Positions 1 to 61,242 of a stretch of DNA of 61,242 bases are shown here, piece after piece. How positions within the stretch are numbered: the first letter of the stretch is position 1; each line of letters opens with the position of its first letter. Source of the stretch: Terriglobia bacterium (GTDB taxonomy: Bacteria; Acidobacteriota; Terriglobia; Terriglobales; Acidobacteriaceae); contig JAIQFW010000044.1 in the NCBI GenBank assembly GCA_020073105.1, forward strand, positions 1 to 61,242, written 5' to 3'. Both the position numbers and the translations under genes were made by a program. The notes beneath the pieces were generated by a model. It saw only the letters and a program-made list of their open reading frames with translations. It was not told the DNA's origin and did not search any database.

Positions 1-123
1 GTTGCCGAGCAGAATGGTGAGCAGCGCCTGTTTCCAGTTCATGCCCGCGCCGATCAGCCCCGACGCCAGCATGTAGGTGGGAATGCAGTGCGCCATCGAG
101 ATCCACAAGGCGGCAAGCCACTG
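1..123 (-). pseudogene. NCS1 nucleobase:cation symporter fragment
   Basis: Reading from 123 down to 1 gives 41 uninterrupted codons of a hydrophobic segment that includes SMAHCIPTYMLASGL, characteristic of an early membrane helix of NCS1 permeases (uracil, allantoin or hydantoin uptake). The reading frame runs off the window edge, so the rest of the gene may lie outside. Its own 5' end is missing: upstream of 123 the similarity stops abruptly and the opposite strand begins to encode an unrelated secreted repeat protein. The family is recognised from the motif only. The abrupt end marks either an old recombination point or an assembly join. Confidence 0.7.
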
Positions 124-866
124 ACATCGATGACGGTCGCGACATCGTCGGCTTCTTCGTCGATTCGGCCGGCGTTCATCATGGATTTGTTGATGTCAAG
201 GGCAGGATCAGCACCGTCGATGTTCCGGGTTCGACCGGGACACTGGTTTACGGCATCAGCCCGCAGTTCAATAACATTGTTGGATCGTACACGGATCTGA
301 AGGGGATGCAGCATGGCTTTGCGCTCAGCCAAGGACAATTCTCCAGAATTGATGTCCCCGGGGCGATCCAGACTCAAGCGTTCTCCATTTACGACTTCGT
401 GACTATTGTGGGTGCCTTTCGGGACGGACAAGGGGTTGTGCACGGTTTCCAATATTCTCTTTCAACCAAGAGCTTCACGACCATCGATTTCCCGGGTTCG
501 ACAGTTACCGAATTATTCGGCGTCACTGGATTGGAATTTGAAGTCGGAGTCTATCGTGACTCATCGGGAGCGGAGCATGGGTTGTTTAGAGATCGAAATG
601 GTCAGACCACCAAGCTCGACTTTCCCGGGGCCGCGATCACCGCGAACGAGAAAGTCACTCTCACTGGCTTGGAGATAGTCGGATTCCACGGCGCAAGCGC
701 AATCGGTCCTTTTCATGGCCACTTCGGTCCCGCATCCGGGACACTCCAAAACCTGGATTTCCCGAACGCGACTGACACGCGTTGCCTCGGCGTCAACGAC
801 CTTAATGAGATCGTGGGCCGCTACACCGACACTCGTGGGGTGCTCCACGGTTTCTTCGCAAAGTGA
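123..866 (+). pseudogene. HAF-type secreted repeat protein, 5' end missing
   Basis: The open frame continues upstream of its first ATG (306) to about 123, where it abuts the NCS1 fragment with no start codon, so the N-terminus and signal peptide are lost. It carries repeats of about 45-50 residues with elements like DIVGFFVDSAGVHHGF and FSRIDVPGA, typical of the HAF family of extracellular repeats thought to form beta-propeller-like folds. It ends HGFFAK followed by TGA. The gene at 27465 is a complete relative. No catalytic function can be assigned; an outside-the-cell location is inferred from the family. Confidence 0.65.
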
Positions 867-886
867 TCGCCTTTACACTTACAACT

Positions 887-908
887 GGTCAATAAGTGTA
901 ATCGCCTG
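887..908 (+). repeat. Direct repeat, left copy, flanking DUF5694 gene
   Basis: A 22-bp sequence beginning ggtcaa and ending agtgtaatcgcctg. The second copy is at 1856-1877 in the same orientation with two mismatches; the last 14 bases are identical. The pair brackets the DUF5694 gene. Confidence 0.6.
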
Positions 909-947
909 ATAACTTCAAGTATCATTCGTGAATCACCAAACCGCCGC

Positions 948-1751
948 TTAGTGCTGTCCGGTCAAGTCAGCCAGCTCACGTAACTTGACTGTCGGGTCAT
1001 TGGCGACGTCTTGCCGTAACCATCCGAGGTGACCAGCCCCATAGATCACGAGAATCCTCTCGTTGGGAGATTCGATCAGCTTGACGATATTGTTATAAAT
1101 CCGAACATTTCTTTGATACCAGGCTGCCAGCAGGTCGGGGCCTGCATAGTCAAAAGGATCTCCGAAGTGCACCGTGGCGTAATACAAAGCCATATCCTCT
1201 GCTGCCCTCGAATCGGAATTCATGTACTCCAACGTCTCGAGCACAGTGTGTGATTGCAAGAAATCGCCCTGCTCCTTAACCAGCGTGCCCCAGCTCGCAT
1301 TGATCGCGTTAAGCTTCTCTGCGCGGCCATTGGCCTTCGCATAATTGACCACCCGTTGCCACGGGAATTCACCGTCGACATCAATCGGGTAAAGCGCGTG
1401 ATGGCCAAGCTCCTTGGCCAGTCGGTATCCGATTTGATTGGTCTCGTTACGCGACAGAGTGTACTTTCCCGCAAGGTAGTCGGAATATTCCTGCCCCACT
1501 CGCTGGCTCCCGATATCGGCTTCAATCGCAATCTTAGTCGGATGAAACCTTTTCAACACTTCGATCAACTGCACGATTTCCTGCTGGCGTCTCGGAGCCA
1601 AAACGTCGTCAGCTTGCATGTTGTGGATATCGTGTCCCGGATTCGACATGTGAAAGGCCCCGAGCACCAGAACCTCCGGGCGTGCGTCCCGTTGAGCCCA
1701 AGAAGCTATCGATATCGCCAGCACCCCCACGGACAGAAAAATCTTCTTCAT
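948..1751 (-). CDS. Secreted DUF5694 family protein
   Basis: The product is 267 residues with a classical Sec signal peptide (KK, hydrophobic core, SWAQ cleavage region), so it is exported. It starts at the ATG at 1751, preceded by a GAGGGG ribosome-binding site; an upstream ATG at 1799 has no such site. The mature part opens with VLVLGAFHMSNPG and ends with an IYGAGHLGWL motif, both conserved in DUF5694, a family with a TraB/GumN-like organisation of conserved His and Glu residues that suggests a metal-dependent enzyme. The biochemical function is not established. The gene stands alone on the minus strand between the two copies of a 22-bp direct repeat. Confidence 0.8.
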   Translation of the reverse strand: MKKIFLSVGVLAISIASWAQRDARPEVLVLGAFHMSNPGHDIHNMQADDVLAPRRQQEIVQLIEVLKRFHPTKIAIEADIGSQRVGQEYSDYLAGKYTLSRNETNQIGYRLAKELGHHALYPIDVDGEFPWQRVVNYAKANGRAEKLNAINASWGTLVKEQGDFLQSHTVLETLEYMNSDSRAAEDMALYYATVHFGDPFDYAGPDLLAAWYQRNVRIYNNIVKLIESPNERILVIYGAGHLGWLRQDVANDPTVKLRELADLTGQH

Positions 1752-1855
1752 ATACCCCTCTGCGCCTAGGTACGAGCCTCCGCTTGGCAAAGTTCCCAAT
1801 GACGGTTGGCGTAATATCCCGTTACACTCAAAACCCCTACCCTAGGGCTGGCCGG

Positions 1856-1877
1856 GGTCAAAGAGTGTAATCGCCTG
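1856..1877 (+). repeat. Direct repeat, right copy, abutting IS end
   Basis: This is the second copy of the 22-bp repeat at 887-908. It ends directly before tgggtgttgaaaaac, which looks like the terminal sequence of the adjacent IS1182-type element, so the repeat and the IS boundary meet here. Confidence 0.6.
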
Positions 1878-1956
1878 TGGGTGTTGAAAAACTATCGCAA
1901 CAGAAACGGCATCTCACGGGGCGTACCCTGCTGAGTTTTGCTTCCCCTCAGTTCTC

Positions 1957-2645
1957 TTAAGCGGTAACTTCCAGAATGGGTCTTGTCGGTGGGCTGAGGA
2001 ACCGCACCAAGCGCTTGAGATTCTGTGCCGCTGCAGCCAGGAAGAACTGCTCCCGCACAAACTTCAATCTCCGCAGGCGCAGGCGACGCAGCCCGATCTG
2101 ATGTTTCAATTCGGCGAACAGCGCTTCCACCTTCTTTCTCTGTCGCTGGGCACGAGCAAACTCTGGCGTGTTGGCTAACTCCCGTGCACGTTGCCGGGCG
2201 GGCTCGTGCTGGTGGATGTTCAGAGACCGAAAAGGGGCACTGGTGCATTGGGCTTTTAGCGCACACGCACCACAACGTTTGCGGGTTCCAATGTAGTTGA
2301 AGGCGCGATTCCGATAAACTCGACCCCCATAGTTGAGTGGCTGGCCAGCAGGACAGATATAGCGATTGTGTTCGCGCTCGTACCTGAAACGCTCAGGACC
2401 AAAAAACGGGCTGTTTTTGCGGTGGATGCTGTCGCGGGTCCGCATATAGGGAGTGATGTTGCGATCCGCCAACCACTGTAAGAACTCTTCATTCCCATAC
2501 GTCGTGTCGGCTGCCACCGATTCGGGCGCTCGTCCTTGCCACTCGGCGAAACGGGTCAGCATCTCTTGCGCCGCCACCGTCTCCTGACTCAAGCGTGCGG
2601 CCGTGGCCTGCACTCCGACAATCACGCAGCTGGGGTTATCCAATT
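1957..2645 (-). pseudogene. IS1182 family transposase, C-terminal half
   Basis: About 230 residues are readable, including VAADTTYGNEEFLQWL (the second catalytic Asp region), a Cys-containing segment RKRCGACALKAQC found in IS1182 transposases, and KVEALFAELKHQIGLRR with the final catalytic Glu. The N-terminal half that binds the element ends is absent, because the coding sequence is replaced near 2640 by a fragment in the opposite orientation. An ATG at 2700 opens the frame but lies in foreign sequence, so it is not the original start. Confidence 0.8.
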
Positions 2646-2684
2646 GATCCGGAGCTGCTGCTGCGCATTCTGCTGATTGGCTAC
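2640..2684 (+). pseudogene. IS1182 transposase N-terminal snippet
   Basis: Fifteen codons read PIDPELLLRILLIGY, the conserved N-terminal block of IS1182 transposases, on the strand opposite the C-terminal half that ends at the same point. Similarity stops after the final Tyr codon. It is a scar of recombination, not a gene. Confidence 0.65.
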
Positions 2685-2786
2685 GGTCCGACCCATGCAT
2701 CTCTTCGGTCTCGAACTGCGATCATGATTACTACTTCGAACTCCTCGGTGAAGAGGAGCAGGACGCCCAATCAATAACTCGGTGTT

Positions 2787-3030
2787 CTACCGCACACCAT
2801 CGCGATTTCCGTGCTGTCCCGCGTGCGAACCGAACTTGCTCCACTGCGGATAGTCCCACCCCTGACGCATCATCCAGTACAGACGAACCGCCAGTCGGCG
2901 GGCCATCGCTACTTTGGCCGTTTTCCGTCCCCGCCGCATCATGAGGTGGAGATACTTGCTGCGCCACTCGGGCAGGCTGCGCACCGTCACCGGCGCGCGC
3001 CGTTCAAAAGCTAACTGCCGCCGAATATCA
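2787..3030 (-). pseudogene. IS110-type transposase, C-terminal remnant
   Basis: The minus strand encodes SRSDIRRQLAFERRA, KYLHLMMRRG, AKVAMARRLAVRLYWMMRQG and a terminal KFGSHAGQ, the pattern of the extreme C-terminus of IS110/IS116-type transposases. The N-terminal DEDD catalytic domain and the tetrad serine region are missing. The open frame can be extended to an ATG at 3074, but residues before about 3030 do not look like the family. This is a second, unrelated IS scar within 1.2 kb. Confidence 0.65.
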
Positions 3031-3380
3031 CTGCGCGAATATCCATGCGTCTCGGGCTCATCACTCCCGGGCAATTCGACCGTGTGCAGTTTCAGAAACT
3101 GGAGGACAGTATCTACGGCGTACCGTTTTATCGCCGCCGAAGGTAAGCCGAGCAGAACTACGTGGTAGTTGCGTTCAACATCGCCGCTCAGACCATTGTC
3201 CGCATGTGCCCGGACGGTTGTAGCGAGCTAATCTATCGCGGCACTATGAAAGCTTACGGCTGATCGGCCGTCAGTCGCTGATCATTCGTGGTGCTGAAGA
3301 AGCCTCGCCTATCTGGCATAGTTCTCGCACACCATTGGCACACTCCGAACATTCATAACCGCGTTCAGCCTGAGGTTATC
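3031..3380. other. Gene-free scar region upstream of toxin-antitoxin
   Basis: No convincing gene is present. Short open stretches on the plus strand (around 3045-3160 and 3160-3260) have protein-like composition but no start, ribosome-binding site or recognisable motif, and are interrupted by stops. They are probably debris of genes destroyed by the neighbouring insertions. Confidence 0.4.
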
Positions 3381-3409
3381 TTGACATGTGGTTCACATGA
3401 AAGTATGCT
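3381..3409 (+). promoter_or_regulatory. Sigma-70-type promoter of the toxin-antitoxin operon
   Basis: A perfect -35 box ttgaca (3381-3386) is followed after exactly 17 bp by tatgct (3404-3409), four of six matches to the -10 consensus. Transcription would start at about 3416, which is the A of the antitoxin start codon. No Shine-Dalgarno sequence precedes that ATG, so the transcript is predicted to be leaderless. Confidence 0.65.
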
Positions 3410-3420
3410 TGTGACATGTC
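3383..3420. promoter_or_regulatory. Candidate antitoxin operator
   Basis: The 8-mer gacatgtg (3383-3390) overlaps the -35 box and the palindrome gacatgtc (3413-3420) overlaps the start codon, with 30 bp between their starts, close to three helical turns. Ribbon-helix-helix antitoxins of VapB/FitA type bind paired palindromes over their own promoter, so this is the expected place and form for autoregulation. Binding is inferred, not shown. Confidence 0.45.
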
Positions 3421-3646
3421 AAAGATGATTCAACTTCGCAATGTACCCGATGCCCTACACCGAGGACTGAAAGCTCGCGCCGCCATGGCGGGCATGTCGC
3501 TTTCGGATTATCTATTAGCGGAAATCAAGGAAATCGCCGAAAGACCAACGCTTGCAGAATTGCGCGAGCGCCTGCACAAGCGCAAGCCGGTTTCGGCCCA
3601 GATCGATACCGCTCTCCTGGTACGAGAAGAGCGCGAGGCGCGATGA
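3416..3646 (+). CDS. VapB/FitA-type ribbon-helix-helix antitoxin
   Basis: This 76-residue protein has an N-terminal ribbon-helix-helix (MIQLRNVPDALHRGLKARA, then GMSLSDYLLAEI) that should dimerise and bind operator DNA, and a charged C-terminal tail (residues ~45-76) that should wrap and inhibit the partner toxin. Its length and organisation fit FitA-like antitoxins. It overlaps the toxin start by four bases (ATGA), so the two are translationally coupled. A strong promoter lies directly upstream and the message is probably leaderless. The pair sits at the edge of a stretch full of IS remnants, a common place for such modules. Confidence 0.85.
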   Translation: MSKMIQLRNVPDALHRGLKARAAMAGMSLSDYLLAEIKEIAERPTLAELRERLHKRKPVSAQIDTALLVREEREAR

Positions 3647-4035
3647 TTGTCCTGGATGCGTCTGCCGCAGTTGATTGGCTTCTTCAGACATCTTCCGGGC
3701 AGCGCATTGAGAGGAGAATTTATTCGCGTAACGAAACCTTGCACGCGCCTCATCTCCTGGATCTTGAAGTCACCCAGGTGCTGCGGCGTCTTACGCACCA
3801 AGGAGTTGTCTCTGGACAGCGTGCTGATGAGGCCGTCCGCGATCTGCTGGATCTCCGCATGACTCGGTATCCTCATCTCGTGCTGGTGCCCCGGATTTGG
3901 CAACTGCGGCATAACTTTTCTGCCTACGATGCTGCCTACATCGCGCTCGCCGAAAAACTCGGAGCTGCCTTAGTTACCCGGGACGGTCGACTCGCTTCCG
4001 CTTCCGGTCACGCGGCGACCATCGAGCTCTTTTAG
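3643..4035 (+). CDS. VapC-type PIN-domain toxin
   Basis: The 130-residue product is a complete PIN domain, a magnesium-dependent ribonuclease fold. The expected acidic residues are present: Asp5 in VLDASA, Glu42 in DLEV, Asp96 in SAYDAAY and Asp114 in TRDGRL. Known VapC toxins cut tRNA or rRNA when the antitoxin is degraded; the target here cannot be read from the sequence. The start codon overlaps the antitoxin stop. Nothing suggests inactivation. Confidence 0.88.
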   Translation: MIVLDASAAVDWLLQTSSGQRIERRIYSRNETLHAPHLLDLEVTQVLRRLTHQGVVSGQRADEAVRDLLDLRMTRYPHLVLVPRIWQLRHNFSAYDAAYIALAEKLGAALVTRDGRLASASGHAATIELF

Positions 4036-4061
4036 TTCGCGAGACCGCCTGATTCACTCAC

Positions 4062-4480
4062 CTACGTTATTCGTGCATCGTTTTCAGCAGAGGCTCTACG
4101 GCTGCACCGGATCGCCTGCCAACCTAAGATCACGACCCACAGCATGTACGTAAGAAATGCGAATCGCGGAGGCCAGCCGATGTTAACGCCGGGGCCATAA
4201 GCCCCCGGTCCTAAGGGAAACAGAAAGATAGCCGAGTAAACCGCAAAGCTGAAAAAGCCAAACAACGGTAAGCCAGCGGTCCAGAGTAGAACTCGCCGCG
4301 CCGACCCCCATGCTTCGTTGGTGCGAACCAGGCTGAGGTTGATAAGCAGCGCTGCAAATGGAAAGCAGTACCAGCTGACTGGTGCCGAATATCACGTGAA
4401 GTGTGCCCCTGGTGGATAGCGGGAAGTGCAGCGGCATAGGATCTGTTGTGAATTCAAACGGGTTGCCCCCCTTTGTCATA
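4062..4480 (-). pseudogene. DUF998-like membrane protein, truncated and frameshifted
   Basis: Two minus-strand frames join to give the C-terminal half of a DUF998-type integral membrane protein. The upstream frame has FEFTTDPMPLHFPL then RGTLHVIFGT; the downstream frame continues from AALLINLSLVRTNEAW through GFFSFAVYSAIFLFP to a stop at 4062. The frame changes near 4375-4395. N-terminal membrane helices are missing, since the region above 4480 is the leader of the divergent sulfatase gene. It is a decayed gene; assignment to DUF998 rests on the TDP and GTLH motifs. Confidence 0.55.
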
Positions 4481-4567
4481 GAGGAAAACAGGGGTAAACT
4501 CCGCCCCATAGCCATTTGGTGTCCGAATCTCCCTCACGGTAGATGCGGAGTTGTTGTCGGAGGAACC

Positions 4568-6007
4568 ATGACTCTTCTGAGTAAGAACAAGCGGGCCGGG
4601 GTCGTTCTCGTAGTCTCCACGGTGCTGACTCTGGCTGGGCAGGAGCCGCCGTCGCACTCACCGGAGCAGGGAAAACATCAGCAGAGGTCGCTGGCTGCCA
4701 GCAGGGCGAATCCTAACATCGTCCTGATGCTCACAGACAATCTCGGCTATGGCGAGCTCGGGATCTATGGCGGCGGCATCCTTCGTGGAGCGCCTACGCC
4801 CAGAATCGACAAACTTGCCAGCGAGGGCACCCGACTATTGAATTTCAATGTTGAGGCTCAGTGCACTCCGTCGCGTTCGGCGCTGATGACCGGCCGTTTT
4901 CCCATTCGCTCGGGAACCTACCAGGTGCCGCGTGGGGGCGTCCCCGAAGGACTAACCACCTGGGAGATTACGCTGCCGCAGCGTTTGTCAGCACAGGGCT
5001 ACGCTACCGGGATCTGGGGTAAGTGGCACCTGGGCAGCGCGGAAGCGCGCCTTCCCACAAATCGAGGCTTCGATGAGTGGTACGGCATCCCGCGCACCTA
5101 TAGCGAGGTTTTTTGGCCTGAGCTAAACGACACTCATTCCCTATGGCCGTCCGTCGGCTCAAAGCAAGGCTGGGACCCCCATTTGGTTCCCGCTGAGCCC
5201 ATTTATGAGGTGCGCAAAGGCGGGAAGCCTCACAAGGTCGCCGAGTTGGATTTAGATCATCGGCGGGCCATGGAAAAGGAAATCACCACACGCGCTGTGG
5301 AATTCATAAAAAGAAACGCCAGCAGCGGCAAACCATTTTTTGCCTACGTCTCGTTCTCACTCTTTCATATGCCAACGCTGCCGAATCCCGAGTTCGCGGG
5401 CAAGACCGGGAATGGCGATTGGGCGGATTGTCTCGCCGAGATGGACTATCGCACCGGCCAAATCCTCGATGCGATTAAGGAGGCCGGCATCGAAGACAGC
5501 ACGATCGTAATCTTCACCAGCGACAACGGTCCCGAGGCTACCCACCCATGGGAAGGCGACAGCGGACCCTGGAGAGGTACTTATTTCACTGCCATGGAGG
5601 CCTCGCTGCGTGCGCCATTCACCATCCGCTGGCCGGGCAAAATTCCCGCTGGCCGTGTGAGCAACGAAATCGTCCACATGGTGGACCTGTTTACAACTCT
5701 TGCCCATATAGGAGGAGCTGAAATCCCGAAAGATCGGCCGATTGATGGCGTAGATCAGATGGACTTTTTCCTTGGCAAACAGGAACGCTCGAACCGCGAC
5801 GGGTTCCCCGCCTATGTGTCTGACCGTTTACAAGCAGTTAAGTGGCGGAATTGGAAAATGCATCTCGTTTGGCAGGAGAACATGTACGCCGCGCCCCAGC
5901 GACTGCCGCTTCCCAAAATCATTAACCTGCTGACAGATTTGAAGGAAGAGAACGATGTTCTCATCCAGGATGGTTGGGTCACCTATCCAAGGTCACCTAT
6001 CCAATGA
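4568..6007 (+). CDS. Exported arylsulfatase-type sulfatase, 3' end frameshifted
   Basis: The 479-residue product starts at 4568 behind a strong GGAGGA; the longer upstream frame has none. A hydrophobic N-terminus (residues ~10-24) suggests export. The alkaline-phosphatase fold follows: NIVLMLTDNLGYGE at 50-63 (metal ligands), then CTPSR at 99-103, whose Cys is converted to formylglycine, and KWHLG. HNH-type metal residues appear as TSDNGPEA. A 14-bp tandem duplication at 5977-6004 shifts the frame and stops translation at 6007; removing one copy restores a normal ending (MKIVNDFEESLKKYPP and onward) to 6114. About 35 C-terminal residues are lost, so activity is uncertain. Confidence 0.85.
   Translation: MTLLSKNKRAGVVLVVSTVLTLAGQEPPSHSPEQGKHQQRSLAASRANPNIVLMLTDNLGYGELGIYGGGILRGAPTPRIDKLASEGTRLLNFNVEAQCTPSRSALMTGRFPIRSGTYQVPRGGVPEGLTTWEITLPQRLSAQGYATGIWGKWHLGSAEARLPTNRGFDEWYGIPRTYSEVFWPELNDTHSLWPSVGSKQGWDPHLVPAEPIYEVRKGGKPHKVAELDLDHRRAMEKEITTRAVEFIKRNASSGKPFFAYVSFSLFHMPTLPNPEFAGKTGNGDWADCLAEMDYRTGQILDAIKEAGIEDSTIVIFTSDNGPEATHPWEGDSGPWRGTYFTAMEASLRAPFTIRWPGKIPAGRVSNEIVHMVDLFTTLAHIGGAEIPKDRPIDGVDQMDFFLGKQERSNRDGFPAYVSDRLQAVKWRNWKMHLVWQENMYAAPQRLPLPKIINLLTDLKEENDVLIQDGWVTYPRSPIQ
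5977..6004 (+). repeat. 14-bp tandem duplication inside sulfatase gene
   Basis: The sequence ggtcacctatccaa occurs twice without a gap (5977-5990 and 5991-6004). Fourteen is not a multiple of three, so the second copy shifts the frame into a stop directly afterwards. The downstream frame (6005-6114) encodes the family-typical C-terminus, which shows that the duplication is recent on an evolutionary scale. Confidence 0.9.
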
Positions 6008-6114
6008 TGAAAATCGTCAATGACTTTGAGGAGAGCTTGAAGAAATATCCACCGATCAAGATGGGCACGCCCGATCCGTATCAGCCTCCAACGGAGCAAA
6101 CGGGGCAGCGCTAA

Positions 6115-6474
6115 CTGGCGAAAGAGCGGCTGCGGTTTAAAAGGCTTTGGAATACCGGCCTGCGATGGCTGATGGATTGCCGGGAAACCTTACCTTACCG
6201 GGTTAGGTAAGGGTAGCCCGTCATCCGCCCAGAATCCGTAAGAGTTGCTTTTCGCTGAAGACTGGCAAAAGCGGCTGAGCCAATCAACAGCAGAGCACCC
6301 ATCAAGGCAACGAAAGCGAGCAGGCTTACGACTTTGCATTCGGTTCTCCCTCCCTGATTCTAGGGCAAGTCCGGGAGCCGTTCCTTCTCACAACGACAGC
6401 TTTTTCCGGGGCTAAGAACAAATGCGGGTCTCGTGAGATTTCGCCAGAGAAAGACGCTGGCTCGCACACTTCGT
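6115..6474. other. Convergent intergenic region with hairpin
   Basis: This lies between the ends of the sulfatase and the kinase gene. It contains an 8-bp inverted repeat ccttacct / aggtaagg (6188-6195 and 6205-6212) without a T-run, which may act as a weak bidirectional transcription end. On the minus strand 6235-6345 encodes a short hydrophobic peptide, but the frame with the ribosome-binding site and the hydrophobic frame differ, so no gene is called. Confidence 0.45.
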
Positions 6475-9400
6475 CTACTGCGCTTTGGCGGCTTTACGGG
6501 CGACCAGGAGATAGCCCCTGCTCAACGCATCTTTCTGGAGTGTCGCCAGACGGGTGTGGCCTTCGACGCTATTACCCGACCTGATCTGAATCTCACTCCA
6601 TGCAAGTGTGCCGTCGTAGGCGAGACGAAAGAGCCCGATTCTGTTGGACTCCTTGATGGCTGAGTCAAGTGTGCGAAGAGCACTGTCGACATCGGAAGGT
6701 TTACCGCTGCCGGCTTGGACGCGAGCCGCTACGATCTGAAATTCGATGCGAACATCACGCTGTTGGGTGCGTTGTGTAATCGGGCTACCCCAGGAGATCG
6801 ATTTCTGGGCATCGGCTAACTTGCCTTGCGCCAGATATGCTCGCGCGAGAATTGCGTAGGCCCAAACCTGCTGGGACGTCATCTTCTCGGCTTGGAATTG
6901 TTCGAGAGCCTGGTGGGCGGGAGCGTCTGCGTCACCCGGGCGTCCGTCTTCAATGGAAAGTGCAGCAAGTTGAAGCAGGCTTTCTGCGGTAGCTTCCTTC
7001 TCGCCAAGTTCTTTGCGTGCGTTCAGTGCGGTTTCGTAGTACTGGCGGGCACCGCCGAGATCGGCTCGCTGGAGGTACAGGTCTCCCAGACCGGCCGACG
7101 CTATCGCCAGTTCGTGTTTCTCGCCCGCTTCTTTGCAGAGAGAAATACCTTCTTCGTAATTCTTCTGTGCGGCTGTGAATTCGCCGGAAGCAGTCAGAAC
7201 GCTGGCGAGGCCTATCAGTGGGTACGCCGACTTGCTCCTTTCGCCATTATCGCGAAAGGTGGTGAAGGATTCCTCATAGGCTCGTCTTGCTCCCGCTAAG
7301 TCGCCGACCGCCTTGCGGATGTCTCCAATATTATGGAGAGCGACGGCGGTTCCACTAGGCGCCTTGATCTCGCGCCAGATATCCAGGGCCTGCTCGAAAA
7401 CTTTTTGAGCTCCAGAAAGGTCGTCCCGGACGATCAAATCGGTGCCGATGTTATTAAGGGTCTCGCCCATGCCTATCTTGTTGCCCGTGTCGCGGTAGAT
7501 GGCGAGCGCCTGCTCGGAAATCTTGCGAGCTTCGGCAGTGTTGCCTTGGTCGCCAATCACACTCGCTATGTTGTCAATGGCGCCCGCAAGACCGCCCTGG
7601 TTGCCCATCGCCCGGTAGATTCGAGCGGCTTCCTGGTACATCTTCTGGGCGCCCGGAAGGTCTCCCTGGTCGTAGAGCGCATTGGCAATGCTGTTGATGG
7701 CGGCCGCCTCGGCAGCACGATCACCAGCTCCGGCTGAGATCTGGCGCGCCTGCTCACAAAAAGAAATGGCTTGCTTAGGATCGCCCAGATTGCGAGTGGC
7801 GCTGCATTGGGCCTGGCGAGCACGTGCAATCAGGAGGCGTGCGCCCTGCGCTTCTGCCTTGTCGGCAAGCTTGGCCGCAAGATCGGCCTGGCGCTTGTAG
7901 TCGGACAATGAACGCACGGCCGAAATTTCCTGTACATCGATGCGAAGATCATCGCCTCTGGGCGCAGGAAGTTTGCGCAAGGAAGTGACCGTAGCCAACG
8001 CCGCTTCGCCCTGACCGGCATTGACCTGAGCGCTGGCCAGCTTGAGACCGTAGTCGAGATTATCGGGAGAAGTCCCGTATAGCGCCTTGTAGGTATTGAC
8101 GGCTTTATCCCACTTGTGCGCAGCCTCGTAATACTGACCTTCCACCAGGGAGCGTTCCTCGCGGGGGAGATGGGTAGAAAGCTCGAAGGACCTGCGGGCA
8201 GCCTCGGCGGATTTCAGGTCATACCCGAGGGCGCTCCAGGCCGCCGCGAGACTGGCATAAGACATCGCGTGTTGCGGGTCAGCAGCAACGGCCTTCTGAA
8301 AGAGATCGCGTGCAGCCAGAGGATCGAAGCTGCGCAATTTTTCCAGGCCTTGCGCGTAGTAGCGCGAGGCTTCGAGATTGGCGGGGAGGGAGGCTTTGGC
8401 GGCGACCTCCTCGGATTCCGTCACCTGGGGAATGCCCAACTTTTGGCGCAATTGTACACCGGCATCCGTGACGAGTTGGTCAAGCTTGCCTTCCTGACCC
8501 CGCACCGTAAAACTGGCGATTAGGTTACCGGTTTGCGCGTCCTGAACTCGGAGATCGAGGCGAATACCTTCCGCGGAATCTTGGCTGAGGTCGAGATACG
8601 AGCCGAGCACAACAAAATCGGTACCAAGATTTCTTCGTAGACGGGTGAGCGTATCGGCAGCTAGCGTATCGGTCTCAGGGAGCGAAAGCTCAGCTTTCAC
8701 GCGGGACACGTTCTCACCCGAGATCGTAAGCAGTTTCTCTCCCGCTGCAATTTCTGTCGTAAGCATTTCTGAGAGCGCCGTGGAGAGCCATGCAGTATCG
8801 GAGCGTCCAGAGAGGTTCCTGAAACCCAGAACCGCAACTGAGCGGCGGGCAGTTGCAGGCGTAGTCGAGGCAGAACGGGGGCCGTGGCGCTTGACGAGCA
8901 CGTACCCGGTTACGAGCGCAGCCAGCACAATCAGCAGCAGTGCGCTCCCGATCAGCAGGGAGCGGGAAGACCAGGGGGGACGTGCGGCGGCAGGCCTCAC
9001 ACCCGATGTCAAGCGCTCGATATCAGCCTGCAACTCCTGGGCAGTTTGGTAGCGCCGGGCAGGATCTTTTTCGAGTGCTTTCAAGATGACTGTCTCGAGG
9101 CCGGGTGAGGTGCGCGGATTCACCTTGCTGGGTGGCTCTGGCGGTTTGTTGAGTATGGCGTCAATGAGCATCGGCCCGTTGGTATCGGGAAAAGGACGGT
9201 GCGCAGTGCACATTTCGTAGAGAACCGCCCCAGCGGCCCAGATGTCGGTGCGCGGGTCTGCAGGTTCGCCGCGTAATTGTTCCGGTGCCATGTAAGGCAG
9301 CGTTCCCGTGACTTGCTGAGATGCCGTGAGGCTGGTGAGGCTAATGGTGCTCGCCACGTCTGCGTCCGGGCGTGTGAACTGGGCGAGCCCAAAATCAAGA

Positions 9401-9870
9401 ATCTTTAGCCGGTTGTCGGTTGTGATGCGCAGGTTGGCCGGTTTCAGGTCGCGGTGGACGATCCCTTGCTGGTGCGCTGCCGCAAGGCCCTCTGCGACTT
9501 GCAGGCCTAATCGAATGACTTCAGTAGAGGGCAGCGGGCCGGAGGTGAGGCGGTCTGAAAGTGTTTGCCCGACGATGTACTCGGTGACCAAAAAATCAGT
9601 ACCATCTTTTGTTCCGAACTCATGGATGGTGGCGATGTTGGGATGGTTCAGACGGGCGAGAGAAACCGCTTCTTTGCGGAAACGTTTGCGGCTGGCTTTG
9701 TCAACCAGCATGCCAGCGGGAAGGACTTTGAGGGCGACGTCGCGCTCCAGTTGCTCATCGTGAGCGCGATAGACAACCCCCATTCCTCCGGCGCCGATCT
9801 TTTCCGCGATGCGATAATGACCCAGAGTCTGGCCGACAAGCACGTCCTCGCCGACCGCGTGGTCCGCCAT
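6475..9870 (-). CDS. Membrane Ser/Thr protein kinase with FlgO/TolB-like and TPR domains
   Basis: This 1131-residue protein has four parts. Residues 18-290 are a Hanks-type kinase: Gly loop IGAGGMGVVYR, Lys48, HRDLKPAN at 139-146, DFG at 159-161 and MAPEQ, so it should be active. A single membrane helix spans about 304-326. Residues ~344-500 form a FlgO/TolB-N-like domain (VAVLGFRNLSG, TDFVVLGSYL) often used to sense envelope state. From ~505 to the end are a dozen or more TPR units (ALYDQGDLPGAQKMYQEA-type) for protein contacts outside the membrane. Such kinases are numerous in Acidobacteriota; targets are unknown. It is monocistronic and converges on the sulfatase gene. Confidence 0.9.
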   Translation of the reverse strand: MADHAVGEDVLVGQTLGHYRIAEKIGAGGMGVVYRAHDEQLERDVALKVLPAGMLVDKASRKRFRKEAVSLARLNHPNIATIHEFGTKDGTDFLVTEYIVGQTLSDRLTSGPLPSTEVIRLGLQVAEGLAAAHQQGIVHRDLKPANLRITTDNRLKILDFGLAQFTRPDADVASTISLTSLTASQQVTGTLPYMAPEQLRGEPADPRTDIWAAGAVLYEMCTAHRPFPDTNGPMLIDAILNKPPEPPSKVNPRTSPGLETVILKALEKDPARRYQTAQELQADIERLTSGVRPAAARPPWSSRSLLIGSALLLIVLAALVTGYVLVKRHGPRSASTTPATARRSVAVLGFRNLSGRSDTAWLSTALSEMLTTEIAAGEKLLTISGENVSRVKAELSLPETDTLAADTLTRLRRNLGTDFVVLGSYLDLSQDSAEGIRLDLRVQDAQTGNLIASFTVRGQEGKLDQLVTDAGVQLRQKLGIPQVTESEEVAAKASLPANLEASRYYAQGLEKLRSFDPLAARDLFQKAVAADPQHAMSYASLAAAWSALGYDLKSAEAARRSFELSTHLPREERSLVEGQYYEAAHKWDKAVNTYKALYGTSPDNLDYGLKLASAQVNAGQGEAALATVTSLRKLPAPRGDDLRIDVQEISAVRSLSDYKRQADLAAKLADKAEAQGARLLIARARQAQCSATRNLGDPKQAISFCEQARQISAGAGDRAAEAAAINSIANALYDQGDLPGAQKMYQEAARIYRAMGNQGGLAGAIDNIASVIGDQGNTAEARKISEQALAIYRDTGNKIGMGETLNNIGTDLIVRDDLSGAQKVFEQALDIWREIKAPSGTAVALHNIGDIRKAVGDLAGARRAYEESFTTFRDNGERSKSAYPLIGLASVLTASGEFTAAQKNYEEGISLCKEAGEKHELAIASAGLGDLYLQRADLGGARQYYETALNARKELGEKEATAESLLQLAALSIEDGRPGDADAPAHQALEQFQAEKMTSQQVWAYAILARAYLAQGKLADAQKSISWGSPITQRTQQRDVRIEFQIVAARVQAGSGKPSDVDSALRTLDSAIKESNRIGLFRLAYDGTLAWSEIQIRSGNSVEGHTRLATLQKDALSRGYLLVARKAAKAQ

Positions 9871-10237
9871 GGGGAAGCCGCTCCGATCACCTACCCTCTA
9901 AGGCAAATCGTAGGCTCGACGAGCAAGGCAAGTCAAAGCTAACCGACAACAGCCAGCCTTCCCGAATGCCTGCGCTAGGCGCACCGAAATCGGGCTCCGG
10001 GAAAGTGGGTTCCGGTTCCGGATGGATGGTCGGCTAACCTTACCTTGGGATTACTTCGCGCTTGCCCGTGACACTTGAAACCCTTTATTCCACCGGATTG
10101 CACTGCCACCCTGTTTCTCAGAACTTCCTCAGGAACATTTCAGGACCGCCAAAGGACATTCGCGCCGGGCGCCGCTAACCTTGCAGCATCTCACGGGGAA
10201 CCTCGGCCAAACGCCAGGTCCAAAAAGGATGGTTGCT
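9871..10237. other. Divergent intergenic region, kinase / mddA
   Basis: These 367 bases separate two divergent genes and should hold both promoters. No clear -35/-10 pair, operator or riboswitch was recognised. Open stretches on the plus strand are not coding. Confidence 0.4.
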
Positions 10238-11017
10238 ATGGTAAAGCGTTTAGCGGTATTTGCGTACGGGCTGGTCAGTTACCTGGTGTTCTTTCTGACG
10301 TTTGTGTATGCCGTCGGGTTCATCGGCAATTTGTATGTTCCGAAGTCCATGGACTCCACAGCCCGCGTGTCGTTCTTGCCGGCTCTAGTCATTGATGCTC
10401 TGCTGCTGCTGATGTTCGCAGTGCAGCATAGCGTTATGGCACGGCCCGCATTCAAAGAGGTGCTGACCCGATTCATTCCGGCGGCTGCCGAACGCAGCAC
10501 GTACGTGCTGTGTTCCAGCCTGTTGCTGATCGCGCTGTTCGCCTTCTGGCAACCAATCGGCGGCGTTATTTGGAACGTCACTAATCCGATGGTTCGGAAC
10601 GCCATCAACGTAGTGTTCGGCTTAGGTTTCGCCCTAGTGTTCGTTGCCACGCTGTTGATTAACCACTTTGACCTGTTCGGGCTTCGGCAGGTGGCGTTGT
10701 ATCTTGCGCGCAAGCCATACACGTACCTCGAATTCCGAACGCCACTGTTCTACCGCTATGTACGTCATCCGTTATATGTTGGTTGGTTGATCGCTTTCTG
10801 GGCTACCCCAACGATGACCGGAGCGCACCTGCTGTTCGCGCTGCTTACGTCCGCGTATATCCTGACGGCGATCCGCTGGGAAGAGCGCGACCTGATCGTC
10901 GTTCACGGTTCGAAGTATCAGGATTATCAGAAGCGCGTGCCCAAACTGATCCCGTCGTTGGCGACGTACCGCAACCCTGAGGAACTGATCGCCCAGAACC
11001 AACACTCGGCTGCGTGA
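10238..11017 (+). CDS. mddA: Methanethiol S-methyltransferase
   Basis: The 259-residue integral membrane protein begins MVKRLAVFAYGLVSY and has about six hydrophobic helices, with the NnrU/isoprenylcysteine-methyltransferase-like C-terminal block YRYVRHPLYVGWLIAFW and RWEERDLIVVHGSKYQDY that binds S-adenosylmethionine. MddA enzymes methylate methanethiol to dimethylsulfide and are common in aerobic soil bacteria. The start at 10238 is chosen because AAGGA lies eight bases upstream; an ATG at 10229 lies on that site. It is transcribed alone and ends at a hairpin terminator. Family assignment is by overall sequence pattern. Confidence 0.85.
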   Translation: MVKRLAVFAYGLVSYLVFFLTFVYAVGFIGNLYVPKSMDSTARVSFLPALVIDALLLLMFAVQHSVMARPAFKEVLTRFIPAAAERSTYVLCSSLLLIALFAFWQPIGGVIWNVTNPMVRNAINVVFGLGFALVFVATLLINHFDLFGLRQVALYLARKPYTYLEFRTPLFYRYVRHPLYVGWLIAFWATPTMTGAHLLFALLTSAYILTAIRWEERDLIVVHGSKYQDYQKRVPKLIPSLATYRNPEELIAQNQHSAA

Positions 11018-11030
11018 TCTTAAGAGAACA

Positions 11031-11057
11031 AAAAAGGGCTCCAGGCCGCCCTCTTTT
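11031..11057. terminator. Bidirectional Rho-independent terminator
   Basis: The stem agggc / gccct (11035-11039 with 11048-11052) is flanked by aaaaaa on the left and ctttt on the right, so it ends transcription from both sides. It sits between the convergent mddA and winged-helix/hydrolase genes. Confidence 0.7.
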
Positions 11058-11080
11058 CCCTCCGAACAATGCGGCACCCA

Positions 11081-12316
11081 TCAGGAGGCCGCGATTTCGG
11101 CTGTTTGTGCGGCAGCTTCCTCGCGCCAGCCCATGAACGCAGAGAACTCTTGCAGCAGGATCTTCCAGGCCGGTTCCTCAGCAAGAAGCAGGTGGTTGGC
11201 GCTGGGTAGAGAAGCGTAGCGGGCGTTGGGGATTTCGGCGGCCAACTGGCGGCCGTGCTCGGGCGAGACCACCTGGTCGCGATCGCAATGCACGACCAGC
11301 GTCGGGACTTGCACCTGTCGCAAGAACCTACGTACGTCGATGGTCAAATCGACCTCGATAAGTCTTGCGGCATTTTCAGCCGAGGTTGACACCCGCTGCA
11401 GATCGTCGAACCACGTCTCGTGGACAGGCGTGGCGTTGGGTATGAAACGGTTGGTGAACATTCTGCAGAATGCGGGATGGTGAAGTCCCCAGCCGAGCCG
11501 TGTCAGGCTGATCAATGCACGCCGAGCCTCGATCTCTTCCGGGCTGCCGTAATGGTAGAGTCCGACGGGAAATGCGCCATAGAGCACCAGTTTGCTCACC
11601 CGCTCGGGATGCCTCACCGCATAAGCTATGGCGATAGCGCCGCCCCTCGAAATCCCGAGCAGAGAAAAGCGATCGAGTCCCGCCGCATCCACCACCGTTT
11701 CCAGATCGTGCACCCAGGTGTCAAAACTCACGTCAGGAACATCGCGCTGCGACATGCCGTTACCACGCTCGTCGTACCGGATCAACCGGTGGTGTTTGCT
11801 GAGTTCTGTCCACCAGTGCTGCCAAATAGGGCTTCCCCACTCGAAATCCAAATGTGTCAGCCAGTTCGACGCCTTCACCAACGGCGGTCCGTCACCGATG
11901 CTGGCCCAGGCAAGACGCACGCCATCCTCCGTGACTGAAAACCTTATGTCCTGGCGGGGCAGTGGAGTGATGGGCTGCCCCCCTACTGCCACAGCTTGTG
12001 AGGCCGCTGAACCCACGACGTTTCTCACTGGCGCAACGAATCGATAACCATGCCGTGGCACCGTTTCGATGTATTTCGCCGGGTGAAGCAGTTTGCGTAA
12101 CTGCGAAATGCAGTAATCCAGATTATTTTCTTCGACGACGGAATCCGGCCATACGGACTCCATGAATGCGTCTTTGCGCACGAGCTTGCCGGCATTCTCC
12201 ACCAGCACGCAAAGCGTATCGAACAGTTTGCCCCGAAGGCGAATCTCCCCATTGTCTCGAAGGAGCTTTCGCTCGTCCACATCAAGAACGTAGTTTCCAA
12301 AGAGGTATTTGGACAT
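11081..12316 (-). CDS. Winged-helix DNA-binding domain fused to alpha/beta hydrolase
   Basis: The 411-residue product starts MSKYLFGNYVLDVDERKL. Residues 1-96 are an OmpR/CadC-type winged helix ending in the usual ETVPRHGYRFVAPV. After a linker, residues ~120-400 form an alpha/beta hydrolase: nucleophile elbow GISRGG, a DRDQVVSPEHG acid-loop region and the terminal His in ANHLLL. No membrane helix separates them, so it is probably a cytoplasmic regulator whose hydrolase-like domain senses or degrades a small molecule. The start at 12316 is preferred because family members begin here, although its ribosome-binding site is weak; 12364 is the alternative. Confidence 0.82.
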   Translation of the reverse strand: MSKYLFGNYVLDVDERKLLRDNGEIRLRGKLFDTLCVLVENAGKLVRKDAFMESVWPDSVVEENNLDYCISQLRKLLHPAKYIETVPRHGYRFVAPVRNVVGSAASQAVAVGGQPITPLPRQDIRFSVTEDGVRLAWASIGDGPPLVKASNWLTHLDFEWGSPIWQHWWTELSKHHRLIRYDERGNGMSQRDVPDVSFDTWVHDLETVVDAAGLDRFSLLGISRGGAIAIAYAVRHPERVSKLVLYGAFPVGLYHYGSPEEIEARRALISLTRLGWGLHHPAFCRMFTNRFIPNATPVHETWFDDLQRVSTSAENAARLIEVDLTIDVRRFLRQVQVPTLVVHCDRDQVVSPEHGRQLAAEIPNARYASLPSANHLLLAEEPAWKILLQEFSAFMGWREEAAAQTAEIAAS

Positions 12317-12895
12317 TGTCAAACGGCGACCGGCTCGGGGCACAGGAAAGCCGGACGTCCCCACATGCTCGCTATTCTACCAGCGGATACGTATACCAGT
12401 CTTTCTCATCACGCGAACATCGAATGAGCTGCAAGTTGGATTGGGTTGCGGCTGTTGTCCGCAAAAATCCCGTGCCCCATCGCGCATTGAACGGATGGTC
12501 GGCAAACCGGAAGCTATCCGGCTTCCATGGCGGGATTAGTCCTGTGAAGTCGGCTTGTAGTACGTGACATTTCGGACTTGAATTCTCAACTGCCAGGCTC
12601 CGCGGCACTAGTGACCAAGCGCAGTCTCACTCACGACGCAGCATAGTGGCCAGGGGAAGGGGGCTAAAATCTCTAAGAGAATTCGTCACCGAGCCCGGCT
12701 CTTGAAGAATCCTGACAAACGTTCTATTTCTGAACTCCGCAAGAACGGGGCGTTCTCCGAGAATTCACACCCGGAGTCCTTTCGATTGATCCACGAGCCA
12801 TCGCGATCTGGCTGCGCGCCAATAGTGCAGACCGTCGCGCATCCGGCATCGGAGTGCAACTCTCTATGGAGCAGTGGTTGCCTTCAACTCGTCAC
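12317..12895. other. Intergenic region without recognisable gene
   Basis: Some 580 bases lie between the start of the winged-helix/hydrolase gene and the end of mscL. Open stretches here lack ribosome-binding sites and protein-like composition. No RNA gene or repeat was recognised. Confidence 0.4.
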
Positions 12896-13318
12896 CTAGG
12901 CGACACGCGCCATCGGATTGGTCATCTCGCTTGTGCAAAATGCGCAACGATGCGCATCGATGGGTATCTCGCTCAGGCATTCCGGACACTTGCGTGTTGT
13001 CGGATCTGCCGGAACAGGTTCCTTGCGCGTACGGGCAATCAATGCATTTATGGGCAGCACGACAAAGAAATAGACGGCGGCCGCAATGATCAAGAACGAC
13101 AGCAAAGCGTTGGTAAATTCGCCGTACAGGAACTTGCTGCCATTGAGCGTGAAACTAAAACTCGAGAAATCTGGTTGTTTCACCAGAGCAGCAATCAACG
13201 GTGTAAGCAGGTCCTTCACCAGCGCCGTAACTACGGCACCGAATGCAGCGCCGATGACAACGCCCACTGCCAGGTCTACGACGTTACCTCTAAGCAGAAA
13301 CTGCTTGAACCCTTTCAT
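12896..13318 (-). CDS. mscL: Large-conductance mechanosensitive channel MscL
   Basis: The 140-residue protein opens MKGFKQFLLRGNVVDLAVGV, the amphipathic helix and pore-lining first membrane helix of MscL, with the glycine/alanine-rich gate GAAFGAVV; the second helix is LLSFLIIAAAVYFFVVL. It releases solutes during hypo-osmotic shock. The start at 13318 has a clear AAGGAGA site. Unlike most MscL proteins, the C-terminus carries two CxxC pairs (CPECLSEIP and CAFCTSEM) that would form a small zinc ribbon, a variation known from some soil bacteria. It lies downstream of the OmpA-like gene on the same strand, separated by a hairpin. Confidence 0.93.
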   Translation of the reverse strand: MKGFKQFLLRGNVVDLAVGVVIGAAFGAVVTALVKDLLTPLIAALVKQPDFSSFSFTLNGSKFLYGEFTNALLSFLIIAAAVYFFVVLPINALIARTRKEPVPADPTTRKCPECLSEIPIDAHRCAFCTSEMTNPMARVA

Positions 13319-13418
13319 CGGTGTCTCCTTGCTGGAAATTCGTACCCAGAGCGCCGTCCCAGCCGCGTCACGTCCCGGCACGATTTTCCGACTCTGGGGC
13401 CGCCCGCATGAAGCCGTT

Positions 13419-13449
13419 GCCCTTTCCCCGTTCCGACGGTGGAAAGGGC
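13419..13449 (-). terminator. Hairpin downstream of OmpA-like gene
   Basis: A 9-bp perfect stem gccctttcc / ggaaagggc (13419-13427 with 13441-13449) lies just past the OmpA-like gene's stop. There is no T-run, so it may be a weak terminator or an mRNA-stabilising stem before mscL. Confidence 0.5.
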
Positions 13450-13455
13450 GATCGA

Positions 13456-15204
13456 CTAGTTCTTAATCTTCTCTTCTTGCGCGGCCAGTTCTACCGTGCC
13501 TTCGTTTGTCGGGCCGTTTCTGTCAACCAGCCTGGCGAAGTCTTTCGTGTTGAACGGATACACGTGGGCTGACTCTTGTCCCGTCGTACTCAAGGTGAAG
13601 TCCACGCGTCGGTTGTAAGCGAGGACAGTGGTCTGCGACTTCTGAAGGGCCTTCTCCCGGTCTTCAGCGGTTAAGTTGGAGTCCTGCTCCACCAGTTGTT
13701 TGACCTGATCGGCGCTCAGATTGTGTGCTTTGCCGTATGCACGAGTCTCAATGTTGGCTTCGGGTACTCCCTGTTCGACAAGGAAGCGCTTGGCTAGCAC
13801 AGCTCGCCTTTCGGAAAGAGCTTGGTTGTATCCTTCCGGTCCACGCTGATCGGCGTGGCCAGAAAGGACCAGGCGGGCATCGGACTGGGTCGCAAGATAA
13901 CCTTTGAAGCCATCTGCCACCGACTTGAGGGTGTCCTGTTCGCTCGGGAGCAAGGCAGCGTTCGTTTTGATCGTTCTCGGCCGGTCGGTCGGAAAGTAAA
14001 TGCTGCGCATCGAGAGTTTCATTTCTGGTTGCTCAATCGAGCCAACGATGTGCAGGGTGGCTGTCCGCGTTTCCGTCACACCACAACCATTGCTCGCAGT
14101 AAGCGTGTAGTTGACGGTCTCATCCACCGGTCCAAAGTCGGTCTTGTGGGGAGTGACCTGCAGGGTGCGACTGCCGCTGGTATTGACAGAGCCCAGCGGA
14201 TCGATCGATACCGCGGAGGCATTGGTGGCTGTCCAGTTCAGTGTAGTGTTACTATCCCCGACAACTTTGTCCCCCACCCGCTTGTAACGGATCTCCGCCG
14301 GTGAGAGCCCCAGACTTGCCTGGATGGAGTTGTTCGCACTGACGGTCGCGCTAGAAGTCGCAGTGCCTCCAGGACCTGAAGCTGTCAGTTCATAGGTAAC
14401 GGTTTGTTTGGGTTGAATTGCTTGTTCCCCCGTGGTCGCAACCGGCCCAATCGGGGTGATCTCAACGCGGGGGGCATCGGACGTAGACCACTTGAGTTGC
14501 GAGGCATCGCCGCAGTTAACTTGCGCTGTGTTTGCAGACAACTGCGCGGTAGGTTTGGCTACAGCGACGGTTGCACTGGCCATGCCTACGGTGAAGCGTG
14601 GTATAGCGCTAAGCTTTTCTCCACGAGGCCAGGGTACAGTCTTTCGAACACCTTTGGGGATATCCACGACCACACGCTGGTTCGCAGGAACGTCGACTGG
14701 CCCGGCCCAAATCTCCTTGTCCGTTCCCAGTACCGTCACCTGGTGTGTTCCCGGCGGAACAACAAGCTCTTGCTTCCACCACCAGTTGTGGTTGAACTCG
14801 TCGCCGTGGCCAACGAAGTAGTCAGGAGTTTTCCCGTTGAGCAGCACAGCGTCCCGTGCAGCCCCTTCAATCGTCATCGCGCCGAATGGTCCAGAGACGG
14901 TTCCGGCGACTGGTTCCAAGGTGACTTCGAGGTTGGCAGTTTCTCCAGCGGTAATTGTGACGGTACGACTCGTCGGGTTATAGCCATAGTTGACCAGATC
15001 AATCTTGTGGTTGCCGGCGCTGAGGCTAAGGGAGTGGTGGTGGCTCGCCTCGCCGAGAGCACGCCCGTCCACGAAGACATACGTCTGCTTGGGGGTGACA
15101 TGAATAGTAAGCTTGCCGTCCTGTGCGCAGACTGAAATTCCAGCCGCTAACACGAGTAGGACAACACATGCAATCAGGCGGAATGCCTGGCTTTCAGATT
15201 TCAT
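13456..15204 (-). CDS. PEGA and OmpA-domain outer-envelope protein
   Basis: The 582-residue product starts at 15204 behind AAGGAG and has a Sec signal peptide ending CAQ. Residues ~27-100 are a PEGA domain (VFVDGRALGEA, then LVNYGYNPTSR). A mixed beta region follows with two immunoglobulin-like repeats (INPKQTVTYELTASG-type and NYTLTASNGCG). Residues ~430-565 are an OmpA C-terminal domain (LVLSGHADQRG, LSERRAVLAKRFLVEQGV, YNRRVDFTL) that binds peptidoglycan. It probably tethers the outer membrane or a surface layer to the wall. A decayed copy of its final segment lies at 16056. It is on the same strand as mscL and about 140 bases upstream. Confidence 0.88.
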   Translation of the reverse strand: MKSESQAFRLIACVVLLVLAAGISVCAQDGKLTIHVTPKQTYVFVDGRALGEASHHHSLSLSAGNHKIDLVNYGYNPTSRTVTITAGETANLEVTLEPVAGTVSGPFGAMTIEGAARDAVLLNGKTPDYFVGHGDEFNHNWWWKQELVVPPGTHQVTVLGTDKEIWAGPVDVPANQRVVVDIPKGVRKTVPWPRGEKLSAIPRFTVGMASATVAVAKPTAQLSANTAQVNCGDASQLKWSTSDAPRVEITPIGPVATTGEQAIQPKQTVTYELTASGPGGTATSSATVSANNSIQASLGLSPAEIRYKRVGDKVVGDSNTTLNWTATNASAVSIDPLGSVNTSGSRTLQVTPHKTDFGPVDETVNYTLTASNGCGVTETRTATLHIVGSIEQPEMKLSMRSIYFPTDRPRTIKTNAALLPSEQDTLKSVADGFKGYLATQSDARLVLSGHADQRGPEGYNQALSERRAVLAKRFLVEQGVPEANIETRAYGKAHNLSADQVKQLVEQDSNLTAEDREKALQKSQTTVLAYNRRVDFTLSTTGQESAHVYPFNTKDFARLVDRNGPTNEGTVELAAQEEKIKN

Positions 15205-16055
15205 CGTGATCTCCTTGTCTCGGATAATGAGCCAGGACCTCATCGGGCAACTGAAGGGACCCTGGTCTCAGCTCGCTTTGGAAAGCACCACTACCGTGGG
15301 CATTGGCGAATCCCTGCTTGACGGTACGTTGCTTTCAGCTGTGTCCCTTAACCATTCAGACCAATGCTTGCCAATGGAGGCAATTTCCACTGCCGTCGAA
15401 GTGTTCCGCCGCACATTTCGCTCGGGAGAGTGCGCTCTTCGACGGCGGGATGCCATTCCAGTGCATCCACTTAAACCTGAGAGGACATTGGACGAGTGTG
15501 GCCTGCAGCTGAACAAGAGACCCAAGAAACTCAGCTGCAGTCGGCCGGCCCCCACGAACGGTTGTGGGCTTCCAAGAGCAGACGGACACGACTTGTACCC
15601 TCTTTTAGAAGGGTCCGCTTATTTAGTTGCCGGCTCAGTGAGTTCCATCACCCTTGTTGGTGATCGGAGAATGGCGCCTCTCAACTGTGGCGCCTGCCGT
15701 TTCAACTTGCAGGTCAGGAGAGTGTCCGGGCTGTAGCCAAACTATAGTAGTTCTATGAGACTCGGGCATCTACAATCAACACCGAAAGAACCGATGGCGG
15801 GTTAAGTGGCTGGAAAATCAACCTGTTTCCTTTTGCACACACCGCAGATAGCAGCGATGCCTGCTCGTGGTGCTCATCCGCGTAACAGCTGTCCGGACGG
15901 GCTCGCAGTCTCCATTCCATCACACTGAACCGTGATGCCCGTCATCGCAGAGATTAGCCAAAACAGTAGACTTGGTAGGTAATTGTCGCCTCTCCGAAGA
16001 GCTGTTCCCACCACGGGACACAACACCCCCTGAGGCACGGGCCGAATATTCCAGG
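15205..16055. other. Long intergenic region without recognisable gene
   Basis: About 850 bases between divergent envelope genes. Apparent open frames lack start signals. The only gene-derived sequence seen is the OmpA-like tail that begins at 16056. The stretch may be the eroded body of that duplicate, but no other similarity was visible. Confidence 0.4.
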
Positions 16056-16169
16056 GAATCGGTTCGACACAAGTCTGAGCACAACGAGAGAATACTAGTA
16101 CGCCACTATCCCTTCACAGCGGAAGACTTCTCAACGCTGGTTAAGCGGGGTGGCGCGGCGCAGCAATGA
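16056..16169 (+). pseudogene. Decayed C-terminal tail of an OmpA-like paralogue
   Basis: The plus strand reads ESVRH, then RHYPFTAEDFSTLVKRGG and a stop. This resembles the last part of the OmpA-like protein encoded at 13456-15204 (ESAHVYPFNTKDFARLVDRNG). No OmpA domain precedes it. It is interpreted as the 3' stub of a lost paralogue. Confidence 0.45.
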
Positions 16170-16376
16170 CTTGTAGTGCAGCAGCCGAAAAGGAGAAGAT
16201 TGGGAACTAGCAGACAGTCGCGACACGATACCTGACCCGTTGACATGATCAGGTCGCAGCAATCGCTGTCGATAGGGTCACCTCGCCCGCTCCTGCGGAA
16301 TATTGGATCGGTTTCCCACTGGAGGCCATGGAACAAATGTCCAGACGATGGGTTCAAAGATTTTATTGGAGGTCGT

Positions 16377-17354
16377 ATGTACACAAAGAGGTGGATTGTC
16401 TCACTGCCCACATTGTTGCTTGCTATCGGACTAATCGCCTGCTCGCGCGCTCGCAGCGATGCTGAAATCACGACCGATGTTCAAACCAAGATCCAAGCGG
16501 ATGCCGCACTCGCCGCAGATCCCATCAACATTCAGTGCAACAGCGGCGTTGTCGTACTCTCTGGTAGCGTTAAGACGGATACAGCCCTCAGCACGGCCGA
16601 GGACATTGCTAAACAGGTCGAAGGTGTCAAAGGGGTTGTCAATAATCTGCAAGTGGTGTCTGCCGCAATTTCGCCCCCAGTCGGCCAGCGCACTATGAAG
16701 AAGACCGCGAAACCGGCACAAGCGGCTGCGCCGGTTGCTAGGGTTGCCTCCTCTGCCTCGCCGCAGACTCAGGCTGCTCCACAACCCGCACTACCTGTGC
16801 CTGAGCCAGTCCGTGTAACCATCCCGCAGGGTACGGGGATGACTGTCCGACTCATCGATCCGGTAGATTCCGAGAAGAATAAAGAAGGTGACACGTTTCG
16901 TGCGTCGCTCGACTCGCCCATCGTGATTGAAGATAAAACGGTCATCCCGAAGAATGCGGACGTGGAGACCCGGTTGGTCTCGTCGAAGAGCGCCGGACAT
17001 TTTACGGGCAGCTCAGCGGTCGTCCTGGTCATGTCCAAGATCACGTTCGGTGGCAAGACCTACGATGTTCAGTCCGGGGAATTTTCCAAACAGGGAGCGT
17101 CTCGGGGAAAACGGAGCGCGGCCGTTATCGGAGGTGGTGCTGCGGTTGGGGCCGTGATCGGGGCGATTGCGGGTGGGGGGAAAGGTGCCGCGATTGGGGC
17201 TGCTGCAGGAGCTGGTACCGGAACAGGGGTCCAGGCGTTAACCAAGGGGGAGCAGATCAAATTGCCGTCAGAAACTCTTTTGGAGTTCCAGCTGAAGGCA
17301 CCCCTTACCGTAATTCCGGCTAGCGATACATCAAAGCGGGAGACCGTCGGATAG
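16377..17354 (+). CDS. BON-domain lipoprotein with glycine-zipper segment
   Basis: This 325-residue lipoprotein starts at 16377 behind TGGAGG. The lipobox LIAC places the acylated Cys at 22. Residues ~27-90 are a BON domain (AEITTDVQTKIQADAAL, VVVLSGSVKTD), which binds phospholipid in OsmY-like proteins. An Ala/Pro-rich linker leads to a beta-rich domain (IPQGTGMTVRLIDPVDS) and then a glycine zipper (AAVGAVIGAIAGGGKG) that can insert in a membrane. A role in outer-membrane stability under stress is inferred. It begins a plus-strand row of small stress-type genes. Confidence 0.85.
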   Translation: MYTKRWIVSLPTLLLAIGLIACSRARSDAEITTDVQTKIQADAALAADPINIQCNSGVVVLSGSVKTDTALSTAEDIAKQVEGVKGVVNNLQVVSAAISPPVGQRTMKKTAKPAQAAAPVARVASSASPQTQAAPQPALPVPEPVRVTIPQGTGMTVRLIDPVDSEKNKEGDTFRASLDSPIVIEDKTVIPKNADVETRLVSSKSAGHFTGSSAVVLVMSKITFGGKTYDVQSGEFSKQGASRGKRSAAVIGGGAAVGAVIGAIAGGGKGAAIGAAAGAGTGTGVQALTKGEQIKLPSETLLEFQLKAPLTVIPASDTSKRETVG

Positions 17355-17488
17355 TCAGTCTGGTTCGATGATTTGCCCGTATACCTGGTAGCAATGTTGA
17401 AAATGGTCTTTTTTTAACAATTGCATAACGTTACATCCGGACCAGCTCCGGTAGTAACCGCCTGCGTCCGTTTTCATAGGAGGATGCT

Positions 17489-17713
17489 ATGAATGAACTC
17501 GTCAAACTATTAACTGACAAAACAGGGCTTCCTGACGACAAAGCCAGGCTGGCAATTGAGACTGTTATCGGTTTCTTGAAGCAGCGCTTGCCGAGTGCGG
17601 TTGGCGAACAACTAAGCTCCTGCCTTTCGAATCCTGCGAGCGAGGGAATAGCCGAGAAAGTGAAAGGCGTGGCCAAGGGCGTGGGCAATGTGTTTACGAA
17701 GAAGGCCGGCTAA
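17489..17713 (+). CDS. Small helical protein, conserved hypothetical
   Basis: The 74-residue product has an ideal AGGAGG ribosome-binding site. It is predicted all-helical (MNELVKLLTDKTGLPDDKARLA, then VIGFLKQRLPSAVGEQL) and ends with a Gly/Lys-rich segment (VAKGVGNVFTKKAG). The pattern of two amphipathic helices followed by a flexible tail resembles DUF2267/DUF2780-type small proteins, but I cannot place it firmly. Its setting among BON, GlsB-type and DUF481 genes suggests a stress role. Confidence 0.7.
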   Translation: MNELVKLLTDKTGLPDDKARLAIETVIGFLKQRLPSAVGEQLSSCLSNPASEGIAEKVKGVAKGVGNVFTKKAG

Positions 17714-17933
17714 CGCTCACTAATACCTTGGTGGCACGCGGACAGGTGGATGCCGCACCTACCGCCAAGGTAGCATTTCGATCCTTTAGAGAAAACATTT
17801 GTCGTCGGAGATGCTTGACTGATCTCTCAGAACTATGGAATGACAGTGCGGGCCAGGCCATCACACATCTTCATTTTTCTAGATGCGCAGGCTCCAGGGG
17901 CCCCGCGCAGACAATCAAATAAGGAAAATCTTT

Positions 17934-18167
17934 ATGGCAGACATGAGTAGGCATCTCGACAAAGCTTATGAGATGAAGACATTCGAAGAGCTCGCAGACG
18001 CGCCAGTAGATGCATTAGAGGGCATTTCTAAGAATGATGCCGATCTGTTGCTGAAAGCATTCGGCATTCGGACTGTTCGCGACCTGGCAGAGAGCAAATT
18101 CGTGTTGCGGGCGCAAGCTATCGCAAACCTTGCCAGGGTGCCTGCCACCAAGAAGAAAGCGGCCTAG
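17934..18167 (+). CDS. Small helix-hairpin-helix-like protein
   Basis: The 77-residue protein starts at 17934 behind AAGGAAAA. Its core, MKTFEELADAPVDALEGISKN followed by DADLLLKAFGIRTVRDLAE, looks like a tandem helix-hairpin-helix of the kind at the ends of RecR, UvrC or RNA polymerase alpha subunits, where it contacts DNA or protein. The Lys-rich C-terminus (KKKAA) is compatible with nucleic-acid binding. Function unknown; small stand-alone proteins of this type recur in Acidobacteriota, often near stress genes. Confidence 0.75.
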   Translation: MADMSRHLDKAYEMKTFEELADAPVDALEGISKNDADLLLKAFGIRTVRDLAESKFVLRAQAIANLARVPATKKKAA

Positions 18168-18270
18168 CAGAACGGGGTGCCGGCGCGGCAGGCCACAAAT
18201 GAGGCAGAAACTCAATTGTGGTCTGTCGGCGGTCTCAGAGAGTGAATGCTCTGCCGAAAGGGAGGACGAT

Positions 18271-18531
18271 ATGTTGCATTGGCTGTGGGTTGTGCTGATA
18301 GGGCTTGTAATCGGCGCGTTAGCGAAACTTATCATGCCGGGGAAAGATCCTGGAGGATTTATTGTTACGGCCCTGCTTGGGATCGCGGGGGCGGTGGTGG
18401 CCACTGGGATTGGCCGTGCCATTGGTTGGTATGGCGAAGGGCAATCGGCTGGTTTCATTGTGTCGATCATCGGAGCAATCTTGCTTCTTGCCGTATACCG
18501 TGCGGTGAGGCGGCGACCCGTTGCCCATTAG
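18271..18531 (+). CDS. GlsB/YeaQ/YmgE family stress membrane protein
   Basis: This 86-residue protein begins MLHWLWVVLIGLVIGALAKLIMPG and has three hydrophobic helices with the conserved small-residue motif (KDPGGFIVTALLGIAGA). The family (transglycosylase-associated proteins) is induced by general stress and in Gram-positives anchors an alkaline-shock protein at the membrane. The start is fixed by GGAGG at about 18261. It lies about 100 bases after the helix-hairpin-helix-like gene on the same strand. Confidence 0.92.
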   Translation: MLHWLWVVLIGLVIGALAKLIMPGKDPGGFIVTALLGIAGAVVATGIGRAIGWYGEGQSAGFIVSIIGAILLLAVYRAVRRRPVAH

Positions 18532-18919
18532 TCAGGCTGGGCTGCCTCAGGAGTTCTAAGGGACCGACGTTGGTGCACACGCGTCTGATCGCCGCTGTCG
18601 ACAGTGAGGCGCAACGGGTAGGTGTTTTGGCGTCGTGAGGGCGTGACGGTCGTCACTGACGATGGCACGAAACGGGTGTTCAAATCTGAGCGGAGCAAGC
18701 GGTCCGAACAGGTTGGTCGCATATGCTCGGGGAGCAAGCCAACTTGTGCCTTTCGGGGGAAGGGCGCGGGCGTGCTTCCCTTTTTCGATGGCTAATTCAC
18801 GTTCGGCATGGAATTGCCGATCGCGTGCAAGGGTTCGCCCGGAGAAGACCAGGGTGAGCAATGATGAAACAGCTTCCGCAAGCCAAAATCCTGACACTGC
18901 CCTTTGGGGATTTAGCCTT
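18532..18919. other. Intergenic region upstream of receiver gene
   Basis: About 390 bases with no gene. A short inverted repeat gtgac / gtcac lies near 18643-18656. An alternative GTG start for the receiver protein occurs at 18854 but lacks a convincing ribosome-binding site. Confidence 0.4.
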
Positions 18920-19309
18920 ATGGGCTCGCCCGTCCAATTGAAGCCTAAAAGCAAGGTGATCCTTTGCATTGACGATGACCAAGCCGTGCTTGAGTGCGAA
19001 AAAGCATTTCTCGAGAGCTTTGGGTACACCGTTCTTACCGCTCCCAGTGGCGGCGAGGGACTGGAACTTGCCTCCACGCATTCGGTTGACGTGGTAATCG
19101 TGGACTATTTTATGCCTGAGATGAATGGGGAAGAAGTTGCCATTGAAATGAGACAGCTTAAGCCGCAAGCGACAATCATCATGCTCTCAGGCGCGGTAGA
19201 TGTTCCTGAACAAGCTTTGAGTCGGGTAGACGCTTTCGTAGCCAAAGATCGTTTGGCCAGCCAGTTGTTGCCAGCGATCGCGCAGTCGCAGGTTACATCC
19301 GGGACCTAA
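18920..19309 (+). CDS. Single-domain response regulator
   Basis: The 129-residue protein is a receiver domain with no output domain. The acidic pocket (CIDDDQAV), the phosphorylatable Asp in VVIVDYFMPEMNG, the Ser in IIMLSGA and the Lys in FVAKDR are all present, so it should be phosphorylated normally. It may relay phosphate or act by protein contact. No histidine kinase is nearby, so its partner is unknown. The start at 18920 puts the first strand (VILCIDDDQ) at the usual distance from the N-terminus. Confidence 0.85.
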   Translation: MGSPVQLKPKSKVILCIDDDQAVLECEKAFLESFGYTVLTAPSGGEGLELASTHSVDVVIVDYFMPEMNGEEVAIEMRQLKPQATIIMLSGAVDVPEQALSRVDAFVAKDRLASQLLPAIAQSQVTSGT

Positions 19310-19451
19310 TCCGCGCTTCGGCGACGTGGTCGGTATAGTGGCAGGTCGTCTCTCAGAGGACGCTTCTGAGCCGTGCCCTTCCACAAAGCTTGATGCCGGT
19401 CTTCTCGGGATCGACATTTAGAGCCGAATTCCTGGCAAACGGAGGAATCAC

Positions 19452-20525
19452 ATGAACAAGAAAGGAATGCTTCTGCTGTTGTTCGGGACATTTTTCGTGG
19501 GGGCAGCGCATGCAGATGAAGTGACACTGAAAAATGGCGATCGGTTGACGGGTACGATTGTGAAGTCCGACGCCAAAGTGCTGGTGATGAAGTCAGATTT
19601 TGCGGGAGATGTGAGTATCCAGTGGGACGCGATCACTTCGATTCAATCTAAGCAGCCACTTTATTTTGCCTTGAAAGACGGGGAAACGATCGCGGGGACG
19701 GTGACAACAGGCGATGGAAGATTCGTAGTCGCTACGAAGAACGCGGGAACGGTTACGGCATCGAAAGACAGTGTCGTAGCTATGCGAAACGAAGCTGAAC
19801 AAACAGCCTTCAATACTGAAATCGACCGTCTTCGCAATCCGCACTTGACGGACTTTTGGAGTGGTTTTCTAGACACCGGATTGAGTGTCACACGTGGCAA
19901 TTCGGATACGCTGAATTTTAGTCTCGCCGGGCAAGCGGTGCGGAAAACTTCACGGGATACGATCACGGCATACGCTACTTCGATTTTTGCGAACAACGGA
20001 ACCGCGGGCCCAACCAATACCACAGCCAATTCCATCGGCGGCGGTTTACGCATCGACCTGAATGTTACGAACCGGCTTTTTGTCTACGGGCTTACTGACT
20101 TTTATCACGACGAATTCCAGCAGCTTGATCTTCGCAACATTTTGGCGGGTGGCCTTGGCTATCACGTAATGAATACAAAGCCCACTACTTTTGATGTGTA
20201 CGGAGGCGGTGCGTTCAACCAGTCGTATTATTCAACCCCGCTGACACTGAAGACGGGAGAAATCATGGCCGGTGAATATCTTTCGCATGCGTTTTCGAAC
20301 CGGACGACGTTCAGTGAGCGGTTCGAGTTTTTTCCAAATGTCTCGGATACAGGACAGTACCGCTACACATTCGATGCGCACGCTGTAACGAAGCTGAGTC
20401 GGTGGTTCGGCTGGCAAGTGTCCTTCGACGATCTATACGTTAGTAATCCACCGACCGGGATAAAGAAGAATGACCTCATCTTGAGCACGGGGCTTCGCTT
20501 GACTTTTGGAGGAGTGGCGCAGTAG
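19452..20525 (+). CDS. DUF481 outer-membrane beta-barrel protein
   Basis: The 357-residue protein has a signal peptide (MNKKGMLLLLFGTFF, cleavage near AHA-DE) and a strong GGAGGA site. Residues ~22-110 form two small repeated beta units (VTLKNGDRLTGTIVKSD, FALKDGETIAGTVTTGD). The rest, from about 135, is a beta-barrel of the DUF481/YdiY type with alternating aromatic strands and a terminal hydrophobic strand (ILSTGLRLTFGGV). In enterobacteria YdiY is acid-induced; the substrate here is unknown. Confidence 0.87.
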   Translation: MNKKGMLLLLFGTFFVGAAHADEVTLKNGDRLTGTIVKSDAKVLVMKSDFAGDVSIQWDAITSIQSKQPLYFALKDGETIAGTVTTGDGRFVVATKNAGTVTASKDSVVAMRNEAEQTAFNTEIDRLRNPHLTDFWSGFLDTGLSVTRGNSDTLNFSLAGQAVRKTSRDTITAYATSIFANNGTAGPTNTTANSIGGGLRIDLNVTNRLFVYGLTDFYHDEFQQLDLRNILAGGLGYHVMNTKPTTFDVYGGGAFNQSYYSTPLTLKTGEIMAGEYLSHAFSNRTTFSERFEFFPNVSDTGQYRYTFDAHAVTKLSRWFGWQVSFDDLYVSNPPTGIKKNDLILSTGLRLTFGGVAQ

Positions 20526-20612
20526 TAGATTTGATCTGGAATTCTAGTTTCCACAATTGGAGTCAGTTGCGGCTTTGGGTGCGTTGAAGACAAGAAACCC
20601 GCCAACTCGAAT

Positions 20613-21179
20613 CTAAGTAAAGATTTCATTGACCTTCTCACGCACTTGCTGACTGCGTGACGGCTTTAGATAGCGCATTGTTGACTCCATATCTGAGTGG
20701 CCGAGCCACTGCTGCACAGTGCGTAAATCAACCCCAGCCCATAGCGACCAAGTGGCAAACGTCGCTCGGAATTTGTGCAGCCAGAAATCTTGCTTCTGGA
20801 GCTTCGCCCGCTCAGCGCCCGCCTTCAGACAATCCAGGAAGTCCAACTTGGGCCTGCACCCATTGGTCGGGAAGAGCAAGTCACAACCCGCCGTGGCCTT
20901 TGCCTTCCAGTCCTTCAGGTCCTTCACCAGCTTTGCGGGAATCGGAATCTCACGCTCTTGATAGTTCTTCGGACTAAAGCCATACTCGGGCTTGTAGCGA
21001 ACCGTCACGGTGTGGCGGGTCAGATTCACGTCCGACCACGACACGTGCATCACTTCCTGCTCGCGCATCAGAAGTTGCGTTATCAAGAAGGCGCTGAGCG
21101 CGAAGAAGAGACACCCGTGTCCGCGGTCGAAAGTTACCGGCTGACCACCGGAGAGATGAGGTTTTGTGCAGTATGACAA
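20613..21179 (-). pseudogene. Tyrosine recombinase/integrase, N-terminally truncated
   Basis: About 150 residues of a tyrosine recombinase catalytic domain remain: the first Arg in MREQEVMHVSW, a Lys-containing beta hairpin (SPKNYQEREIPIP), HKFRATFAT with the HxxR pair, GHSDMEST with the second His, and the nucleophile Tyr in MRYLKPS. The arm- and core-binding N-terminal domains are absent and the first 35 residues of the open frame look unrelated. It overlaps the start of a divergent excisionase-like gene by 14 bases. With that gene it is the remnant of an integrated element; no attachment-site repeat was identified. Confidence 0.75.
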
Positions 21180-21492
21180 TTCGAATAAATATGCAATACC
21201 CGCCTCGGTACCAGCGATTGCCGATGGTGTTCTTGCCCGCCTGCGAACTTACGGCCGCGCTCTGACTGCGGCCGACCTTGCCGAACTATTGAACGTCTCC
21301 AAGCCCACAATTCATCGGATGTGCGAGCAGAAGGCCATCCCCCACTTCAAAGTGGGAAAGCTGACTCGCTTCCTGCCTTCATTGCTTGCCCAGTGGGTGC
21401 TTGACCGGCAACACCTTGCATCCATCCATGAACTGTTGAGGCTGGAGCAAATGCAAGAGACCGGGCGAAGTAGCAGCCGCGCAGCAGCGTAA
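21166..21492 (+). CDS. Excisionase-type helix-turn-helix protein
   Basis: This 108-residue protein starts with GTG at 21166 behind GATGAGG. The centre (ALTAADLAELLNVSKPTIHRM, then HFKVGKLTRF) is the MerR-like winged helix of excisionase-family proteins, which bind element ends or act as small regulators. It lies divergently from, and overlaps, the integrase remnant, an unusual arrangement since such genes are normally co-directional. It is intact, but its original partner is not. Confidence 0.78.
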   Translation: MQYDNSNKYAIPASVPAIADGVLARLRTYGRALTAADLAELLNVSKPTIHRMCEQKAIPHFKVGKLTRFLPSLLAQWVLDRQHLASIHELLRLEQMQETGRSSSRAAA

Positions 21493-21719
21493 GAATCTGG
21501 AGCAAACCCACGGTTAGCAAGGGCATTCCTACTCTGATCCGCTAAAGCTAGTCGGCTGCCGCAAGTGTCGCACAGAAACTCAGCTTCAATCCGAATTGCA
21601 AGTTGCACGGTGGCTTGGTGCCGCCGGAGATTCCGAATATGGGTCGTGCAAGGTAACGTTGTTGCCGACTAGAAAATTTGTATGGTTGAGGGTGTTGCAA
21701 GCTTCGGAGCGGAACTGCA

Positions 21720-24700
21720 TCAGAATGTCATCTTAAAGAAAGCCTGTCCCCGTCTTGGGGTATTGCCCTGGCAAACCGCACCGGGTGAGACTATCCCAAA
21801 ATTGAAATTCGTATTGTTGGGGTCAAGTCCGGCGACATCATACGCGTTGTTGTCCATTTTGTCGCCACCGCAGACTCTCATCCGGTTCAGAACATTATCG
21901 AATTCCACTCTTAACTCAGCATTGACTCTCTCGCCCAGGAAGAATCGCTTGGAAATTCCCAACGTTTCGTTGCTTTCGAAAGGGTTTCGGAAGCCGGAAT
22001 AGAATGGAGCGGCGTTGCCCACTCTCCACGCCCCCGGAAACTGAAACTTCTTGATGTTGAATACAGGCAGACCCCGGTAGTAATTGTCCCAATTCACATC
22101 GAACGAGCCCGGCAAAATATTGGCGCGGTTGGCGATGGTGAATAGGGGACGGCCACCCGCGGTGATCTGCACCGGCGTGCCACTGGTGTATTGGTAGGAT
22201 CCGGAGAATGACCAGCCACCCAGCAGGTTTTTCCTGAGGGCTCCCCCCTGGTTCAAGAGTTTTTTCCCCGGTCCAATCGGAAGCTCATAGACCTGGCTGA
22301 TGCTGAGCACGTGAGTTCGGTCGTCTCTGGCGACCGACCACTCACTCTCGGGATCAAACTGGTTCAAGCCTCTGACAGTGGATCTCGAGACGCTGCTATC
22401 CGTGTTCGAGATGGTCTTCGAGAAAGTGTAGGCCATCAGCAGGGTTAAACCACTCCCCGTGCGCTTTTGGAAGCCGACCTGGAGGGCGTCATATTTGTCT
22501 GCGCCGGTGGTGTCGAATGGGTTGCTGATATCGCGGTATTGCGGGTACGGAACCAACGTCCGGATGAGGGGTCTGTTGCCCCAGTCGTTCATGTAGTTCT
22601 CGTACGGTGTATAGAGTCCCTGGAATTGTCCGAAACCCAGTCCTTTTAGAACAGCCTGTCCGGCGTCGCTCATCCAACTTACCGCTAACACGCATTCCGT
22701 TTCCCGGAACAGGCCGTCGGGGCAAAGCGTTGCGGGAATTTTAGGATCGAGCTGATTTCGCCGGATCAACGCAGCCGGCAAGTGCAAGTCATGGCTATGA
22801 ACGTAAGACACCGTAGTGAACATTTTCCAGGGCAATTCCCGCTGCACTCCAATGGTGAGCAACTCGCTGTAGGCCTGGTCGATGTGCCGGTGAATCTCAC
22901 TGGTATTGTTAGCGGGGAAGCCGGGCGAGAACGTGGACTTGATCGGCGAGGGAAGCGGAGTGGTATCCCACTGACCCAGTCCGGGAATCTGCCCCCCATT
23001 ATCTTCAAAAATCACATTGCCATACAAGGTATTGCCAAAATTTACCGCAACCTGGGAGGTTCCGTATTCGAAGCCACCTGTATTCAGGAAGCTGAACGAC
23101 ATTCCTGCCAGTACGACAGTCTTGCTATTCACCTGATAGGCGAATCCCAGGCGAGGGCTGAAGTGCCTCCATTGCATATCCGGATGATCCCACCCCGCAC
23201 AGCCGTTGCAGTTCTTGCCCAGCTGTGCCATTGCCCCTAGCATCGGTTGGCCGGTGATCGGGCTGATGACGTGAGGATTTGGAATCGAGGGATTGAAAAA
23301 AACAAGTTGATTGGCCTGGTTGTCATTGGAGAAAGGAAACGCCAGATCCCAGCGGAGTCCCCAATTCAAGGTAAAGCGCGGAGTGATTTTCACGTTGTCC
23401 TGAAAATAGGGAGCGATGTAGAAATTTCGCAGCCTGGTCATGGGTGCATACGAACGCTGCGCGCCGTCTACGTTTCCGAGCAGGAAACTGGCGAACCCGT
23501 TGCCAGTAAAAATACCTTCTGCATCGTTCACTGGGTCTGCGGTCGTCCTTGCGGCGAAAAAAAGGTTGCCGGCACAGAGTTGACACTCCTGGTCATCCTG
23601 GAAGGTGCGCCGAGTGTCCACTCCAAAATTGATGGTGTGCCGGCCACGCGTATAGAACCAATTGTTGGCAATTCCCAGTCCGTGTTTACGATTGATGCTG
23701 TACTGCCACCCCAATGGGCCCCAGTTCACGGGCTCCCAGGGGCCGTCAACAAAGTTGATGCCGGGCAAAAACACTCCTCCACCGGGAGAGGGCTCGATAC
23801 CGGCAAAGCTGCCGATGGGTCTTTGCTGGCGGTAGTTAAAGATCTCGCTGGTCCAACTAACGCCGCCCGTCACCATTAATCCAGGCGTTATAGCATGAGA
23901 GTAAGTCACCAGCAGCCCGCTGCCAAACCAGTTGTTGGTGGTGGTGTTGTTCAGTGGATTGTCGACGAATCCGCCCGCTACCTGTTCTTGATTGCGCCAG
24001 TACGCTCCGTGAAGGGCCTGCTTGGGGTTGATATTGTGGTCGAGGGTGAAACCCCAAGCCGTATGCGCCAGAATTGGAATAAACGCCGACTGGAAGTTGT
24101 TGACTTCTGCCGACGATGTTGGCTTGGGGACAAATCCCAGCAGCGACGCCGAAACCGTGCAATCTGAGTTGTGGAGTTCGGCACGACCAAAGCACTGAAG
24201 TCGCCATTGACCATGCGCTCGGTTGGAACCGTGACCGGAGGTTGACCCGAAGCCTGGTGAAATTGTTCAATGCTTGCGAACCAGAATGTTTTGCTGCGTC
24301 CGTCGTATAGCTTTGGAATGCGGACTGGGCCCCCCGCGGTGAAGCCCCAGTCAACTTCATGATCCGTATTCGGACTGCCGATAATTCCGCGATCGTTGGG
24401 ATTGACATCGTTGAAAGCCCCCGGGGCGTCGAAGAAGGCATCACGATAGACCGCAAAAGAGCTGCCATGGATACTGTTGGTCCCGGACTGAAACTGATAC
24501 TGGAGGACACCCTGCCCAAGCCCATATTGGGCGGAGAAGGCGCCTTGCAGCACGGTGAATTCCCTGACCAAGTCAAACGGAGGATTGATGAAATACTGGC
24601 GGCCCTGAAATTCGGCGAAGGCGATGGGTACTCCGTTGAAAACCACTTCGTTCTGAAAATCCAGTCCACCGTTGATGCGACCGTCAGTAGATACTCCCGG

Positions 24701-25351
24701 TGTCAACCCTCCATTAATGCGCCCGATGGACGATACTCCCGGCGCCGATAGACCGTCTGTCATTTTGGTAAGCGATACTCCCGGCGCCAAACACTCGAGA
24801 TGTTCAATCTGCCGAACTGTTCCTGTAAGTATTTGGGGCAAATCCTCCAGAAGCTTGTATTGGATGGTGGTGCCGAGCAAGGGCTGCTCGGTTTCGATCG
24901 AAATTTCTGGGGCGGCTACTTCAACGGTCTCGCGGGTACTCCCAACCGTCAGCACAGCGTTTGCAATCGAGTTCATCGCCGCCCGCACGAACACACCTTT
25001 TTGGACCGCCGACTTAAATCCCAGCTTCTCCACCGTGACCGTATAAGCGCCTGGGATCAGGTCGGTGATGTAGTAGCTTCCCTCCACGCCGGTCTCGGTG
25101 TTACGGAGAACGCCGGTATCGGTATTGGCAATGGAGACTCTGGCATTGTCGACTGCCAACCCACTCTGGTCAGTGACGGTACCGCGAATTCCGCTGAGGG
25201 TTTGGGCATGCAGAGTTGAAGTAGAGGAAAATAGCGCGATCGAAATCACCAAACAGGCGGCCAGGCGGGTCAACGCAGCACGCCCACTTTTCATCTTCAG
25301 AACGAACAATACGCAGCTTTGAGTTTTTGTGAACGGGTCGGGACGGTGCAT
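21720..25351 (-). pseudogene. Oar-like TonB-dependent receptor, frameshifted
   Basis: Two frames make one receptor. The 5' part (25351 to about 24165) has a signal peptide ending LHAQ, a carboxypeptidase-regulatory-like domain (GIRGTVTDQSGLAVDNA, YYITDLIPGAYTVTVE) and a plug region (GTNSIHGSSFAVYRDAFFD). Near 24165 the frame changes; the 3' part resumes at LLGFVPKPTSSAEVNNF and reads through a large beta-barrel to a terminal Phe (GQAFFKMTF). Spacing suggests some codons were also lost. Such receptors import large ligands, often glycans or peptides, in Acidobacteriota. The start at 25351 has a GGAG site; 25294 is an alternative. It follows its likely regulator on the same strand. A single sequencing indel could also explain the break. 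Confidence 0.8.
24663..24788 (-). repeat. Three 42-bp in-frame tandem repeats in TonB receptor
   Basis: Three consecutive 14-residue units read APGVSLTKMTDGLS, APGVSSIGRINGGL and TPGVSTDGRINGGL. The nucleotide core ccgggagtatc is identical in all three. They sit after the regulatory-like domain, at the start of the plug. Confidence 0.8.
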
Positions 25352-25516
25352 GCAGCGATCTCCACCCTAGCTTTGGCCCTGCGTGCCGCGCCGAAGAGAA
25401 AGGACCCGAGGCGTACCGGCGAGGGCGGGATGTCGGACCACCACTTATCGCGCCGCGAGGAGTATACAACGAATTCAAATAGCTCAACGATGTTTCCACA
25501 CGAGAAGCCAGGGGAG

Positions 25517-27264
25517 TTATGGAACGCCAAGGCCATGAAGCAATTTCTGAAAGCGGGGATCGGAGCGCAGCGGGTCGAACTCCTCGTAAGCGGGGAGCCA
25601 GAGGAGGAGATGGCAATCGTGCAACTGGTAAGCCTTTTCCAGTGCCTGGAGGGCTTCCTCACGCCTACCCAAACGCATGTACCAGCGCGCCCTCTGGGAT
25701 AGACCACCCCCCATTTCCAACTTGCGCTGCCAGTAGCCGCGGGCCCCGCCAGCGGCAAGAGCTGCGCTGAGTGAGGCATCCCCATGATGGCCAGGCGAAA
25801 ATGGGCCGCGCCGAACGTGGGATCGATTTCCGTCGCGGCGCGGATAATTCGCAGGGCTTCATCATAGTGGCGAGCACAGAAGTAGACATGCCACGCCATC
25901 GCGTTCGTCATCACCGATACAGGATCGAGGGCGCTCGCCAACTTAGCCTGCTGGATGGCTTCCTCAGACCTTCCATAGTGCGCAAGGGTCACGGCGTATA
26001 GCATGCGGGCCCAAGCGTAGCCCGGACGCGCTGCCAGGGCACGGCGGAAGAACGCTTCGGATTCACTGGGGTTAAAATCGTAACCAGCGGAAACAATTCC
26101 GAGCACCATTAAAGCTTGTGCCTGGGTGGGGTCGATCTCCAGGGCCTTGTTGGCCGCGTCTCTGGCCAGGGGGCCAGCCTCGCACTCGCCCTCCGCAGCC
26201 ATGGTGTGGAACGCGTCCGCCAATCCAGCCCAAGACTCTGCGCTGTTCGGGTCCAGGCGGATCGCCTCGCTGAACACCTCCTTGGCCCGGCCGGCATCCA
26301 TTCTGCTCAAGAAATAGGAGCCTTTGAAATAGAGAAGGGCGACTTCCGGGTTCATGGGACGCGGCTGCGAAAGCCGTGCCTGCTCCTGTGGCGTAAGAGT
26401 GTGCGAGATGCTGGCTGCAATCGCACGAGCCACTTCCCCTTGCACGGTGAGGACATCGCTCAATTGCAGGTCGTAGGTGTGCGCCCACAGATGGCGATCC
26501 GACGCGGCCTGGATGAGCTGAACCGTGATTCGCACCCTGTCTCCAGACCGCACCACCGAGCCCTCGACCAAAGCGTCAACGCCTAGTTCGCGCGCTATCT
26601 GGGGAGCCGACTTGTGCGTGCCCGCGTATGCCATGGCCGAGGTATGCGAGATCACGCGGAGCGAACCGATCTGGGCCAGATTGGTGATGAGTTCGTCGGT
26701 CACGCCGTCGGGAAAAAACTGCTGATTGGGATCGGCGGAAAGATTGGCCAGCGGGAGGACTGCGATCGACTCTACGGGATGAGGGTGCAAGAAGTTCCAG
26801 GTGAGGAGCGCGGAGGCAAGAAGCACGAGAGCAGCACAGACTCCGATAACTGAATAGAAGGCTCGACTTCTCGGCGCCGTCTTGGCCGGTTCGACAGGCG
26901 GTGGAGGCTCGGAGGGATCGGCATCCAGAGGAGTGACCGGCGCGATGAAACGATACCCGCGACGGGGCAGGGTTTCAACAAATCGAGGTTCGGCGGCGGA
27001 GTCATTCAGAACCTCGCGGATCTTGTTGAGGGCGGTGCCCAGACTGTGATCGAAGTCAACAAATGTGTCCGCGGGCCAAAGCTTTTGGCATATCTCTTCC
27101 CGGGTGACCAGTTCGCCCGGACGATCCAACAACATGGCCAGTAATTGGAAGGGCTGAGACTGCAAGCGGACTTTGATGCCATGCTTGCGCAACTCGCCAG
27201 AACGCAGGTCTGCTTCAAAGGGGCCGAAAGATAGCCGTCGTGGCGTTGAAACAGACGCAGGCAT
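25517..27264 (-). pseudogene. Winged-helix/TolB/TPR transcriptional regulator, frameshifted
   Basis: The protein starts MPASVSTPRRLSFGPFEADL. Residues ~10-105 are a CadC-type winged helix ending FVETLPRRGYRFIAPV; a membrane helix follows (VIGVCAALVLLASALL), then a TolB-N-like domain (SIAVLPLANLSADPNQQFF) and TPRs. At about 25785-25800, next to a run of four G, the frame shifts. The continuing frame reads SAALAAGGARGYWQ and LGRREEALQALEKAYQL to a natural stop at 25517. The affected part is only the last TPR region, so the DNA-binding half could still be made. It lies directly upstream of the TonB receptor and is probably its regulator. Confidence 0.8.
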
Positions 27265-27464
27265 GGACACAGGGTCTGACTGTTGGCGTTGAGACTAACA
27301 GGGGGTAAAGGGAGCGTCAAACAAAATATCGCGAGGGCCAAACGTAACTGGTGCATTTACAGCGGCTTGCCTGTTGAACAAGAGTTGAAGACGAATTGAA
27401 GCGCAGTGCATTGCCAACCAGCGCGGTTTGTACGAGTGTGGCCTCCGACCAGGAGCAACCTCAC

Positions 27465-28352
27465 ATGAGAACCATAGCAGCAAAGTTGTTCGCATCCGTT
27501 TTGTTTGGGTTAGTGCTTTCTTCAGCTCTGTTCGCGACGGACTACCGCTATACGAAAATCGACGTGCCAAACAGTAGCGCAACTATCGCCCGAGGCATCA
27601 ATGCCCGGGGCGACATCATCGGTGACTACTTTGACGCGGATGGTATGGCTCACGAATTCCTGCTCCACAACGGCGTTTACACGAACATCCCTAATCCCAG
27701 TGATGGAACTATAGCCGTGCGTGCCATCAATGCTCGGGGTGACATCGTTGGAGCATTGGGAGATGAGGTCGGCGGCCACGGGTTCCTGTTTCATGATGGG
27801 CAGTTCACCAAGGTAGATTTTCCCGGAGCCAGTGACACCATAGCCTTCGGAATCAACAACACCGGCGACATCACCGGACAATACACGGCCAAGTCCGGTG
27901 CGGTGTTTGGCTACCTCCTGAGAGATGGGACATTCCACAAAATTAGTATTCGAGATACAGACTTCACCGGTGCGCATGGAGCTGAAGATAGTGGCCGGGT
28001 GATAGTAGGGGACATCGTCCTAAGTGCCGATTCTTCCACTCGCGGCTTCATCTGGAATAGGGGCGCGGTTCAGTTGCTCGACCCTCCCGGAACCATCTTC
28101 CCGTGTTCTCACGCGCGTGGGATTAACGAGCGGGGAGACGTCGCCGGCGCATTCGCGATCGTTCATACACCGGAGGAATGCTTTCCTCCGAATCATGGGT
28201 TCGTGTTCCGGCAAGGCGAATATGACGTGATCGATCCCCATGGATCTGTCGACACCTTCGTGTTTGGAATTAATGACGACGGGGTTGTAGTCGGTGTCTT
28301 CACGGATCAAAACGGCATCCTGCACGGCTTCAAGGCAACACCCAAGGACTGA
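27465..28352 (+). CDS. HAF-type secreted repeat protein
   Basis: This 295-residue protein starts at 27465 behind AGGAG and has a signal peptide (AAKLFASVLFGLVLSSALFA). The mature part is seven or so repeats of about 40-45 residues with the pattern RGINARGDIIGDYFD then HEFLLHNGVYTNI, typical of HAF-family extracellular repeats and probably a propeller fold. It is an intact relative of the headless gene at 123-866. It is divergent from the winged-helix regulator and followed by another secreted repeat protein 33 bases on. Ligand unknown. Confidence 0.78.
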   Translation: MRTIAAKLFASVLFGLVLSSALFATDYRYTKIDVPNSSATIARGINARGDIIGDYFDADGMAHEFLLHNGVYTNIPNPSDGTIAVRAINARGDIVGALGDEVGGHGFLFHDGQFTKVDFPGASDTIAFGINNTGDITGQYTAKSGAVFGYLLRDGTFHKISIRDTDFTGAHGAEDSGRVIVGDIVLSADSSTRGFIWNRGAVQLLDPPGTIFPCSHARGINERGDVAGAFAIVHTPEECFPPNHGFVFRQGEYDVIDPHGSVDTFVFGINDDGVVVGVFTDQNGILHGFKATPKD

Positions 28353-28384
28353 TCACAAACCAGCGCGTGAAAGAGGAAACCAGG

Positions 28385-30112
28385 ATGACGAGCACAAAGC
28401 AACACCAGATCTCGATTTTGCAGATAGTCCAACGTGTCGCGCTCGGTTTAGGTGTCGCGCTTGCACCAACGATCTTCGCGACCCCGTCCGCGCAAGCTCA
28501 GACTCACAACGTGCTGTACAGCTTCGCTGGAGGCACGGACGGGGCCACTCCCAACGCGGGTTTGGTTCTGGATGACGCGGGCAACCTCTATGGCACCACC
28601 AAGACGGGCGGCGTTTCAAACCTCGGAACCATATTCAAGCTGGACACGGACGGCAACGAAACTCTGCTGCACAGCTTCACCGGTGGGGCAGACGGGGCAA
28701 CTCCCAATGCAGGTTTGATCTTGGACCCGGCAGGCAACCTCTATGGCACCACTTACGAGGGTGGCGCTTCGAACTTTGGCACCGTGTTTAAGCTGGACAC
28801 GGCCGGTACGGAGACTGTTCTTCTCAGCTTCACTGGGGGGGCGGACGGGGCGAGTCCCTACGCAGGTTTGGTTTTGGACGGGGCGGGAAATCTTTACGGC
28901 ACCACTGCTGGCGGCGGCGCTTCAAACTCCGGGACAGTGTTCAAGTTGGATGCGGCTGGTACGCAAACGGTGCTGTACAGCTTCACAGGAGGAGCGGACG
29001 GGCGATTTCCCTATGCAGGTTTGGTTCTGGACGCGGCCGGCAACGTCTATGGCACGACCAGCGAAGGCGGGGTCAACGGGGCCCCTTGCTTGGCAGATTA
29101 TTTCTTGGGATGCGGGATGGTGTTCAAGCTGGGTTCGACGGGCACAGAAACGGTGTTGTACACCTTCACTGGCGGGGCGGACGGACGAAATCCCTTAGCA
29201 GGGTTGGTTCTGGACGCGTCGGGTAACCTCTACGGTACCGGGGTTGCTGGCGGTCCGTCAGATCAAGGAGTGGTGTTCAAGCTAGATACAGCTGGCAACG
29301 AGACCGTACTCTACGGCTTTACCGCCAGCAACGACGGACATTATCCGGAAAGCACTCTGATCTTCGATCACGCCGACAATCTCTACGGCACTACTACCTC
29401 CGGTGGCGCTTCAGGCTTCGGAACGATGTTTGAGCTGGATACAACCGGCAAGGAAACTCTGCTGTATAGCTTCACTGGGGGGGCGGACGGGGCAACTCCT
29501 TATGCGGGTCTGACTCTTGACGACAACACCGGGATCCTCTACGGCACCACCAGCGCTGGCGGTGCTTCAAACTTTGGAACCGTGTTCGAGATCACACCGG
29601 ATTTCTCGCTCTCCGTTTCCGGGTTCACACCAAATCCGGTGAAGGCCGGCGCATCCTCCACCTCCGCCATGAATATCAATGCGTTATCCGCGTTCAACAG
29701 TACGGTCGCGCTCTCCTGTTCGGTGAAGCCGTCGTCGGGTTCGGCCCCGAAATGCTCGATCAACCCAAGTTCCATCACCGTTGGCACCCCCGCCACCCTA
29801 ACCGTGACCACGACGAGAACAAGCGCGAGTGGTTTACCCCCTCGCTCTGGTTCTGCACTATTTTATGCACTCTCGTTGCCGCTGATCGGCGTGGTAGCGG
29901 GCGTTGGGTCCGGCTCGAACCGAAAAAGGAAAAGAAAAGGTTGGGTGCTGGCGTGCCTGCTTTTCGCCGGCTTGGTTTTCGGAGTTGCTTGCGGTGGCGG
30001 CAGCACGAGTAGTGGCGGAGGCAGCGGCGGTGGCACAACTTACACCATTACCGTGTCGGGTGCGTCGGGCTCCTCATCTCATTCCATCACCACTACGCTC
30101 ACGGTTCAGTGA
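28385..30112 (+). CDS. GloVer tandem-repeat surface protein
   Basis: The 575-residue product has a long signal peptide ending SAQAQ. Then come eight repeats of about 48 residues with the pattern LYSFTGGADGATPYAGLVL, AGNLYGTT and GTVFKLDTAG, the GloVer repeat of Acidobacteriota, Verrucomicrobia and Gloeobacter. A later beta domain (DFSLSVSGFTPNPVKAG) is followed by a hydrophobic segment (GWVLACLLFAGLVFGVACGGG) and a short Ser/Gly-rich beta tail ending SITTTLTVQ, probably a surface-anchoring or sorting region. The ATG at 28385 follows GAGGAAACC; a GTG at 28367 is possible. It probably forms an operon with the HAF-type gene. Confidence 0.85.
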   Translation: MTSTKQHQISILQIVQRVALGLGVALAPTIFATPSAQAQTHNVLYSFAGGTDGATPNAGLVLDDAGNLYGTTKTGGVSNLGTIFKLDTDGNETLLHSFTGGADGATPNAGLILDPAGNLYGTTYEGGASNFGTVFKLDTAGTETVLLSFTGGADGASPYAGLVLDGAGNLYGTTAGGGASNSGTVFKLDAAGTQTVLYSFTGGADGRFPYAGLVLDAAGNVYGTTSEGGVNGAPCLADYFLGCGMVFKLGSTGTETVLYTFTGGADGRNPLAGLVLDASGNLYGTGVAGGPSDQGVVFKLDTAGNETVLYGFTASNDGHYPESTLIFDHADNLYGTTTSGGASGFGTMFELDTTGKETLLYSFTGGADGATPYAGLTLDDNTGILYGTTSAGGASNFGTVFEITPDFSLSVSGFTPNPVKAGASSTSAMNINALSAFNSTVALSCSVKPSSGSAPKCSINPSSITVGTPATLTVTTTRTSASGLPPRSGSALFYALSLPLIGVVAGVGSGSNRKRKRKGWVLACLLFAGLVFGVACGGGSTSSGGGSGGGTTYTITVSGASGSSSHSITTTLTVQ

Positions 30113-30153
30113 CATGATACCTTGAAAATGCTCGTGGGTCGGTTCGCCCTGGT

Positions 30154-32790
30154 CTAAGTTCTCCGCCCCTGTACTTGAGGTTGCGGTCTCCCCGCTTTCC
30201 ACAGCTTGAATGCTTCAAACCACAGGATGCTGAACGCCGCCGCACCTCCGCACACCGCAAGGTCGATCGGATGCAGCACGGAGAAACGAAACAGGTCCCG
30301 CGAAAAAGGCACAAAGATCACGAACCCCAAGAACCCGATAGTCCCTCCAATAACCCACCAAAGTGAGGGATTGGGGGAGTGCAGCCCAGCCAGAATCGTC
30401 CTCGCCCACGAGCGGTTCGTGAAGATCAATGCCAGGTTCGAAATGACGAGCGTGGTGAACGTCAACGCCCGTGCCTCCTGTTCCCCTCTCCCGCCGTAAT
30501 GGGCTGTGGCAAAGACCGCCAGGACCACACCTAACACGCTGAGACCCTGCAGAATGCTGATGGCAAAGGTCCGGCGTCCGAACAATGGTTCGTTGGCGGC
30601 ACGCGGAGGATGCTGCATCACAGTCGATTCTTCACGCTCTGCCTCAAGCACAATGGAACAGGCCGGGTCGATGATGAGGTGCAAGAAGGCCACGTGGAAG
30701 GGCAACAGAATAAGGGGCCATTTCATCATTACCGGTATTAGCGTCAGGCCAATGATCGGAAGATGACTGGCCAAAGTGTAGGCAATCGCTCTCTTAAGGT
30801 TGTCAAAAATCCTCCGCCCCAGCCTCACGGCATGGACAATCGAAGAGAAATCATCATCCAACAACACCAGCGCAGCAGCTTCCCGAGCTACGTCGGTACC
30901 CCGTCCGCCCATGGCGATACCGATATCGGCAGCTTTCAGCGCCGGAGCATCATTCACCCCATCGCCGGTCATGGCTACGGTTTCACCGTTTGCCCTGAAG
31001 GCCTGGACCAGTCGCAACTTCTGTTCGGGAACAACCCGGGCAAAGACGTTCGTGGTGCGAACCCGCCGCCGAAGTTCGTCATCCTCCATCGAGTCGAGTT
31101 CGGAACCGGTGATGCACTGATCATGATTTCTTAGTCCAATCTGGCGTCCGATATTCGCGGCAGTGCCCGCGTAGTCCCCGGTGATCATCACGACCTGGAT
31201 ACCCGCCGAGTAGCATTCCTGCACGGCCTTCGCTACACCGGGGCGCACCGGATCAGCCAGACCCACTAGACCAAGAAACTCGAAGTCGAAGTCGTGCTGC
31301 TTCCGCGGTAGCTCAGATTCCTGAAAGTAAGCTCGGGCCACGCCGAGTACCCGCAGTCCCTCGCTGGCCATCGAGCCGACCCGGGAAAGGAGTGAGTCCA
31401 TCTGCTCAGGCCTGAGGTGGCAAAGGTCGGCGATGGCTTCAGGTGCGCCTTTGGAGGCGATGACATAGTCCGTTCCAGCCGGCGATCTCCAGACCTGCGA
31501 TAGTGCGAGCAGCTCGGGTGAGAGCGGATATTGGCGAACAAGGACCCAGTCGCCATGCAAGTGCTCCGTGTTCGCCAGCCTGGATGTCCCAAACTCATTC
31601 AACGCCCGTTCCATCGGATCAAAGGGATCGCGATGGTTCGCTAGGATACTAAATTCGATTAAGCTATGAAACTTCTCCGGGAGCGAAAGATTCGAACTGT
31701 TGCAGACGTGAAATTCACTGTCCGCAAATAGGTCTTGGACTGACATCCGGTTCATCGTCACAGTGCCTGTTTTGTCCACGCATAAGACCGATGCCGAACC
31801 CACAGTCTCCACTACTGGCACGCGACGCGTAAGGACGTGCCGCTCGGAAATGCGCCAAGCTCCCAGAGCCATGAAAATGGTCAAGACCACCGGCAATTCG
31901 TTCGGCAGAATGGCCATCGCCAGTGTCAGACCTGACAAAACCCCATCGAGCCAACTACCTCGCGTAAGGCCGTGGAGCAGGACAACGAGTAGACAAAGCA
32001 GACCACCAATAATCGCCAGGATGCGGACCCAACGGGCTGTTTCTTTCTGCAGATGCGTTTTCTCAAGATGTACGGACTCCAGAGCTTTGCCAATCTTGCC
32101 GATCTCGGTATGCAATCCGGCCGCCTGCACAATCGCAGCTCCGCGACCCTGTACCACCAGGCTGCCGGAATAAACAAACGGCAGGTCGTCGCCCCCTGGG
32201 CGAACGGCGTCGACCGGCTTGGCACTCCCGGCTTTCCGAACCGGTACCGATTCCCCGGTCAGCAATGATTCGTCACATGACAGGTTGACGCAGGAAATGA
32301 CACGGGAATCAGCCGGGACTCGGTCTCCTTCGCAAAGAACAACAACATCGCCCCTCACAACTTCGCGACCCGGGATGCGCGTGGGCTTGCCGTCGCGGAT
32401 CACCAGAGCGCGCGGGCTAGAAAGATCCCGCAGAGCTTCCAGCGTGCGCTCGGTCTTGTGCTCCTGGTAGAAGCTGATGCCGGTCACCACGAACACAAAA
32501 CCGAGCAGCATCAACGCTTCCTGCACATCGCCGAGAAACAGGTAGATAGTTCCACAGGCTACGAGGAGCAGAAAGATTGGCTCTTTCACCACGTCCCATG
32601 CGATCGCAGCAACGCTTCGGGGCTTGGACGAAGGCAGCTCGTTCGGCCCATCGATTCTTAGACGCTCTCTTGCTTCCTCTGAAGATAGTCCGGCTAATTG
32701 GGGCTCATTTTCAAATTCGAGAGCAGGAGGGCCAGCGGAGTCATGATCGGCTCCGGGTAACGTTGATAGTTGTACAGACGCAGCATCCAT
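30154..32790 (-). CDS. P-type cation-transporting ATPase (Ca-type)
   Basis: This 878-residue P2-type ATPase has a cation-ATPase N-terminal domain (LSSEEARERLRIDGPNEL), TGES at 178-181 in the actuator domain, the phosphorylated Asp339 in DKTGT, KGAPE near 447-451 in the nucleotide domain, TGDGVND at 608-614 and about ten membrane helices. It resembles calcium/manganese pumps such as CtpF. In the fourth helix the ion-binding motif is ILPNELP at about 294-300, where calcium pumps have PEGLP or PEEFP, so the key Glu is Asn; ion preference is therefore unclear. It is the last gene of the stress cluster, 26 bases after the Rnk-type gene. Confidence 0.92.
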   Translation of the reverse strand: MDAASVQLSTLPGADHDSAGPPALEFENEPQLAGLSSEEARERLRIDGPNELPSSKPRSVAAIAWDVVKEPIFLLLVACGTIYLFLGDVQEALMLLGFVFVVTGISFYQEHKTERTLEALRDLSSPRALVIRDGKPTRIPGREVVRGDVVVLCEGDRVPADSRVISCVNLSCDESLLTGESVPVRKAGSAKPVDAVRPGGDDLPFVYSGSLVVQGRGAAIVQAAGLHTEIGKIGKALESVHLEKTHLQKETARWVRILAIIGGLLCLLVVLLHGLTRGSWLDGVLSGLTLAMAILPNELPVVLTIFMALGAWRISERHVLTRRVPVVETVGSASVLCVDKTGTVTMNRMSVQDLFADSEFHVCNSSNLSLPEKFHSLIEFSILANHRDPFDPMERALNEFGTSRLANTEHLHGDWVLVRQYPLSPELLALSQVWRSPAGTDYVIASKGAPEAIADLCHLRPEQMDSLLSRVGSMASEGLRVLGVARAYFQESELPRKQHDFDFEFLGLVGLADPVRPGVAKAVQECYSAGIQVVMITGDYAGTAANIGRQIGLRNHDQCITGSELDSMEDDELRRRVRTTNVFARVVPEQKLRLVQAFRANGETVAMTGDGVNDAPALKAADIGIAMGGRGTDVAREAAALVLLDDDFSSIVHAVRLGRRIFDNLKRAIAYTLASHLPIIGLTLIPVMMKWPLILLPFHVAFLHLIIDPACSIVLEAEREESTVMQHPPRAANEPLFGRRTFAISILQGLSVLGVVLAVFATAHYGGRGEQEARALTFTTLVISNLALIFTNRSWARTILAGLHSPNPSLWWVIGGTIGFLGFVIFVPFSRDLFRFSVLHPIDLAVCGGAAAFSILWFEAFKLWKAGRPQPQVQGRRT

Positions 32791-32816
32791 ACCTGAGCCA
32801 CCGAAGCGCCGCCGGA

Positions 32817-33299
32817 CTAGGCCGCTAGGCTTGCGCTTTGAATCGTTCGACTCGAATGCAGTTCTCGTCTATTTGATCGATCTGATCGAGCTTGTCTTCT
32901 TGTTATTTCAGGTCTTTGCAACACGCGCTCAGCCCTCAACCTCTTGGCGCCTCCAGGCACTTTCGTCTCGATGACGTCTCCCTGGCTGCGCCCGAGGAGC
33001 GCTATCCCCACGGGTGCGAGAACAGAAACCCGACTTGTGGAGATGTCTGCGTTGTCCGGAAACACCAGCGAGTAAAGCTGTTTCTTTCGCGTATCGAGGT
33101 CCAGAAGACGGATACTGGAGTTCATCCTGATCACGTCTCTCGGAATGCGCTTTGAAGACGTTACCTCTGCACTCTCCAAGGTTTGTTCCAGCGATTCGAG
33201 TTGCAGTTGATCTCGAAAAAGAGAGTGCTTCAGAGCCCGAACCAAACGGCTGAGCCTGTCCATATCAGCGTCAGTGACCATAATGGAGCGGTTTTTCAT
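32817..33299 (-). CDS. Rnk/GreA-type factor with C-terminal extension
   Basis: The 160-residue protein starts behind AAGGAG. It has a short N-terminal helical part and a GreA/GreB C-terminal domain (LYSLVFPDNADISTSRVSVLAPVGIALLG, abbreviated here to VSVLAPVGIALLG) followed by GDVIETKVPGG, the signature of Rnk, which binds RNA polymerase and is called a nucleoside diphosphate kinase regulator. The last ~35 residues, rich in Arg and Ser, extend beyond the usual end and may come from an old frameshift. It lies between a small membrane protein gene and the P-type ATPase gene. Confidence 0.82.
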   Translation of the reverse strand: MKNRSIMVTDADMDRLSRLVRALKHSLFRDQLQLESLEQTLESAEVTSSKRIPRDVIRMNSSIRLLDLDTRKKQLYSLVFPDNADISTSRVSVLAPVGIALLGRSQGDVIETKVPGGAKRLRAERVLQRPEITRRQARSDRSNRRELHSSRTIQSASLAA

Positions 33300-33335
33300 G
33301 TATGAACTCCTTGTCCCGTTCCGCGCTGTTGGTAG

Positions 33336-33533
33336 CTATGCAGCGTTTCTCTTCTCAATCTCGGACTCAGGTTTACTCTGCGTTTCCTTCTGCAAGGGCT
33401 CAAACGTTGATTGAGCAGGACTCGCCGTTTGCTTCTTGCTGGCTTCGTTCCGGCGTGAGTTGATCTCGAACCATACAAGAAGAGCTACAGCACCCGCGCA
33501 CAGGACCAATACCAGGATTGTTGCCGATTCCAT
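33336..33533 (-). CDS. Small single-span membrane protein
   Basis: The 65-residue protein has one N-terminal membrane helix (ATILVLVLCAGAVALLVWFEI) and a soluble, charged tail with many Lys, Glu and Gln residues. A GAGG-containing ribosome-binding site precedes it. It lies 18 bases after the USP gene and 36 before the Rnk-type gene on the same strand. No family was recognised. Confidence 0.7.
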   Translation of the reverse strand: MESATILVLVLCAGAVALLVWFEINSRRNEASKKQTASPAQSTFEPLQKETQSKPESEIEKRNAA

Positions 33534-33551
33534 AAGGGCACCTCGTTTCGC

Positions 33552-34454
33552 TTAATCGTTTTCAGGTTTCTGCCCGCCGCCGACTGTCAGCACCGGGCAC
33601 TTGGCTAGAGACACAACTCTATGCGCGATCGAACCAAAATGACTTGCCGTCTGGGCGAAAGCTCCCGCGCCCCGCACACCCATGACGATGATGTCTGCTG
33701 CCAAATCATTCGCGACACCGAGGATGCGGTCTGCTACCGGTCCGATTTCCGCTACCACTTGCGGTTCGTACAGCAACTCCGGTTCGAGTGGGATCATTTT
33801 GCGCAAGCGCTTCTCGGTTAACTGTATTGCGAGATGGGGCGAATCTCGAAGAACTCCTTCGACTACGTGCACCAGCGTCAGATGTGCTTCATATTCATGG
33901 GCGAGCAAGACGGCGAATTCTGTCGCTCGCAATGACCCAGGTGAGAAATCCGCGGCGCAAACGATGCTCTGAAAACCAGGAGGCGCCCCTGCCACCACGT
34001 GCCGGCCAATGGTCAGTACTGGACAGGGTGCCTCACGAATTATTTCTTCAGCGATCGAACCAAGGAGCACTTTGCCCAATCCTGCCCGACTGCTCGTGCC
34101 CATCACCACCAAATCAGCATCGTACTTTTGCGCGAAGTCGATGAGCACCTCCGCAACGTCCCCATGGCCCAATAGTGCCTCGCAGCGCTGACCGCGATGT
34201 CTCAACGGGTCGATCAATTGATTTAGGGTATAGGTCGCATAATCTTGGGCTTCCTTCAAGATCCGCTCTACGGATTCAGGGTGAGCAAAGGCATAGGCCT
34301 CCTGTGGTATGACATGCGCCGCGTAGAGCTCCGCTCCGTAGCGGTCTGCCAATGCGACTGCAGACGGCAAGGCTCGATTTGCTGAATGATCAAAATCAGT
34401 TGCAAACAGAATGTTCTTGAGTGCGATCTGCTGCTTTACCTCCAGCGCTCTCAT
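33552..34454 (-). CDS. Tandem-domain universal stress protein
   Basis: The 300-residue product starts at 34454 behind GGAGGTG and has two USP domains. The first (KNILFATDFDHSANRAL to PCPVLTIGRH) has the nucleotide-binding motif GTSSRAGLGKVLLGS, matching G-x2-G-x9-G-S; the second (FQSIVCAADFSPGSLRA to CPVLTVGGG) has GVRGAGAFAQTASHFGS, altered in the same place. The first may bind ATP and the second may be regulatory. USPs accumulate in starvation and hypoxia. A 90-bp copy of its 5' coding end lies at 35319-35408, a relic of tandem duplication. A further USP gene is at 41244. Confidence 0.9.
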   Translation of the reverse strand: MRALEVKQQIALKNILFATDFDHSANRALPSAVALADRYGAELYAAHVIPQEAYAFAHPESVERILKEAQDYATYTLNQLIDPLRHRGQRCEALLGHGDVAEVLIDFAQKYDADLVVMGTSSRAGLGKVLLGSIAEEIIREAPCPVLTIGRHVVAGAPPGFQSIVCAADFSPGSLRATEFAVLLAHEYEAHLTLVHVVEGVLRDSPHLAIQLTEKRLRKMIPLEPELLYEPQVVAEIGPVADRILGVANDLAADIIVMGVRGAGAFAQTASHFGSIAHRVVSLAKCPVLTVGGGQKPEND

Positions 34455-34569
34455 CTCGCACCTCCTTCTTCCCCGGATGCCGGATGCTGTTCGGAGGAGG
34501 GACGCTGTTGCCAACTTTGTTCCCGGGTCAGCGGCCCTGACTCCTCTGCCTCGCTGCAATCGTTCAGCA

Positions 34570-35133
34570 TCAATTTTGAGAGCTGCCATGCGCAGGCTCC
34601 AGGCTTTGCAAGCGGTCATTGGCATTGTGGTAGTCGATTATCGTGTCTACCGTTTGATAAAGCCCGTTCGCGTGCTGAGACAAGTCCGCGACCGTCTCTT
34701 TATACTCAGGCTGACGCAGATTCCAGCGTCCGGGTCGTAACAGGCTGATGGCTTCCCCGGTTGCATCTGCCACGGCAACCAGATGTGGCCGGGCCCTCTC
34801 GATCGCCATCTGCTGCGCGTCGCTTGCCTGCGGCTTCATTTCCTCGAGCTCTTCCAGCATTCGTCCCATATCGTCAATTCCATGCCGAAGGATGCTCAGA
34901 TAGTAGGTATGACTCTCCCAGCCCGTCTGCTGGTTACGGGTGAGAGACAAAAGCGTCTCGGCATCACGGCTGATCTTAGCGGCCTGTTGCTCAAACGTGG
35001 ATAGATGGACCGCTACGTGGGATACCTTTGCAGCCTCCCGGGTAGATTGGTTCGTATCGGCTGAGAGTACAGCCGGGGCCGACAGCATCGCGGCTGCTGC
35101 CAATGACGCAACAAGAATTCTTCTCCGTTTCAT
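34570..35133 (-). CDS. Secreted helical protein of unknown function
   Basis: This 187-residue protein has a Sec signal peptide (KRRRILVASLAAAAMLSAPAV) and an otherwise all-helical mature part (THVAVHLSTFEQQAAKISRDA-like heptads; MGRMLEELEEMKP). A ribosome-binding site AGAGGAG precedes the ATG. The helix pattern is reminiscent of four-helix periplasmic proteins such as CpxP-like or cytochrome c'-like folds, but there is no heme motif. It is conserved in position within the stress cluster; its role is unknown. Confidence 0.75.
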   Translation of the reverse strand: MKRRRILVASLAAAAMLSAPAVLSADTNQSTREAAKVSHVAVHLSTFEQQAAKISRDAETLLSLTRNQQTGWESHTYYLSILRHGIDDMGRMLEELEEMKPQASDAQQMAIERARPHLVAVADATGEAISLLRPGRWNLRQPEYKETVADLSQHANGLYQTVDTIIDYHNANDRLQSLEPAHGSSQN

Positions 35134-35318
35134 ATTCGTGTCTCCTCTAAGATTTGGGCATCGTTGGGTTTAGGAGTCGTCCAAGGGAGCAGCCTCCGAT
35201 AGCTTGCCCTCTGACTCTGGTCGAACTCCCGGTGATTTCTCTGTCTCCTATGAATTCAGTTCCTCCATCCTGAGCATCTCGAAAGAGTTTCTGTAACGAT
35301 CAAGGCACTTCCGCTCCA

Positions 35319-35408
35319 GGCCCGATTTGCTAAAGAATCAAAATCAATTGCAAACAGAATGTTCTCGAGTGCGATCTGCCGTTTCACCTCCAGCGCTCTC
35401 ATCTCGCA
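35319..35408 (-). pseudogene. Universal stress protein 5' remnant
   Basis: The minus strand from 35402 reads MRALEVKRQIALENILFAID followed by FDSLANRA, nearly the start of the USP gene at 34454. By eye 81 of 90 bases match 34371-34460, including the region just upstream of the start. Similarity ends abruptly, and no USP fold follows. It is the stump of a deleted tandem copy and now overlaps, out of frame, the gene for a small membrane protein. Confidence 0.8.
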
Positions 35409-35514
35409 TCTCGCGCTGCATCTCGTGGTCCAGTTTTGCGGCCCGGCGATCCAGAAGCCACAGTATGAATTCAATCCCGCCGAGGGTGACGATGATTGCG
35501 ATGGTTTCCCACAT
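35344..35514 (-). CDS. Small membrane protein overlapping USP remnant
   Basis: From the ATG at 35514 a 56-residue product is predicted: a membrane helix (TIAIIVTLGGIEFILWLL) followed by a charged helix (DRRAAKLDHEMQREMRDES). The C-terminal part is read out of frame from the USP remnant, so the present ending was acquired when that copy was deleted. The ribosome-binding site is weak. It might instead be an arrested gene. Confidence 0.5.
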   Translation of the reverse strand: MWETIAIIVTLGGIEFILWLLDRRAAKLDHEMQREMRDESAGGETADRTREHSVCN

Positions 35515-35533
35515 ACCTGTCCAAGACCTCACA

Positions 35534-35836
35534 TCAACAGAGCGATACATCGACCCAGTGCTGCTTGATTGTTTGTCCACCTGTTTGTCTGGCTTGTCCG
35601 CTCCGCAGAATTTCGGCCATACAAGAGCCTGCCACCTCGGGGCTTAGGATTCCGCTCGCGACAGCGCCCTCGAGCAAATCCATTGAGTCTTTTCCGTTCT
35701 CAACCAGGAGGCTCTGCGCGAGCAAACGGAGGCGGGGATCAGGGGATTCTAAGGCTTCTACCAGCTCCCAACCTGCTTCCGGATCGGCGGTCTTCCGCCA
35801 TACAATTCCACACGCGAGCATGTAGTTGGCATCCAT
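35534..35836 (-). CDS. HEAT-like helical protein
   Basis: The 100-residue product starts at 35836 behind GGAGG. It is helical, with segments such as GWELVEALESPDPRLRLLAQ and VENGKDSMDLLEGAVASG that resemble HEAT repeats. Cys residues (LACGIVW, AGSCMAEIL) are present. The longer frame to 35932 would add a hydrophobic segment but has no ribosome-binding site. Function unknown; it is in the minus-strand stress array. Confidence 0.65.
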   Translation of the reverse strand: MDANYMLACGIVWRKTADPEAGWELVEALESPDPRLRLLAQSLLVENGKDSMDLLEGAVASGILSPEVAGSCMAEILRSGQARQTGGQTIKQHWVDVSLC

Positions 35837-35907
35837 GGCTAAACCTCCAATACGGCCCGTCTGGACTACGGGTTGCGCGTGACGCACTGGTCCAGACCAG
35901 GCAATCA

Positions 35908-36054
35908 CTACTCCAAGAACCAAACTCCCCAAAAGAGTCCCCCAAACAAGAGCGCCGAGAGCCCTGCTACAGCCAGGTAGCGGACGACCCGCTCGGCGTA
36001 TGTAGGGCTCCTGCCCTGAGTGCTTTCGATTTGTTCGTCCAACGTGTCGAACAT
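35908..36054 (-). CDS. 48-residue single-span membrane protein
   Basis: Starting at 36054 behind GGAGAAG, this tiny protein has a polar N-terminus (MFDTLDEQIESTQG) and a C-terminal membrane helix (YLAVAGLSALLFGGLFWGVWF). It follows the HPF/receiver gene by 64 bases on the same strand. No family known to me; small hydrophobic proteins recur three times in this cluster. Confidence 0.65.
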   Translation of the reverse strand: MFDTLDEQIESTQGRSPTYAERVVRYLAVAGLSALLFGGLFWGVWFLE

Positions 36055-36118
36055 ACCTGCTTCTCCATCACGCTCGTTAGAATCACCGTTTAGCTGACCG
36101 GGAGACTCATCCTCCGAT

Positions 36119-36907
36119 TCAGGCGACCAGCGAGGTCGTCTTGTCACAAGCGAGACGCTCGCTGACAACCTCGACGATATGCCGATAGGCGTACTTACAG
36201 ACGATGTCACGGGCTCCCAAGGCTTGGAAACCGGTGAAATCCGTAATCTCCGGTGCGCTCGGCTGCATGACAATGCAGGGCATTTGTGCGCCTCTCTTAC
36301 GCAATGCCTTCAGCAAATCCTCGCAATCCGCATCCGGCAAGTATTCGTTTACCAGCACGAGATCGAAGACCTGCGAATTCACTAGCCTTAGCGCGTCCCT
36401 AGCGGTCCAGACGGTCGTTGTGTCAAATCCCGCGTCCTCCAGCATTCTCTCCAGAGCGATCAGGACCTCCTCGTTGCAATCAGCTACTAGAACTTTCTTT
36501 CGTGGCGTTTTCATAGTCTTCTCTCTGCCGCTGCTCGCTGGGCCAGAACGGCAACTCTCCTGCTCCTGACTGAGCAATCGAGAAATCTTCATGTACTTGC
36601 CGCCACCCTTGTGTCGCTCAAGCCGGCGGCCAATGCACACTCCGGCCTTGTCGGCCACACGGGCGATTGCCGCGTAGATGCTTGAATCCCGGTCCTCGAT
36701 TACGATCACCGTCGATGACACCAAAACAACGGTCACTCGGCAGTGTTTATCAACCCCACCCCTAGGACCGTTCAGGTCCCCAAGGCTCACCCGTACTCTT
36801 CTGATCCGTCTGGCGAAGCGTTCCAGTGCGAAACAGAGCCGCCGCTCAATGTGGCCGCGCAATTGTTTGGTGATGCGGATGTCCTTTCCGTAAATCTCGA
36901 ATTCCAT
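36119..36907 (-). CDS. HPF-like ribosome hibernation domain fused to a pseudo-receiver
   Basis: This is a 262-residue two-domain protein. Residues 1-100 resemble the HPF/RaiA fold (MEFEIYGKDIRITKQLRGHI, RRIRRVRVSLGDLNG), which binds the 30S subunit in resting cells. After a ~30-residue linker, residues 136-258 are a receiver domain: Asp143 in VLVADCNEE, but the phosphorylation site is Asn187 in DLVLVNEYLP, while Lys238 is retained. It therefore cannot be phosphorylated in the usual way. An internal ATG at 36514 with an AGAGAAG-like site could also make the receiver alone. It starts 8 bases after the M48 protease stop and has an AGGGGG site. Confidence 0.82.
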   Translation of the reverse strand: MEFEIYGKDIRITKQLRGHIERRLCFALERFARRIRRVRVSLGDLNGPRGGVDKHCRVTVVLVSSTVIVIEDRDSSIYAAIARVADKAGVCIGRRLERHKGGGKYMKISRLLSQEQESCRSGPASSGREKTMKTPRKKVLVADCNEEVLIALERMLEDAGFDTTTVWTARDALRLVNSQVFDLVLVNEYLPDADCEDLLKALRKRGAQMPCIVMQPSAPEITDFTGFQALGARDIVCKYAYRHIVEVVSERLACDKTTSLVA

Positions 36908-36915
36908 TTCACCCC

Positions 36916-37965
36916 CTAGTCAGGCTTGTTCTCGCGACGTTTGAGTGTTGGCCGATCATCTTCAGTATTCGAATCGTCTGTGGTCTTCGGGACCCGCCGC
37001 AAAGTAGGTTTGTCGTCTTTTTTCTCATCCGTAACTCGATGCCTGTTCTCAAGGGCGGCAAGGCGAGTCCTCGCTTCGTCAAACTCGGATCTGGTGACAA
37101 CGTATTGGGGGGAGGGCGGGAGTTTGCTCTCGATTTGCTTCTGTGTCTTCGCGATCCGACTGTCGATTGGGGGATGGGAAGCAAATACTTTCGACAACGT
37201 GCCCGGTTTTTGTTTCTCTTTCGCCTGGATCTTTTCAAAAAAGGTCATAAACGACTGTGGGTCGTAGCCCGTCTTGTACATGTATTGCAGCCCGAGGTAA
37301 TCCGCCTCCTCTTCGAATCCGCGAGAGAATTTCATGAAGCTCATGGGCACGCCGATACCGACAACCGACCGAACTGCGTAACCCACGCCGCCACCCACAA
37401 AAATCAAGGGAATCGACGCGATATTCGCCAAGTTGGCCCGGGTCATTTGCCGCACGGCATGCCGGGCAGCTACATGCGCGACCTCGTGCGCCATGACTCC
37501 GGCCAGTTCAGCCTCCTCATCGGCGGCCAGGAGCAGCCCGGAATTCACGTAGAAGAATCCACCCGGCAGTGCGAAGGCGTTCACTTCACTGGCGTCAATC
37601 ACCTTGATCGTAAAGGGCACTTGTGCATCGGAGTTTCGTACGATGTTCTGTCCGATCCGATTGACGTACTCGGTGATGACGGGGTCCTGAACCAGCCTCA
37701 CGGTGCTGTCGATCATCTGGGCGTATTCCTTGCCTACCCGGATCTCTGTTTCCAGCGAGTACCAGTTCCCCAGCCCACGGCCGCCGATATCGCGGTTGCC
37801 GATGGCATCGATGTCATCCTTGCCGCCTTCCTTCACCTTGGGCTGCTGTGCGGGGCGCTGCGACTGATCGGTCCGAAGATCGCCCTCGCCATACGCTGGT
37901 ACCGCGTGCGTGAAACACAGGAGGAGCGTTAACGTGGCTGCTAAAGTTGTAGCGCCGTGTCTCAT
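36916..37965 (-). CDS. Exported M48 family metalloprotease
   Basis: The 349-residue protein has a signal peptide (ATTLAATLTLLLCFTHAVPAYG), an M48 catalytic domain with the zinc site HEVAHVAARH, and the third ligand region EEEADYLGLQYM. It resembles BepA-type periplasmic proteases that check outer-membrane protein assembly, but lacks their TPR tail; instead it ends in a Lys/Asp-rich low-complexity segment with two PTLRR/PTLKR motifs. The ribosome-binding site is GGAGGTG. It is the first gene of the minus-strand stress array and divergent from the NhaR-like gene. Confidence 0.9.
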   Translation of the reverse strand: MRHGATTLAATLTLLLCFTHAVPAYGEGDLRTDQSQRPAQQPKVKEGGKDDIDAIGNRDIGGRGLGNWYSLETEIRVGKEYAQMIDSTVRLVQDPVITEYVNRIGQNIVRNSDAQVPFTIKVIDASEVNAFALPGGFFYVNSGLLLAADEEAELAGVMAHEVAHVAARHAVRQMTRANLANIASIPLIFVGGGVGYAVRSVVGIGVPMSFMKFSRGFEEEADYLGLQYMYKTGYDPQSFMTFFEKIQAKEKQKPGTLSKVFASHPPIDSRIAKTQKQIESKLPPSPQYVVTRSEFDEARTRLAALENRHRVTDEKKDDKPTLRRVPKTTDDSNTEDDRPTLKRRENKPD

Positions 37966-38027
37966 CGCACACCTCCCTCAATCTTTGAGGGTCAACTCCA
38001 TTCATAAGCGCAGGAACGTGCAGTAGA

Positions 38028-38041
38028 AAAGTAGAAAGTTT
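38028..38041 (+). repeat. 14-bp inverted repeat, left arm, upstream of nhaR-like gene
   Basis: The sequence aaagtagaaagttt lies in the divergent promoter region between the M48 gene and the NhaR-like gene. Its exact reverse complement is at 39165-39178, after the regulator gene. It may be a regulator binding site present at two places. Confidence 0.55.
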
Positions 38042-38081
38042 AAGATAGATACGTAACTTTTACGAAAGTGTGGGCTTCTGT

Positions 38082-39008
38082 ATGGAATGGCTCAACTATC
38101 ATCACTTGCTCTACTTCTGGACGGTGGCCCGGACTGGCAGCATCTCCGCAGCAAGTAAAGAGCTCCGGCTTGCGTCTCCGACGATCAGCAATCAGATTCA
38201 CAAGCTGGAAGACAGCCTGGGCGAAGAGCTACTGCGCCGCTCCGGCCGCAAGTTGGTCCTCACCGATATGGGACGGATCGCGATGCGCTACGCGGATGAG
38301 ATCTTTTCCCTGGGGCAGGAATTCACCAGCACGATGAAAGAACGACCCACTGGCCGGCCGTTGAGATTCTGTGTCGGGATCGCCGATGTATTGCCGAAGG
38401 TCATCGCGTTTCGATTGATCGAGCCTGCGTTGCGGTTGCGTACTCCAATTCATTTGATCTGCCGCGAGGGCAGGCCGGATCATTTGTTGGCCGATCTGGC
38501 TGTTCATGACGTTGACGTAGTTCTTTCCGACACTCCAGCCAGTCCTGCCGCCAATATTCGAGCATTCAATCACCTGTTGGGCGAATGCGGAGTCAGTTTT
38601 GTCGCTCCCAAGAAACTGGCATTCCTCAAGAAGGGGTTTCCCCGCTCACTCGACGGCGCGCCTTTCCTGCTTCCCTTGGACAACACTGCTTTGCGGCGCG
38701 ATTTGGACGAATGGTGTCATTCCCAAAAGCTCAGGCCTGTGGTTATGGGTGAGTTTGCCGACCTCGCCCTGCTCAGAATCTTTGCAGAAGAAGGGTTTGG
38801 AGTGTTCGCAGTGCCAAGTGTAATGGAAGATCAGATGCGGCAGTACGGCTTCTATAAGATCGGGGCGACAACCAAGATTACTGTACGCATCTATGCAATT
38901 TCCGTGGAGCGGCAAGTACGCCACCCTGCGGTAGTTGCCGTTTGCGAGACCGCACGGAACGGGTTATTTCGCACGAGTAATCGGCAGCCAATAGAAGCGA
39001 AGGGCTAG
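38082..39008 (+). CDS. nhaR: LysR-family regulator, NhaR-like
   Basis: The 308-residue protein begins MEWLNYHHLLYFWTVART, the hallmark of NhaR-type LysR regulators, with a helix-turn-helix (GSISAASKELRLASPTISNQ) in the first 60 residues and a periplasmic-binding-like effector domain. NhaR activates the sodium/proton antiporter gene nhaA in E. coli in response to sodium. No antiporter gene is seen nearby; the divergent neighbours are stress genes. The start at 38082 is chosen by family length; a GTG at 38070 in frame is possible. Confidence 0.8.
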   Translation: MEWLNYHHLLYFWTVARTGSISAASKELRLASPTISNQIHKLEDSLGEELLRRSGRKLVLTDMGRIAMRYADEIFSLGQEFTSTMKERPTGRPLRFCVGIADVLPKVIAFRLIEPALRLRTPIHLICREGRPDHLLADLAVHDVDVVLSDTPASPAANIRAFNHLLGECGVSFVAPKKLAFLKKGFPRSLDGAPFLLPLDNTALRRDLDEWCHSQKLRPVVMGEFADLALLRIFAEEGFGVFAVPSVMEDQMRQYGFYKIGATTKITVRIYAISVERQVRHPAVVAVCETARNGLFRTSNRQPIEAKG

Positions 39009-39164
39009 ATCGCCTGTGCGTACGTTGGGTCTGCGCTGGTCGCGGCGCAGAACCCATCGAGAGACAACGCCGGGACCCCTTTTCCGAATATGTCCTGTGA
39101 CCCGATCTTCTGACTAGGCTGGCTGCGACTCGTGATGCTTTCACAAAAGCTAACGAGTCGCGTC

Positions 39165-39178
39165 AAACTTTCTACTTT
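39165..39178 (-). repeat. 14-bp inverted repeat, right arm, downstream of nhaR-like gene
   Basis: The sequence aaactttctacttt is the exact reverse complement of 38028-38041. It lies about 85 bases before the next possible plus-strand gene (39264). An operator for that gene, or the inverted end of a small mobilised segment carrying the regulator, are both possible. Confidence 0.55.
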
Positions 39179-39263
39179 CCCCGTGCGTTCTTTTGGTTTA
39201 TCAACGAATCTGGTGCACGGAAATCGGGGGATACGTTTGTTCCTTTGACCGTCGGTCTGGATC

Positions 39264-39566
39264 ATGAATGCGGGTTGCAAAACGATTCTTTCTCTCGCGG
39301 CGGTAGCGCTGCTGCTCTGTATTCCCATGGCAGATGCAGCCGAGACTGATGACGTTCAAGCCCCCCCTGCCATCAATCTTGCCGCAGGGCGCGCAACGAT
39401 CTTCCCAAGTGCTCGTGGCATGGCACTGCCGCGGGTATTGTGCCACGGCACCATTGCGCTTGCCCCGTGCCCTGTCTCGTTTCACCAATTCGCCGAGCAT
39501 GTTGCCGATTTCGTTTTTGGCGACTGTCGATCTAACCTCCGATCCCTCTGCCTGCTTCGTTGTTAG
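39264..39566 (+). CDS. Possible small secreted protein
   Basis: The 100-residue frame has a convincing signal peptide (CKTILSLAAVALLLCIPMADA) followed by a short region with several Cys and His. No clear ribosome-binding site precedes it and its later half has Leu/Arg/Cys-rich composition like a shifted frame, so the gene may be frameshifted after about residue 50. No family recognised. Confidence 0.4.
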   Translation: MNAGCKTILSLAAVALLLCIPMADAAETDDVQAPPAINLAAGRATIFPSARGMALPRVLCHGTIALAPCPVSFHQFAEHVADFVFGDCRSNLRSLCLLRC

Positions 39567-39658
39567 CTTCCGCTCCCTCTAGATAGACCTGTCGGCCCCT
39601 TAAGAGAATTCTCGAATGGGGGAAATCAATGGAATTCGCCCGAAGGAGGGTTTGGCTT

Positions 39659-39880
39659 ATGTTGGACACAGGCAGACGCTGGCCGGAGCTCTATCGTGGG
39701 GCGCTCCTGGAATCAGACCGCGGCAGGTTACCTGCCAGGATTGACGAGGCACGTGAAGCAATTCGGTGCCGTGCCAGGGAGTTGTGGTATGCGGGTTCGC
39801 CGGAAACAAGGGAGCGACATGATCTAGATGCAGCACTCCATTTCTTAGGTTTGCTCCGGATGGTGGGCGAAGGAAAGTAA
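39659..39880 (+). CDS. Small conserved hypothetical protein
   Basis: The product is 73 residues from the ATG at 39659, which has a near-perfect AAGGAGGG eight bases upstream; an in-frame ATG at 39629 is less well placed. It is helical and rich in Arg and Glu (RRWPELYRGALLESDRG, RIDEAREAIRCRARELW). No domain recognised. Confidence 0.65.
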   Translation: MLDTGRRWPELYRGALLESDRGRLPARIDEAREAIRCRARELWYAGSPETRERHDLDAALHFLGLLRMVGEGK

Positions 39881-40122
39881 TGAGGAGAGAACAATCGGAG
39901 TGCTACCTCAACGCTGATGAGGTCGGACGGAAGGACCCCCGTGCGTAAACTTCAGGTCGCGATGAAGCTCGCATTCTGAGCATCGCGGAGACTCCGGTCC
40001 GGCGTTGGACAATCGTCCAACGCCTTTTCCTGCGCTTGAATCGCAACACTTAGCTCTGGGTGCACCTTTCTCCCCTGGACGGAGTGCTCACATTCCGAGA
40101 GGAATTGATCGGGGGCGGATGC

Positions 40123-41247
40123 CTATTCTTGCCGAGCTGGGAAGCTTCGTAGGGTGATGCGCACGATCTCGCCCCGCTGCCACAGACGCATGCGGGGTCC
40201 CCAGGTGCCGGTCCCGCGGCAGACAATGATCGGCTTGCCGTTCAGTTCATATTTCCCCGACAGGAGGGGATGGGTGAAACGAACCAGGTAACCGAAGGGC
40301 CAGATTTGCCCTTCGTGGGTGTGACTCGATAGCATCAGTCCCACTGTCGATTTGGCTGCTAGCTCTGCTTGCCAGGGCGTGTGGGAAACAAGTACGGTCG
40401 CGGCGCCTACAGGTCGGCCTGCCAGTGCACGTTCAACGAAGTTCCCGGTTTCGCCGTGGCGGCGCCGACTGGTGAGGTCATCAACCCCCGCCAGAATCAG
40501 ACCTGGGCGAACTTCCGCCCAGCGGTCGTGCAGAACATGAATCCCACTTTCCTCAAGCAGATTTGCACTGCCTTCAGCTCCGCCATGGAACTCGTGATTG
40601 CCAGTGACGCCCCAGACGCCCAACGGTGCAGAAAGCCACCGGAATGAAGGCAACAGTTCGTTCTCCGACGGATCGTCACCCTCGATGATGTCGCCGCCCA
40701 AGACGATGATGTCGGGTTTTTGAGCCTCAATCTGGTCGATCCGAGCTGCGAGCCAATTCCTCCCGAGTAGCGTTCCGAGATGGAAGTCCGAGGCGAGAAC
40801 CAGCACGGTTCCGTCGCTTCCGGCTGGCAAGCCGGCGAGTTGTACTTCGTAGCTCTGCACAACCGGCGCTCGCAGACCTTGTACGAGAGCAAATGCGGAG
40901 AGCACGCCACCAGCGACAAGGGCCCATCCCCGCAACGAGGGTGCGAACCGTGGCAACAAGAGACCGAATACGGTGACGATGTCGACGACCAACAAGGAAA
41001 CGAGCAGTAGGAACAGGACTCCTATCCAGTTCGCGCCGAGAGCTTCAAGGAATCGGGCTATAACCCCGGGAGCAAAATGACCCACAATCCGCGCAACGAT
41101 GTAGCTCATCCACAGAATGCATGACACTGCCCAGAGAACGCCTCGGGGGAGGTGTCGAGCGACAACGGGCACTGATGACGCCCGCCAGAGGACGTAAATG
41201 TGCATCCCGCTCCAAACAAAGAGAACGACGGCCAGGAACACTCTCAT
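40123..41247 (-). CDS. Membrane-anchored metallophosphoesterase
   Basis: This 374-residue protein has four N-terminal membrane helices (residues ~1-125) followed by a calcineurin-like phosphoesterase domain: DFHLG, GGDIIEGD, GNHEFHGG and SSHTHEGQ supply the dinuclear metal ligands. It resembles YkuE/YaeI-type enzymes that may cleave phospholipid or nucleotide phosphoesters at the membrane. It starts at 41247 within the stop of the upstream USP gene (ATGA overlap), so the two are translationally coupled. Substrate unknown. Confidence 0.87.
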   Translation of the reverse strand: MRVFLAVVLFVWSGMHIYVLWRASSVPVVARHLPRGVLWAVSCILWMSYIVARIVGHFAPGVIARFLEALGANWIGVLFLLLVSLLVVDIVTVFGLLLPRFAPSLRGWALVAGGVLSAFALVQGLRAPVVQSYEVQLAGLPAGSDGTVLVLASDFHLGTLLGRNWLAARIDQIEAQKPDIIVLGGDIIEGDDPSENELLPSFRWLSAPLGVWGVTGNHEFHGGAEGSANLLEESGIHVLHDRWAEVRPGLILAGVDDLTSRRRHGETGNFVERALAGRPVGAATVLVSHTPWQAELAAKSTVGLMLSSHTHEGQIWPFGYLVRFTHPLLSGKYELNGKPIIVCRGTGTWGPRMRLWQRGEIVRITLRSFPARQE

Positions 41248-41993
41248 TGCTCCCTGTCTCTTCCAGCTAATGGTCGGACTGTGAGAACCGGGCAACCCGC
41301 TCGGCATACAATCTTGTGTGCGACGGATCCGAAATGGCTGGCTAGTCGAGCAAACGCTCCGGCCCCACGTGCTCCAATGACGATCAGGTCCGATGCGGCA
41401 TCGTCAGCTACTCTTAAGATGATGTCCGCCGGCGGCCCCATTTCGACGAAGACTTCGGGTTCGGTCGCGAGATCGCCTACTTGGGGAACAAGTTTGCGCA
41501 AACCCACTCTGGCCATTTGCGCATCGAGGTAGGGCGATTCCGGAAGGCCTTCGAGCGCGTGCACCAAAGTTAAGCGAGAACGGTAGTTTCTCGAGAAAGC
41601 CAAAGCGTACGGTGCCGCAGCTAGGGACTCCGGAGAAAAATCGATTGCGTAGAGTATCCGGCGAAACTCAGTTCCTTCTGCAGGGTGGCTCCCCGGACCC
41701 ACGGTCAGAACCGGACATCGTGACTCACGCATGGCCTCTTTTGCCACGGACCCAAGGAGGAATTTTCTAATGCCCGTGCGCCCGATCGTGCCCATAACCA
41801 ACAAGTCTGTGGCATGTCGGCGCATGAAGTTGTTCAAGCCAATCCAAATGTCACCGTTGCCAACCAGCGCCTCACAGGGAAGATCACGCCACGGGGCAGA
41901 GTTCAGAACCGTGCTTAGTTTGAGCTTTGCAAGGCGACGTTGCGTGTCGCGAGTTTGGCCCTTCCACCGGCGCAATTGCTGCGATCTGCGCAT
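41244..41993 (-). CDS. Universal stress protein, N-terminally truncated
   Basis: The 249-residue frame holds the end of one USP domain (CEALVGNGDIW, LLVMGTIGRTGIRKFLLGS, a good ATP-binding motif) and a full second one (FRRILYAIDFSPESL to CPVLTVRPL). The first strand and helix of domain one are missing, and the start at 41993 is not preceded by a ribosome-binding site, so about 60-70 codons appear to be lost. It may be a pseudogene or may start further in. It overlaps the metallophosphoesterase start by four bases. Confidence 0.75.
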   Translation of the reverse strand: MRRSQQLRRWKGQTRDTQRRLAKLKLSTVLNSAPWRDLPCEALVGNGDIWIGLNNFMRRHATDLLVMGTIGRTGIRKFLLGSVAKEAMRESRCPVLTVGPGSHPAEGTEFRRILYAIDFSPESLAAAPYALAFSRNYRSRLTLVHALEGLPESPYLDAQMARVGLRKLVPQVGDLATEPEVFVEMGPPADIILRVADDAASDLIVIGARGAGAFARLASHFGSVAHKIVCRAGCPVLTVRPLAGRDREQ

Positions 41994-42174
41994 CCGCCTG
42001 GCTGATCAGCCCGCCTAGGTCACGGCACTAAGCGGCAATCCCAGCGCCCCCGGTCAGCCGATGTTACCGGAGTCTCGTCGCGGAAACTCGCGCCCACAGA
42101 CTGTCCAAATGGCCAAGTCTCCAACGTCATTGTAGTGACGGTACAGAACGGCCGTCCGCAAAGGAGGCCCCGAA

Positions 42175-42660
42175 GTGAACCACAACACTGCGAAAGTAAG
42201 CTACCTGGCCATCGTCCTGGCATGTGTTGCAGCGATTTTGGTCAGCTCGATCTGGTACAGTCCTTTCGTGTTCGGCAAGCAATGGATGGAGCTGCGCAGT
42301 GCGCAGCCGCCCGGCAGTGCCGATACGGCAATGCCGGCGTGGAAAATACCCGTCGATCTGGTTCGGGAGCTTGTCGTCGTTTATGTGCTTGCTCGTTTTG
42401 TCACTGGCTTGCGGATCGTCGACTGGAAGGGTGCCGTGAGTCTCGGATTGTGGGTATGGCTTGGTTTTCCCGTACAGATGCTGGTGGGCTCCAGTCTGTG
42501 GGATAACAAGCCATGGACACTCAGCCTGATCCATGCCGGGGACTGGCTCATGAAAATGCTGCTCATGTCGCTGGTTCTCAGCCAGTGGCCTCGTGTTTCC
42601 AAGTCACTGGCCTTTCGAAAGTCGTCCCATGGGCGGAACGATACCGGATCAAACTCATAA
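42175..42660 (+). CDS. DUF1761 membrane protein
   Basis: This 161-residue protein starts with GTG behind AAAGGAGG and has four membrane helices, including AIVLACVAAILVSSIWYSPFVFG, typical of DUF1761. The function of the family is unknown. It is 14 bases upstream of the YCII-like gene, and in other genomes DUF1761 genes are frequently near DGPF-type proteins, so it may belong to the sigma-factor module that follows. Confidence 0.85.
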   Translation: MNHNTAKVSYLAIVLACVAAILVSSIWYSPFVFGKQWMELRSAQPPGSADTAMPAWKIPVDLVRELVVVYVLARFVTGLRIVDWKGAVSLGLWVWLGFPVQMLVGSSLWDNKPWTLSLIHAGDWLMKMLLMSLVLSQWPRVSKSLAFRKSSHGRNDTGSNS

Positions 42661-42674
42661 AGGAGGGTTCCCAA

Positions 42675-43019
42675 ATGCAATATCTTTTGCTGCTCTACGT
42701 GAATGAGGCCGGCTGGCCCAATTTGACGAAGACCGAGCAGGAGCAGGGGATGGCTGCCTACATGGCGTACACTGAGGCACTCACGAAGGCGGGCGTCCTC
42801 AAGCTCACGAATCGGCTGCAGCCAAGCTCGTCGGCCACCACTGTGCGCCTCGCGGACGGCAAGACGCAGGTGCTGGATGGACCCTATGCTGACTCGAAAG
42901 AGCAGCTGGGCGGTTACTACGTCATTGATGTGCCCGATCTGGATGCCGCCCTCTCCTGGGTAGCCCGGTGTCCGACTGTTGGTCACGGCGTGGTCGAGGT
43001 CCGCCCAGTGTGGGCGTAA
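42675..43019 (+). CDS. YCII-related DGPF-domain protein
   Basis: The 114-residue protein begins MQYLLLLYVNEAGW and has the DGPYADSKEQLGGYYVIDV block that defines the DGPF/YCII-like family. It has a strong GGAGGG site. DGPF proteins are the constant genetic partners of ECF42 sigma factors; their molecular job is not settled, though the sigma factor depends on the module. It is followed, 138 bases on, by such a sigma factor. Confidence 0.9.
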   Translation: MQYLLLLYVNEAGWPNLTKTEQEQGMAAYMAYTEALTKAGVLKLTNRLQPSSSATTVRLADGKTQVLDGPYADSKEQLGGYYVIDVPDLDAALSWVARCPTVGHGVVEVRPVWA

Positions 43020-43157
43020 CCGCCTGACACTCGCCTATTAGCCGGCGTCTGTGACAAATGGAGGTGCCCGCCCCCGGGCGTCGGATGGCGGTAGCACGCA
43101 ACGGAGCATGAGCATGACCTCCTGGAATCGGCCACGAGCGGAGTTGAGTCGGCATCC

Positions 43158-44408
43158 ATGACCCCGCACGAATCCGAAGCACAGGCACGAAGCACGGCGG
43201 AGGCAGTGGCCCGTCGCAGCTGCGGTAAGCTCATCGCATTTCTCGCAGCACGGAACCGAGATGTAGCGACCGCTGAAGACGCTCTATCGGAGGCATTCGC
43301 TGCCGCGCTGGTGGAATGGCCCGTGAAAGGTTGTCCGACGAACCCGGAGGCTTGGCTGCTAACCGTTGCCCGGCGAAAAGCAATCGACGCAGGGCGGCGA
43401 CAACACACGGCTGAGATTTCGTCGGGACAGCTGAAGTTGATAGCCGAAGGCCTGGAGGCTGCTGCGAACGCGCCAGAGATTCCGGATCGGCGGCTGGGGC
43501 TCATGTTCGTTTGCGCCCATCCCGCGATTGACGCTCGAGTGCGTGCGCCGCTGATGCTGCAGGTCGTGCTCGGGCTGGATGCTAAGACAATCTCCTCGGC
43601 ATTCCTACTTTCCCCAGCAACCATGGGTAAGAGACTGGTCCGTGCCAAGGGAAAGATTCGACAGGCAGCTATCCCATTCGAAGTGCCGGAGCGCGAGCAA
43701 CTTCCCGGCAGACTCGGTGCGGTCCTGGACGCGATCTATGCGGCTTTTGCTGAAGGGTGGACCGATCCCGGCGGAACCGATCTGGTTCGTCGCGACCTCA
43801 CCGACGAAGCATTCTTTCTTGCCAGGCTGGTGGGCGAACTGCTACCGGAAGAACCGGAGCCGCTCGGTCTGCTCGCCCTGATGCTTCACGCGGAAGCCCG
43901 CCGGCCGGCACGCCGCAATGCGCAAGGCGAGTACGTGCCACTCGCAGAACAGGATCCTGCGCTGTGGAACCAGGGTATGATCAGCGAAGCCGAAGCTCTC
44001 CTATTTCGCGCCAGCACGCTAGGCTCAATCGGACGTTATCAACTGGAAGGCGCATTGCAGTCAGCCCACGTCCATCGCTGCCGCACAGGCCACGACAACT
44101 GGCCTGCGGTCGTCGAACTGTACGATGGCTTGATGGCGCTCTCCGGCTCACCAGTGGTTGCAGTCAACCGCGCTCTGGCCGTTGCGAATTTACGTGGTGC
44201 CAAAGCCGCTCTAGGGGACTTGCGTGAGATCGAGGACGATGCACGAATCGCCGACTACCAGCCATACTGGGCTGCCCGCGCAGAGCTGCTGGCCAAGACG
44301 GGCGCACATCCCGAGGCGCGCCACGCCTATGAGATCGCAATCGGCCTGGAGCATGACCCTTCCGTCCGCCGCTTCCTGCGACGGCGTCAGTCGGCCTTGC
44401 CACGGTGA
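43158..44408 (+). CDS. ECF sigma factor, ECF42 type (DUF6596/TPR tail)
   Basis: The 416-residue protein has sigma region 2 (KLIAFLAARNRDVATAEDAL, WLLTVARRKAID), region 4 (ALMLQVVLGLDAKTISSAFL and MGKRLVRAKGKIR) and a long C-terminal extension with DUF6596/TPR-like helices (EPLGLLALMLHAEARRPAR, VVAVNRALAVAN). This structure and the adjacent DGPF gene define ECF42, a group without an anti-sigma factor in which the extension controls activity. No target promoter was identified. It probably controls its own upstream DGPF and DUF1761 genes. Confidence 0.92.
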   Translation: MTPHESEAQARSTAEAVARRSCGKLIAFLAARNRDVATAEDALSEAFAAALVEWPVKGCPTNPEAWLLTVARRKAIDAGRRQHTAEISSGQLKLIAEGLEAAANAPEIPDRRLGLMFVCAHPAIDARVRAPLMLQVVLGLDAKTISSAFLLSPATMGKRLVRAKGKIRQAAIPFEVPEREQLPGRLGAVLDAIYAAFAEGWTDPGGTDLVRRDLTDEAFFLARLVGELLPEEPEPLGLLALMLHAEARRPARRNAQGEYVPLAEQDPALWNQGMISEAEALLFRASTLGSIGRYQLEGALQSAHVHRCRTGHDNWPAVVELYDGLMALSGSPVVAVNRALAVANLRGAKAALGDLREIEDDARIADYQPYWAARAELLAKTGAHPEARHAYEIAIGLEHDPSVRRFLRRRQSALPR

Positions 44409-44478
44409 CATTTGCCGCAAAGACAGGCGACAACACGCTTCTGAATGACGAGCAAACCCGGTGTGCGACAATCGGCCG

Positions 44479-44847
44479 TCAATCGTCCATTCTGGTGGAT
44501 CCCTTCTCTTCGTTGCACCACCAGTGTGTTGCCTGGATGTTGTCGGGATGATCGTCTCTCCACGCACCGCCCATTCCTTTCGGCTCCTTGTGATCCGGAA
44601 CAATGTCGTTGTAGTCCGTGAACTCTTCATTGCAGGTCGGACAGATCCCGCTTTGTTCGACGATCTTCCGGTTCATCAGTTTCCGCATCTCTGCAGGCGA
44701 TCGCAGCTCCCGATACCCTCGGGGGTGGTGGGGGTCCTCTACGCGCTGAACCCCGAGTCTTATGACCTTGGGTTTAGGAAGGACCTTTCGGCCACAGCAA
44801 GCGCGCGATCTGTGAATTGGGCAGAATTCGTTGGAACGGAGTCTCAC
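44479..44847 (-). CDS. HNH endonuclease-domain protein
   Basis: The 122-residue product begins with GTG at 44847 behind GGAGA. A small N-terminal Cys/His segment is followed by an HNH nuclease: CPTCNEEF, then DIVPDHKEPKGMGGAW, NIQATHWWCNEEKG. The paired Cys (CPTC and WC) suggest a zinc-supported beta-beta-alpha fold. Such isolated small HNH proteins occur in phage remnants and in restriction systems, but there is no partner gene here. Its biological role cannot be inferred. Confidence 0.82.
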   Translation of the reverse strand: MRLRSNEFCPIHRSRACCGRKVLPKPKVIRLGVQRVEDPHHPRGYRELRSPAEMRKLMNRKIVEQSGICPTCNEEFTDYNDIVPDHKEPKGMGGAWRDDHPDNIQATHWWCNEEKGSTRMDD

Positions 44848-44969
44848 GATACGTCTCCTGTAGTTCTTGGGGGATGTGAAGGGGTTTCAGCGTCGAAAAC
44901 CGCTAAGCGAGCGGGAACAACACAGACATCGGCAGTCTGGCAGTCAGTCTTCGATAGAATTGCGATGGG

Positions 44970-45236
44970 ATGGGAGTCACGATCGAGTTGCAGAATCTCG
45001 GCGACGCCCAGCTGTGCCGGGATATCACCGCGCACCTGGAGCACACATTCAGTGGGCGACAAGGCGAATGGCGCGTGTCTATTGCGGGATCACGGGCGGC
45101 TGAGAACTGGGACTTGCGGGTGGAAGGACCGAACGGGTTTGAACGGTCTTATATCCTCTCGGCCGGTGCCGGCGAGCACGAGCCCGCGGCGATATGCACA
45201 CTTGTTTTAAGGCTGGTGGCGCCTGCTAAAGCGTGA
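44970..45236 (+). CDS. Small conserved hypothetical protein
   Basis: This 88-residue protein has an alpha/beta pattern (VTIELQNLGDAQLCRDITAHL, then EWRVSIAGSRAAENWDLRVEG). It has no membrane helix. The ribosome-binding site is weak. No family was recognised; it is divergent from the HNH gene and not in an obvious operon. Confidence 0.6.
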   Translation: MGVTIELQNLGDAQLCRDITAHLEHTFSGRQGEWRVSIAGSRAAENWDLRVEGPNGFERSYILSAGAGEHEPAAICTLVLRLVAPAKA

Positions 45237-45311
45237 GCACAGCTTTCGTTCGCCCGGGTGCGGCATTTCTCTCTTTTCGGCTAAAATGGGATCCGCACGA
45301 AAGGAGCACAA

Positions 45312-45812
45312 ATGGCAAAGAAAAAGATCGATCCGCTAAACAGGAAGCAGTACAGCGCCGTCTCCGCCGCGCTTACCGTCTCTGATATTCCGGCAGCGGT
45401 GAGCTTCTATCAAAAGGCTTTTGGTTTCGCGAAACGCGGCATCATGAACGGGCCTGACAGAAAGCCGGTCCATGCTGAACTCACCCTGCGGGGTACGACG
45501 CTCATGCTCGGCCCTGAGAACGCGGCGATGGGAAAGCGCAATGCCAAGAACGTTGGCGCCTCTCCTGCGAGCCTCTACATCTACGTGGAAAACGTGGATA
45601 AGGTCGTCGAGAAAGCGACCAAGCTCGGCGCAACACCACAAGGTCCCGTGATGGACATGTTTTGGGGTGATCGCTGCGGCACCGTCGTCGATGCGGATGG
45701 CTACACGTGGATGGTCGGTACACACAAGGCGGAACCGACAGCCAAAGAAATGAAGAAAGGAATGGAGGAGATGATGAGGCAGCAGCCGCCGAGCGCAGCT
45801 GCCGCTGACTGA
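45312..45812 (+). CDS. VOC family (glyoxalase/PhnB-like) protein
   Basis: The 166-residue protein has an AAAGGAG site and two beta-alpha-beta-beta-beta units: SAALTVSDIPAAVSFYQKAF and LYIYVENVDKVVEKATKLGA, ending DMFWGDRCGTVVDADGYTW. It matches PhnB/YdcJ-like members of the vicinal oxygen chelate superfamily, whose substrates are mostly unknown. The C-terminal 25 residues are a Lys/Glu/Met-rich tail (KEMKKGMEEMMRQ) seen in many homologues. It converges on dinB. Confidence 0.87.
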   Translation: MAKKKIDPLNRKQYSAVSAALTVSDIPAAVSFYQKAFGFAKRGIMNGPDRKPVHAELTLRGTTLMLGPENAAMGKRNAKNVGASPASLYIYVENVDKVVEKATKLGATPQGPVMDMFWGDRCGTVVDADGYTWMVGTHKAEPTAKEMKKGMEEMMRQQPPSAAAAD

Positions 45813-45819
45813 GGTAGTG

Positions 45820-46887
45820 TCACTCGAACAGCGCTGGCTGTCGGGTGGTCTTTTCCGCCTCCTGAAAGTTGCTCAGGCCAACGCCCACAAGCCGATAGCG
45901 TCGCCGTGGGTCGAGATCCACTCGTTCTCGAAGCTCTAGAGCGATCTCAGTCAGTTCTTCGCAAGAGGATGGTGGGGAGGTCGGGGTGTAGCTTCGCGTC
46001 AGGATCTTGAACTCGCTCGTCTTCAGCTTGAGGACCACAGTGCGGGCAATTCGGGACTCCTTGCGCAAAGCCTCCCAGAGCTTTTCTGCCAGGCGCCGGA
46101 TCATAGGCTCGGTCTCCGCCAGCAGAACGTCGCTTTCAAAGGTGTCCTCGACGGAGATGGATTGCGTCGGCCGGTTGGGAACGACTTCGCTTTCGTCGAT
46201 GCCGCGCGCAAGCTCGTACAGGCGTACACCATAGCGACCGAAGCGCTCTTCCAGAACGGGCAAATCTACTCCCCGTAAGTCGCCCACCGTCCTGGCTCCC
46301 AACTTGCCGAGTCTCTCTTCCGTGACCTTTCCTACTCCAGGCAGGCGTCCGACCGGCAGAGGCAGCAGAAACGCATCCACTTCTTCCGGCTGGATCACGA
46401 ACAGTCCGTCCGGCTTCCGCCAGTCGGACGCGAGCTTGGCTAAGAATTTGTTCGGTGCCACACCGGCAGAGGCGCTCAGATTCAGTTCCTGGCGAATCTG
46501 TTTGCGAATCATGCGCGCCACCAGGGTTGCAGTCGGCAAACCCGTCTTGTTTTCGGTCACGTCGAGGTAGGCTTCGTCGAGCGATGGTGGTTCGATCAGG
46601 TCGGTATGGCGTTTGAAAATCTCTCGTACCTCGCGTGAGACGGCCCGATAGCGGGTGAAATCCGGCGGCACAAAAATGGCTTCTGGGCATAGACGTTCTG
46701 CCCGCACTGCCGGCATTGCCGAGTGGACTCCGAACTTTCTGGCTTCGTAGGAAGCAGCGCAAACAACAGAACGTCTGCCCTTCCAGGCAACGATCACGGG
46801 CTTGCCGCGCAATTGCAGATCATCGCGCTGCTCGACCGAGGCATAGAAGGCATCCATGTCCACGTGAATGATTTTGCGAATGCCCAT
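45820..46887 (-). CDS. dinB: DNA polymerase IV
   Basis: This 355-residue Y-family polymerase starts MGIRKIIHVDMDAFYASVEQ, with the first catalytic Asp residues, and has SLDEAYLDV with the second acidic pair, a helix-hairpin-helix (GVGKVTEERLGKLGARTVGD) and a little-finger domain (SVEDTFESD onward). It ends ALFE; this resembles a beta-clamp-binding tail (QPALFE). It copies damaged DNA with low fidelity. No LexA box was recognised upstream. The start at 46887 is the conserved one. Confidence 0.93.
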   Translation of the reverse strand: MGIRKIIHVDMDAFYASVEQRDDLQLRGKPVIVAWKGRRSVVCAASYEARKFGVHSAMPAVRAERLCPEAIFVPPDFTRYRAVSREVREIFKRHTDLIEPPSLDEAYLDVTENKTGLPTATLVARMIRKQIRQELNLSASAGVAPNKFLAKLASDWRKPDGLFVIQPEEVDAFLLPLPVGRLPGVGKVTEERLGKLGARTVGDLRGVDLPVLEERFGRYGVRLYELARGIDESEVVPNRPTQSISVEDTFESDVLLAETEPMIRRLAEKLWEALRKESRIARTVVLKLKTSEFKILTRSYTPTSPPSSCEELTEIALELRERVDLDPRRRYRLVGVGLSNFQEAEKTTRQPALFE

Positions 46888-46977
46888 TGGCAACCATACT
46901 ATTCCGGGTTGCAGAAGGCTGTGAACGCCACGTCCTCTCGGCCAGACTGCAAACTCTCAGTGCGGTAAATTCTAGGA

Positions 46978-47355
46978 GTGCATGTAGCTCCCAGCCTCTA
47001 TTCTGCACTCGCGATGTTCGTCCTTTTCCTGCACGCGCTGTTCGTTCTGTGGGTGGTCTTCGGCGCTTTTCTGACAAGCTCTCGTCCGGTTCTTCGCCGG
47101 CTGCATATCGTTTCTCTTGTCTGGGTAATCCTTACGGAACTTCTTCCTTGGCCGTGTCCTCTAACGGTGCTAGAGAACTGGCTTGAAGCCAGGGCCGGAG
47201 TCGAGCCATACCAGGGTGGGTTCCTGCTTCACTATCTGGACAAGTTGGTCTATCCAAACATTCCCGCTACTGTTCTGACGGCTGCAGGCGTGCTCGTTTG
47301 CCTTCTGAACCTGGTGTTCTACGGACGGCAGATGTGGATCGCCCGGCACCGTTAA
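46978..47355 (+). CDS. DUF2784 membrane protein
   Basis: The product is 125 residues from a GTG, or 114 from the ATG at 47011. It has three or four membrane helices: LYSALAMFVLFLHALFVLWV, then IVSLVWVILTELLPWPCPLT with the conserved WPCPL motif of DUF2784. Function unknown. The gene is divergent from dinB by about 90 bases; its ribosome-binding site is weak. Confidence 0.82.
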   Translation: MHVAPSLYSALAMFVLFLHALFVLWVVFGAFLTSSRPVLRRLHIVSLVWVILTELLPWPCPLTVLENWLEARAGVEPYQGGFLLHYLDKLVYPNIPATVLTAAGVLVCLLNLVFYGRQMWIARHR

Positions 47356-47366
47356 TTTCCCATACC

Positions 47367-47600
47367 TCACGCTCTTATCCGGCGAAACGAGACCAAATCC
47401 CACCGCCGATCAGGTGTTGATGTCTGTTGTCGAAGGATGTAGAGATTGCCGTCGTCGGCCCGAACTTTGTAGGAGATGCTCTCTGGGTCGTACCACTGAT
47501 CGAGCACGGTCTCGACCTCACACTGTCTTCCACCCAGCCAGAACCGAACGGGGCGTTCATCGGCCTTTCGGCCCGAGTAACATTCCACGGTTAACTTCAT
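47367..47600 (-). CDS. Small conserved protein, DUF6504-like
   Basis: The 77-residue protein (MKLTVECYSGRKADERPVRF, then CEVETVLDQWYDPESISYKV and DDGNLYILRQ) is predicted as a small beta barrel. It resembles DUF6504-type proteins, which in several genomes neighbour Y-family polymerase genes, and dinB is indeed close. The family link is tentative. It shares the strand of the ParB-like gene upstream. Confidence 0.65.
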   Translation of the reverse strand: MKLTVECYSGRKADERPVRFWLGGRQCEVETVLDQWYDPESISYKVRADDGNLYILRQQTSTPDRRWDLVSFRRIRA

Positions 47601-47623
47601 TGGTTTCGTTGTCGTTCCCCAAC

Positions 47624-48586
47624 CTATGCCTCTTCATCTGGCGGTCCGGCCGTGCCGGCGAGATCCTGAGGCTTGATCTTCTCGACATTGAATCTTGCAG
47701 CACGCTCGCGCATGGTCTTCAGCACATCTTCAAGTGCTGGCGGTTCACCCTGGATCCAACGTAGTGGATTGATGCGGGCGACAACCAACGACCGCAGATA
47801 TGGGCTGACCATGCCGCGTTCTTTTAGCTTCTTAACTACCACCGCGACTTTCTCTTCCAGGTCGAGCACCATCGCCGCCCGCTTCTCATGATCCTTAATG
47901 GCAGTGCGCAGCGGATCATCGGTGAAAGTCTCAAGTCGCCGGAGGATTGGGTGATAGGCCCCGCCACCAAAGCGCGGCGTCCGCTCATAGCAGACGCCGA
48001 GGGTGACTAAGGCGGCTTCGTCAAGGTAAAACGCGAACCTGGACTCCGGGCGTGAGGCATCCTCGCCAACTAGGCCGCGATAGATGCGTATGACTTCGAG
48101 GGAACGTTCTTTCAGGTTGTGTGCCTTCTCGGTGTTCAGTGCCAGGATTTGCCAGGCCACCTCGCGGTCAGCGACCACGAGTGCGGAGATCGACTTGGCC
48201 CCAAGCCGACGCATGGCCTCCAGGCGATGCCGGCCATTGGGAGTCCAGAAGCCGCCCTTTGGCGCCACGATGGCGATCACGGGATCCAGAAAACGGCCCG
48301 TCTTGTTGATGACGTCAGCCAGACGCTTGTGGTGGGCGTCGGAAAGATCGCGCTGGAAAGGCGTAGGCTCAATCGCAGCGATCGGCAGGACCGCAAGCAG
48401 CAGCGGGTGACCGCCGAGAGGCTCTTTATATGAACCGACGACGCAGCCGCCGGCTTTCTGAACTGCTTGCGCCGCCTCCGCGGCAGCTCCTACAGGTTCC
48501 TGCAGATAACATTCTGCGGGTCCCAACCCCTTCGTGCCGGGCTTGGCTTTGCGTGGACGCCGCCGGACTGGTGCGCGCTTAACCAT
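47624..48586 (-). CDS. Orphan ParB/Srx-fold nuclease-domain protein
   Basis: This 320-residue protein has a ParB N-terminal (Srx) fold at about 60-150: PTPFQRDLSDAHHKRLADVI and the phosphate-binding motif PNGRHRLEAMRRLG at 116-129, which in ParB binds CTP. Unlike chromosomal ParB it lacks a classic KorB-type helix-turn-helix and the dimer tail; the rest is mixed helix (FYLDEAALVTLGVCYERTPR). There is no parA nearby. It is probably a regulator or DNA-associated NTPase rather than a segregation protein. Confidence 0.82.
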   Translation of the reverse strand: MVKRAPVRRRPRKAKPGTKGLGPAECYLQEPVGAAAEAAQAVQKAGGCVVGSYKEPLGGHPLLLAVLPIAAIEPTPFQRDLSDAHHKRLADVINKTGRFLDPVIAIVAPKGGFWTPNGRHRLEAMRRLGAKSISALVVADREVAWQILALNTEKAHNLKERSLEVIRIYRGLVGEDASRPESRFAFYLDEAALVTLGVCYERTPRFGGGAYHPILRRLETFTDDPLRTAIKDHEKRAAMVLDLEEKVAVVVKKLKERGMVSPYLRSLVVARINPLRWIQGEPPALEDVLKTMRERAARFNVEKIKPQDLAGTAGPPDEEA

Positions 48587-48645
48587 AGTCAGTGTTCCAT
48601 TCTAGTTCCGAGCGAAGCGCGATCTCGCCGCGCGAACGCCCTTGC

Positions 48646-49683
48646 CTAACCGTCTTCGAACGCCCGGGCGGTCTCGTCACGACTTGCGGGCGTCAGCGGC
48701 TCGATGTCTCCATTCGTCACAATCGTGATCTCCTCGCTCGACGGACGCACCTCACCAATGACCGCAACCTGGGTACCTGTGGCCTTAATGGCAGACTGGA
48801 CCGAGTCCGCCTTGTCCGGCGCCACGGCGATCAGCAATGCGCCTGAGGCAATCAGTTTCAGCGGATCAAGTGTGAGCGCGCTGCAAATCGCGTCGGTTTC
48901 GGGAAACAAGGGAATGTGCTCGCGAATGACTCGAAGCCCGAGACCGGCAGGCGCCACCATCTCGAACAGACCCGTTGCGAGCCCGCCTTCGGTCGGATCA
49001 TGCATTGCGTGCACGCCCTCGCCGACATTGGCAGCGGCAAGAGCTGCATTCACGACGCTGATACTGGGCTCAATCAGGAAACGAGCGGCCCGCGCCAGAA
49101 GATCGGCATTAACCCGGTCCCGCAGCTGTTCGTTCATCTCTTGTGCCAGGATCGCGGTGCCCTCAATGGCTACGCCGCGTGTCAGCAGGATCTGATCACC
49201 GATGGCGATGCGAGTCTTCCGCACCAGGCAAGTCGGGGCGACCTCGCCGAGCATCTGCCCGACCAGAATCGGCCGCTCCAGACCTTGGGTGATTTCCGTG
49301 TGCCCGCCTCCGATCGCGACATCCAATTCCTCACACGCGCTCCGCACATCCGCCATGATCGTCTCCGCCAGTTCGGGCGTCGTGCGGTTCTCGGGAAGGA
49401 GCATAACGACGAAGAACCACAACGGCCGTGCGCCCAGGACCGCAACGTCGTTCGCATTCACGTGAACCGCATAGCGACCGATGTGAGCCGTGGCGAAGGT
49501 AACCGGATCGGTCGCGACGACGAGATAGCGATCCCCGGCATCGATGACGGCCGCGTCCTCGCCAATCTGAGGTCCAATGAGCAGGCGCGGATCATGCTTC
49601 GACGGATGCTTCAGCAACGACCGCAAATGCTCAAGCGGAAGCTTGCCGACTGGCAGAACCTCCTTGGGTTGGCCTTGTCTCAT
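48646..49683 (-). CDS. AIR synthase-related / HypE-like ATP-dependent enzyme
   Basis: The 345-residue protein has the AIR-synthase N-domain (IGEDAAVIDAGDRYLVVATD, HVNANDVAVLGARP) and C-domain (MHDPTEGGLATGLFEM), the fold of PurM, HypE, ThiL and SelD, which make phosphorylated intermediates with ATP. The GGGHTEI block matches HypE-like members. No other hyp gene is seen, so a role in hydrogenase maturation is doubtful and a thiamine- or cofactor-related role is possible. The start at 49683 is chosen because the frame upstream runs antisense through hsp20. Confidence 0.82.
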   Translation of the reverse strand: MRQGQPKEVLPVGKLPLEHLRSLLKHPSKHDPRLLIGPQIGEDAAVIDAGDRYLVVATDPVTFATAHIGRYAVHVNANDVAVLGARPLWFFVVMLLPENRTTPELAETIMADVRSACEELDVAIGGGHTEITQGLERPILVGQMLGEVAPTCLVRKTRIAIGDQILLTRGVAIEGTAILAQEMNEQLRDRVNADLLARAARFLIEPSISVVNAALAAANVGEGVHAMHDPTEGGLATGLFEMVAPAGLGLRVIREHIPLFPETDAICSALTLDPLKLIASGALLIAVAPDKADSVQSAIKATGTQVAVIGEVRPSSEEITIVTNGDIEPLTPASRDETARAFEDG

Positions 49684-49839
49684 GTGCTCATGATCATCGA
49701 CGAGGCCGCCTCGAGGGTCAAGGCCAGGATCCGTGTTCAGCGGTTCACAACATATTCCGCAGAGATTCCGCGAGATACTCTCGTAAAATAAGGAAGACGA
49801 CGCCGGAGCCCGAGGTGTCGGCGGACTAGGAGGTTTGCT

Positions 49840-50316
49840 ATGAAATCTCTCGTGCGTTGGCAACCATTTCAGGAACTCACGTCTCTCCAACGGCAGATGA
49901 ACCATTTGTTCGACAGCTTCTTTGGCAGAACACCAGGGATGCCGTTCGAAGAGAATCTGAGCGCCTGGGAATTCGGACCAGCAGCAGACGTTTACGAAGA
50001 TGATCAAAAACTGACCTTCAAAGTGGAAGTGCCAGGCATTGATGAAAAAGACGTCAAAGTCGAAGTCGAGAACAACGTGCTTACTGTGCGCGGCGAACGC
50101 AGACTCGAAAAGGACATCAAGGAGGAGAACTTCCGGCGCAAGGAGCGCCACTACGGGGCCTTCTCCCGCTCATTCACCCTTCCCACAAGCGTAGACCCGG
50201 ACAAGATTGAAGCCAATTACACGCATGGCGTGCTGAGCATTGACATGCCGAAGCGTGCAGAAGCGAAGGCAAGACAAATCAGGGTGAACGTGCCCAAGAC
50301 GTTGAAAGCCGCATAG
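49840..50316 (+). CDS. Hsp20/alpha-crystallin small heat-shock protein
   Basis: The 158-residue protein has an AGGAGG site. The alpha-crystallin domain spans about 45-145 (AADVYEDDQKLTFKVEVPGI, NNVLTVRGERRLEKD, YTHGVLSIDMPKR), and the I-x-V tail IRVNV is present. It keeps unfolding proteins soluble without ATP. No CIRCE or ROSE element was recognised in its 5' region. A strong hairpin terminator follows. It lies divergent from the AIR-synthase-like gene. Confidence 0.95.
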   Translation: MKSLVRWQPFQELTSLQRQMNHLFDSFFGRTPGMPFEENLSAWEFGPAADVYEDDQKLTFKVEVPGIDEKDVKVEVENNVLTVRGERRLEKDIKEENFRRKERHYGAFSRSFTLPTSVDPDKIEANYTHGVLSIDMPKRAEAKARQIRVNVPKTLKAA

Positions 50317-50321
50317 CTCCA

Positions 50322-50349
50322 GAAGGGAGGGCAGTTTCGCCCTCCCTTC
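50322..50349 (+). terminator. Hairpin terminator after hsp20
   Basis: An 11-bp perfect stem gaagggagggc / gccctcccttc (50322-50332 with 50339-50349), 6-base loop, followed by ttcc. It lies between the convergent hsp20 and radical SAM genes and may serve both. Confidence 0.75.
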
Positions 50350-50372
50350 TTCCAAGATCCGTCTGCCGAATT

Positions 50373-51368
50373 TCAGTACAGCCACCCTGGTTCAACTGGA
50401 ATTGCATCGGAGTCTAGTCGAACCAACCCCGCCGCATAAAATTCATCGAGGGCTTTCCGGAACTCTCTACCGGTGATGCGGCGGTTGATCTCTGGATACT
50501 CAGTCTCGTTGACACGGCAAGCAGGATGATACTGGGCCATCAAGTTGACATAGGTGTCAGCGCCCAGTTCGCGGACGATCCACTGCATGATCTCAGCTGT
50601 CCCTGCCACACCGCCAGGCATGACGAGGTGACGCAGAAGAACGCCCCGAAGGGCTATGCCGTGTTCATCTGTGACCAGTGGCCCTACTTGTCGGTGCATC
50701 TCCTTGATGGCCCGTCGAGCAGTGTCAGGATAGTCGGGAGCCTTCGCGTAGCGTCGCGCTTGGCAGGGGTCCCAGAACTTAAAGTCGGGCATGTAGATAT
50801 CGACAATGCCGTCCATGAGCGCGAGGGAATCCGGCGAGTCGTAGGCACTGGTGTTGTAAACCAACGGAAGGCGGAGGCCGCGCTTAGCAGCCAGCGAGAG
50901 GGCCTCTAGAATCTGCGGCACAACATGCTCCGGAGTCACGAAGTTGAGGTTGTGACAACCCTTGCCCTGCAAATCAAGCATCATCTCTGCGAGTTCGTCT
51001 GGCTTGGTAGCATGGCCCTCACCCAGCCAACTGATCTCGTAGTTTTGGCAGAAGACGCAACGTAGATTGCATGAACTGAAGAAAATGGTTCCCGAGCCGC
51101 GCGAGCCACTCAGGCAGCGTTCCTCACCGGAGTGGGCAAAATGGCTGCTCACCGTGGCGTAACGCCCGGTCTTACATACCTTGGTTAGGTTTTCGAGGCG
51201 GTTAACATGGCAGTTGCGCGGGCACAGGGCACAGTCAGCGAGCTTCTCGAGGCCAAGTTCCACACGGCGTGACAACTGCCCCGACTCCCACAACTTGACA
51301 TAGGCTGGCTGGAAGCTTGCACGCGTGATCGTGAAACGGTACGAGACTGACATGATGACAAGCGCCAT
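50373..51368 (-). CDS. PflX-type radical SAM protein
   Basis: The 331-residue protein carries a Cys-rich leader CALCPRNCHVNR, then the radical SAM motif CNLRCVFC in SSCNLRCVFCQNYEISW, and the rest of a partial TIM barrel (DIYMPDFKFWDP). This is the COG1313/PflX group, whose reaction is unknown and which is distinct from the true pyruvate formate-lyase activase. The start is uncertain: 51368 or 51353. It follows the Mth938-like gene on the same strand. A decayed piece of a second copy lies at 55059-55151. Confidence 0.88.
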   Translation of the reverse strand: MALVIMSVSYRFTITRASFQPAYVKLWESGQLSRRVELGLEKLADCALCPRNCHVNRLENLTKVCKTGRYATVSSHFAHSGEERCLSGSRGSGTIFFSSCNLRCVFCQNYEISWLGEGHATKPDELAEMMLDLQGKGCHNLNFVTPEHVVPQILEALSLAAKRGLRLPLVYNTSAYDSPDSLALMDGIVDIYMPDFKFWDPCQARRYAKAPDYPDTARRAIKEMHRQVGPLVTDEHGIALRGVLLRHLVMPGGVAGTAEIMQWIVRELGADTYVNLMAQYHPACRVNETEYPEINRRITGREFRKALDEFYAAGLVRLDSDAIPVEPGWLY

Positions 51369-51429
51369 TTCTCGCAATGCTGCGACGGTTTCACAATCCC
51401 CTCTGCGAGAGAGCGTGTGATACCACGAC

Positions 51430-51780
51430 TCAGCACGTCACATGGAGGATTGCGTTGGTGTCATCAGGATCCTGGCCTAGCCTTTCGATCGCCTCGGCGG
51501 TTGGCAGGACCAACAATTCGACGTGACGCCGCCGTGCTTCGCGCTTGACTTCCTCCATTAGAGGCAGCCTGCCATACGCCCCGGTTCCGATAATCAACTG
51601 CCTGCACTTCCACGGTATCTCCTCTTCGACGGACAGCGGCGTGTGCCCAAACTCGTCTTGAAACCGCTTCGAAGGCTTCTTCTTGCGTTTCAGGATCTTC
51701 CCATGGTCGATGATCACATCGTGCTCGTATGTTGTGCCATCAATCTGTATGCAGCCGAAAGAGAAATGACCGAACTTCAT
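51430..51780 (-). CDS. Mth938-like domain protein
   Basis: This 116-residue protein starts at 51780 behind GAGGTTGAG. It has the Mth938/DUF498 fold: FGHFSFGCIQIDGTTYEHDV, IIGTGAYGRLPL and LLVLPTAEAIERL. Related domains occur in eukaryotic AAMDC and in the complex-I assembly factor NDUFAF3, but the bacterial role is unknown. It is placed between a zinc-ribbon gene and the radical SAM gene in the same orientation. Confidence 0.85.
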   Translation of the reverse strand: MKFGHFSFGCIQIDGTTYEHDVIIDHGKILKRKKKPSKRFQDEFGHTPLSVEEEIPWKCRQLIIGTGAYGRLPLMEEVKREARRRHVELLVLPTAEAIERLGQDPDDTNAILHVTC

Positions 51781-51810
51781 CTCAACCTCGCCGGACAGAA
51801 GCGGATCCAC

Positions 51811-51977
51811 TCAGGCGCACTTCTGGGATGTAAAAAGCGCGAAGGCCGACCACACTTGCTCGACCTCATGGCTGCCGCAGTGCGGGCATGTGATCTCCTC
51901 TTCCCCCAGTCGACCAGAGCCAAGATTCTGGAAAAGGTTTTATTGCAAGCGCGGCAGAAGAACTCGTAGTGAGGCAT
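51811..51977 (-). pseudogene. FmdB-type zinc ribbon protein, frameshifted
   Basis: The gene starts MPHYEFFCRACNKTFSRIL behind GGGAGGC. At codon 25-26, in a run of five G (gactgggggaag), the frame breaks; with one more G it continues EEITCPHCGSHEVEQVW to a stop at 51811, giving the expected C-x2-C ... C-x2-C zinc ribbon of about 55 residues. As written, the second CxxC pair is lost. A one-base homopolymer error in assembly is as likely as a real mutation. It precedes the Mth938-like gene, overlapping nothing. Confidence 0.75.
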
Positions 51978-52212
51978 AGGCGCCTCCCAATCCGGACGGA
52001 ACCTGATTAGAATCTTAAGCCCCGACCGGCGGGTGGTTCAAATTGTGACCAGCGAACCTCCAGGAAGGCCGGGTTCCGACCGGAATAGCACCCTTCATTC
52101 AACCTAACAGCTCCGCTGTCGTTCAGCCTCACAGCAAACCGGCATCATGGGCGATTAGAATTCAGTGTTCGGACATTGAAGAAACGAGAGGTGAGACACG
52201 GTAAGCGTTCCT

Positions 52213-53475
52213 TTGACGCGATCACCGGTTCGCCACACCATCGTTGTCGGTGGTGGCGTAGTCGGAGTCTGTTGCGCCTACTTCCTGGCCAAGCGCGGTG
52301 CAAAGGTCACCGTCCTGGAGCGCGATCAAATTGGCAGAGCAGCCTCCTTCGGAAATGCCGGCTGCATCGCGCCCGGCCACCCGCCAATCAACAAGCCAGG
52401 CCGTGTCCGCCAGGCCCTGAAATCGCTCTTTCATCCACTCAGTCCTTTATATGTCGCTCCCCGGTTCGACCCGGCGCTCGTGAAGTGGCTCTGGTCCTTT
52501 AGCCGGACATGCACCGAGAAGCATGTTGAAATCGCGATGCAAAGCCTCGCGCCACTCGGCCATGCCAGCCGTGCGCTGTTCGACGAGTTAGTTGAAGCTG
52601 AAAAACTGCGTTGTTGGTTTTCCCGCGACGGGTATTACGAGATCTACCTGACCGAGCGCGGCCTCGAATCAGCCAAAGAAGAAATGCGAATGATCTCGCG
52701 GTACGGCTTCCATCCCGAAGTGTTATCGGGAGCAGAGTTGCGCCAGCGTGAGCCGGCAATTAACGATCGTGTCTTAGGCGGTATTTTCTATCCCGAAGCC
52801 GCCACCATCAATCCATACCAATTCGTGTTGGAAATAGCGCGACGAACTGAGCGACACGGTACGAAATTCCGAACCACGTCTGAGTTCGTCTCACTGCGCA
52901 TCGTGAACGGCCGCGTTCGAGGTGTTCAACTAGAGAATGGCGAGTCTATCGATGCTGACTCTGTGGTTCTGACAGCAGGAGCATACAGCGCGCCACTGCT
53001 CCACAGGCTTGGCATCCGCTTCCCCCTGCAAGCGGCGAAAGGTTATCACCGCGATTGTGAGACCAAGCCGGGCGGTGCGCCTCTGCTCAGTCACGCCTGC
53101 GTGTTGGGCGAGAACATGGTGTTCTGCACGCCGATGGACGGGTTTGTGCGCTTCGCCGGTACTCTCGAGTTATCGGGCGTAAATCACGAGATCAGACGCC
53201 CACGCCTTGAGCAACTCACCAAAGCTGCCAGCCGGTATTTGCAGACTATGGAAGATGCGACGGTCAAATCGGAATGGTGCGGTTTGAGGCCTTGTCTGCC
53301 CGACGGCATGCCAGCCGTGGGACCAGTCTCGCGATATCCCGGCCTGTTCGTTGCGACCGGCCACGCCATGATGGGACTCACGTTGGGACCGGTGACTGGA
53401 AAGCTGATAGCCGAACACGTTCTTGACGGGGCTCCGAGCATGGATATCAGCGCACTGCGTCCCGATCGGTTCTGA
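52213..53475 (+). CDS. FAD-dependent D-amino-acid dehydrogenase-like oxidoreductase
   Basis: The 420-residue protein has an N-terminal FAD-binding motif (TIVVGGGVVGVCCAYFLAKR) and a DAO-type substrate domain with QAAKGYHRDC and a C-terminal second FAD segment LFVATGHAMMGLTLGP. It is closest in pattern to DadA, which oxidises D-amino acids to keto acids, passing electrons to the respiratory chain. The start TTG at 52213 has a poor ribosome-binding site, so it may start elsewhere, but no ATG lies between it and the motif. It is transcribed alone. Confidence 0.85.
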   Translation: MTRSPVRHTIVVGGGVVGVCCAYFLAKRGAKVTVLERDQIGRAASFGNAGCIAPGHPPINKPGRVRQALKSLFHPLSPLYVAPRFDPALVKWLWSFSRTCTEKHVEIAMQSLAPLGHASRALFDELVEAEKLRCWFSRDGYYEIYLTERGLESAKEEMRMISRYGFHPEVLSGAELRQREPAINDRVLGGIFYPEAATINPYQFVLEIARRTERHGTKFRTTSEFVSLRIVNGRVRGVQLENGESIDADSVVLTAGAYSAPLLHRLGIRFPLQAAKGYHRDCETKPGGAPLLSHACVLGENMVFCTPMDGFVRFAGTLELSGVNHEIRRPRLEQLTKAASRYLQTMEDATVKSEWCGLRPCLPDGMPAVGPVSRYPGLFVATGHAMMGLTLGPVTGKLIAEHVLDGAPSMDISALRPDRF

Positions 53476-53577
53476 GGGCAAACCCTCAAAAGGCGAATCG
53501 AGAAAGTCCCGCGCAAGCCGTCACCGTTGAAGCCATATCAATGAGGCGACTAGAATCCTCTCAGAAGGGGGAAAGTC

Positions 53578-53739
53578 ATGCCCCAATACGAGTTCTTCTG
53601 CCACTCCTGCAACCGGCCGTTCTCAAAGACGCTGACTCCTGCGGAATACAAAGAAGGCACCGTCACGTGTCCGGAATGTGGCAGCAAGGAAGTCGAGCAG
53701 AGATGGTTCTATGCGGCGGCGGACAGGCAGAGCGCGTAG
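53578..53739 (+). CDS. FmdB-type zinc ribbon protein
   Basis: A 53-residue protein starting at 53578 behind GAAGGGGGAAAG. It reads MPQYEFFCHSCNRPFSKTL, then a TCPECGSKEVEQRW block, the CxxC ... CxxC zinc ribbon of the FmdB/regulatory-protein family. This is the one intact copy among three in the window. The family is proposed to regulate or bind nucleic acid. It lies 100 bases after the DadA-like gene in the same orientation. Confidence 0.82.
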   Translation: MPQYEFFCHSCNRPFSKTLTPAEYKEGTVTCPECGSKEVEQRWFYAAADRQSA

Positions 53740-53951
53740 ACACCCGGAGTAGCGCGAGATTATCCGGAAATACGCTATCGGACAATCGGAGGGCTTGCGG
53801 GCACCGGCGGAGGGAGAGCACAGGCCTAGGTCGGGGTTGAGCGCGGTGTGGTGCGCGGAGAAACCACCCAAAAACGCCGCGAGCTGCCCCGATCTCCTCT
53901 TCTCGGCTCCCCCAAAGAAATAGGAAATCTAAGGCGGTCCTTGCTGCAGGA

Positions 53952-53979
53952 CGAAGGCGCGCAGAAACGCGCGCCTTCG
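53952..53979. terminator. Strong GC-rich hairpin
   Basis: Eleven paired bases cgaaggcgcgc / gcgcgccttcg with a 6-base loop (53952-53962 with 53969-53979). There is no T-run. It lies beyond the 3' end of the minus-strand membrane protein gene, so it may stop transcription or stabilise its message. Confidence 0.5.
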
Positions 53980-54007
53980 GGACAGAGCCACTTCGGGCCA
54001 CTCTCAT

Positions 54008-54463
54008 TCAAACGGTCGCAGCCTTCGCTACCTGCACGGAGTCCTCCTTGTACAACCAGGCGTCGGCCAGCGTACCCGCTGCTATCTCAACTACTCCAAC
54101 GATGGTTGCGATTACCAGCAACCGCAGCGGGGAAAGGCCCATTGGATAGCTGGCAAGATTGGGTAGGAATGATCCGATTATCCAGGCGGCCAATCCAGCG
54201 CGCAAAGCAGTGACAGATCCCGCACCGTACCGCGACCGAATCGCCGCGTAGAGCCAGACACTGGCAATGCCCAGTAAGAAACCCCAGATGTTGAAAACAA
54301 CGATAGCACCGATATGGAATTGGGCCGGCCTGCCGAGCGCTTGCATCGCCCGGCCCCATGCCGCTCCCAGGATTACACCGTTCGTAATGTATTCGAAAAT
54401 GTTGATCACGAGGCCCGCTAGCAGACCGCCTAAAATGACTCGGCCTCGGCTGATGTGTGCCAT
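54008..54463 (-). CDS. Four-helix membrane protein of unknown function
   Basis: The 151-residue protein has a strong GAGGAGG site at 54463. Membrane helices are at about 8-30 (VILGGLLAGLVINIFEYI), 52-73 (IGAIVVFNIWGFLLGIAS), 85-105 and 115-135. An N-terminal cationic segment suggests the N-in topology. It resembles widely distributed Acidobacteriota membrane proteins with GGLLAGLVIN-like starts, of unknown role. It is alone. Confidence 0.8.
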   Translation of the reverse strand: MAHISRGRVILGGLLAGLVINIFEYITNGVILGAAWGRAMQALGRPAQFHIGAIVVFNIWGFLLGIASVWLYAAIRSRYGAGSVTALRAGLAAWIIGSFLPNLASYPMGLSPLRLLVIATIVGVVEIAAGTLADAWLYKEDSVQVAKAATV

Positions 54464-54830
54464 AGATCCTCCTCTGAGATGCCACTGCCTAGGGCCGCAT
54501 ACCAGCAAGAGGAGACTTATTTGCCAGCACCGTTTCCCTTGGTTTGGCAAAGTCGTGGGAATTATGAACCTCTGCACAACGTTTGCCAACTGCGGAGGCC
54601 CGTGCGTTACGCGCCGTGTCCGACGCAACGCCAACGGCCCGCAAGAAGCATGCGGCTCGAGCGAACCCGAACCGAAATGAGCGCGAGACGAATCCTGCCA
54701 CCCTTTGTGTGTCTTGGCCGGGGAACCTTTGCCAAGCCAATTACGTATTCTCCAACGAAGCACTGAACAGATGACGCTAACGTTCGCAAATGCCTAAGCG
54801 TCCAAAAGGTAAGAACGTGGAGAATGGTTC
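54464..54830. other. Intergenic region, no clear gene
   Basis: About 370 bases. A 38-residue Cys-containing frame (about 54564) and a 25-codon frame beginning MPKRPKGK (54790) have no support beyond their start codons. Nothing further was recognised. Confidence 0.35.
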
Positions 54831-54950
54831 ATGGGTGCCAAGTATAACTACATCATCGATAGTGTGACCTGGCGTATAGGGCTGAATCTTGCCGGGTTTG
54901 CGTTGTGGTTGGCCGCTGTCGCCGGTCTGCTCGCGGCCGTACAGTTGTGA
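54831..54950 (+). CDS. 39-residue membrane peptide gene
   Basis: This short gene (MGAKYNYIIDSVTWRIG, then LNLAGFALWLAAVAGLLAAV) has a polar start, one membrane helix and a stop at 54950. A GGAG site lies at an acceptable distance. It shows no similarity I can name, but composition and the helix at the C-terminus are typical of real small membrane proteins. Confidence 0.45.
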   Translation: MGAKYNYIIDSVTWRIGLNLAGFALWLAAVAGLLAAVQL

Positions 54951-55058
54951 CGTCCGACTTTCGTCAGAATGCGAACCATCGCGAATTCCTTTGAACACAG
55001 CAACATTCAGGCGAGCGGACTGAGATCGGGCTATCCGCGGGGCGTCGCTGGAATAGTG

Positions 55059-55151
55059 TCACATCAGCGGAACCTCACCGAAATGGGCAAAATGGCTGCT
55101 GACGGTCGCGCAAAGTCCGGTTCGGCAAACCTTCTTTTTGTCTTCTAAGCG
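55059..55151 (-). pseudogene. Radical SAM (PflX-type) remnant
   Basis: The minus strand reads RLEDKKKVCRTGLCATVSSH, then FAHFGEVP and a stop, matching NRLENLTKVCKTGRYATVSSHFAHSGEE of the intact radical SAM gene at about 51120-51190. It covers the stretch just before the CxxxCxxC motif, and the motif itself is gone. The remaining gene body is absent, so this is a stub left after deletion of a second copy. Confidence 0.72.
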
Positions 55152-55276
55152 CGGCTCCCGTGTCAACACCATGTTCTACATCACTGCGGTGCAAACTCGA
55201 CCGAGCGTAGACTTTTACCAGCATCCCGGCCGCAGGTCCGAATCCGGCCAAACAGCTTGCAGGAGAGAGAAGACTC

Positions 55277-56059
55277 TTGAGTCGCTTAAACGAGTCGCGA
55301 TCAACGACCCTGCAAAGGTTCCGCAAGCTCGGATTGCGATGTGCTCTCGCGCCTTTCGCCTTCGTTGTTGTTCTCTTCGCGCAGAGCGGCGAGGAAAACT
55401 TTCGCAAGCTCCGCGAAGAGATGGTACGAACGCAGCTTGGTGGCTCGCGCTGGGGAGCCCAAGCTGTGCGCGAGCCGCGCGTCCTCGAAGCTTTTCGGCA
55501 GGTGCCGCGCCACCGCTTTGTCTCTGAGGCCCTAGTCCCGTACGCCTACGAAGATCGCCCACTACCGATCGGCTATGGCCAGACCATCTCGCAACCCTAC
55601 ATCGTGGCCAAAATGACGGAGCTCCTTGAACCGGGAAAAAGCCACCGTGCACTGGAAATCGGCACAGGTTCCGGCTACCAGGCTGCGATACTCTCCCAGT
55701 TAGTGTCTGACGTTTACACGATCGACATCATCGAGCCGCTTGGTGTCACAGCCCGCGAACGCCTGGCGACGCTCGGGCACAAGAATGTCGAAGTGCGGAT
55801 CGGAGATGGGTACTACGGCTGGTCTGAGAAAGCGCCCTTCGACTGTATCGTGGTCACCGCGGCCGCGAACCACATCCCGCCCCCGCTGATCGAGCAGCTC
55901 AAGCCCGGCGGGCGACTCGTGGTCGCCATCGGCAACCCCTTCCAGACGCAAAGGCTCTTGCTGGTAACAAAGGGCAGTAAGGGTCCGCGCGACATCCGAG
56001 TCCAGGACATCATGCCGGTGAGCTTTGTGCCTCTTCTCTCGGGATCGAGCGGACAATAA
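55277..56059 (+). CDS. pcm: Exported protein-L-isoaspartate O-methyltransferase
   Basis: The 260-residue protein is Pcm, which methylates isoaspartyl residues so that damaged proteins can be repaired: motif I is ALEIGTGSGYQAAILSQL, and QPYIVAKMTELL and GGRLVVAIGNP are further family blocks. An N-terminal stretch (CALAPFAFVVVLFAQ) resembles a signal peptide, unlike cytoplasmic Pcm, suggesting periplasmic location. The TTG at 55277 has an AGGAGAG site; no ATG is near. It lies 90 bases upstream of the spermidine-synthase-like gene, so the two may share a transcript. Confidence 0.87.
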   Translation: MSRLNESRSTTLQRFRKLGLRCALAPFAFVVVLFAQSGEENFRKLREEMVRTQLGGSRWGAQAVREPRVLEAFRQVPRHRFVSEALVPYAYEDRPLPIGYGQTISQPYIVAKMTELLEPGKSHRALEIGTGSGYQAAILSQLVSDVYTIDIIEPLGVTARERLATLGHKNVEVRIGDGYYGWSEKAPFDCIVVTAAANHIPPPLIEQLKPGGRLVVAIGNPFQTQRLLLVTKGSKGPRDIRVQDIMPVSFVPLLSGSSGQ

Positions 56060-56148
56060 TACGACAACGTACGCCGCATACTGTGCGGATGCGGCCTCCA
56101 ACAAGTGGCAGCCGATCTCCTCCATCCGTGGATTGGCTTCTTTTGAGT

Positions 56149-58245
56149 ATGAGACGCCGCGAGGCAGTGCTTCTTCTGATATCGGCAGCGGTGCTGGCCG
56201 ATGAGGTGGTCCTGGTACGCGCCTTCTCCATCGGCCTCTGGCACCACTTTGCCTACATGGCGATTTCGATCGCCCTGCTCGGTTTCGGCGCGAGCGGCAC
56301 GCTGCTGGCGGTCCTGGGCCGACGGAAGGCGTTGCTCAGTGCCCAGGTTGGTGCAGCAGGCTGGCTCGCCGCCTCCGCTGTCTTGTTCGCTCTAACCTTT
56401 CCCCTCGCCTTTGCGCTGGTGCAGAAGATTCCCTTCGATCCGTTTCTCATCGTCTGGGACCGGCGACAACTGCTTTACCTCGGCTGCTACTACCTGGTCA
56501 TGTTTGTGCCGTTCTTCGCAGCAGCTACCGTGATTGGTCTTGCGCTGATCACCAAGTCCGAAGAAAGCCCGCGACTTTACTTCTACAACCTGGTCGGCTC
56601 GGCGGCAGGCGCGGCGCTGGCCGTAAGCCTCTTGGAGATCGCGCCAGTCGAGCAAACCCTACTCGCCGTCGCTGGACTGGCACAGGGGGCTGCCCTCTTC
56701 GCTTTGCTCGATGTAGTGACATTACCGACCTCACCTCGTGTTCGGCAACTTGCGGCAGGTGGCGTTCTGGCCATGCTGGTGATGACGCTCTACTTCTCAG
56801 CACGCCCACCCGTGGTGCGGCTCTCGCAGTACAAAGGTCTGAGCTATGCATTGAACCTTCCGGGAGCGCGCCTGCTGGCCACGCGTTCGAGCGCCATTGG
56901 GCGTATCGATGTCGTCGAGAGTCCCGCGATCCGTCAGGCGCCAGGGCTTTCCCTGGTGGCCCCGCAAGACGCGACCATTCCGTCCCAACTCGGGCTTTTT
57001 GTGGATGCGGAAACAGCCGGGGCCATCACCGCATTCGACGGCAACACGAGTGCTCTCGGCTATCTCGATTGGATGAGCACGACTGCCCCGTATTTGGCTC
57101 GGCCCGATTCACCCCGCGTGTGTGTCCTCGGAGCCGGCGGCGGCGCAAATGTGCTTCTGGCACTGCGCCACGGTGCCCGACATGTGGATGCCGTCGAACT
57201 GGACGCCAACGTCATACGGGTAGTTCGCGAAACTCACCACAACTTCAGTGGATCGCTCTACGACCGCGCCGATGTGCACGTCCGTGTCGCCGAGGGACGG
57301 GCTTTTCTGGAATCTGCCGACGAGCAATGGGACGTAATCGACATTTCATTGGTGGACTCGTTTGCGGCCGCAGCGGTCGGCTTGGGTGCCGTGAATGAGA
57401 GCTACCTTTACACACAGGAAGCACTCGCGACCTATTTGCATCACCTGCGCCCTGAAGGCGTTCTGGCGGTGACGCGGTGGATACGTACGCCCCCGCGAGA
57501 CGAAATAAAGCTCTTTGCCACCGCGATAGCAGCACTGGAAGGCATGGGCGTGCGCCCAGCAGATCGGCTCGTCCTGGTGCGAAGTTGGGGAACCGCGACC
57601 CTTCTGCTCAAACGGGAGCCGTTTTCGGCAGAGGAACTGAATCGGCTGCGGCGCTGGGCTGAAGAACGTTTGTTCGACATTTCCTATTTCCCGAACATGG
57701 GGGCAGGCCAGGGCAATCGCTTCAACTTGCTCGCGCACGACTCATACGCGGAAGCAGTCGATGCTCTGTTGGCCGGCGGCGCACGACGCGGGGAGTTTCT
57801 TCGTGAATATCCATTTTTTGTGACGCCTGCGACCGACGATCGCCCATACTTCTTCCATTTCTTCCGCTGGCGTTCTCTGCCTTTGATGCTCAGCACTGCT
57901 GGCTTCGCTTGGGTTCCCTTTATCGAGTGGGGGTACCTGATACTGGTGGGCACGCTGATTCAGTCCGCTGTGCTGGGTGGTCTCTTAATCATGTTGCCAT
58001 TGGCCGTGCTGCGATCGAAAGCACCTGGGAACCCACGGTACGGGCGCGGCCCACGACTGTCGGTCCTCGCCTACTTCCTCGCACTGGGTATCGGATTCAT
58101 GTTCGTGGAAATGGCGCTGATCCAACGGCTCGTGTTCTTTCTGGCCAATCCCGTCTATGCAGTCGCGGTCGTGCTGGCGGGACTGCTGCTCGTGTCAGGT
58201 CTGGGCAGTGGGTGGGCGGCCCGACTCGTGGCACAAGGGTATTGA
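56149..58245 (+). CDS. Membrane spermidine-synthase-like protein, first part
   Basis: The 698-residue product starts MRRREAVLLLISAAVLADEV. About seven membrane helices (residues ~5-230) precede a soluble Rossmann domain with VCVLGAGGGANVLLALRHGA and VDAVELDANVIRVVRETH, the decarboxy-SAM binding pattern of spermidine synthases; two helices follow (WGYLILVGTLIQSAV, LALGIGFMFVEMALI). The frame ends LVAQGY at a TGA whose last base begins the ATG of the next gene. Homologous proteins continue in one chain, so this is the first part of a split gene. The polyamine or other product is not known. Confidence 0.82.
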   Translation: MRRREAVLLLISAAVLADEVVLVRAFSIGLWHHFAYMAISIALLGFGASGTLLAVLGRRKALLSAQVGAAGWLAASAVLFALTFPLAFALVQKIPFDPFLIVWDRRQLLYLGCYYLVMFVPFFAAATVIGLALITKSEESPRLYFYNLVGSAAGAALAVSLLEIAPVEQTLLAVAGLAQGAALFALLDVVTLPTSPRVRQLAAGGVLAMLVMTLYFSARPPVVRLSQYKGLSYALNLPGARLLATRSSAIGRIDVVESPAIRQAPGLSLVAPQDATIPSQLGLFVDAETAGAITAFDGNTSALGYLDWMSTTAPYLARPDSPRVCVLGAGGGANVLLALRHGARHVDAVELDANVIRVVRETHHNFSGSLYDRADVHVRVAEGRAFLESADEQWDVIDISLVDSFAAAAVGLGAVNESYLYTQEALATYLHHLRPEGVLAVTRWIRTPPRDEIKLFATAIAALEGMGVRPADRLVLVRSWGTATLLLKREPFSAEELNRLRRWAEERLFDISYFPNMGAGQGNRFNLLAHDSYAEAVDALLAGGARRGEFLREYPFFVTPATDDRPYFFHFFRWRSLPLMLSTAGFAWVPFIEWGYLILVGTLIQSAVLGGLLIMLPLAVLRSKAPGNPRYGRGPRLSVLAYFLALGIGFMFVEMALIQRLVFFLANPVYAVAVVLAGLLLVSGLGSGWAARLVAQGY

Positions 58246-58622
58246 TGAGGCGGCTTGCCTCAATGGCTGCGCTCGGAGTGGCCGTCATCGCCGCCATCTA
58301 CTCCTTTGGATCGTACCCAGCTCTCCGCCCATTACTTGACTTGCCGCTCGCCGCGCGCGTGGCCGTGGCATTCACGGTCATGCTACCACTTGCAGCCATG
58401 GGCATGCTTTTTCCCCTGGGGCTGTGCCACCTCGGCCGCGTCCACGCCGAACTCTTGCCTTGGGCCTGGGCCATCAATAGCTGCGCGTCCGTGGTGGCTA
58501 CCTCGCTCGCAACACTGCTGGCGCTAGGGGCCGGACTCGCAGTTGTGCTGTTGGCCGCATCAGCGTGCTATGCGATTGCGGCGGTGGCGGTACAGCAGTG
58601 GCCCTCCATTCCCGAGCCGTGA
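58245..58622 (+). CDS. Membrane spermidine-synthase-like protein, C-terminal part
   Basis: The 125-residue product (MRRLASMAALGVAVIAAIYS) has three or four helices ending with AWAINSCASVVATSLATLLA and LAASACYAIAAVAVQQW, the usual C-terminal membrane block of membrane spermidine-synthase-like proteins. Its ATG overlaps the preceding TGA (TGATG), so it is expected to be translated by coupling or by frameshifting. Whether the split is a stable state or a recent mutation cannot be told from one sequence. Confidence 0.72.
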   Translation: MRRLASMAALGVAVIAAIYSFGSYPALRPLLDLPLAARVAVAFTVMLPLAAMGMLFPLGLCHLGRVHAELLPWAWAINSCASVVATSLATLLALGAGLAVVLLAASACYAIAAVAVQQWPSIPEP

Positions 58623-58781
58623 TCGCCAAGAGCTGAGTTCTTCCTCCCGAGGCGGCCCCACACTCGTCCGCTAATAATGCGGTATTCTCCAAGCCGTTGG
58701 TTGTGCATCCCCACAACGGAATCACCGATGCCACACGGGCCACCGACGACGCCCTTGTGCTTCCAACGGTGGCGGTGAGAC

Positions 58782-58943
58782 CTAACTGCTACGCTCTGTC
58801 GGTTTTCTCTCGATCTGTGTAGCAGTTGGAGCAACATCCTGGCTCTTCTCGTCCTTGGGCTCGTCAGAAAGGCCTTCAAACCGCTTTTCCAGGTGTTCGA
58901 CCTGGCGTTGCAATTTCTCCGACTTGATAAGTTTTTTTGCCAT
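58782..58943 (-). CDS. 53-residue coiled-coil-like protein
   Basis: From the ATG at 58943 a short charged protein is encoded: MAKKLIKSEKLQRQVEHLEK, then FEGLSDEPKDEKSQD and a Thr/Arg-rich end. The first half has a heptad-like pattern of Leu and charged residues. The ribosome-binding site is weak. It is probably a real small gene, but without a recognised family. Confidence 0.5.
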   Translation of the reverse strand: MAKKLIKSEKLQRQVEHLEKRFEGLSDEPKDEKSQDVAPTATQIERKPTERSS

Positions 58944-59159
58944 ATGTAAACGTTGGCACAGCTCGAAGCGAGATTGCTAGGACATGAAGTTCCAACGTCC
59001 TCCCCTATGTGTTCCGGACGTGCCTTGCTATCACTACTGCGGACCTTGCGTAATCGAGATGGGGAAGAACACCCTCGATCAAGACAGGGATCGGGACGCA
59101 GGTCACAAGACTCACACTGACCGCTGTAGCAAGTGCACAGAACCAGAAGGAGTCAAAGC

Positions 59160-59657
59160 TCAAAGATGCCACGCTCCCAGCGATTCCGCATCGGGCAGGC
59201 CTGAGAACTTCAGGACTTTCGGATTCACCAGCCGTTCGAAGTCTGCGTAGGAGACTTGAAGCAACTCGTTGTGGGAGCCAGCATTGAATGCAATGTCCTT
59301 GTCCTTGGTAAGGCTCTCGTCAACATAGACCACCATCCCGTAGAGATTCCCAAAGGGCGGCATAGCACCGATCTCGCACTCCGGGAACCGGTCCTTGAAT
59401 TCTGATTCTTTGGCGAGACTCACGCTTCTCGCGCCCGTTGCAGCTCGTAACGAGGACAGATCGACCTCGTAGGAAGCGGGAAGAACAGCCATCGCCAACT
59501 CGCTGTCAATCTTTATAATGACCGTCTTCGCCAACTCTTTGTTTGAGATGTGGGTAAGGGCTGCAATTTCCTTCGCGGTATACGCAACCGCGTGGGAAAT
59601 GGCCACGTAGGGGATATGTTGACCGTCCAGAAATTCTCGCAATTTCTTTGTTGGCAT
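59160..59657 (-). CDS. YbaK/EbsC family aminoacyl-tRNA deacylase
   Basis: This 165-residue protein starts behind GGAGGTC. It has the YbaK fold: HIPYVAISHAVAYTAKEIAA, KTVIIKID with the catalytic Lys region, and GAMPPFGNLYGMVVYVDESL. Members hydrolyse mischarged Cys- or Ala-tRNA. The group without an attached synthetase suggests a free-standing editing factor. It lies just after a decayed zinc-ribbon gene on the same strand. Confidence 0.88.
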   Translation of the reverse strand: MPTKKLREFLDGQHIPYVAISHAVAYTAKEIAALTHISNKELAKTVIIKIDSELAMAVLPASYEVDLSSLRAATGARSVSLAKESEFKDRFPECEIGAMPPFGNLYGMVVYVDESLTKDKDIAFNAGSHNELLQVSYADFERLVNPKVLKFSGLPDAESLGAWHL

Positions 59658-59691
59658 TTGCGACCTCCATGCAGCAGGCCGCTGGGGCAGG

Positions 59692-59857
59692 TAGTTGCCT
59701 GCGCGTTCTGCCTGGCGGTGACGGAGCAGGACTTCTGCTTGACTTCCTCGCCGCCACAGCGCAGACCGGCAACCGTGCCTTCCTTATATTCGGGGAGAGT
59801 CAGCGTCTTCGAGATGGGTCGGTGGTAAGCGTGACAGAAAAACTCGCAGCGGGGCAT
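59692..59857 (-). pseudogene. Decayed FmdB-type zinc ribbon
   Basis: From 59857 the frame reads MPRCEFFCHAYHRPISKTLT, then LPEYKEGTVAGLRCGGEEVK, matching the intact zinc ribbon at 53578 (MPQYEFFCHSCNRPFSKTL). Both CxxC pairs are broken: CHAYH has lost its second Cys and the TCPEC pair has become GLRC. The frame then runs on past the normal end into sequence antisense to nothing recognisable. It has no chance of binding zinc normally. Confidence 0.7.
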
Positions 59858-60152
59858 GCATCTGCCCTCCCGCACCACAAGGCAATTCTAGACCCGGCTT
59901 GAACAGGCTTCAATCCGAACGCCCTGACGGCAAGATGAGATGGGATCAAACCTGCATTTTGACGGAGCGGTTGCCATCTCTTTCAAGTCCAGTCCGCCCC
60001 GGGGGCTCCGAGAACGTAACACCGTCGGAAGGCGGCTCGGGACACGGCGGTTTAGCTGGTCTCGAGTCCTTCAGAGACTTACGCGCATTTTCGAATCGGC
60101 ACAACAAAGCCCCGGCTATGCCGAGGCTTGAGCGTAGATACGTGCGCTAACG
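59858..60152. other. Intergenic region with terminator-like hairpin
   Basis: About 295 bases. Near its right end (60107-60129) there is a stem aagccccgg / ccgaggctt with one mismatch, read on the minus strand as aagcctcgg...ccggggctt followed by tgttg, in position to end transcription of the DUF2934 gene. No other feature was recognised. Confidence 0.45.
60107..60129 (-). terminator. Terminator after DUF2934 gene
   Basis: Nine-base stem with one mismatch and a 5-base loop, 24 bases past the DUF2934 stop on the minus strand, followed by tttgttgt. Confidence 0.55.
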
Positions 60153-60338
60153 CTAGGCGGCGGCCTTGATGGACTGGGCCGTGAGCTCCGCTTCGGCGTG
60201 GAGCCAATCATCGATGTCGTGGCCTTCTTCCCGGCCACGCTGTTCGTAGAGTGCATAGGCCCGGCGGCGAATTTCTTCTTCAAGGCTCGGGTCGGTTCCG
60301 ACGCTAGCAGTTTGCTTTCTGGTCGGATCTTGTGCCAT
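60153..60338 (-). CDS. DUF2934 small protein
   Basis: This 61-residue protein starts at 60338 behind AAGGAG. The DUF2934 core EEEIRRRAYALYEQRGREEG followed by DDWLHAEAEL is complete. The family is abundant in Acidobacteriota and Alphaproteobacteria; its function is unknown. It lies directly downstream of the truncated rtcB, whose deletion endpoint abuts its ribosome-binding site. Confidence 0.9.
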   Translation of the reverse strand: MAQDPTRKQTASVGTDPSLEEEIRRRAYALYEQRGREEGHDIDDWLHAEAELTAQSIKAAA

Positions 60339-60370
60339 TTCGCACACTCCTTTCTGGCTGTTGTTTGGTT

Positions 60371-60535
60371 TGTAGCCGTGTTCACGAGCTGCACGACCGA
60401 GTTGTCCGCGAGAGCCGCATCCAGCAGATCTTCGTCGGCATAGAGCCGTGCCGGCACACGCATGTCGTCGCGAAATGTTTTGGGAATCTCCCACACATGT
60501 TCGGCCACACGTTCAATATGTCCTTTGCCAAGCAT
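60371..60535 (-). pseudogene. rtcB: RtcB RNA ligase, N-terminal remnant
   Basis: From the ATG at 60535 (GGAGA upstream) the frame reads MLGKGHIERVAEHVWEIPKT, then RDDMRVPARLYADEDLL and QLVNTAT, the N-terminal block of RtcB, which seals RNA with 3'-phosphate or 2',3'-cyclic phosphate ends. At about 60371 similarity ends; in RtcB the next residues should be LPGI and the histidine-rich active site, which is missing entirely. The frame continues with meaningless sequence to 60116. The archease gene lies directly upstream, so a normal archease-rtcB pair lost most of the ligase. Confidence 0.8.
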
Positions 60536-60554
60536 GGCCGTCTCCGCGGGAACA

Positions 60555-60956
60555 CTACACATCCACAACAACCTCGGCTTCGAGACCTTCGGAGGTCTCG
60601 CATATTTTCAGATTGTGAAATGTTACGGCCTTGATGTGTGTATCGGTTCGCATGCACTCCCGGGTTTCGAGTCTCGCGCGCAGGTGATGATTCTTGATCT
60701 CATCAATGTGGAACCGCTCACAGACAAGGTGATGCGTCTGTTCCAGGTACAGGAGTTCATTCAGCCAGTTGACCAGCAGCGACTCCCGGTCTACCCCGTC
60801 AATTTCGATCTGTCGCGTTGCCGATGGTTCCCCTGTGGATCGGGGTTCATCCAGCGCATGCATTGCGCGGGCGGCATTTTCGAGCAAGCCCGCCATGTCG
60901 CGGCCGGTGACGCGAAAAGCCCGATCCGCTGTGTGTTCGATTTCCTCAAAGCTCAT
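60555..60956 (-). CDS. Archease
   Basis: The 133-residue protein begins MSFEEIEHTADRAFRVTG with the archease motif HTAD and ends EGLEAEVVVDV. Archease is a calcium-binding cofactor that speeds the RtcB ligase through repeated turnover. All expected blocks are present (WLNELLYLEQTHHLVCERF). It is placed 19 bases upstream of a truncated rtcB and would have no local partner. Confidence 0.9.
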   Translation of the reverse strand: MSFEEIEHTADRAFRVTGRDMAGLLENAARAMHALDEPRSTGEPSATRQIEIDGVDRESLLVNWLNELLYLEQTHHLVCERFHIDEIKNHHLRARLETRECMRTDTHIKAVTFHNLKICETSEGLEAEVVVDV

Positions 60957-61008
60957 CATTCGGTCGCCACCCGCCTCGCCTGACCAGACGAGGTCAGGGA
61001 CGAAGTTC

Positions 61009-61188
61009 TTAAACTGCCGCCCCCCGCAGGCGGCTCAACATTGAATCGAGCAGCTTCTCATTCTTGCGCAGTCCCTGCTTGAATTCGCGGTGATCCGTGT
61101 GCGCGATTTCCTTTAGCAGCTCTTGATGGCGCTGCTCCAGGATGCTTAGCAGGAGCTGCTGCTCCTCAGTGTGCAGTGTCAACTCCAT
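61009..61188 (-). CDS. Small helical protein
   Basis: The 59-residue protein starts at 61188 behind GGGGAGG. It is entirely helical (ELTLHTEEQQLLLSILEQRH, EIAHTDHREFKQGLRK) and resembles the short coiled-coil proteins of Acidobacteriota that begin with a MELTLTPEE-like segment. It lies upstream of archease with a gap of about 50 bases, on the same strand; a shared transcript is possible. Confidence 0.75.
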   Translation of the reverse strand: MELTLHTEEQQLLLSILEQRHQELLKEIAHTDHREFKQGLRKNEKLLDSMLSRLRGAAV

Positions 61189-61242
61189 AATTCCTCCCCG
61201 CCGCCTCCCAACATTCAATGCTCTCTGGGCGAGACGAGTATG

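Follow-up and report, generated by a model that had tools for sequence, protein, structure and literature searches.

A short HPF gene and a pseudo-receiver gene, separate neighbours in Terriglobia, read as one frame in a single genome

The ribosome-hibernation factor HPF is usually thought to be controlled by its amount. Its long form consists of an N-domain, a linker of about 30 residues and a C-domain, and the case of S. aureus HPF and YwlG shows that proteins outside the ribosome can act as partners of hibernation factors (PMC9522360). Pseudo-receivers, for their part, account for ~6% of bacterial receivers; a review calls their mechanisms a mystery, and the way in which they act in the absence of phosphorylation is an open question (PMC12632262). 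Among the residues that replace the Asp in aspartate-less receivers, Asn ranks second in frequency; its deamidation to Asp is a known possibility in them, and Acidobacteria belong to the groups with the most such proteins (PMC4395418). The open-access literature yielded nothing on HPF together with a pseudo-receiver and only incidental mentions of HPF with a receiver, and the domain-fusion literature, as represented by its titles and abstracts, offered nothing of use.

The window analysed here is the whole stretch of 61,242 nucleotides from a Terriglobia bacterium (Acidobacteriota; assembly GCA_020073105.1, contig JAIQFW010000044.1). A sequence-only reading had singled out in it a frame in which an HPF-like domain is followed by a receiver without its phosphorylation site:

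36119-36907, minus strand: one open reading frame of 262 aa with an ATG start
36569..36907, minus strand: HPF/S30AE module (PF02482), residues 1-113; relatives have it as a separate gene
36515..36568, minus strand: linker, residues 114-131, where relatives have the hpf-rec junction (intergenic in most of them)
36566..36568, minus strand: codon 114, CAG (Gln); TAG in three relatives besides the closest homologue
36512..36514, minus strand: internal ATG, at the place where the separate rec gene of relatives begins
36119..36514, minus strand: pseudo-receiver module (PF00072, receiver fold), residues 132-262, stop codon included
36347..36349, minus strand: codon 187, Asn at the phospho-Asp position

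Both domains are what they had been taken for. Ribosomal_S30AE (Pfam PF02482) matches residues 4-98 with E 1.9e-11 and 45 bits against a curated cut-off of 23.7, and Response_reg (PF00072) matches residues 139-239 with E 3.9e-11 and 43.5 bits against 30.2; both matches are far beyond chance. With 39.3 bits, the HPF half falls just under the cut-off of the NCBIfam yfiA equivalog (40.9), and is thus a divergent HPF/RaiA member rather than the curated equivalog; the PDB chains that it matched in a profile search are HPF/RaiA proteins. The Pfam search found no S30AE_C dimerisation domain (PF16321) in the 262-aa protein. Since the same genome encodes elsewhere a canonical long HPF with PF16321 (L038), the window protein is an accessory short HPF. 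Modelled with AlphaFold, the receiver adopts an ordinary receiver fold (pLDDT 85.8, pTM 0.83) that matches solved receivers in structure comparison, the VIA-align list being filled by the receiver half alone. The model of the fused protein shows a pair of folded domains, disorder at 99-133 (pLDDT <50) and a pTM of 0.52, and so gives no sign of a fixed domain arrangement; we sought an HPF-receiver interface in it and none was readable.

The same genome holds another protein with an HPF-like part: one of ~383 aa (G000:C35:11681-12829, plus strand; loci L040 and L150), with a weak S30AE/HPF domain at 69-151 and, towards its C-terminus, a sigma-70 region 4 / PhyR-sigma-like domain. It was matched in 37 of 61 related genomes, several times over nearly its whole length, and by its sequence looks like a conserved single protein, unlike the hpf-rec fusion.

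The receiver lacks the set of residues of a phosphorylatable one (the Asp, two acidic residues, Thr/Ser and Lys) and, having the fold and no phospho-Asp, belongs with the aspartate-less receivers. Residue 187, at the end of beta-strand 3 and in the usual place of the phospho-Asp, is Asn (in LVLVNEYLPDADCE); D143 and K238 are kept, C144, N187 and Q215 are replacements, and K-3 is I235, the conserved Pro that precedes beta-strand 4 having served to align the T position. Throughout the orthologous clade (support 100/99) the positions DD1, DD2, D, T, K-3 and K read D-C-N-Q-(I/V)-K, the exceptions being one Ser for Asn and one Leu for Gln; besides the phospho-Asp, the orthologues lack the second acidic residue, the Thr and the aromatic at K-3. 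The loss therefore goes further than the sequence-only reading had it, reaching additional active-site and coupling positions. Nor is the Asn a private change, as it would be if other copies conserved the Asp: once the column was aligned, 10 of the 11 orthologous receivers had Asn and one had Ser, and this candidate explanation is rejected. Related receivers outside the clade have D, G, A, S or E at the site. The Asp was thus lost long ago in this clade, and the broader group is permissive. In pairwise comparison with the closest homologue, HPF has a dN/dS of 0.22 and the receiver one of 0.17, which indicates that both modules evolve as functional proteins under purifying selection and leads us to reject a pseudogene. 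In sum, the receiver is a pseudo-receiver that is conserved, has an ordinary fold and evolves under purifying selection; it is predicted not to be phosphorylated.

What did not hold up is the fusion as an established module. Eight species from the window's family (G162, G315, G301, G109, G144, G255, G365 and G341) have the two modules as separate genes, adjacent or overlapping and mostly in a shared cluster, which encode HPF proteins of 112-131 aa and receivers of 130-142 aa; the named records matching these relatives are MAGs that carry the labels Terriglobia, Acidobacteriaceae and Candidatus Sulfotelmatobacter. The window alone is fused, its eight closest pairs being two genes, and none of the other genomes searched gave the fused frame. 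No second HPF-receiver fusion was found in searches of relatives, family, class and phylum, which overlapped and together covered roughly 1,000 distinct Acidobacteriota genomes; the large ones scored 6 candidates per genome, so that weak matches could escape them. Plasmid and phage records gave single-domain matches or none. On these searches, a conserved fusion family is rejected. A phage or plasmid origin was considered separately and also rejected, with no phage match, no viral contig and only partial plasmid matches.

The closest homologue, in G162, aligns over query residues 1-261 with 72% identity and one in-frame TAG as the only obstacle, and this TAG lines up with the CAG of Gln114 in the window (36568-36566). 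A TAG is also present at this position in G301 (just after a TGA), G109 and G144; G255, G365 and G341 have CAG there, and their HPF extends for 18 more residues in another frame, whereas in the window the frame in which hpf runs on is that of the receiver. It had been foreseen that the fusion would be a frameshift artefact if relatives had two genes with a stop near the junction: two genes and a stop are largely what we found, and what distinguishes the window from its closest homologue is a lost stop, not a frameshift. At L046-L048 the hpf stop overlaps the rec start (ATGA or GTGA), and another frame of the window linker contains a TGA overlapping the rec start (ATGA), as arranged in L046 and L047, so that a one-base indel would also split hpf from rec. 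The relatives' rec start codon (ATG; GTG in L048) occupies the position of the window ATG at 36514, and the proposed internal start is thereby well supported, being in frame and shared with the orthologues; the ribosome-binding site proposed with it is less convincing, GAGAGAAGACT ahead of the ATG being purine-rich with a weak Shine-Dalgarno match. Free receiver may still be made from 36514. Taken together, the two-gene relatives, the single TAG/CAG difference and the lack of another fusion in our searches point to the loss of a single stop codon in this genome alone, whether genuine or produced by faulty assembly.

Around the frame lie the following genes:

38070..39008, plus strand: LysR-type regulator, divergent from M48-hpf-rec; same place in L061-L065
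36916..37965, minus strand: M48 peptidase gene (PF01435), directly upstream of hpf with an 8 bp gap; same place in L061-L066
35908-36054 and 35534-35836, both minus strand: small open reading frames between rec and the next gene, kept in relatives; no Pfam match for either
33552..34625, minus strand: tandem universal stress protein (USP) gene (PF00582, two stretches); the real start is probably further in
32817..33299, minus strand: GreA/Rnk-like protein gene (PF01272 and PF14760)
30154..32790, minus strand: P-type cation ATPase gene (PF00122 and PF00689)

The order LysR (divergent), M48 peptidase, hpf, rec, small frames, tandem USP, GreA/Rnk-like, P-type ATPase is common to L061-L065 in whole or large part and to L066-L068 and L070 in part, and the locus is a stress-type cluster. 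Elsewhere, two more distant single-domain receivers immediately precede an hpf; the usual Asp is missing from one (L107:1025-1899), and the other is apparently canonical (L060:986-1839). Receiver-hpf neighbourhoods may have arisen more than once.

We consider it probable, on these data, that Terriglobia have a conserved pair, an accessory short hpf followed by a stand-alone pseudo-receiver in a stress-type cluster, and that in the window the hpf stop was lost and is read through. If the stop codon was lost in the source genome, the ribosome would read through the former junction into the receiver. To judge by family and fold, the HPF half would bind the 30S decoding region and idle ribosomes, and the receiver half, as part of the same stress regulon, would be a module that binds proteins independently of phosphorylation; in the fused product the two would presumably be loosely tethered, with the old start at 36514 still giving some free receiver. 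A counterpoint is that the genus is represented by one genome, and a fusion kept by selection within the genus is possible. It is unlikely, though still to be reckoned with, that the stop was never lost and that one wrong base, or an indel in the linker, made a fused frame out of what are truly two genes: the fusion occurs in a single genome, whose assembly is in 308 contigs, one base separates it from the homologue's stop, and the TGA of the other linker frame sits as in L046 and L047, but the linker has no long homopolymer and L046-L048 have Gln at the same position, with hpf running past it.

How far the receiver concerns HPF at all is a different question. That the two are mere neighbours in a stress cluster, and their fusion neutral, is possible, though less likely than not. 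Orthologous pseudo-receivers occur without a neighbouring hpf in two lineages (L069 and L070, the latter with USP and GreA genes still downstream), and this speaks against a switch dedicated to HPF; at one locus (L042/L061) the HPF is closest to L044/L045 and the receiver to the window and L041, as if exchanged independently, which suggests recombination inside the operon. Against this, nine of the 11 clade receivers stand directly after hpf, some overlapping it, and L012, from a different family of the class, also has hpf followed by rec, there with an Asp-bearing receiver. The same adjacency, together with the two intact folded domains of the model and a layout resembling that of long HPF (PMC9522360), makes it thinkable that the pseudo-receiver controls or dimerises the HPF half in place of the usual C-terminal dimerisation domain. 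Such a working signalling protein is nevertheless very unlikely: the fused form is not conserved, its model shows no interdomain arrangement, two lineages retain the receiver without a neighbouring hpf, and a long HPF with PF16321 is already encoded in the genome. The resemblance to long HPF lends the dimerisation idea no support. Slightly less doubtful, and still improbable, is the proposal that the Terriglobia short HPF has a dedicated phosphorylation-independent pseudo-receiver partner that would bind it and govern when ribosomes idle, joined here into a built-in receiver-fold interaction domain.

Our verdict is that hpf and the pseudo-receiver are joined here by accident. The finding is real as sequence and was over-read as architecture, being a modest variant of known parts; as a reading of the 262-aa frame, 'fusion' is weak. 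The conserved gene pair deserves more notice than the fusion itself. A direct link could be tested on its two small proteins; and if HPF and the receiver have no link, the locus would be a clean example of gene fusion through the loss of a stop codon.

Compared with the systems already described, the locus shows clear similarities and equally clear differences: (i) Like short HPF/RaiA (YfiA; PF02482), the window HPF is a single S30AE domain of ~100 residues; it differs in its NGPRGG-DK-C subgroup motif and in adjoining a pseudo-receiver gene, to which it is joined here. (ii) With long HPF (PF02482 and PF16321, e.g. S. aureus HPF) the fused frame shares an N-terminal S30AE domain, a flexible linker of ~30 residues and a C-terminal domain, although the latter has a receiver fold and is not the S30AE_C dimerisation domain. 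(iii) The RitR-type aspartate-less receivers (PMC4395418, PMC12632262) resemble the window receiver in fold, in an Asn at the phospho-site and in further active-site losses; RitR, however, is a DNA-binding regulator, whereas the hpf-linked receiver of the relatives is a stand-alone single domain encoded next to hpf.
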